Shown here piece after piece: positions 1-27,048 of a stretch of DNA of 27,048 nt. The position numbers and the translations under genes are program-made. The notes below the pieces were generated by a model. It had not been told where the DNA came from. It worked only from the letters and a program-made list of their open reading frames with translations, and made no database searches. This DNA is from a virus: positions 1-27,048 of the IMG/VR virus record IMGVR_UViG_3300030098_004301; one strand, 5' to 3'. Each line of letters begins with the position of its first letter. Position 1 is the first letter of the stretch.

Positions 1-142
1 AGACTTTAGCCCTCACATGATGTACGACCCCCAAACGGGCGAAGGCGAAATGGCCAATACTTTTGAAGAGCATATGGAAATGAAAGAAAAAGGCTTTACG
101 CACGAAAAGCCAGACATGGAGGAAGAGGATGATCAAGCGTAA
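1..142 (+). CDS. 3' end of a small acidic phage protein (partial)
   Basis: An open frame enters from the left edge in frame 2 and stops with TAA at 140-142, giving at least 46 residues. The visible part contains MMYDPQTGEGEMANTFEEH, then KEKGFTHEKPDME, and ends in a very acidic tail (MEEEDDQA). Short phage proteins with a 'MYDP-TG-A-T-EEH-GY-H-KP' type pattern are common beside structural genes; I recognise the style from memory but no function is established. It overlaps the next gene by 14 bases, which suggests co-translation. The start lies outside the window, so full length and start codon cannot be judged. Confidence 0.75.
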   Translation, partial: DFSPHMMYDPQTGEGEMANTFEEHMEMKEKGFTHEKPDMEEEDDQA

Positions 143-656
143 GTTTATTATTAGCGAGCAAGCAGGAACACCTGTTGCTTCGCCAGCTACGGTCTTTACA
201 AGCACCACACACCACACCACAAATGCACAAGCAATTGCAGCAAGCACAGCGGCAACCGTTGGCCTACCAGAGCCCACAAACATTAAGAGCACAATAACCA
301 AGTGTGATGTGTACTTAACGTTTTCAGGCACAGCCGGACAAACAGACTACTCCGTGCAAGTGTCTAGCGACGGAACAAATTATGCAAGCCACACAACTGG
401 CAATGTAACTACAAATACCACTGTAATTCTTCAAGATGTAGAAGGGCTATACATTGTTGTTGGGGTGGCACCAAATGCCGGAGGCGCTGCTGCAAATGTT
501 CTATGCACAGTAACAGGTGTGCGGGAAATTTACCGAACAGCCAGCAACCAGCAAATGCGACAACGATACACAACAAATCGACAGCAAGCGCTTGGTACCG
601 AAACAGAGGCTGTCGAAAACGTAACAGTAGACCACTTGTCTGCAGACTACTCATAA
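129..656 (+). CDS. Putative beta-rich virion protein, function unknown
   Basis: This 175-residue protein has no family I can name. Residues about 55-135 are dominated by alternating polar and hydrophobic residues with Thr, Val, Gly and Asn, including a stretch like YSVQVSSDGTNYASHTTGN. That pattern is typical of beta-sandwich domains in phage decoration or fibre proteins. There is no signal peptide or membrane segment. The last 40 residues are polar with several Gln and Arg. Its start lies inside the preceding gene (14-base overlap) and it is followed one base after its stop by a 55-residue gene. Placement before the terminase suggests a virion or assembly role, but that is inference. Wrong-frame alternatives in the same region look like shadows. 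Confidence 0.75.
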   Translation: MIKRKFIISEQAGTPVASPATVFTSTTHHTTNAQAIAASTAATVGLPEPTNIKSTITKCDVYLTFSGTAGQTDYSVQVSSDGTNYASHTTGNVTTNTTVILQDVEGLYIVVGVAPNAGGAAANVLCTVTGVREIYRTASNQQMRQRYTTNRQQALGTETEAVENVTVDHLSADYS

Positions 657-657
657 C

Positions 658-825
658 ATGCCTTACCGTATCGTTAAGTCAAAAGACAAAGACGGCAAAG
701 CTATGTATTGCGCCCACAAAGAGGGCGTAGATGCACCCAAGGCATGCAGTAACTCTAAGAAGAACATACGTATGTATGTTGCGTTCGCCCTCAAAGGTGA
801 CAAGAAAAAAGGAAAGTCTAAATGA
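658..825 (+). CDS. Small basic hypothetical protein (55 aa)
   Basis: An ATG at 658 opens a 55-codon frame ending with TGA at 823-825. The product begins MPYRIVKSKDKDGKAMYC and ends in a Lys-rich tail (GDKKKGKSK), with about one quarter Lys/Arg and two cysteines (C18, C30). It fits exactly between two genes: it starts one base after the upstream stop and overlaps the next gene by four bases (ATGA at 822-825). Such tight packing argues that it is real despite its size. No family is recognised. A basic nucleic-acid-binding or virion-packaged peptide is possible but unsupported beyond composition. Confidence 0.72.
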   Translation: MPYRIVKSKDKDGKAMYCAHKEGVDAPKACSNSKKNIRMYVAFALKGDKKKGKSK

Positions 826-1340
826 GTGACACCACAGAGCTTATACAAGCAGACTACACCATCGATAATGCTTGCGTATCAGGTAACGTGTTTGCCAAAC
901 AAGCCGTTGAAGGAATCATTGCTGATGTTCTATGCCAGGTTAAGATGTCTGTTGACGTGGCCCTGGGGCTACACGGAGACGCGCACAAACTGAGCCAAGT
1001 AGACAACATTAAAGCAACCTTTGGTATTGCGCGAGCCGAAGTGGGCGGCTGTCTAGATATGCTCAAGCATTACTCTAACGCTGCACTAACACCTAAACAT
1101 CGCTATGCGCGAGCTTGCATGTTCCACTTTGCGTCTGTGCTTGATGACTCTGCAGAAGATGTGTCGAAAGTTAAAGGTGCAACGTCTAAGCATCTAGCAC
1201 AATTCGGACGCAACCTTGTCGAGTTTATGACAAACCTGCATATGATTATGGCTGACAGCACATCCGACAAAAAACGTGTGGCACTTGTTGCCTCTTATAC
1301 AGGCAAGGTGCCAGGGGCTAATGGGGAAATCCTACACTAA
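822..1340 (+). CDS. Hypothetical protein in terminase-small-subunit position
   Basis: This 172-residue protein looks mostly alpha-helical and soluble. A cluster at about residues 75-125 (GGCLDMLKHYSNAALTPKH, then MFHFASVLDD) and the segment QFGRNLVEFMTNLHMIMAD look like amphipathic helices. It lies directly upstream of the large terminase gene, with TAATG stop-start overlap at 1338-1342, which is where many phages encode the small terminase. However, I see no obvious helix-turn-helix or N-terminal DNA-binding signature, so I do not call it TerS. Translation is coupled on both sides (ATGA at its start, TAATG at its end). Structure prediction and a search for an oligomeric TerS fold would be decisive. 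Confidence 0.8.
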   Translation: MSDTTELIQADYTIDNACVSGNVFAKQAVEGIIADVLCQVKMSVDVALGLHGDAHKLSQVDNIKATFGIARAEVGGCLDMLKHYSNAALTPKHRYARACMFHFASVLDDSAEDVSKVKGATSKHLAQFGRNLVEFMTNLHMIMADSTSDKKRVALVASYTGKVPGANGEILH

Positions 1341-2944
1341 TGGCAAAGTTACCACCTAAAGTAGCTAAAGAAATTCGTAAGTGCGCTACGGACTTTGACT
1401 ACTTTTGCCGCAAGTACCTCAAGATTGTGGATAAGGGTGGGCGTGTTGTTAACCTAAAGCCTAACAGGGCGCAACGTGAGTTCCTAGAGGCTGACGCCAA
1501 GAACCCATGGGTGTATGTGCTTAAGGGTAGAAAGAGGGGCCTAACGACCATTATCGCAGCCTTAAACTTTCACTCCACCTTGTTTACGCCATATCACTAC
1601 ACGCTAGTACTGGCGCACACAGAAAACGCAGCTAAGTCTATATTTCGTATATACAGCCGCTTTTATGAAAACCTGCCGTCTTTTCTAAAGTTTCCGGTTA
1701 AACTGCAAAACAAACACGAGCTTGAGTTCGAGCATGGCGGATACATTTGTGCAGCAACCGCAGGCTCTGACTCTGCTCGAGGTGGCACGTACCAGTCTAT
1801 TCACTGCTCTGAGTTTGCGATGTATGAAAACATCGAGGCTCTTATTGCGTCTGCCCTTAACACCGCAGGTGAAAACCCGCGTGTTACGTTAGAAACTACA
1901 GCCAATGGTTTGAATGATGCGCATAGGATTTGGACAAACCCTGGTGGTTTTGAAAAGCTCTTTATTAGCTGGTTTGACGACGAGAATGCCCTATCTAAAA
2001 AGAAACCCGAATGGGTTCCGAAAGAGATTGCAGATCTCGCTACAACGTATGGGCTTACGCAAAAACAAATTAACTGGGCAGCCGATACGTATCTCACGAG
2101 ATGCGCGGCTAACTGGAACACGTTCCTTCAAGAATACCCACCGGAAGCACATCTTGCCTTCATATCATCTGGTAAACGCTTCTTTAACCATGCGTATGCG
2201 CACGCAAAGCCACAGCCAGGGTATCGAAGATACCAAGAGCCATTAAGGTACAGAGCATATGTTATGGGCGTCGATACGGCGTCAGGCTCAGAACATGGCG
2301 ACTATTCTGCTTGGTGCCTGCTTGATTGCACAAACAAGAAAAAACCAGAAATAGTTTCCACGTTTTACCAAAAGGTGGCACCATCGGAGTTTGCGCAAAA
2401 GGTCAAAGAAGAGGCTGAAGCGTTTAACGCAATGGTTTGCGTAGAGTCAAACTCCTACGGTCTTTCGATTATCGAGTACCTTGTTAACATGGAATACGTT
2501 AACCTGTACCGCCGTGTTAAGTACGACGCAGCTACTAACAGGTATTCGCACAACATAGGGTTTGCTACTACTTCGTCTACGCGATCTATCTTGATGGCTA
2601 GAATTCAGGAGTACATTAGCCGTAAATGGCTAGACCCAATCGACACAACCCTGCAAGCAGAAATGAACACGTTTGTGTTTAACAAGTCAGGTAAGCCTAC
2701 GGCAGAGGTTGGAAAGCATGATGACATGGTAATGGCTACAGCGCTTGCGCTGGTAGCATTTGATCAAGTCGATGCTGAACAAGAAATCAAACAACGCAAA
2801 GCTCCGACAAATATTGAAGAAGTTTTGCAGTTTGAAATGCAGACAGGACGTCTTTATCGCAATTCAAAAAATATGTTTAACGATGAAGACATACTGTCTA
2901 AACCTATAGAAGAAGCACCCATGGGTAATTTTTCTAGACACTAA
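1340..2944 (+). CDS. terL: Terminase large subunit (DNA packaging ATPase/nuclease)
   Basis: This 534-residue protein is the packaging motor that pumps DNA into the prohead and cuts concatemers. Visible motifs in order: a deviant P-loop KGRKRGLTT at residues 62-70, which lacks the classical GK(S/T) lysine but resembles the 'KaRQlGfTT' type seen in one terminase family; a Gly/Ser/Arg stretch leading to IHCSEFA at 154-160, corresponding to Walker B/coupling; and LETTANG at 184-190, corresponding to motif III. The C-terminal RNase H-like nuclease domain shows GVDTASG with D312, VCVES with E369, and KHDD with D461/D462 as candidate metal ligands. Length is normal for the family. It starts by TAATG overlap with the upstream gene and is separated from the scaffold gene by 30 bases. 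Confidence 0.96.
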   Translation: MAKLPPKVAKEIRKCATDFDYFCRKYLKIVDKGGRVVNLKPNRAQREFLEADAKNPWVYVLKGRKRGLTTIIAALNFHSTLFTPYHYTLVLAHTENAAKSIFRIYSRFYENLPSFLKFPVKLQNKHELEFEHGGYICAATAGSDSARGGTYQSIHCSEFAMYENIEALIASALNTAGENPRVTLETTANGLNDAHRIWTNPGGFEKLFISWFDDENALSKKKPEWVPKEIADLATTYGLTQKQINWAADTYLTRCAANWNTFLQEYPPEAHLAFISSGKRFFNHAYAHAKPQPGYRRYQEPLRYRAYVMGVDTASGSEHGDYSAWCLLDCTNKKKPEIVSTFYQKVAPSEFAQKVKEEAEAFNAMVCVESNSYGLSIIEYLVNMEYVNLYRRVKYDAATNRYSHNIGFATTSSTRSILMARIQEYISRKWLDPIDTTLQAEMNTFVFNKSGKPTAEVGKHDDMVMATALALVAFDQVDAEQEIKQRKAPTNIEEVLQFEMQTGRLYRNSKNMFNDEDILSKPIEEAPMGNFSRH

Positions 2945-2947
2945 TCC

Positions 2948-2960
2948 CGCCTGCTAGGCG
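2948..2960 (+). other. Small hairpin between terL and scaffold
   Basis: The bases CGCCT GCT AGGCG form a perfect 5-bp stem with a 3-base loop directly after the terminase stop and four bases before the scaffold Shine-Dalgarno (AAGGAG, 2964-2969). No T-run follows, so it is not an intrinsic terminator. It could protect or mark an mRNA end, or be chance. Only the inverted repeat is seen; the role is unknown. Confidence 0.35.
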
Positions 2961-2974
2961 TAAAAGGAGCAACA

Positions 2975-3862
2975 ATGAGTTATTTGGATTCAGAATCCCT
3001 GGACAAAGTAGGTGACATGCTATCTGAAGGCACGCCTATGGAGGTCCACGAAGAAACTGTGCAAGAGTCTTCGCCAGAAGTCAGCGAAGTAAAAGAAGAG
3101 ACACAACAAAGCGACGCGCCGATTGCGGATGAGGGCCACCAAGCCCCAGCAAGTGCAGAGCCGGTAAGCTCACAACCTGATGCTTTTTCAGATACTGGAG
3201 AAGTTGAGGAAGGAGTTCACCGCGTTCCGTATAAACGGTTTCGACAAGTAATTGATGCAAGGAATCAACTAAGAAATGAACGGGATTATTTGACACAGCA
3301 AGTTCAAGAGTTGGCCCAATCTATGGAACAGCTTAAGAATGCATCTCAAACCCCGGCTGAAGCTCCACAGCAAACTCAGCAGGTAGAGGCGTATCAAACT
3401 TCGCTAACCCCGCCTGAGTTTTTGTCGGAAGAAGAAGCGCAATACTTTAACGCACTCCAAAGCGAATTTGGAAAAAGGTATGATTCTTTAGCGTCTAGGG
3501 TACATAACTACGAGCTTGGCATGGCAGAACAGCAATTAGAAGCTGAGATTGCCAGCGCCACCGATGTTTACCCTGATGTGCCACGTCGCGCCATCTTAGA
3601 GGCAGTAGCCAGCGGCAACATTAACGTTATGGATGTTGCAGAGCGTTACCAGTCTTTTGTTAATCAAATGCGAGAACAGGCGATTGCTGATTACTTGCAG
3701 GACAACCCGGATGCAAAAAGGTCATCGGCTGCGCCAAGGCCTTCACGAACGGGCGGTTCTTCACCAGCAAAAAGCCGAGTTCAAGCAGATGTTAAGCCGA
3801 AGAACCTGGCTGATGCTCACAAAGCACTTAGTAAGTTTCTAAAAACAAACAACATTTTTTAA
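2975..3862 (+). CDS. Capsid scaffolding protein
   Basis: This 295-residue protein is acidic at its N-terminus (residues 1-80 rich in Glu, Ser, Gln and Pro). The segment RVPYKRFRQVIDARNQL then continues into a predicted coiled coil to about residue 121; an 'RVPYxRF' motif leading into a helix is characteristic of many phage scaffolds. A Gln/Pro-rich linker, a helical middle and a basic, Ser/Pro-rich C-terminus with KSRVQADVKPK follow; basic C-termini commonly bind the capsid protein. It sits immediately before the major capsid gene. A good Shine-Dalgarno (AAGGAG at 2964-2969) precedes the ATG by 5 bases, unlike most genes here that rely on overlap. No protease motif is seen. Confidence 0.85.
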   Translation: MSYLDSESLDKVGDMLSEGTPMEVHEETVQESSPEVSEVKEETQQSDAPIADEGHQAPASAEPVSSQPDAFSDTGEVEEGVHRVPYKRFRQVIDARNQLRNERDYLTQQVQELAQSMEQLKNASQTPAEAPQQTQQVEAYQTSLTPPEFLSEEEAQYFNALQSEFGKRYDSLASRVHNYELGMAEQQLEAEIASATDVYPDVPRRAILEAVASGNINVMDVAERYQSFVNQMREQAIADYLQDNPDAKRSSAAPRPSRTGGSSPAKSRVQADVKPKNLADAHKALSKFLKTNNIF

Positions 3863-3863
3863 T

Positions 3864-3870
3864 AAGGAGT
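3864..3870 (+). promoter_or_regulatory. Strong Shine-Dalgarno of the capsid gene
   Basis: AAGGAGT lies 7 bases before the capsid ATG, in one of the few true intergenic gaps of the operon. Most neighbours start by stop-start overlap with weak sites, so this independent strong site fits the much higher amount of capsid protein required. Confidence 0.75.
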
Positions 3871-3877
3871 CCCTAAA

Positions 3878-5410
3878 ATGGGCGCAACATTAGCTACCTT
3901 TCAGAACATCCTGAAAGAATTTTATATTGGTCCAGTAATTGAAGAGCTTAACAATGAGATCTTCGTTCTGGAAATGTTTGAAAAGGCCGTTGTTGATTGG
4001 CAAGGCCGTGTCGCAATTATCCCAGTACACGTAAGCCGTAACAGCGGTGTTGGTTTCCGCCAAGAAGGTGGCACAACGACCGGCGCTGGAGCACCTAGTG
4101 CTTTGCCTGACGCTGGTAGCCAAGGGTTTAATCGTCTTCAGATTAATGCTCAGTACCAGTATGGCCGTTTTGAAATTACTGGCCCTGCTATTTCTGCAGC
4201 TAAGTCTGGCGGCAAAGGCGCGTTCATTGGATACGTCGATGCTGAGATGAAGAAGCTTGTTACCGATGTTAAGATTAGCGCTAACACTGTAAGTGTTTGT
4301 GGTAACGCTGTGCGTGGGTACGTGTCCGAAAAAGCAGTCTTTGCGGCAGGGGGCGCAGGTAACCCATCAAACGCAGGTCTTATTGGCACTTGGGGAACGG
4401 CTACTGTTGACTACACGGGCGATTACACTGCCTGGGCTGGCGCTCAAGACGGCATTGCCAACATTGCAACTTGGGTTCCTGTTCGTTTAATTCGAACAGA
4501 TACGCATGAGCAAATTGTTCTAGAAGACAACCCAGCCAACCAAGGCATTTTTGTTGTTTCTTCTGACGCTACTGCGGGAACAATTACCTTGCGATTTGGT
4601 GAAGGTGTTGGAGGCAAAGACCTAGACCTAACGGTTACCGCTCCTGGTTACGGTGTTGCCGTTGCTCTTAGCTTTGTAAACGGAGTAGATTCTGCTGCTG
4701 GTGCAGCAGTAGGGCTACAGCTTCAAACTCCAAACACAACCATTGCGCAGTCAATGATGCAGCTTGAGCCAGTAGGAATGTACGGGAATGTTTCCGACAC
4801 GTCGTTCTTTGGTATTAACCGTGACCCTGCACAGCCTAGCCCAGAGCCAGCTTTGCGAGGGCATGCTTTTAATGCCTCAACTGCAGCCGCACCTCTTGCT
4901 GGTTTGACAGCCTTGTCTCTTACTCGCATGCAACAGTGCCTAGACGCACCGCTTGTAGACGGGCTTGGAGTTGCTGCTAGCGCTACTGGTACGCACGCCT
5001 ACCAAACTGGCACACTGCCAGATGGTGGTGGTAAGGAAGCAGACATCATTATGATGAACTCGCTTACTCGTCAGCAGTACACAGCGCTTCTCCAGGGAAC
5101 TAATGCAGGCAACCTGTATGTAACTACTGATTCTGCAAAGAATGGAGACGGTGGTTTCATGAGCTTGGGTTACGCAGGAATTCCTATTAAGACAAGCCGT
5201 GCAATCCATCGTGGTATTCTTGCGTTCTTACGTAAGGACACATGGAACATTACAGAGCTTGAGTCGGCAGGTTTCGCGGACATGGACGGAAACGTTCTTA
5301 GCCGTGTGCCAGACGTTGATGCCTACCGAGGCTTCTACCGATGGTACTGGAACCTTGTGTGCAAGCAACCTAACTGCAATGTGATCCTTTTTGGTGTAGC
5401 ATTAAACTAG
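3878..5410 (+). CDS. Major capsid protein (HK97-like fold)
   Basis: This 510-residue protein forms the icosahedral shell. The N-terminal half contains an E-loop-like region (WQGRVAIIPVHVSRNSG, GFRQEGG, then a GRFEITGPAI segment). The C-terminal half contains IIMMNSLTRQQYTALL and the closing segment GILAFLRKDTWNITELESAG through RWYWNLVCKQPNC, the pattern of P-domain/A-domain ends in large phage capsid proteins. Residues about 150-270 are Gly/Ala/Asp/Val-rich with beta-strand alternation and look like an inserted domain, making the protein longer than minimal HK97-type capsids. It follows the scaffold by 15 bases with a strong Shine-Dalgarno (AAGGAGT, 3864-3870) and is immediately followed by an intrinsic terminator, consistent with very high expression. 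Confidence 0.93.
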   Translation: MGATLATFQNILKEFYIGPVIEELNNEIFVLEMFEKAVVDWQGRVAIIPVHVSRNSGVGFRQEGGTTTGAGAPSALPDAGSQGFNRLQINAQYQYGRFEITGPAISAAKSGGKGAFIGYVDAEMKKLVTDVKISANTVSVCGNAVRGYVSEKAVFAAGGAGNPSNAGLIGTWGTATVDYTGDYTAWAGAQDGIANIATWVPVRLIRTDTHEQIVLEDNPANQGIFVVSSDATAGTITLRFGEGVGGKDLDLTVTAPGYGVAVALSFVNGVDSAAGAAVGLQLQTPNTTIAQSMMQLEPVGMYGNVSDTSFFGINRDPAQPSPEPALRGHAFNASTAAAPLAGLTALSLTRMQQCLDAPLVDGLGVAASATGTHAYQTGTLPDGGGKEADIIMMNSLTRQQYTALLQGTNAGNLYVTTDSAKNGDGGFMSLGYAGIPIKTSRAIHRGILAFLRKDTWNITELESAGFADMDGNVLSRVPDVDAYRGFYRWYWNLVCKQPNCNVILFGVALN

Positions 5411-5415
5411 AGTGA

Positions 5416-5448
5416 GGGGAGGGGGTTTCGGCCCCCTCCTTATTTTAT
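5416..5448 (+). terminator. Intrinsic terminator with UUCG loop after capsid gene
   Basis: GGAGGGGG (5418-5425) pairs perfectly with CCCCCTCC (5432-5439). An additional T-G wobble closes a TTCG tetraloop, and G-T wobbles extend the base. The stem is followed by TTATTTTAT. This is a very stable hairpin with a U-rich tail, located 7 bases after the capsid stop codon. The plus-strand operon continues immediately after it with no obvious new promoter, so it probably terminates only a fraction of transcripts, or is bypassed by an antiterminated or phage polymerase. Confidence 0.88.
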
Positions 5449-5608
5449 GCTAGAAGTATTTCAAATCATTACGCTTGTGCTAGTCGATGTGGTGCTTTTG
5501 CAAAAAATTGCAGAGCATATCCGATTGCGCCATGATAGAAAAAAACAACAGGCCGAGGAGTTGATAGACCAATACCCTCCGTCTGTTCTTTACGGTAGGG
5601 AGATGTAG
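5447..5608 (+). CDS. Putative 53-aa membrane microprotein
   Basis: An ATG at 5447, inside the T-rich tail of the preceding terminator, opens a 53-codon frame ending with TAG at 5606-5608, two bases before the next gene's ATG. The product starts MLEVFQIITLVLVDVVLLQK, a plausible single transmembrane helix, followed by a charged helix (HIRLRHDRKKQQAEEL) and a polar end. The gap between capsid and the next gene is completely filled by this frame, which supports it. Against it, there is no good Shine-Dalgarno before the ATG, and the upstream C-rich strand is buried in the hairpin. Function is unknown; similar small TM proteins occur in phage head operons. Confidence 0.5.
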   Translation: MLEVFQIITLVLVDVVLLQKIAEHIRLRHDRKKQQAEELIDQYPPSVLYGREM

Positions 5609-5610
5609 CC

Positions 5611-6096
5611 ATGGCTGACGGTTCAAACCCATTTGGTGGAATGCCTGAAGGCTCGTCTATGTTTGGAGATGAGTTTCAATTAAATCTTGATTTGTTAAAC
5701 CAAGGTGGTGCTTCCGGCGGCTCTCAACTTGATTACGCAACTTTAGGAAAACTTATTGCTTCTGCTGCAAGCCAACTAGGGCAACAGCCGCAACAGCCAG
5801 GCTATCAAAACATGGTGCCACCTCAATCAATGACAATGAGGCCACCCGGCGGCATGGTTACAAACATGCCAAGAGGCTCAATGCCCAATCAAAATAAAGG
5901 CCTAGATCCCGCTACGATGAAGCAACTAGCTGCAAAAAAACTTGCAAAAGAACAAGCTGCAGCAGCAGAAAGTAAAGGCATTGGCGGCGCACTAGGAACA
6001 CTTCTCGGTGGCGCACTAGGGTTTGCCGTTGGTGGCCCGCCAGGGGCAGGCATTGGAGCAAGCGCAGGCGGCGGATTAGGCAAAGCGGTAAGCTAA
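5611..6096 (+). CDS. Gly-rich hypothetical protein with glycine-zipper tail
   Basis: This 161-residue protein has a polar N-terminus with Gly, Ser and Met-rich motifs (NPFGGMPEGSSMFGDEF), a Gln/Pro/Met-rich middle, a short Lys/Ala helix (AAKKLAKEQAAAAESK), and from residue 122 a Gly/Ala-rich hydrophobic segment (GGALGTLLGGALGFAVGG, then PPGAGIGASAGGG) resembling glycine-zipper membrane-inserting helices. Such tails occur in proteins that insert into or cross membranes. A Shine-Dalgarno AGGGAG (5597-5602) precedes the ATG. It sits between capsid and portal, so it could be an internal virion protein or a small ejection component. No family recognised. Confidence 0.75.
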   Translation: MADGSNPFGGMPEGSSMFGDEFQLNLDLLNQGGASGGSQLDYATLGKLIASAASQLGQQPQQPGYQNMVPPQSMTMRPPGGMVTNMPRGSMPNQNKGLDPATMKQLAAKKLAKEQAAAAESKGIGGALGTLLGGALGFAVGGPPGAGIGASAGGGLGKAVS

Positions 6097-6106
6097 AGGC
6101 ACACTC

Positions 6107-8026
6107 ATGGCTGAACAAAAAAAATTCCCAACGGACATGAAGTCCCAAATACTTAGCTCAGACAACGATAAGCGTGAGCATCGTCGATGTTGGGATTTGG
6201 CGATCTTGTTCCTTCAAGGCCAACAGTGGCTTTCGTATGACGTAAATCTTGGCAGGTATGAGCTTTCTCGCCCGCGAACTGGGGCAAACGTACATGCGAC
6301 CGTTAACCTATTGCTCAATATGTATAGAAACATATTGTCTAGGCTGACGATTAACTACCCCTCTATTGCGGTAGTTCCAGCAACCCCTGCACCAGATGAT
6401 GTGACAAAGGCAAAAGCAACAGAGCTTTTCCTTGAGTATCACTGGAATGCAGATGAGCTTAAAAAGACGTTGTCGCTAGCGTTTAGCTACTTGTTATCAA
6501 TGGGAACTTGTGCGCTTCATACGTACTATGACCCAGGAAAAAAGCGTGTAACAACAGACGCGCATAGTGCTTATGACATATTTTTTGAGTCGGGAGTGCA
6601 AATGCCAAGCGAGTCTGAGTGGACAGCTATTCGGACGTACCACACCAAAGAAGCGCTAAAGAAAGCATACCCCGACCACGCAGAAAAGATTGAAGAAGCA
6701 TCTACTACGCGAATAGATGAAAAACCTACGGGACAACAGATACCTGCAAACAGGGTCGAGCTTTACGAGGTGTATTGGAAGGATGGTCGCCACGCTATCC
6801 TGATGGACAACGTGTATCTGTATAAAGAAGAAGACGCGCTGGTTGATCCGTTTCCAATTCAAATCATACGTTACACAGTTATACCAACTCGCCTTTGGGG
6901 TCTTGGCCTTATTGAGCCACTCGTTGATCTCCAGTGGTATTACAACAAGGCTAGAAGCCAGGTAATTCAAAACGCCGAGCTAATGGCTAATCCAAAGGTG
7001 TTAATACCAAAAACCGCAGGCGTGCCAACCAACGCATTTACTGACCGTCCAGGCGAAAAAATATATTACAATGCTACTGGCGGTAAGCCAGAGATGATGG
7101 TCCCTGCGCCACTGCCTGGGTACATCATGGACAACATGAGCCGCATTCAGGCAGAGATGGGAGACGTAGCAGGAATTCACTCTGTTAGCCTTGGAAGGCG
7201 TGCAGTAAATGTTAGCTCAGGCGCAGCTATTGCAGAGCTTGCGTCGAAAGATTTAAGCCAGCTTGAGATAACACAGTCATTTATCGAAGACGCTGCAAAG
7301 AACGTTGCAAAGCTTACATGCTTGCTAGCCAAAGCTCATTACTCAAAAGGCAAGTATGTAAAAATGATGGACGAGTACGGTTCTGTCATACACAGAGAAA
7401 TAAAGAACGAAGACATTGTTGATAACCCAGAAATCTTTATTCAGGCGGGCTCTTTGTTTAGAAAAGAAGCGCACGATAGAGATGCAAAAGTTCTCGAGTT
7501 GTTTAACCTTGGCCTCATAGATAAAGAGCAGGCCATGTATGAGCTATCTTTCCGAACAAGCAATGCCCAGGTAAGCGAAAAGGTTCAGGCGCTTGCACAC
7601 GCGCAAGAAATACTCGATGGCGTCAAACAAGGCATGATGGTCGAGATTTACTCAACAGATGACCTTGATGCGTTTAGCAGAGTCTTCAAAGACTTTATGA
7701 GGACTGATGACTTCTACAACATGCAGCCTGAAATGCAGGATTACGTGAGCGATGTTTACACTTCGATTATAGCGTTTGGAAAAGGTCAGCAGGCATATCA
7801 ATCTGGAATGCAGCAGCGCAAAGTATTCCCAAGAGAGGTAGAGGCAGGCACAACAATGCAACAAACTGCAATGCAAGCGGCCCTTCCTGAGAGCCAAGCA
7901 GCACAACAGCAGGTTGGTGCAGAGGCGGCCCGTAACGCCTCAGAAGCGCTAGAAGTAGAAGACGCCGTTAGCAGAATGGCTGCAGGAACAGAGGCAACGA
8001 TATCTCCATTTGGAGGGCAGCTTTAA
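6107..8026 (+). CDS. Portal protein
   Basis: This 639-residue protein forms the dodecameric DNA entry channel at the capsid vertex. The N-terminal region (RRCWDLAILFLQGQQWLSYD, later NLLLNMYRNILSRLT) and the segment SAYDIFFESG followed by a mixed region are typical of portals. The segment FPIQIIRYTVIPTRLWGLGL running into PLVDLQWYYNKARSQVIQNA contains the conserved 'fwG.s.i..l...Q..yN' portal signature at about residues 247-285. A long helical region follows and the C-terminus is Gln/Ala-rich (about 560-620), as in other short-tailed phage portals. It is unusually placed downstream of the capsid gene. The Shine-Dalgarno is weak (AAAGG at 6095-6099). Its stop overlaps the next start (TAATG). 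Confidence 0.93.
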   Translation: MAEQKKFPTDMKSQILSSDNDKREHRRCWDLAILFLQGQQWLSYDVNLGRYELSRPRTGANVHATVNLLLNMYRNILSRLTINYPSIAVVPATPAPDDVTKAKATELFLEYHWNADELKKTLSLAFSYLLSMGTCALHTYYDPGKKRVTTDAHSAYDIFFESGVQMPSESEWTAIRTYHTKEALKKAYPDHAEKIEEASTTRIDEKPTGQQIPANRVELYEVYWKDGRHAILMDNVYLYKEEDALVDPFPIQIIRYTVIPTRLWGLGLIEPLVDLQWYYNKARSQVIQNAELMANPKVLIPKTAGVPTNAFTDRPGEKIYYNATGGKPEMMVPAPLPGYIMDNMSRIQAEMGDVAGIHSVSLGRRAVNVSSGAAIAELASKDLSQLEITQSFIEDAAKNVAKLTCLLAKAHYSKGKYVKMMDEYGSVIHREIKNEDIVDNPEIFIQAGSLFRKEAHDRDAKVLELFNLGLIDKEQAMYELSFRTSNAQVSEKVQALAHAQEILDGVKQGMMVEIYSTDDLDAFSRVFKDFMRTDDFYNMQPEMQDYVSDVYTSIIAFGKGQQAYQSGMQQRKVFPREVEAGTTMQQTAMQAALPESQAAQQQVGAEAARNASEALEVEDAVSRMAAGTEATISPFGGQL

Positions 8027-8694
8027 TGAACGTGTCCGAAGTAAAAGCTTTATTTAGAGCGTACTGCGATGAGCCCGATGAAACGTTTATGTCTAACGAT
8101 AACGTTATAAGTTATCTGCAGAGAGGGTACGCTGAGTTTAGGCGAAAAATTACCGCACTTAACCCTTACACCTTTGCTGTCGATGTAGACATAACGGTAA
8201 CTGGAACTACGTACGATCTTGGAAGCGCAGCCAGTGCAGTTATATTGTTAGGACCAAGCGTGCCTGCTGGCGGAGACAGAATGGCAGACCTTGTTGCCAT
8301 ACGCGCTAAAAATATCTCTACACCGTATCAAGGGTTTCAATACAAAGGAACCTCAAGCGTTAAGGGATTGCTTAATTGCTATCAAACGTACACGCTGCAA
8401 GGGACAAGCTTAATTTTTTCTGAGGACGTTAATGACACCTTAGTCCTTACCTATGTGCCAGAGTCTACCGTAGATTGGTCTGCTGGCACATTCATTGACG
8501 ACATGTCACAGTTTCACGACATGATTGCCTTGTTTGCTGCTCAACAGTATCAAATACGCGATGCGGCGTTTAATCAGCCCTTAATGATGCAGCTTCAGCG
8601 GCGAATACAAGACCTTGATGGCTACACAGTAGACAGAAATGTTGATGCTTCGCATTACGTGCAAAGGACCATGACAAGCTACGAGGACTTTTAA
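8026..8694 (+). CDS. Putative head-tail adaptor protein
   Basis: This 222-residue protein is likely the connector that joins portal and tail. The N-terminus is helical (NVSEVKALFRAYCDEPDETF, then NVISYLQRGYAEFRRKI), a beta-rich middle carries VDVDITVTGTTYDLG and LIFSEDVNDTLVLTYVPEST, and the C-terminus is a helical bundle (DDMSQFHDMIALFAAQQYQI, then MQLQRRIQDL). This helix-beta-helix plan and the location directly after the portal gene fit gp6-like or P22 gp4-like adaptors. The family assignment is inferred from plan and context, not from a diagnostic motif. It is coupled to both neighbours by TAATG overlaps. Confidence 0.65.
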   Translation: MNVSEVKALFRAYCDEPDETFMSNDNVISYLQRGYAEFRRKITALNPYTFAVDVDITVTGTTYDLGSAASAVILLGPSVPAGGDRMADLVAIRAKNISTPYQGFQYKGTSSVKGLLNCYQTYTLQGTSLIFSEDVNDTLVLTYVPESTVDWSAGTFIDDMSQFHDMIALFAAQQYQIRDAAFNQPLMMQLQRRIQDLDGYTVDRNVDASHYVQRTMTSYEDF

Positions 8695-11456
8695 TGGCCG
8701 TTAAGTCACAAGAAGTAGAGCTTTTAGAGGGTGGAACAGACAGCCGCCTGCCATCTAACTCTAGTTTTTGCCTAAACATGCTGTGGCGACGTGGAGCATG
8801 GGAGGTGCGAGACGGTTTTGGTCAAATGTCGCAACGCACAACAACGTTTGGGATGCCATTTCCAAGATCAAGCGACACAGAGTGGGGCATTGCAGGGCAC
8901 ATGGGCTCAACCATAATGAAAACAAATTATGGTCACGAGCAAATAATCTCTGTCTTCAAGGTGAGGATAAACACATCAAACGTAAAGATACCTGGAGCTA
9001 GCCCTGTTGGTTTTAACAACCTGTACGAAACAGGCATTGTTGTTCATATAGATGACATTACAGATGGCACGCACTGGGAAGAAGCCCTGTATCAACACAC
9101 TGCGGTAAACGAACGACCTCAAGCAACCACTCAGCTTGTAGGTCAGACCAGGGGCCAGTTAATGGCTTATTGGCATGGAAATTATGAAACGGGAAGAGAG
9201 AAAAGCAGGCAGGCGTGGGTAAAAGGTAGTCTTAACAAGCCTTTGTTTTTTAACGAGTTTCGAGATTCTTTGATCTTTGGAAGCGAAGAGATTGGGACGT
9301 GGGTGTACTACCCTACGCACTATCGACACTCTAAACGACCGACAAGAGTACAGGTTGACACACATGCAAAGCTTGAAGCTATTGGTGGTCGCAGCGAGTC
9401 AAGCCGTGTAAGCCAAATAATTTTTACTCCTGGTATTGCAGAGGGTTATCCATATTTCACTAACTCAACTCTGCCTGATTTTGCAGACGCAGTTTCTGTA
9501 GGTTCGTCAGTTGTTTATGCTGGCGACAGAATGCTGTTCTTTTCAGACCCTGAGTTGCCCGCTTCCGTTATTGCAGAAAACTTTGTGACAGTTCCCTGCG
9601 AAGGAAAAATACAAGCGCTGTCCGAACTTCTTGGCAACGTGTATGTTTTTACAGAAAGCGAAACGCTGGTTTACAGGGTGCCTTCTGGAAGTGGAATTAA
9701 GTCTGGCGGTCAATTTACAAAAATATCAGACAACGTTGGGTGCGTTGGTCCATCTGCAACAGTTAAGGCAGAAGGCCGTATTTTTTGGACCTCACACAAT
9801 GGCATTTACAGCACTACTGGAAACTTTGTAGTCGAAAAAACCGGTGCTCCTGTAGAGAGGTTTTTTACCGATTACATGACTAATCCTTTAACAAGCTACT
9901 ACCCAAAAAGCGGAATGATGAACGCATCATTTACGCAACCGCAAACAACTCTGCAAGCAGACTTAACAAACGCAAACATGTCGTACTGCAGCAGGTTACA
10001 GGCTGTCATGGCAACGTTTCCAGAAAACAATGCTTCGCTTGTTTTTACAAATGGAAAGTGGGCAGTGTGGACGTATGAGTCTGTAGCTTTTTCTTCAGGC
10101 GGAGAAGCGCAACCTGGGGTAACGCAACAGATTAGTAAGCCATGGACTGTTAGCACATCAAAGCGTGTGTTTATGATTGGCACACCAGACCAGCAACAAA
10201 TAGTTGATCCGCACTCGCCCGTAGAAACAATACTGACAAACTCGTATTATTTAATGGAGTATGGCCGTGGTGGGGCGCTAGATAGAAGCGTAGACGATGA
10301 AGACTACAGAGAGCCTGTTGGTTATTACGACTTGCATTATGCAGGAGGTAACCTTAATTCTGCGTTAATTTTTGAGCAGGCAATAAAGCTAGATGCTGGG
10401 TTTAAATTTCCTGGTGCTCAAGCAACATTAACTAGCTCAGATGAGGTCTATTTAGTCCCTGTCAGTGCAATACTGCCTAACACTTTAGCTGCTACGGGAA
10501 TTACAGATTGGCAAGCGCAAGTGACCTTTAACGCAACAGGTTTTGACCCTATTACAATTGCAGGGGGCGGAACAGATATAGACTTTATTGTTCCAAACGA
10601 AAGGCTTGCAAGCCAAGGGGGATACAATAGAGGCGCAGGAATTGTTGGGCGAAGGGTGCAGCTTGATGCTGCAGGCGGATCTACCATTAATATTCAGTGG
10701 GATACAGGCGGTGGAGCACCTCCTATAAACCAAACACCAAATCGCTCAACGCCTTTGCTCTATTTGCCGTTTATAAAAAAAGACAACGCTGTAAACGCAT
10801 ACATTGGCATTACTCCGGTTACCGGAACGCAGTCATTTACTGATGGATCAACCACTGTAAACCCAGTTGTTTTTACGTGGAAAACATTTACAATTGGCAC
10901 TGCATCTCAAAGGCGAGAAAACTCAGTCGTATCTCCTGTTGATTACGCTTATAAAAGCAAACACATAGGGATTGATGGGGCAGACACTTTAATGTCGAGA
11001 GGTTTGTATGCGCTTATGCTTTCAAGAGGTCCAGGTCTTGCTGCCGATAGAGCGGTTGCAGATTTTGATGCAGGCCTTGTAAACACTCTTGTGTCTTCAG
11101 ATAGAAAAGGCTGGATGAGTCAAATAATTGATTTGGCCGGAACTAATGCAAACGCAATACAAAGAATTGCTAGCAAGACAAGCATACGAACACGGGTAAA
11201 GGCATCGTCTGGCAGCTTGGTGCAAGAGGTGTTTGGTGATGATTTAAAATATGGTGCAAGCGCAAATACAACCGCAGGCAACTATTTAATAGATGATGAA
11301 GAAGTGTCTGTAATTGCCACCAGCGACTCCACAAAGGGCGGTTGTTTTTCTTACATGGTGTTTGGGCACATCCAAATAAGGAGCCAAAAAGTAAAGCTCC
11401 AAAGTGTTAAGGCATCTTTTAGGAAGACTGCAGGACGCAGGAGGTTTGGTCACTAA
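8694..11456 (+). CDS. Putative tail nozzle/tubular protein (beta-propeller type)
   Basis: This 920-residue protein opens with ELLEGGTDSRLPSNSSFCLN, resembling the start of nozzle proteins of short-tailed phages ('GGvdtr.s...l..g......N..WrdG.We.RpGf'). Residues about 255-370 show repeated blade-like segments: SSVVYAGDRMLFFSDPELPA, then GNVYVFTESETLVYRV, then VGCVGPSATVKAEGRIFW leading to a 'GIYS' turn. This matches the T7 gp12/P22 gp10 style beta-propeller. The C-terminal half (about 520-900) is beta-rich with no recognised domain and may be an added peripheral module. It follows the adaptor gene, as expected for head-to-tail order. Both ends are TAATG overlaps. Confidence 0.7.
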   Translation: MAVKSQEVELLEGGTDSRLPSNSSFCLNMLWRRGAWEVRDGFGQMSQRTTTFGMPFPRSSDTEWGIAGHMGSTIMKTNYGHEQIISVFKVRINTSNVKIPGASPVGFNNLYETGIVVHIDDITDGTHWEEALYQHTAVNERPQATTQLVGQTRGQLMAYWHGNYETGREKSRQAWVKGSLNKPLFFNEFRDSLIFGSEEIGTWVYYPTHYRHSKRPTRVQVDTHAKLEAIGGRSESSRVSQIIFTPGIAEGYPYFTNSTLPDFADAVSVGSSVVYAGDRMLFFSDPELPASVIAENFVTVPCEGKIQALSELLGNVYVFTESETLVYRVPSGSGIKSGGQFTKISDNVGCVGPSATVKAEGRIFWTSHNGIYSTTGNFVVEKTGAPVERFFTDYMTNPLTSYYPKSGMMNASFTQPQTTLQADLTNANMSYCSRLQAVMATFPENNASLVFTNGKWAVWTYESVAFSSGGEAQPGVTQQISKPWTVSTSKRVFMIGTPDQQQIVDPHSPVETILTNSYYLMEYGRGGALDRSVDDEDYREPVGYYDLHYAGGNLNSALIFEQAIKLDAGFKFPGAQATLTSSDEVYLVPVSAILPNTLAATGITDWQAQVTFNATGFDPITIAGGGTDIDFIVPNERLASQGGYNRGAGIVGRRVQLDAAGGSTINIQWDTGGGAPPINQTPNRSTPLLYLPFIKKDNAVNAYIGITPVTGTQSFTDGSTTVNPVVFTWKTFTIGTASQRRENSVVSPVDYAYKSKHIGIDGADTLMSRGLYALMLSRGPGLAADRAVADFDAGLVNTLVSSDRKGWMSQIIDLAGTNANAIQRIASKTSIRTRVKASSGSLVQEVFGDDLKYGASANTTAGNYLIDDEEVSVIATSDSTKGGCFSYMVFGHIQIRSQKVKLQSVKASFRKTAGRRRFGH

Positions 11457-12061
11457 TGCCTACACTGCCATTGCCATACAATCCGCCACCCGTAAATGGG
11501 CAGGTTGATATTGTAGAAGATCGCGCTGCTGCTTTAGAGGCAGACATTACGCGGTTGTTAAACGATTTAAGCATAACAGGCCCAGGGTCAGAGATAGATG
11601 AGCCAAAGAACGAAGATAACGTTTATTTTTTGTCGTCTGGTTTTTTCGGCGGAGCAAGCATAACAAAGCCCTATACAATGATTGGAGGCTTGCCAGACAC
11701 GCAAATTACAAGACATGTCACCATCAAATCCACTAGGTCTATTATTGATGGCGTTACATTTAGAAACTCTGACTCATCAACAGGAAGATTGATCCTTATA
11801 CGAAGCTCATCGGCTGTTTTGTTTAGAAACTGCGTGTTTAATATGACGCATCCAGATGGTGCTAAAATATGGATTGCCATGGAAGACGGGGCTAAGGCAG
11901 TTTTTAACGGTTGCATGTGGCGCGGAGGAGATGGGACAGGTGGCAATCTTGTTAATAACGCAGGGGCTGCCGGAAATGTACAGATCGTTGGCTGCATGTC
12001 GGGGCCGACTGCACCAGGGGCAACGTTTGTTAACTGTTCAGCACCAGTGGCTTCTTTATAA
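11456..12061 (+). CDS. Short beta-helix appendage protein
   Basis: This 201-residue protein has a Pro-rich start (PTLPLPYNPPP), a short helix that could trimerise (DIVEDRAAALEADITRLLND, residues 19-38), and then about 110 residues with the repeating pattern of a right-handed parallel beta-helix: ITRHVTIKSTRSIIDGVTF, RLILIRSSSAVLFRNCVF, KIWIAMEDGAKAVFNGCMW, NVQIVGCMSG. Phage tail spikes and surface appendages commonly use trimeric beta-helices for glycan binding or cleavage. This one is short and has no visible catalytic signature or C-terminal receptor domain, so it may be a small appendage or adaptor. It is coupled by TAATG overlaps to both neighbours. Confidence 0.65.
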   Translation: MPTLPLPYNPPPVNGQVDIVEDRAAALEADITRLLNDLSITGPGSEIDEPKNEDNVYFLSSGFFGGASITKPYTMIGGLPDTQITRHVTIKSTRSIIDGVTFRNSDSSTGRLILIRSSSAVLFRNCVFNMTHPDGAKIWIAMEDGAKAVFNGCMWRGGDGTGGNLVNNAGAAGNVQIVGCMSGPTAPGATFVNCSAPVASL

Positions 12062-12954
12062 TGGCGTATAAAAAACATCCAAGACACGTTACTCAAGAGC
12101 AGTTTGCAGACAGCACAACTGTAGATGGTGATCGCATAGACTCGGCTATGGAGTCGTTTGAGCGTCAAACCAACAAAGTTCCGCAAGGGGACATCCAGAC
12201 CAAATGGTTGCCGACTTTGTTTGTGGCCGGGTGGACTCCTCAAACAGCAACAACAACAGCAGCAGATAAAATACACCACTGGCCATGGTTGCCGTCTATT
12301 AATGTAAGCGACTGGGTAATGTCTGGCTCAACAATCCCAACTCACTTTAATAATTTTGAACGAGTTAAGGGGTATGAAATACCAGGTGTAAACCCCTTAA
12401 ACCCAAGCCATGTTTTGGCATCACAATACGTTTGGACTACATCGTTTTATGTTACCAAGCCATCTGTCATAACTAACATCGATGTTTTGTTGCACACAGA
12501 CAGTGCTACTAGGGCTACAACTAGGGCATTTACAAATTCTTTTCAATACGGCTCTCCTCCTCCCCAGGGTTTTGCAAACACTGACACAAGCGAGGACTTT
12601 TCATTTAGTCTTCATGTTGATGCGCCAACGTCTACAGAAAATAGAATGCTAAACGAGGTTGAGGTAATACGAAGTCAGTTTACTGTTAAAGAAAGCACAA
12701 CGTCTTATAAAGATTGGCCTGCAGGTTTTGCCGATATGACACCGACTGCTTACCCAGGAGGTCCACCACATGGTGTTTGGTGTCCGTTAGATAATGAAAT
12801 TCCTTTGCATCAAAACTCTAGAGTAAGGCTTTCTTTGGTTATTCCGCCTGTTATTGCTAATGCAGCCTTGGCTTATAGTTCTTCATGGGGCGAAACCCCG
12901 TGGTTTAAGCAGCAATTTGCCACTGTAGTTCACATGCTTGAAGAGGTAATGTAA
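12061..12954 (+). CDS. Putative virion appendage protein, unknown family
   Basis: This 297-residue protein begins with MAYKKHPRHVTQEQFADSTT followed by a short amphipathic helix (DRIDSAMESFERQTNKV). The remainder is aromatic- and Thr/Pro-rich and probably all beta (SQYVWTTSFYVTKPSVITNI; FSFSLHVDAPTSTENR; RVRLSLVIPPVIANA). An N-terminal attachment helix followed by a beta-rich body is a common plan for tail-attached proteins. The next gene shows a comparable plan with an N-terminal Lys/Arg-rich stretch and short helix, so the two may work as a pair. No catalytic motif or named family is recognised. It is translationally coupled to both neighbours. Confidence 0.75.
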   Translation: MAYKKHPRHVTQEQFADSTTVDGDRIDSAMESFERQTNKVPQGDIQTKWLPTLFVAGWTPQTATTTAADKIHHWPWLPSINVSDWVMSGSTIPTHFNNFERVKGYEIPGVNPLNPSHVLASQYVWTTSFYVTKPSVITNIDVLLHTDSATRATTRAFTNSFQYGSPPPQGFANTDTSEDFSFSLHVDAPTSTENRMLNEVEVIRSQFTVKESTTSYKDWPAGFADMTPTAYPGGPPHGVWCPLDNEIPLHQNSRVRLSLVIPPVIANAALAYSSSWGETPWFKQQFATVVHMLEEVM

Positions 12955-14744
12955 TGGGCAAAGTTACAAGAAAAAGGTTAGCGAGAGGGACAAAACTTAC
13001 TGCCGATCACATTCAAACACCTCTTGCGTCTATTGCTGCAGAGCTTAATAGCGGAACAATAGAGCAAGAACAGCTAGAGGCTAATGACGGAACGTTTAGG
13101 GTAAACCTTCATATCCCTTACCTGGCTAGTGATTTTCCATTTTCTGAAGACAACGTGGTTGCTGGTCATCTTATGCAAGAGTTTGCGGCTTATTGTATAC
13201 CGTTTACTTTTCCACCAACTCAAGAAATGTGGAGTGCAACCACTGCTGGTTATGTGCTTGCGGAAAACCAGCCTCATTTTGTTTTAGAGGAAATTAGTTT
13301 TTCTTTTGACCAAAGAGGTGAACCCTGTGCGATTAAAGACCAGTTAAAAGATGATTTAACCCTTGAGGCAATAGACGTAAGTGGAAACATGGATTTCGAC
13401 CTAGTCGATTCTTACGAGCTTGCAATAGGGATGGTTGAAAAACCACAAGGGTATTTTGGAGAATCTAGCTTTGCTTTTCAAAAGCAAATATTTAACGCCC
13501 CTTTAAGCTTTCAGCTTTTTCAAGCAGACACTCGCAGGTTTAATCCGCTTGTTGTCACAGGGATTAATGCTGCAATTAGCCCTTTTAAAACGTATGCGTT
13601 TACTATACGGGCTCCAGGCTTAGGACATACAGGGTCTAAGCCAGCAAACAGAAAGTCACAGGCTCTTGTTTCCGTTCAGATAAGCATGAAAATAAGGGCA
13701 ACCCTTATGGAGAGAGATGTTTATGCTAGTGACAATGCGCTTCAAAACTGGCCAACAAAAGACAGTCATCTTGTAAAAAGAAGCAGGGCTGCAGTTGGAC
13801 AAAGCCTGTCTATTACATCGCCTGCGGCTGGAGATGCTATACTTGCAGACACAGGGACTGCTTCAAAGGCTGTAAGTATTGCCATGGGCACAGTTGACGA
13901 CGAGTACCGGCATAAACTTGGCGGCGGTATAGATAAAAATTGCGAAGCGTTTTCTTTGCAACAGCTTTTGCATGATGCTTCGTATGAAATAATTTCTGTT
14001 CCGCTTATGAATAACAGGCGGTATGGCGGAATAATAAGTCGATACGTTGGCACTGGAACTAAAGAGCCATATTGTCCAGGGGTTGCTGGCCCAATATGGG
14101 ACCGAAGAGTTGTACCAATACATTACCCAATGGCAATTCATCACGTTGTTTTGGCTTGGAACTGGAATAGGTTCTATGCGGTTGGTTCGACGCCAAAAGC
14201 AGCTACCAACGTGCCTTCGTCAAACACATTTACAGTAGATGTTGGTGTGGGGATGGGCGAAGGTTTGCGCAGTGACGGTCACAACTATCAGCAAATTTCT
14301 AGTCTTCAGATTGTAAACCCAGCTAACCCTCATCAGCCATCTACAGGGTGGAGCGGAAAGATGTTTGATAGATGCTCTGCTAACGCTCAAGAGCATGTTA
14401 GCGGTGGGGTTAACTACCAATCAAACGGCGCTGTCAGGCCGGCCGCATCGACAACGGGTAACTTCAACTGGGAGTGGGAGCTTCATTCTGTGCCTCTTGT
14501 TGGTAGCGGAGGTAGCGGGTACTACGCGCAGGGCAAGCCAATTTTTGTTGGTAAATCTTGGTCGCCAACTCAAGCTCGTACAAACATTAATGGGACTTTT
14601 CCATACACTGGTGGAAGAGAAAACTTCCTAGAAGTAAGGATAAAGATTAGCGACTCTGCAGGATTTCCTGTGAACGACGATGTTATTTCTGGCTATCAGG
14701 GTCACTGGGTATACATAATCGGCAAGAAGTTTTTAACGAGGTAA
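12954..14744 (+). CDS. Large putative tail fibre/appendage protein, unknown family
   Basis: This 596-residue protein starts MGKVTRKRLARGTKLTADHI followed by a short helix and an acidic stretch (SGTIEQEQLEANDG), then long beta-rich regions (FVLEEISFSFDQRGEP; FKTYAFTIRAPGLGH; VEVRIKISDS-type segments near the end). It contains many aromatics and Gly/Asn turns, typical of virion surface proteins, and no coiled-coil stalk. It is the last of three consecutive appendage-like genes between the tail nozzle and the ejection genes, and is the largest, so it is a candidate host-recognition protein. That role is inferred from position and composition only. It starts by TAATG overlap; the next gene begins two bases after its stop. 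Confidence 0.75.
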   Translation: MGKVTRKRLARGTKLTADHIQTPLASIAAELNSGTIEQEQLEANDGTFRVNLHIPYLASDFPFSEDNVVAGHLMQEFAAYCIPFTFPPTQEMWSATTAGYVLAENQPHFVLEEISFSFDQRGEPCAIKDQLKDDLTLEAIDVSGNMDFDLVDSYELAIGMVEKPQGYFGESSFAFQKQIFNAPLSFQLFQADTRRFNPLVVTGINAAISPFKTYAFTIRAPGLGHTGSKPANRKSQALVSVQISMKIRATLMERDVYASDNALQNWPTKDSHLVKRSRAAVGQSLSITSPAAGDAILADTGTASKAVSIAMGTVDDEYRHKLGGGIDKNCEAFSLQQLLHDASYEIISVPLMNNRRYGGIISRYVGTGTKEPYCPGVAGPIWDRRVVPIHYPMAIHHVVLAWNWNRFYAVGSTPKAATNVPSSNTFTVDVGVGMGEGLRSDGHNYQQISSLQIVNPANPHQPSTGWSGKMFDRCSANAQEHVSGGVNYQSNGAVRPAASTTGNFNWEWELHSVPLVGSGGSGYYAQGKPIFVGKSWSPTQARTNINGTFPYTGGRENFLEVRIKISDSAGFPVNDDVISGYQGHWVYIIGKKFLTR

Positions 14745-14746
14745 GA

Positions 14747-15361
14747 ATGTCTCTAAAAAAAATAATAGAAAACAACCCCTTTATTCAAGCTGCTGCTGAT
14801 GCTTTGGGCGTTGATCTTGGCGGCGACAAAGCTTCTGATGCTGGTGGCTCTTTAGCTTCAGAAGGAGAGCTTGAGGCTGAAAAGAAATATTTAAGCCAGG
14901 CCCAGCAAGCTGGCTTTGATATGGCAGACACTTACGGCCAGGGCGCAACCAATGTCAGAAAATTAGCAGAAGAAACTGCCGTGCCTATGCAGCAAATGGC
15001 CGCAAGAGGCTTGTTGGCAGGTGTGCCGTTTGGTGCAACTGCAGGCGGCGCTCTTTTGCCTGCAGCGGCGGGGACTGCAATACAGGCTGCAATGAAGGAA
15101 GGGCAAATGAAGCTAGGTGCAGAGGGGCAAGCAACACAGTTTGGGGCGCTTGGAAAGCAGGCAAGTCAGGAGGCAAACCTTTTTGCAATTAGCGCGTTGC
15201 CTAGTAAGCAGCTTCAAGAAACCGCTATGGGCTATGTAACTTCCTACTTCCAAATTCTACAAGGAGAAGGCAGGTCTGCAGCTAAGAGTAAAGTGAACGC
15301 CATGCTTGAAATGGAGCCAAACCCAAGAGTTAGACAAGCTGTTCGGTTAGTAATTAGTTAA
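14747..15361 (+). CDS. Putative small internal virion/ejection protein
   Basis: This 204-residue protein is Ala-, Gly- and Gln-rich and almost entirely helical. Residues about 40-70 form a charged helix (EGELEAEKKYLSQAQQAG). Residues 86-115 are apolar and Gly/Ala-rich (GLLAGVPFGATAGGALLPAA), a plausible membrane-inserting element. The C-terminal 60 residues are again helical with Gln/Lys. This resembles the smaller ejection proteins of short-tailed phages, which are released into the cell envelope at infection. It lies immediately before two much larger helical proteins, the usual small-to-large arrangement of an ejection trio. The assignment rests on composition and context. Confidence 0.6.
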   Translation: MSLKKIIENNPFIQAAADALGVDLGGDKASDAGGSLASEGELEAEKKYLSQAQQAGFDMADTYGQGATNVRKLAEETAVPMQQMAARGLLAGVPFGATAGGALLPAAAGTAIQAAMKEGQMKLGAEGQATQFGALGKQASQEANLFAISALPSKQLQETAMGYVTSYFQILQGEGRSAAKSKVNAMLEMEPNPRVRQAVRLVIS

Positions 15362-15375
15362 AGCAGGAGATTAAA

Positions 15376-17427
15376 ATGGCTCGCCTTGTAAAACAAATGC
15401 CAGCGTCTGGATATTTTCAAAGGGCTGGACGTGCTACCTCGCAATACGGATTAAGGGTTCCTGAAACTGGATTCTTTGGCCGAGAGTTTGACGTTCAGGA
15501 CTTAGGTCGAATGGTCAGGGCGGGCCAGGGCATATACAACCTTGCAGAAGATGTCACTGAAGGGCTTGTTAAGCCTGTTGCTAAAAAGCTTGATCAAATG
15601 AGTGAAGAGCGAAGGCTTAAAAAAGCAAAAGCTAAAATGAAGGCCGAGGCTGCAAAAAAGATGCAGCAAAAAGAAGAGGTTGAAAAAAAGCTTAAAGAGC
15701 GTGCAAGGTTAGACGCAGAGCTTGAGAGAGACATTCAAGGCATGCAAGACGTGCCCGATGTCAGTCAGGCTGTTAGCGACATTGAGCAGCGAAAGCGTGC
15801 GATTGATGCGCAGAGTGAAGAGCTTGAAGGTCTTAAGGGAGAGTTTGAGGTAGAAACTGCACTTGACCCAAGATTTCTTCCTTTGGAGGTTCCTAGAAAT
15901 CTTGAGGTGTCACCGTTTAGCGGCCTGGTAAGAACTCAGAGGGGGGCATCGCGTGATGCTGTTTACGACCCGGAAAAGGGAAGCAGGAGGGCGTTACAGC
16001 AAAATGTCTCTGCCGTTGAGTTGGGTCAACGTCAGTTTCCGAGGAGCCCACTCGAGCAGAATGTTTCTGCTGCTATGCCAGGTGGGTTAGGTCAACGTCA
16101 GTTAAGTGTAGACATGCCAGGGCAGGTGGCAATGCCTGCGGCCGATGCGCAACAAGCAGAAAGGGCTCTGGTGAATCAGGCAGTGCAACAAATGGTGCGC
16201 CGACAGTCTGGCGGATCGACATCACCAACAGCAACACCCGTAACGCCGTTGCAGGCTAGAACCGCAGCAGCGCCCATGCGCCCAGCACAGCAAGCTCGTT
16301 CTTTTGCTGACGCTGATGCTGCTGCACAGAGATTCCTGGAACAGCAAGTCGGCATGAAGCCTGGTGCTGCTGCAGACTACATGACTGTCCAACAGGCTAA
16401 GAGAACAATTCCTGCGCCAAGAGTTCCTGGGTTCTACAGGGAGATGCTAGATTTAGATCCCGCAGATGCCGCAGAGGTCATGAGCTTGACAGATGTTTAC
16501 TCATTAGCAAGAGGTGCAACACAAGCAGACTGGCCAAAAATATCAGAAATTGCGCGAGAGGTAATTGGTCGAGATAGCTCCTACTTGTTCGACACAATAC
16601 CTTACGCAACAGAGCTAGATAAGGTTTACAAACTTATTCCAAAACCTGGTGCCCAAAAAGGTGTAAGCATTGACTTAGCGAGTGCCGCCTCTATGCGTAA
16701 AAATATAGCTGATGCTCGGCTCAAGGAGTCAAAAGCAGACAGGAAAGAAAGGTGGAAAAGAGTTACAAGAAACGTCCCAAACAAGGGCAATTACGATAAG
16801 TACGCAGAGTTTATGGCAGACGTATCTGTTAGCGGACAAGGAGATGAAGGCGCTATAGAGGTTGTTGTGCCAATGACACGCGATCGTTTAATGGCATCAA
16901 CTATGCCAGTGCCAGGACATGGCACTAAAACGTTTAGCGACCTTACCAAGTCTGAACAGCGCAAGTTTGTAGGGGAGCTTCAAGCAGCATCTGTGGTTAT
17001 AGCTAATGTTAGGAAGGTAAGGATTGGCTCTGGCGGCAATAAAACCAGAAAGGTAAAAAGCGTTAATGACATAATAAGCCTTATTAGGAAAGACCAACCA
17101 ATGCCAATCCCCACACCAGAGCGTGGGATTTCAAAAGCTAAATACAGGGCCGCACAGAAAGCTGTAAATAGGATTAAGGCTCGCATTAAGAAAGCGGAAA
17201 AACAAATAGCGGCGTTAACCGTCACGATTCCTGACCCGATTGTATTTGATAAAGACAATATTAGACAGGTACAAAAAAGGGATAAAGAGATTCAAGCAGC
17301 ACAAGAAAAACAAAAAAGAAACGAAGGCCAAATAGGCCGCTTGCAGACACAGATTAACAGGCTTGAAGACCAACTAGAAAAACAGAATCAAACCGTTAAT
17401 GAGTACGAAGAACAAGATGGTAAGTAG
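15376..17427 (+). CDS. Putative coiled-coil internal virion protein
   Basis: This 683-residue protein has an N-terminal region without known motif, then a strongly charged coiled coil at about residues 70-155 (EERRLKKAKAKMKAEAAKK onwards). A low-complexity Gln/Pro/Ala/Met-rich linker (about 200-330) carries a short internal repeat (QNVSA...LGQRQ, two copies), followed by a globular helical middle and a C-terminal coiled coil (about 575-680, RLQTQINRLEDQLEKQNQ). The plan suits an elongated virion-internal protein that refolds during DNA ejection. Its start has a clear Shine-Dalgarno (AGGAGA, 15365-15370). It overlaps the following giant gene by 29 bases. Function is inferred from neighbourhood; no enzymatic motif is seen. 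Confidence 0.65.
   Translation: MARLVKQMPASGYFQRAGRATSQYGLRVPETGFFGREFDVQDLGRMVRAGQGIYNLAEDVTEGLVKPVAKKLDQMSEERRLKKAKAKMKAEAAKKMQQKEEVEKKLKERARLDAELERDIQGMQDVPDVSQAVSDIEQRKRAIDAQSEELEGLKGEFEVETALDPRFLPLEVPRNLEVSPFSGLVRTQRGASRDAVYDPEKGSRRALQQNVSAVELGQRQFPRSPLEQNVSAAMPGGLGQRQLSVDMPGQVAMPAADAQQAERALVNQAVQQMVRRQSGGSTSPTATPVTPLQARTAAAPMRPAQQARSFADADAAAQRFLEQQVGMKPGAAADYMTVQQAKRTIPAPRVPGFYREMLDLDPADAAEVMSLTDVYSLARGATQADWPKISEIAREVIGRDSSYLFDTIPYATELDKVYKLIPKPGAQKGVSIDLASAASMRKNIADARLKESKADRKERWKRVTRNVPNKGNYDKYAEFMADVSVSGQGDEGAIEVVVPMTRDRLMASTMPVPGHGTKTFSDLTKSEQRKFVGELQAASVVIANVRKVRIGSGGNKTRKVKSVNDIISLIRKDQPMPIPTPERGISKAKYRAAQKAVNRIKARIKKAEKQIAALTVTIPDPIVFDKDNIRQVQKRDKEIQAAQEKQKRNEGQIGRLQTQINRLEDQLEKQNQTVNEYEEQDGK
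15997..16101 (+). repeat. Imperfect in-frame repeat within the coiled-coil protein gene
   Basis: Two diverged copies encode QNVSA followed by LGQRQ, at 15997-16035 and 16054-16101, in the low-complexity linker of the 683-residue protein. The second copy has a small insertion (MPGG in place of VE). They look like an old duplication. Confidence 0.6.
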
Positions 17428-20400
17428 CAACAACCAGCCAGGCATGCAGCTTACAGAGTCAGACTTTCTAACAGGCCCACTGCTGGAGGAAGCTAAAGAA
17501 GCTACTTTTAGGGACCAATGGGTTGCCAGACAAAACAAAAAGCTTGAGGATAGCCAGAGAAAGTTTAAGCAAAAGCTGCAGCAATCGGCACCGAAGCCAG
17601 AAGGTTTAGGCATAAGCATGCCTGAGCCAGGTGTTGGCCAGGGCATGCAAAGCATTCAAGGCGATGTGTTTGAGGAGGATGGTAAGTACTACTCGACACT
17701 AGAGCCAAACATGCCGTTTGACACTTTTCAGCAAGCCGCAGACAGGTACAGGCAAAACGTTTTTGTAACAACCGGAAAGACGGTTGATGATGTTGTCATG
17801 GGTGGAGAGCAGACCCTTGCAGACGTGCGTCCTGATTTGATCTCGCCACTAGCCCCGGATGTCGATGCTGTTGCTAGCGATACAATGGCTGCCCCAAAGA
17901 ACAGGGCTAGGTCGATCAAGCAAAAGTCAGCCAGCAACACGCCTCTGTCTAATGAAGATTTGTTTTTTGTTGCAGAGAACTTGTCGCTGTTTATTCCAAG
18001 AAAGAAAGCAGACGGATCGTTTGACGAAGCAGACCACATACGCACGCCAAACTGGTTTAAAAGCTGGCTTACCGAAGAAACAGAGATTGCAAACGAAGCA
18101 GCCAAACAACTTGGAGAAAACGTCTCAGGCTTTGATGACTTTAAAGACATTGGTTTTGGCAGGGGGCCAATAACTGACCAGGAAATATTAGCAGTTGCCA
18201 GCAGGACCATCCCTAAAGACCAAGTAAAAGCGTTTGAGTCTGGGGTTAAGGAGCAAAGAAAAAGAAAGTTCCAGGACCAGATACAGCAATCCGGCGTCTC
18301 GTCCGACAGTTTTGATGATTACGCAAGGGGCAAGGTTGACCTTATTGTCGAAGACACGATTGCTCCTGCCGGAAAAATGTATCGTGCCCCTTTTGACTTA
18401 GCCGAGCTTCAAAAGAAAGCCGCAAAACTTAACCTTACAGCCGCAGAAACATCTGAACTTCAAAAAAGATTTGAAGCGCTTCAGGCGTCAGGAGACATTG
18501 ACGAAAAAGGACATGCCGACCCTGGCAGCTTTATAGCTACAACGCTTGGCAGGTCAGGTGTTTCGTTTTTACCAAAACACAGAACCTCTCTTGGCCCAAT
18601 CATGCAAAGAGGAATTGCCTCGCAGTTTGAGATGGCAAGGGCATCGCAGAAAAACTGGAACGAAACAACAGGGCAAGCTGCGCGCAACCTTTATGACGCA
18701 GAAGGTTTTTTAAACATACCTGGAGATCCAGACGGAAAACTAGGGATGTGGATGTACAACACAGGCCAAGGAATGCTAAGGCAATTTGCAGGCCTTGTAG
18801 ACCTGGTTAGCTGGGATAACGTAGACAAGAAAAAGTTTCTCGAAAACATTTACAAAAATTACGTGGTGGACAGACACGGGGCAACGCCGCTGCTGAGACA
18901 AGAGCTAGACCTTATAGCCGCAGAAGCAAACAGCCAAATGACTGCAGAGATTATTGACGGAATGAAAGAGTCCCTGTATCAGCTTGGCGGCATTCTACGA
19001 GGAGAGCCTAGAGCCACTGCTGATGCGCTGGCTGGCGACCCGATTGAAGCCCTTGCTAACGTTGTGCTGGTCGCACGATTAGCCACATCGCTGTCAGGTC
19101 TAGGCATTCCGGCAGGAAAGCTGTCTAAATTTCAACGAGACGCAAAAGACTTTCTTGCTAAAGCAGATGCGGAGCTAACTGGAATTCCAACTGTAGCAAG
19201 GTTTGTTGGTGCTGCAGCAAAAGCACCAGTGTGGTTGGCAGAAAAAGTGTCTGACAAGTACGGCCCTTTAGCTAGGCAGTTCTTTACCTCACCAAACCGG
19301 CTAGAGTTAGCCGTAAGAACCGCAAAAGAGCAAGGCGAAGGCATAGAGGCAGACGTAGCAAGAATTAGCAAAAACATTGAAAAGCTTGTTGAAGAAGGCA
19401 TGTCTCAAGCAGATGCAACACAAAGCGCCATGGCAGGCGTTAGTAAAAAATCTGCCGACTTTTACGCCCGCACTGTTCTTGACAATGTTGGTTTTTCTCA
19501 TGGGGCAAAGGAAGGGTTTCTACAAACATTAGATAACCCACAAGAGGTTTTAACAGCAATCGTTTCAAACGATGCCAAGGCCTTAAGGGAGGCACTTCCC
19601 GAGTCAATGCTATCAGATGCCGGAATACAACCGGCAATGCGTCCTGAAAAAATGACAGACGCAACGAGTAAGAAAGGCGCAGAGTACGAGACTATTCTCG
19701 TAGACCCAAAAGTTTTAATGAAACAGTTCGACGACGCTTTTGTTCAGCTTGAAAAGCTAGGACGAGGAGATGAGCTTAAGCAGTTGCTTGACCAAGTAAA
19801 GCGCGCCTATACCTTAATTGGCAGGAGAGACTTAAAGTTTCCTTTAATAAGGCCAGGGTCAAACCTAGTTGAGGGAACGTCTGGAGTACCTCAGGTGTTT
19901 GACCAAAACGCCGGGATTAGCAACAGGGCTTTACTGTTGGCTATGCTTTTAGAATCAAAAGGCAAGCCGGTTCCAGTAAGCGTTCTCGCGGGTGAGACTT
20001 CTTATTTTAAAGGTCCGCTTGTTGGCCCTCCCGATATTGTAAACAAGATACCAGTTGCTGACAGGTCGAGACTTAAAGTTTACGAAAGCTCAGGTCAGTC
20101 AAAGGCTGGAGACATGCTTGATAAGCTCAACCGAGACGAGGTTGCTGACTACGCTCTGTACATAAGAAGGGCGCAAAACCTTGCACGGAAAGACCCCGAG
20201 GTCTTTGCAGAGCTAAAGAAAGCATACTTAGAAAAGATCGGCCTAACAGAAGAGCAGTTCAATCAAACAAGGCTTGGCGGCGTAGCGGCAAGCGTCGATA
20301 ACATGATTGAAGAATTAATCGTGCGAGGCACACCAAGGGCACCAGGGGCAACGGAGGCAATCCCCTCTCTGTTTGGAGTTAAAAGGCCAGCAGAGTATCT

Positions 20401-22960
20401 CACCGAAGAGGGAGTCCCTGCGGTAGGGCCAACTGGCGAAGCTTTTGACATAGACCCAACAATGTCTCCAAGGATGAAACAAACAACAAAAGGGTTTGAA
20501 AAATATGGCGAGTCCATTGAAGACATGGAAAGCGCCAGAATAGTAGAGGCTACAAAAAGAAAAGAAGAGATGCTGTCGGACAGCGATGGTGCACCCTTGA
20601 GCCCCGAAAGGGTGGAGGTTATAGAAAGAGTAAAGAGAGGGGAGCCTGCGTTTACGCAGAGCCAAGACGCAGACATACTCAAAACCGTCATGGATGCTAA
20701 GTCTAGCGCTGACGTTCCGACCATCCAAAGGGCTTTGAATCAACGAGCAAGGCTTGCTAAAGACGCCAGGAACCAAATGGTTTCTGACATTATGAGAGCA
20801 GAGCTTGAGATTGGAGACACGATCGCGTCTGGTGGGGAATGGCCGGAAGGAACGGTGCCGCTTGCTTTCAGCGGAACTGCCGAAGCTGTGGGCTCTGCAC
20901 TAGCAAACTCACACGGGTCAAGGGGTGCAAAGGTAGCTAGAACCCTAGAGAAGCCATCGCCGGTAACTCTAAAGTATTTAAACGTTCAAGATGGTGCAAA
21001 GGTTTTAGTTCCAAACTTTGTAAACGATGCTTTTGCAAAGCTTGAAGCTTTAGACAACATATCTGCGAACCCAAACTTCCTGCAGCAAGGGCTTAAAGGA
21101 ATTGGCATGATCAAGAGGACGTTAACCTCTAGGTCTGTGCCTACTGGCCTTGCAGGTGTAAGCTCTAACTACCTGTTGAGGGGGATGGTTACAGGCAGGT
21201 TTAACCCGACAGGGCTTGTGCTTGCTGCTGATGACGTAAAGCTTTACCTGTCAGACCCTAGCAAGCTACCGCCAGAAAAGCTCGAGATGCTTAGGACGAT
21301 GGATGACCAGGGCGTGTTTACCTCTACGGTAATTAGCCAGGAAACTATTGATAGGGGTCTTGCCAGGTTTCCAACTGAAATTATCGCAGACTTTCTAGAA
21401 GGAAAGCCAATAGTGGGTGCGGCGGGCAGGGCTTTAAATGCGTACAATAAGTTGCTCGCAAAACATGAGAGGTATTACAACATGGTCGACCCTGTGTTCA
21501 AGGTAGACCATGTATCGTATTTAGCACCTCAGTACATTGAAACCTCAAAGAGGTTATCACCCGGAAAGTACATGGACTTTGACATAGACAAAGATGTCTC
21601 AATCCGAGTGTTTAGAAACCCAGACGGAACATACAGGTATGGCAAGATAGACGGTAGGGTTATTCCTGAAAGCGAAATAAGAAAATACGCAACCATGAAG
21701 GCTCTTAAGTCTGCGAATGACAGCTACTTTAACTACATGGATGTGCCGGGAGGTGTCGAGCTAGGACGCAAGTCTGGTGCTGATGTTCTGGCTGGCAACC
21801 CTGTTTTCACATGGGGTTGGAAGGCCACTCAGCTGCCTGGAATTAAGAGGGGGCTGCAGCATGAGATAACCTATGGGGCCAGGGGTTTTAACACAAACGA
21901 CCCTGCCATACGGGCAGACATGAACCGAAGAAGGCTCGCCAACCAGGTGTTGCGAACCGCTCTTATGAATGCCTTTGCTGCAACAAGCAGGGACAAAGAC
22001 CTCAAGACACCAGAGGGAAGAGAGATAGCCAGAAGGTACATGCCGAGCAGGCAGCAAAGCATAAAGACAGCAGGCGGTCCTATGTTCTCAAGGGTCTTCA
22101 CCATGGACTCTTTGAACCCGTATCAAAGATCGGCTGACGTTGGTAACGCGGCCTTATCGCTTCTGGTTAAAAACAAGGAAGCTCTTCTCCAGCCCTATAT
22201 TGAACAAGACATAAATAAGATAGAGTCATATGTCGTAGAACGAGTCAGAGAAGATGCAAGAAGGTCTTTGGGAAAGACAAAAGACAAAGACTTGATAAAC
22301 CAGCGAGCACAGCAAATATTGTCAGAGCGGCTAGATGCGGACCCTAGTTGGATTGCTAAGGCAGCCTTAGATATGAGGAGAAGCCATGCAATGTTTCAGC
22401 AAGATCCGCTCAAGGCTGCTGCAACAATATTTAACTTAAGTGAGCCGCTGTACAAAGGTCTTTCAAAGATGGGGGACGACGAAGACACAACGACTTTAGA
22501 TGACGTTGTTAAAAACATTGTCATCCCCTACGGAACAAGCAGCGCAACCATGAAGGCGCTTCTGCCACTGCTACCAAAAATATCTGATGGAAGCATATCG
22601 ATGGATGATGTCTACGGTTTGCTGCGGGTTAAGAAGCTGCCTAACAGGTACATAAACAAAACTATGGATAAGTTTAAGAAGAACCAGATGGCTGCTTACG
22701 AGAGAGAGAGGGGGCTTACCTCGAGGGGGATCTTCGGTCGCAAAAAACTTACGGCAAATGAGCGCATAGATATGGCGGCAAAGAAGCTCATTGCGAAGTA
22801 CATTCAAGACCTAGATCAACTTGCCTTTGAGGCAGAGGTATTCAGAGGTCTAGATAAAGAGGTTAAAGTAAAGCAACCAGACTTTAAAGGGACAGGAACT
22901 CCCAGGCTGCGAGTGGAAGACAGTCTCATTGAAGAGCTAATAACGGAGGAGCAAGAATGA
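17399..22960 (+). CDS. Giant (1853 aa) putative ejection/internal virion protein
   Basis: This is the largest gene in the window. The product is mainly helical with several apolar segments (GMLRQFAGLVDLV near residue 455; NVVLVARLATSLSGLG near 555). Residues about 1240-1475 show SRSVPTGLAGVSSNYLLRGM, later NKLLAKHERYYNMVDPVFK, DSYFNYMDVPG and NPVFTWGWKA. This succession (N...SN..., iE..yR, fdY.d..., PFfTW) resembles the C-terminal region of very large phage and mobile-element polyvalent/internal proteins; I recall this from memory and cannot name the family with certainty. No transglycosylase motif is evident. It is the third and largest of the putative ejection set. ATG 17399 lies inside the previous gene without a good Shine-Dalgarno; ATG 17417 is an alternative start. 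Its end overlaps the peptidase gene (ATGA). Confidence 0.7.
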   Translation: MSTKNKMVSSNNQPGMQLTESDFLTGPLLEEAKEATFRDQWVARQNKKLEDSQRKFKQKLQQSAPKPEGLGISMPEPGVGQGMQSIQGDVFEEDGKYYSTLEPNMPFDTFQQAADRYRQNVFVTTGKTVDDVVMGGEQTLADVRPDLISPLAPDVDAVASDTMAAPKNRARSIKQKSASNTPLSNEDLFFVAENLSLFIPRKKADGSFDEADHIRTPNWFKSWLTEETEIANEAAKQLGENVSGFDDFKDIGFGRGPITDQEILAVASRTIPKDQVKAFESGVKEQRKRKFQDQIQQSGVSSDSFDDYARGKVDLIVEDTIAPAGKMYRAPFDLAELQKKAAKLNLTAAETSELQKRFEALQASGDIDEKGHADPGSFIATTLGRSGVSFLPKHRTSLGPIMQRGIASQFEMARASQKNWNETTGQAARNLYDAEGFLNIPGDPDGKLGMWMYNTGQGMLRQFAGLVDLVSWDNVDKKKFLENIYKNYVVDRHGATPLLRQELDLIAAEANSQMTAEIIDGMKESLYQLGGILRGEPRATADALAGDPIEALANVVLVARLATSLSGLGIPAGKLSKFQRDAKDFLAKADAELTGIPTVARFVGAAAKAPVWLAEKVSDKYGPLARQFFTSPNRLELAVRTAKEQGEGIEADVARISKNIEKLVEEGMSQADATQSAMAGVSKKSADFYARTVLDNVGFSHGAKEGFLQTLDNPQEVLTAIVSNDAKALREALPESMLSDAGIQPAMRPEKMTDATSKKGAEYETILVDPKVLMKQFDDAFVQLEKLGRGDELKQLLDQVKRAYTLIGRRDLKFPLIRPGSNLVEGTSGVPQVFDQNAGISNRALLLAMLLESKGKPVPVSVLAGETSYFKGPLVGPPDIVNKIPVADRSRLKVYESSGQSKAGDMLDKLNRDEVADYALYIRRAQNLARKDPEVFAELKKAYLEKIGLTEEQFNQTRLGGVAASVDNMIEELIVRGTPRAPGATEAIPSLFGVKRPAEYLTEEGVPAVGPTGEAFDIDPTMSPRMKQTTKGFEKYGESIEDMESARIVEATKRKEEMLSDSDGAPLSPERVEVIERVKRGEPAFTQSQDADILKTVMDAKSSADVPTIQRALNQRARLAKDARNQMVSDIMRAELEIGDTIASGGEWPEGTVPLAFSGTAEAVGSALANSHGSRGAKVARTLEKPSPVTLKYLNVQDGAKVLVPNFVNDAFAKLEALDNISANPNFLQQGLKGIGMIKRTLTSRSVPTGLAGVSSNYLLRGMVTGRFNPTGLVLAADDVKLYLSDPSKLPPEKLEMLRTMDDQGVFTSTVISQETIDRGLARFPTEIIADFLEGKPIVGAAGRALNAYNKLLAKHERYYNMVDPVFKVDHVSYLAPQYIETSKRLSPGKYMDFDIDKDVSIRVFRNPDGTYRYGKIDGRVIPESEIRKYATMKALKSANDSYFNYMDVPGGVELGRKSGADVLAGNPVFTWGWKATQLPGIKRGLQHEITYGARGFNTNDPAIRADMNRRRLANQVLRTALMNAFAATSRDKDLKTPEGREIARRYMPSRQQSIKTAGGPMFSRVFTMDSLNPYQRSADVGNAALSLLVKNKEALLQPYIEQDINKIESYVVERVREDARRSLGKTKDKDLINQRAQQILSERLDADPSWIAKAALDMRRSHAMFQQDPLKAAATIFNLSEPLYKGLSKMGDDEDTTTLDDVVKNIVIPYGTSSATMKALLPLLPKISDGSISMDDVYGLLRVKKLPNRYINKTMDKFKKNQMAAYERERGLTSRGIFGRKKLTANERIDMAAKKLIAKYIQDLDQLAFEAEVFRGLDKEVKVKQPDFKGTGTPRLRVEDSLIEELITEEQE

Positions 22961-23358
22961 TTGACCCACAGCTTACACCGAACTTTCACCTAAAAGAATG
23001 GTCATGCAAGACGACGCCCCAAAAGACTGGCGTTCCCTGGGACTTGGTTCCAAATGTTGTTGAGTGTGCCGAGAACCTACAGGTTCTACGGGACCACATA
23101 GGCAAAGCCATTACATTGATTAGCGGCTGGCGCTCACCTCTCTACAACAAGAAGATAGGCGGGGCTACAAAGTCTAAGCACATGACTGGGCAGGCTGCTG
23201 ACATACGGGTCAAGGGCATGAAGCCTGACGAGATTGCGGAGATAATTGAAACCCTGATTGAAGAGGGCAAGATGAAGCAAGGCGGCCTGGGCGTTTACCC
23301 CAAGTCCAACTTCGTACACTACGATTGCCGTGGCACACGGGCCCGATGGAGAGGCTAG
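22957..23358 (+). CDS. M15-family peptidoglycan peptidase (endolysin)
   Basis: This 133-residue protein matches the small M15 zinc peptidase fold used by phage endolysins to cut peptide crosslinks or stems of peptidoglycan. Visible signatures: LISGWRSPLYNKKIGG (residues 54-69), SKHMTGQAADIRV with zinc ligands H75 and D82, and GLGVYPKSNFVHYDCRG with the third ligand H121. The closing WRG is also typical of M15 endolysins. The N-terminal FHLKEWSCK is the usual 'F...EF.CsddG' equivalent, here lacking the DG turn. No signal peptide is present, so release needs a holin. It starts by ATGA overlap with the giant gene and opens the lysis cassette. Confidence 0.92.
   Translation: MIDPQLTPNFHLKEWSCKTTPQKTGVPWDLVPNVVECAENLQVLRDHIGKAITLISGWRSPLYNKKIGGATKSKHMTGQAADIRVKGMKPDEIAEIIETLIEEGKMKQGGLGVYPKSNFVHYDCRGTRARWRG
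23348..23354 (+). promoter_or_regulatory. Shine-Dalgarno deciding the start at 23360
   Basis: GGAGAGG lies 5 bases before the ATG at 23360 and far downstream of the alternative ATG at 23330, which overlaps the peptidase coding end. It therefore favours the shorter form of the following gene. Confidence 0.65.
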
Positions 23359-23359
23359 C

Positions 23360-23734
23360 ATGGCAGGCACAGCAAAGAAGTCAGACCCAGCCAAGTGGGA
23401 GAAAGCGAAGCAAGACGCTCGAGCAAAGATGGGCGGCAAGCACAGCGCCAGGGCAATGCAGCTAGCCGTTAAACTGTACAAGGACAGGGGCGGCAAGTAC
23501 GAGGGGGCAAAGAAAGGCCCGTCTGAAAACAAGCTATCTAAGTGGAGCAAGCAAGACTGGGGCTACGCTGGAAAGAAAAAGAAAAGCGTGTACCTGCCAA
23601 AGGCAAAGCGCAGCAGGCTTAAGTCCACACCCGAAGGAAGGAAGGCGCTGGCTGCAGCAGCAAAGAAGAAGCTGGCTGCAACAAAGAAGGGCGAGCAGTA
23701 TGCAAAGCATGGCCTAGCAAAGGGGACATCATGA
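23360..23734 (+). CDS. Lys-rich DUF5872-like protein
   Basis: This is a 124-residue, very basic protein. The pattern SDPAKWEKAKQDARAKMGGK, then KHSARAMQLAVKLYKDRGGK, then LSKWSKQDWGYAGKK and YLPKAKRSRLK followed by a Lys/Ala tail matches, from memory, the DUF5872 family, which is widespread in phages and some giant viruses and whose function is unknown. I chose ATG 23360 over 23330 because the family-like region begins there, a Shine-Dalgarno (GGAGAGG) precedes it, and it avoids overlapping the peptidase gene. The high Lys content and Trp-containing core suggest nucleic acid contact, but that is inference. The end overlaps the next gene by four bases (ATGA at 23731-23734). Confidence 0.8.
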   Translation: MAGTAKKSDPAKWEKAKQDARAKMGGKHSARAMQLAVKLYKDRGGKYEGAKKGPSENKLSKWSKQDWGYAGKKKKSVYLPKAKRSRLKSTPEGRKALAAAAKKKLAATKKGEQYAKHGLAKGTS

Positions 23735-24033
23735 GCGAAGCAAAGATGAAAGCCGCACGCAACCTACTTAAGAAACACAACCTCGAGGGGTTTAACAAAG
23801 CAAAGCGAACACCGGGCCACCCAAAGAAGTACCACATGGTTATGGCCAAAAAGGGTGACAAGACGAAGCTCATCAGGTTTGGAGAGCAGGGCGCAGAAAC
23901 TGCGGGCAAGCCAAAGGCTGGAGAGTCGGACCGCATGAAGAAAAAGCGCAAGGCATTCACAGACAGGCACAGGAAAAATATTGAAAAAGGCAAGATGAGC
24001 GCAGCATATTGGGCCAATAAGGAGAAGTGGTAG
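23731..24033 (+). CDS. Small basic protein, conserved phage family
   Basis: This 100-residue basic protein begins with a helix (SEAKMKAARNLLKKHNLEGF), then KRTPGHPKKYHMVMAKKG, KLIRFGEQGAETAGKPKAGE and the closing DRHRKNIEKGKMSAAYWANK. The 'K.iRFG..G..t.g.p....s......r..F..RH..ni.kg..SaaYWaNk..W' pattern is familiar from many marine phages and algal viruses (possibly DUF5754, from memory). Function is unknown. Like its neighbour, it is Lys-rich and soluble and may be virion-packaged or DNA-associated. It is coupled by ATGA overlap to the preceding gene. Confidence 0.8.
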   Translation: MSEAKMKAARNLLKKHNLEGFNKAKRTPGHPKKYHMVMAKKGDKTKLIRFGEQGAETAGKPKAGESDRMKKKRKAFTDRHRKNIEKGKMSAAYWANKEKW

Positions 24034-24036
24034 CTC

Positions 24037-24300
24037 ATGGTAATGGACGAGATAGCCAGTCTAATAACCAGCAACATCGTGACAATTGTCGGCGCTGTCT
24101 GGTACGTCTCGACCCGCGTGTCATCCATTAACAACAAGCTCGAAAGCATGCAGGCAGAGATGTCTGACATTAAGGATGAGCTACGTCAGGCCAGGGAAGG
24201 CAGGGCAAAAATACATGAAAAGCTGCAAGACCTATCAGAGCGAGTTACTATTCAGGAAGTTAAAAGCAAGTCCACCCGTGTTGGGCTAAAGGTGAACTAA
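24037..24300 (+). CDS. TM plus coiled-coil protein (possible inner-membrane spanin or holin-like)
   Basis: This 87-residue protein has one hydrophobic segment at residues 6-26 (IASLITSNIVTIVGAVWYV) followed by a coiled coil with regular heptads (INNKLESMQAEMSDIKDELR through LQDLSERV) and a short basic tail. An N-terminal transmembrane helix and periplasmic coiled coil is the plan of an inner-membrane spanin; similar small proteins are also annotated as holin-associated. It lies between the basic proteins and a holin-like gene, with a lipoprotein gene two genes downstream. ATG 24043 (third codon) is an alternative start. The end overlaps the next start (TAATG). Confidence 0.65.
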   Translation: MVMDEIASLITSNIVTIVGAVWYVSTRVSSINNKLESMQAEMSDIKDELRQAREGRAKIHEKLQDLSERVTIQEVKSKSTRVGLKVN

Positions 24301-24536
24301 TGAAACACCCAATGAAAAGCAAGACAATCAGGACAGCCATCACAATGCTGACGGCTAGCCTTACAACGCTATGCCTGTACTACAGCGAGGCAGTACAGCT
24401 AGACTCAACGGCGCTTGGGGCCGCGTGGAGTACGAGTATCTCCAGTGTCCTTATGATCTGGCTTCGTTTTGTAACTACCAGCGGACTTGATACGTCCCAT
24501 AAGAAAGTCGAACACAAACAGGAGGATCCAAATTGA
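24300..24536 (+). CDS. Putative holin
   Basis: This 78-residue protein has two predicted membrane helices, residues 11-28 (RTAITMLTASLTTLCLYY) and 38-59 (ALGAAWSTSISSVLMIWLRF), a basic N-terminus (MKHPMKSKTIR) and a charged polar C-terminus (KKVEHKQEDPN). Size, two TM segments, charged tail and location in a lysis cassette fit a class II-type holin, which would permeabilise the inner membrane to let the peptidase out. ATG at 24312 is an internal alternative start. Its stop TGA overlaps the TTG start of the lipoprotein gene (TTGA at 24533-24536). Confidence 0.7.
   Translation: MKHPMKSKTIRTAITMLTASLTTLCLYYSEAVQLDSTALGAAWSTSISSVLMIWLRFVTTSGLDTSHKKVEHKQEDPN
24521..24525 (+). promoter_or_regulatory. 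Shine-Dalgarno supporting a TTG start
   Basis: GGAGG stands 7 bases before the TTG at 24533, inside the end of the holin-like gene. This near-ideal site and spacing are the main reason to accept a TTG initiation codon for the lipoprotein gene. Confidence 0.75.
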
Positions 24537-24709
24537 AAGCACTACTTGTATTAGCTGCACTGGCTGCGCTCCTATCTGGATGCACTCGATACGTTAAAGG
24601 TGACAACCTAGACCTATCGATTAAGAACGACCCATGCAAGGTTATCGTCAAGGTGGACGGCAATCTTATTCTTGAAGCAACAGCCACCACTCCATGCAAG
24701 AGGGACTAA
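24533..24709 (+). CDS. Small lipoprotein, candidate outer-membrane spanin (TTG start)
   Basis: A TTG at 24533 opens a 58-codon frame ending with TAA at 24707-24709. The first residues are MKALLVLAALAALLSGC, a short basic start, apolar core and a clear lipobox (L14-S15-G16-C17), so C17 should be lipidated and the mature part would have 42 residues. Residue +2 is Thr, so outer-membrane sorting is expected. Two further cysteines (C35, C55) could form a disulphide. Within a lysis cassette a small lipoprotein is most simply an Rz1-like spanin partner of the TM/coiled-coil protein at 24037. Unlike classical Rz1, it is not proline-rich, so this is uncertain. It overlaps the upstream gene (TTGA) and the downstream gene (TAATG). 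Confidence 0.75.
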   Translation: MKALLVLAALAALLSGCTRYVKGDNLDLSIKNDPCKVIVKVDGNLILEATATTPCKRD

Positions 24710-24885
24710 TGGACGAGCTTCAGGACATGCTAAAGAAACTCGGCAAGCTCAACCAGGACATCGAGACTCTGGTCAGCGCTGGCGAGAAACTGGGAGAGAC
24801 TCTGATGGAAGTGGTGAACGAGATTGAGAAGCTCGTGACCACCAAGGCAGAGGTCAAAACAATCACCATACGTGAGGAAGACTAA
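24709..24885 (+). CDS. Short coiled-coil protein (58 aa)
   Basis: This 58-residue protein is almost entirely a charged amphipathic helix (MDELQDMLKKLGKLNQDIE, then LGETLMEVVNEIEKL), ending KTITIREED. I prefer ATG 24709 over the upstream in-frame ATG 24694: it forms a TAATG overlap with the lipoprotein stop and has AGAGGG at 24699-24704, while 24694 has no Shine-Dalgarno. No signal peptide or membrane helix is present. A self-associating cytoplasmic helix is likely; function is unknown. It ends with a TAATG overlap into the next gene. Confidence 0.68.
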   Translation: MDELQDMLKKLGKLNQDIETLVSAGEKLGETLMEVVNEIEKLVTTKAEVKTITIREED

Positions 24886-25076
24886 TGGCTGAGAAGAAAG
24901 CAACGAAGAAGGCAGCACCTAAAAAGGCAGCACCTAAAAAGAAAGCCGAACCCCCCGCGCTATACAAAGCAGTGGAGGAGGACGGCTTATGGTATGCCAC
25001 TAACGGCAAGGACAAGCATGGACCACACACCGCCCACAGTGTAGGCGGGTGGGTTGCCAAACTTAACGCCAGCTAG
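24885..25076 (+). CDS. Small Lys/Ala/Pro-rich (histone H1-like tail) protein
   Basis: This 63-residue protein has an N-terminal tail MAEKKATKKAAPKKAAPKKK, resembling histone H1 or HU-extension AKP repeats, followed by a compact C-terminal segment with aromatic residues (ALYKAVEEDGLWYATNGKDK, then SVGGWVAKLN). The tail is built from a 15-bp tandem repeat. Lys-rich tails usually bind nucleic acid non-specifically; what the C-terminal part does is unknown. This is the last gene of the plus operon. Its TAG stop shares the palindrome CTAG with the stop of the convergent minus-strand gene. Confidence 0.72.
   Translation: MAEKKATKKAAPKKAAPKKKAEPPALYKAVEEDGLWYATNGKDKHGPHTAHSVGGWVAKLNAS
24911..24940 (+). 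repeat. 15-bp tandem repeat, two copies
   Basis: Two exact copies of GGCAGCACCTAAAAA encode successive KAAPK units in the Lys/Ala/Pro tail of the 63-residue protein. The array is short and in frame, so copy changes would lengthen or shorten the tail without frameshift. Confidence 0.85.
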
Positions 25077-25570
25077 AACGGAACGTCGTCATCATCAAAC
25101 GACTTGATGTGTGACTCCACCTGCTCCAACTGAACACCCTCATGGACTGGCACCCTCACAGAGGACAGCCAGTTCTTAGGGTTGGGGAACTTGGGTAGCT
25201 GCGGAGCTAGGATGACTAGCTCTATCTCACAACTGTATCCAACCAGTTGACGGGGTGGTTTACCCTCCGACCATGAAAGCTCGTCGTTGTACCCAACCGA
25301 GGTGCATACGTCTGCCAACATGTAGCGTGCCTTTAGCTCACGCTGTGTGTTGTTGTGCTCGACGTTAAGTGTCTGCCAGTGCAGCCTACCCTTATGCTTG
25401 CCCTCGGTAATCTGCCACACAAGCTGGATGGACACACCGGCTGGGTTGTCCCATGTCTTAATGGTCACGTCCTTAATCGTGGCAGAGTACCACCCGTTAG
25501 GGATGGGGTCGTACTTCTTGGTTTCCTTCTTATCTTGACGGTCGTTGTAATCTGCTGGGTTAAACCTCAT
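25073..25570 (-). CDS. DUF669-like single-stranded DNA-binding protein
   Basis: This 165-residue protein contains NGWYSATIKDVTIKTWD, then VSIQLVWQITEGKHKGRLHW and ELKARYMLADVCTSVG, a pattern known from DUF669 phage proteins that act as SSB analogues with an OB-like fold. The C-terminus ends in DDDDVPF, closely matching the acidic DDDIPF tip of bacterial SSB that recruits DNA repair and replication proteins. It is the last gene of the minus-strand operon, with an 11-base overlap with the 61-residue gene upstream of it. Its TAG stop lies in the CTAG shared with the convergent gene. The role is ssDNA protection during replication and annealing recombination. Confidence 0.82.
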   Translation of the reverse strand: MRFNPADYNDRQDKKETKKYDPIPNGWYSATIKDVTIKTWDNPAGVSIQLVWQITEGKHKGRLHWQTLNVEHNNTQRELKARYMLADVCTSVGYNDELSWSEGKPPRQLVGYSCEIELVILAPQLPKFPNPKNWLSSVRVPVHEGVQLEQVESHIKSFDDDDVPF

Positions 25571-25745
25571 CGTCGTCCCCCTCTAGTTCTGCGTCGTAAC
25601 ACATGTCGCAAAACAATTGGTCGATCCCACTATGTGCAAGCGCGCGCACGTCCTCTCGCGAAGCAAGGCCCTTCATGCCGCGAGCTTTATTTAATAAGCG
25701 ACGACGTTCGTCGTCTATCTCAATCGTTCCTAGTCGTACTCTCAT
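25560..25745 (-). CDS. Small conserved-looking protein (61 aa)
   Basis: This 61-residue protein starts MRVRLGTIEIDDERRRLLNK, followed by ARGMKGLASREDVRALAHSG and an acidic end (ELEGDDDEV). The beta-strand (RLGTIEID) followed by two helices with 'ddErRrll...g..g.AsReev' is a pattern I recall from small phage proteins of unknown function; it could be a ribbon-helix-helix-like fold. Two cysteines occur near the end (FCDMCYD). A Shine-Dalgarno (AAGGAG on the minus strand) lies about 8 bases before its ATG. The start overlaps the annealase stop (ATGA) and the end overlaps the SSB-like gene by 11 bases. Confidence 0.68.
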   Translation of the reverse strand: MRVRLGTIEIDDERRRLLNKARGMKGLASREDVRALAHSGIDQLFCDMCYDAELEGDDDEV

Positions 25746-26152
25746 TCCTGTTCTCCTTCTTTCTTAGCTAGAATCTGGTGTAAGACATAGTTCTCCTGGC
25801 TCCACAGGTGTAGACCTAAGCCTAACCTCATGGCGCACCGCTTGATGGCGTCAGACGCTATGTCCTTAGCCTTCTCGCCTGCTATGGGTGTTGGCCTCTC
25901 GACCGCACCCACCTCTTCGATGACAACCTTCTTGCCGTCCACCTCTGCGGTTAGCCGGAAGATGCCACCCTCAAGACCTGTGTCCCCCTGTATCCAGCAC
26001 ACATGCTCAAAGCTATATGTGCCGAGGATGCCGAGGAGGAACTCCGTCACAGTGGAGTGTGACACGTACTCAGCCCTGAACGACCCACCCTTCTGCTCAA
26101 CGAACTTGGGGTGGAATGGTTTGCTTAGTTTTAATAGCTGGCTCATGACCAC
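25742..26152 (-). CDS. Rad52/Sak-like ssDNA annealing protein (probable)
   Basis: This 136-residue protein contains KPFHPKFVEQKGG, YVSHSTVTEFLLGILGTYSF, IFRLTAEVDGKKVVIEEVGA and GEKAKDIASDAIKRCAMRLG followed by GLHLWSQ. The final 'AsDAiKRcamrlGLGlhLW' block is the hallmark of phage Rad52-like annealing proteins, which pair complementary single strands during phage recombination. It is shorter than cellular Rad52 but normal for phage forms. It is encoded next to a Gp157-like gene and an SSB-like gene, which supports the role. M1 and M3 are both possible starts; the gene overlaps the upstream Gp157-like gene by 10 bases. Confidence 0.7.
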   Translation of the reverse strand: MVMSQLLKLSKPFHPKFVEQKGGSFRAEYVSHSTVTEFLLGILGTYSFEHVCWIQGDTGLEGGIFRLTAEVDGKKVVIEEVGAVERPTPIAGEKAKDIASDAIKRCAMRLGLGLHLWSQENYVLHQILAKKEGEQE

Positions 26153-26691
26153 CTCACATGTGTGCGCTCGACTTGCTCGTACTCAACGCCGGGGATATCT
26201 TCCCCACGCTTAGCCGCAGCTTTTAACTCTGTCTTGCTGATGTCCATCTTGACGAAGCAGGCAGGTAGCTTGGCAGGGTCGAGCTTCATCTCACCTGTCT
26301 CGGCGTCAGAGAACTGCCACTCTTTGCGCTTGGTAAGGGTTGCCCACGTACCGTCCTGCAAAGACATCTTCCTGTTGCCGGTGATGGTGTGGTGGCTCTT
26401 AAGCAGCATGTGTGCAAAGTCCTTCACCTTGTCGATGACCGTGCCTTGGACACGGAACCTGGTGCTGTACCTGTCACGCTGTTGCCTGAAGAAGTCCTGC
26501 CTGTTCTTGGCAAGCTCGATGACACGCCGGTAGTTCAGCATCTTGTCTGCCGTCTGTTCCAGCGTTACCTCGAGGCACTTGAGCCAGTGATTCATGGCGT
26601 CCTCGTCTTCAGGGTCGATGGAATCGAGGGTGAGGATCAACTCCTCCAGTTCCCGCTCGAGTTCGAACCCGCTCTTTTTATCTTGTGTCAT
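26143..26691 (-). CDS. Siphovirus Gp157-like protein
   Basis: This 182-residue protein has an N-terminal acidic helix (ELERELEELILTLDSIDPED), a coiled-coil region with the 'dK..nY..vI..l......f..e..R' pattern (TADKMLNYRRVIELAKNRQD), and a C-terminal beta-rich part with TWATLTKRKEWQF, LPACFVKMDISKTELKAAAK and GEDIPGVEYEQVERTHVRW. This matches the Sipho_Gp157 family (PF05565). Those proteins travel with phage recombinases and SSBs; their biochemical role is not firmly known. It is the first gene of the minus-strand operon, with TAGGAG as Shine-Dalgarno 9 bases before its ATG, and it overlaps the next gene by 10 bases. Confidence 0.85.
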   Translation of the reverse strand: MTQDKKSGFELERELEELILTLDSIDPEDEDAMNHWLKCLEVTLEQTADKMLNYRRVIELAKNRQDFFRQQRDRYSTRFRVQGTVIDKVKDFAHMLLKSHHTITGNRKMSLQDGTWATLTKRKEWQFSDAETGEMKLDPAKLPACFVKMDISKTELKAAAKRGEDIPGVEYEQVERTHVRWS

Positions 26692-26741
26692 AATCTCGTA
26701 CTCCTATAATGGTTGGAATTCTAATGTGGTGTTAGATTTTG

Positions 26742-26790
26742 GGACACCATCGGTCAACCCACAAACCCTGGCCGATGGTGTTTTTTCTTA
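26742..26790 (+). terminator. Plus-strand intrinsic terminator-like hairpin
   Basis: ACACCATCGGTCA (26744-26756) pairs with TGGCCGATGGTGT (26769-26781) over 13 bp with one G-T wobble and a 12-base loop, followed by TTTTTTCTT on the plus strand. That is an intrinsic terminator for plus-strand transcription. On the minus strand the hairpin lacks a T-run, so it would instead form a structured leader at the 5' end of the recombination operon mRNA. The nearest plus-strand gene upstream ends 1.7 kb earlier. Confidence 0.75.
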
Positions 26791-26816
26791 TGGCATGAGC
26801 CACATTGAGGTGTCAA
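26787..26816 (-). promoter_or_regulatory. Candidate sigma70-type promoter for the recombination operon
   Basis: On the minus strand, TTGACA (plus coordinates 26811-26816; perfect -35) is followed after 18 bases by CATAAG (26787-26792; four of six to TATAAT). Transcription would start near 26780, at the base of the 26744-26781 hairpin, about 90 bases before the Gp157-like ATG. A short inverted repeat TGGC-ATGA-GCCA (26791-26802) lies in the spacer. Confidence 0.5.
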
Positions 26817-26829
26817 CAACAAAATGTGC

Positions 26830-26858
26830 TTGACGTTATAACGGCGTTACAATACGGT
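26830..26858 (+). promoter_or_regulatory. Candidate promoter for the ribbon-helix-helix gene
   Basis: TTGACG (26830-26835; five of six to the -35 consensus) and TACGGT (26853-26858; weak, but with T1, A2 and T6 of the -10) are spaced 17 bases apart, 30 bases before the ATG at 26889. An alternative -10, TACAAT (26848-26853), fits the consensus better but is too close to this -35. The site is arranged back-to-back with the minus-strand promoter, with 13 bases between the two -35 boxes. Confidence 0.42.
26834..26849. promoter_or_regulatory. Overlapping palindromes, probable operator
   Basis: CGTTATAACG (26834-26843) is a perfect 10-bp palindrome, and it overlaps TAACG-G-CGTTA (26839-26849), a second perfect inverted repeat. 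A further TAACG half-site lies at 26872-26876, just before the Shine-Dalgarno. The array of CGTTA/TAACG half-sites falls between the -35 and -10 of the plus promoter, where a dimeric or tetrameric ribbon-helix-helix repressor would be expected to bind. Confidence 0.6.
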
Positions 26859-26888
26859 AGTGTCTCAAACGTAACGGAGGAGCAACCG

Positions 26889-27048
26889 ATGTCTAACACC
26901 AGGCGACTTACCATCAACGTGCCAACCCACCTGTATGAGCAGTGCGCTGCAGCTATAGACGGCGTTTACCTGATGAACATGAGCCAGCTAGTGCTCGTTG
27001 CAATGAGTGATCTCGTGACCAGAAAGCAATCCCCCCCTCTTCCCTCTT
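26889..27048 (+). CDS. Ribbon-helix-helix transcriptional regulator (partial, 5' end)
   Basis: An ATG at 26889, preceded by GGAGG (26876-26880) at 8 bases, opens a frame that runs off the right edge after 53 codons. The start MSNTRRLTINVPTHLYEQCA, followed by AAIDGVYLMNMSQLVLVAMS, fits the Arc/MetJ-type ribbon-helix-helix plan: a beta-strand RLTINVP, helix A HLYEQCAAAID, and helix B MSQLVLVAMSDLV. The visible end turns Pro-rich (QSPPLPS). Such proteins bind short palindromes as paired dimers, and this one sits directly downstream of overlapping CGTTA palindromes, so autoregulation is likely. The remaining length is unknown. Confidence 0.65.
   Translation, partial: MSNTRRLTINVPTHLYEQCAAAIDGVYLMNMSQLVLVAMSDLVTRKQSPPLPS

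Follow-up and report, generated by a model that had tools for sequence, protein, structure and literature searches.

Gene Organization around the Divergent Gap

The DNA analyzed here, referred to as the window, is a stretch of 27,048 bp that makes up the whole of one IMG/VR virus record and bears no end repeats. It contains a rightward virion block with genes for terminase, the major head protein, portal, and other structural proteins, and a leftward block of three genes (25073–26691) encoding DUF669/SSB-like, Rad52/Erf-like annealing, and Gam-like Sipho_Gp157 proteins. This leftward block is separated from a small rightward gene by a gap of 197 bp (26692–26888). No match was obtained when the whole window was searched against Rfam and for tRNAs. 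The genes on both sides of the gap are listed below.

25073–25570, minus strand: DUF669 / ssDNA-binding-protein-like gene (PF05037, 36.1 bits with a cut-off of 21; phrog_6015, E = 4.6e-12)
25742–26152, minus strand: single-strand annealing protein gene, Rad52/Erf-like (PF04098, 21.2 bits with a cut-off of 20.3; phrog_3290, E = 3.3e-8)
26143–26691, minus strand: Gam-like / Sipho_Gp157 gene, the first of the leftward operon (Pfam PF05565, 39.3 bits with a cut-off of 28.6, E = 8.8e-10; phrog_253 "Mu Gam-like end protection", E = 4.8e-8)
26889–27047, plus strand: start of the small gene, called a ribbon-helix-helix (RHH) gene in an earlier note and matching no family profile (ATG at 26889; truncated after 53 codons by the end of the contig)

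The contig end (27020–27048) consists of a C7 run and a pyrimidine-rich stretch, so the final amino acids read for the small protein could reflect an assembly error and are not to be trusted. Further to the left, a gene of 100 codons (23731–24033) was found to match other phages in its segment 23792–24032, with 68–76% DNA identity over 155–241 bp. The matching phages are Roseobacter phages, a cyanophage, and an uncultured P22-like phage, whose other genes differ, and the gene appears to be a small one moving between phages.

Promoters in the Gap

The following elements were recognized in the part of the gap that precedes the small gene.

26787–26816, minus strand: leftward promoter by consensus score, with −35 TTGACA (26816–26811), an 18-bp spacer, −10 CATAAG (26792–26787), and TGC before the −10
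26830–26858, plus strand: proposed rightward promoter, weak, TTGACG, 17 bp, TACGGT (8 of 12 consensus matches)
26834–26849, no strand assigned: operator-like cluster CGTTATAACGGCGTTA of abutting half-sites CGTTA/TAACG/CGTTA, forming two overlapping palindromes; the sole abutting triple in the window
26872–26876, minus strand: fourth CGTTA half-site (TAACG on the plus strand), recognized by its sequence
26876–26882, plus strand: ribosome-binding site GGAGGAG, recognized by its sequence, 6 nt 5' of the ATG at 26889

Pairs of promoter boxes with 16–18-bp spacers were scored against a sigma-70-type consensus, which may differ from that of the host, and the scores were compared with 500 simulations of the region. 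The leftward pair TTGACA-18-CATAAG matched the consensus at 10 of 12 positions and reached a score of 11 with its extended −10, which was equalled by 3 of the 500 simulated sequences. A leftward sigma-70-type promoter facing the recombination operon is hence above chance and well supported. The rightward pair TTGACG-17-TACGGT is compatible in its spacing with the ribosome site and the ATG, and its score of 8 was reached by 462 of 500 simulations, again with the proviso that the host consensus may differ. The best plus-strand pair in the gap, TCAACA-18-TATAAC, matched at 9 of 12 positions, a score reached by 194 of 500. The rightward promoter therefore scores at chance level and is weak, and one promoter of the two is supported, because the leftward score was matched in 3 of 500 simulations but the rightward ones in 194–462. 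Neither pair was listed by a stricter built-in promoter scan of the window.

The earlier note had described a compact divergent control region, in which back-to-back −35 boxes 13 bp apart drive opposite operons. Such a region was borne out by the opposed gene sets around the 197-bp gap and by the leftward promoter, and the boxes were found at that distance (TTGACG at 26830–26835 on the plus strand and TTGACA at 26816–26811 on the minus strand). A promoter is supported at the leftward box and not at the rightward one. As far as its sequence can tell, the gap 26692–26888 belongs to a tailed phage and is a control region for divergent transcription, of an ordinary kind.

CGTTA Half-Site Cluster

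The cluster CGTTATAACGGCGTTA is composed of the palindrome CGTTATAACG at 26834–26843 and the palindrome TAACGGCGTTA at 26839–26849, and the fourth half-site touches the ribosome site GGAGGAG. The half-sites overlap the rightward promoter only; the one closest to the leftward −35 box is upstream of it, at a distance of 18 bp. The earlier note had placed overlapping palindromes within the plus promoter and a further half-site by the ribosome site. Both the palindromes and the further half-site (TAACG, 26872–26876) are present, and it is the promoter around the palindromes that does not rise above chance. The note had also suggested a search for more CGTTA arrays, which gave 62 copies of CGTTA/TAACG in the window and no second abutting triple.

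We tentatively propose that a weak rightward promoter leads into the small gene, and that the CGTTA cluster would be the operator through which this gene represses itself. Identification of the cluster as a putative operator is plausible from its arrangement. Four CGTTA/TAACG copies lie in the 197-bp gap, where 0.42 would be expected; the Poisson P of 0.00095 applies to a 5-mer picked post hoc. An abutting triple would fall in a stretch of this size with a probability of about 0.002, as scaled from the whole window and with no correction for the motif having been freely chosen. Since the motif was picked after being seen, these statistics are upper limits on the surprise. Another 5-mer, ACACC, also occurs four times in the gap, and the window contains 24 perfect 10-base palindromes and 31 of 11 bases with a central base.

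The half-sites might alternatively have come together by chance, in a gap that is short and rich in A+T, and lie over a weak or absent promoter, in which case the region would comprise a leftward promoter and a rightward terminator only. Simulated windows held 0.31 abutting triples on average, and 27 of 100 held at least one somewhere, compared with the single one observed. Similarly, it is not unusual for a 5-mer to occur at least four times within 45 bp (40 such 45-bp stretches, against 19 in simulations), and the chance-level score of the rightward promoter also agrees with this explanation. However, the triple is located in a gap that is less than 1% of the window, it occupies a promoter position, and a fourth half-site follows in the leader. 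We regard a chance origin as somewhat unlikely.

Small Gene and the Ribbon-Helix-Helix Assignment

The N-terminus of the small protein reads NTRRLTINVP and is followed by helix-like sequence, which we took by eye to be like CopG-type RHH proteins. The profile searches were made with the 53-residue fragment and RHH families are divergent; within these bounds, no family was found in Pfam, PHROGs, and NCBIfam at E up to 10. There was no match to PDB sequences, and the RHH_1 profile found nothing over the whole window at E up to 10. A local RHH profile was prepared from five sequences, namely Arc, Mnt (from the P22 record), and three phage RHH matches. On this profile the small protein scored 0.5 bits, which was reached or exceeded by 196 of 3000 shuffles, and it ranked 71st among 815 small ORFs. 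A single-sequence AlphaFold prediction, made for the monomer and without an alignment, gave one helix (residues 13–47) and no strand, with pLDDT 83.9 and pTM 0.45. In this tentative model, the single helix takes the place of a helix-turn-helix; an RHH protein has a β strand followed by two helices and forms a dimer. The earlier note had called this an RHH gene outright, a claim that failed in every database searched and in the profile test, where the protein did no better than shuffles. A role of its product as an RHH repressor is not supported; the resemblance seen by eye is a lead.

These results are in line with another explanation, in which the cluster is an operator for a different regulator, supplied by the host or by a phage repressor gene that lies beyond the fragment, and the small gene does not encode the binder and perhaps not an RHH protein. 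The failure of the RHH identity in the profile, PDB, and shuffle tests favors it, as does the intergenic occurrence of the 16-mer CGTTATAACGGCGTTA in unrelated phages described below; an RHH_1 search covering 7 of the 16 loci concerned (7 records) found none, a miss that leaves other RHH families possible. Against this explanation, no candidate regulator is known, and the contexts in the other phages differ from the present one, as the array there precedes head genes in the same direction. We consider it unlikely.

Rightward Terminator and Its Hairpin

The left part of the same stretch carries a further element, which is absent from the earlier note.

26743–26790, plus strand: rightward rho-independent terminator by folding, with a 14-bp stem with G-U ends (26743–26782), a 12-nt loop, and a T-run

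A G+C-containing stem is directly followed by the T-run, as is characteristic of an intrinsic terminator. Its folding energy was −26.6 kcal/mol (z = −2.68), and 1 of 200 shuffles was equally stable. Two such terminators were detected on the plus strand of the window and none on the minus strand, compared with none in 20 simulated windows. The other strong rightward one, at 5417–5440, lies directly after the major head protein gene. The terminator 26743–26790 is missing from a stricter scan because the loop limit of that scan is 8 nt, against the 12 nt found here. It sits in the leader of the leftward operon, and rightward transcripts reaching past it would already have crossed the recombination genes in antisense.

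The inverted repeat may be used twice, as the rightward terminator and as the 5' end of the leftward mRNA, if the RNA starts near 26780. Taken further, the hairpin itself would be the main regulatory element, acting as rightward terminator and as a 5'-terminal stem-loop that stabilizes a leftward mRNA whose predicted start (about 26780) is at the stem edge. Both the strength of the terminator and the leader folded from 26781 on the minus strand, which opens with a 10-bp 5'-terminal stem, speak for such a role. The leader as a whole, however, folds no better than shuffles (z = −0.73) and the leftward start is derived from the consensus alone. We consider this explanation improbable.

Occurrence of the 16-mer in Other Phages

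The exact 16-mer CGTTATAACGGCGTTA was found at 27 other viral loci. The reversed 16-mer, identical in composition and palindrome layout, was used as a control and was found at 24, so the total count is at chance level. The location differed, as CGTTATAACGGCGTTA was intergenic in 16 of 27 loci versus 4 of 24 controls (Fisher one-sided P = 0.002), and in 10 of 17 versus 4 of 21 when the loci were grouped into related families (P = 0.014). In several phages, most of them Mu-like, tandem CGTTA arrays with CGTTATAACGGCGTTA are found 15–70 bp ahead of a gene for a head maturation protease or a minor head protein. Identification of the next gene covered 9 of the 16 intergenic loci, and examples of array positions are given below.

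L003:4940, head maturation protease (phrog_328 best)
L007:1877, head maturation protease (phrog_328 best)
L009:5862, head maturation protease (phrog_328 best)
L013:2238, head maturation protease (phrog_328 best)
L016:13595, head maturation protease (phrog_976 and phrog_328)
L006:1779, minor head protein (phrog_220)
L014:285, minor head protein (phrog_220)

The array is followed by a large terminase gene in L011 and by a PHROG of unknown function in L002; in L025, identification covered the major head protein gene further on. Among 15 array-bearing records analyzed, CGTTATAACG occurs at no second place except for one further single site in G043, and the extra copies in the remaining records are parts of the same array. 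In phage D3112, three direct CGTTA repeats (L163:178–206, record about 19647–19675) precede the head protease gene, in the region between the Acr genes and gene I. The corresponding gap holds 0 to 2 CGTTA in Mu, B23, MMP17, the Mannheimia phage, MT835620, FP_Mushu, and Mx4.

In Mu-type phages, the array may act as a cis-element. Its interpretation as a gyrase site was rejected, as the Mu gyrase site lies in the same G–I gap, yet only one half-site is present there. For phage Ab30, with a genome of 37,205 bp, a transposition-free segment has been proposed as a gyrase site (PMC5977238). No CGTTA array was found in the sequence record at the coordinates given in that paper, although the register is uncertain since the record has 37,238 bp against 37,205 bp (PMC5977238). 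Among the papers listed in a literature search for CGTTATAACG, none was on phage or operators by title.

It is highly improbable that CGTTATAACGGCGTTA is, instead of a private operator, one instance of a cis-element that recurs in unrelated phages and is recognized by a factor, of host or phage, that they have in common. Such an element would mostly occur a single time in a genome, a short way 5' of Mu-type head genes, and the present phage would use it at an early divergent promoter. Because the 16-mer is also intergenic by chance (4 control loci), the array in Mu-type phages is treated as a side finding. Its recurrence before their head genes could matter more than the present locus and is independent of what the earlier note claimed.

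Search for Relatives of the Region

A related control region was not found among phages, plasmids, viral contigs, and genomes. No usable relative was obtained for the Gp157-like protein in phages, viral contigs, genomes, and a further set of 30 records, for the small protein in viral contigs, phages, plasmids, genomes, and a further set of 29 records, or for the DUF669 protein in viral contigs; the phage search with the small protein gave weak matches (E 6 to 9). Distant Gp157 relatives were collected with a degenerate pattern (43 loci, 12 of them with a tblastn E up to 0.5) and were rejected as too distant for a comparison of control regions. For the annealing protein, 45 related loci were obtained from viral contigs, where tblastn detected no match to the Gp157-like or the small protein, and no equivalent divergent gap was seen in the gene order of 26 of these 45 loci. 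Terminase relatives (6 loci) have only the left part of the window in common. The closest, L029, is 99.9% identical over 8,166 bp, continues for 1,530 bp beyond the left end of the window, and misses the control region.

Proposed Mechanism and Comparison with Known Systems

In the autorepression proposal, the leftward promoter would drive the recombination operon (Gam/Gp157-like, annealing protein, and DUF669), and the terminator would halt rightward transcripts arriving from the left ahead of the small gene. The weak rightward promoter would then drive the small gene, whose ribosome site and ATG are at normal spacing. A DNA-binding protein on the CGTTA cluster, between the −35 and −10 boxes, would block RNA polymerase, and this binder would most simply be the product of the small gene itself, leading to autorepression. 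The leftward operon may possibly be under the same protein, the cluster lying upstream of its −35 box. Of the autoregulated switch over both operons suggested in the earlier note, the leftward promoter and a plausible operator are supported, and joint control of the two sides stays hypothetical. The proposal draws on the leftward promoter score (3 of 500), the operon profiles, the terminator, the enrichment of half-sites, and the location of the cluster inside the proposed promoter before a strong ribosome site. Against it are the chance-level rightward promoter, the failure of any family to recognize the small protein, and the post hoc motif statistics. If true, it would add another compact switch to those of phages, here in an uncultured lineage, with a very small repressor beside its own operator, dividing early recombination functions from a second operon; the operator sequence would be new and the kind of regulation would not.

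The three genes of the leftward operon follow the same order as Gp157/Gam, annealing protein, and SSB operons of phages, and each matches curated profiles. A difference from these operons is that the 45 viral-contig relatives of the annealing protein are without a close match to the Gp157-like or the small gene. CopG of plasmid pMV158 is an autorepressor that binds across its own promoter. The N-terminal strand region of the small protein reads like that of CopG by eye (RLTI...), but there is no demonstrable sequence match between the two. The arrangement of the gap is also similar to immI of phage P22 (arc/mnt), which has divergent promoters, a short gap, and an operator over a promoter directly 5' of a small gene of about 53 codons. 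The annotation of the P22 record places the arc operator inside the arc/ant promoter, together with a mnt operator and an opposed mnt promoter. P22 differs in possessing two proven RHH repressors, one per side, whereas the leftward neighbor here is a recombination operon, RHH profiles fail to recognize the small protein, and the operator sequences are unrelated.
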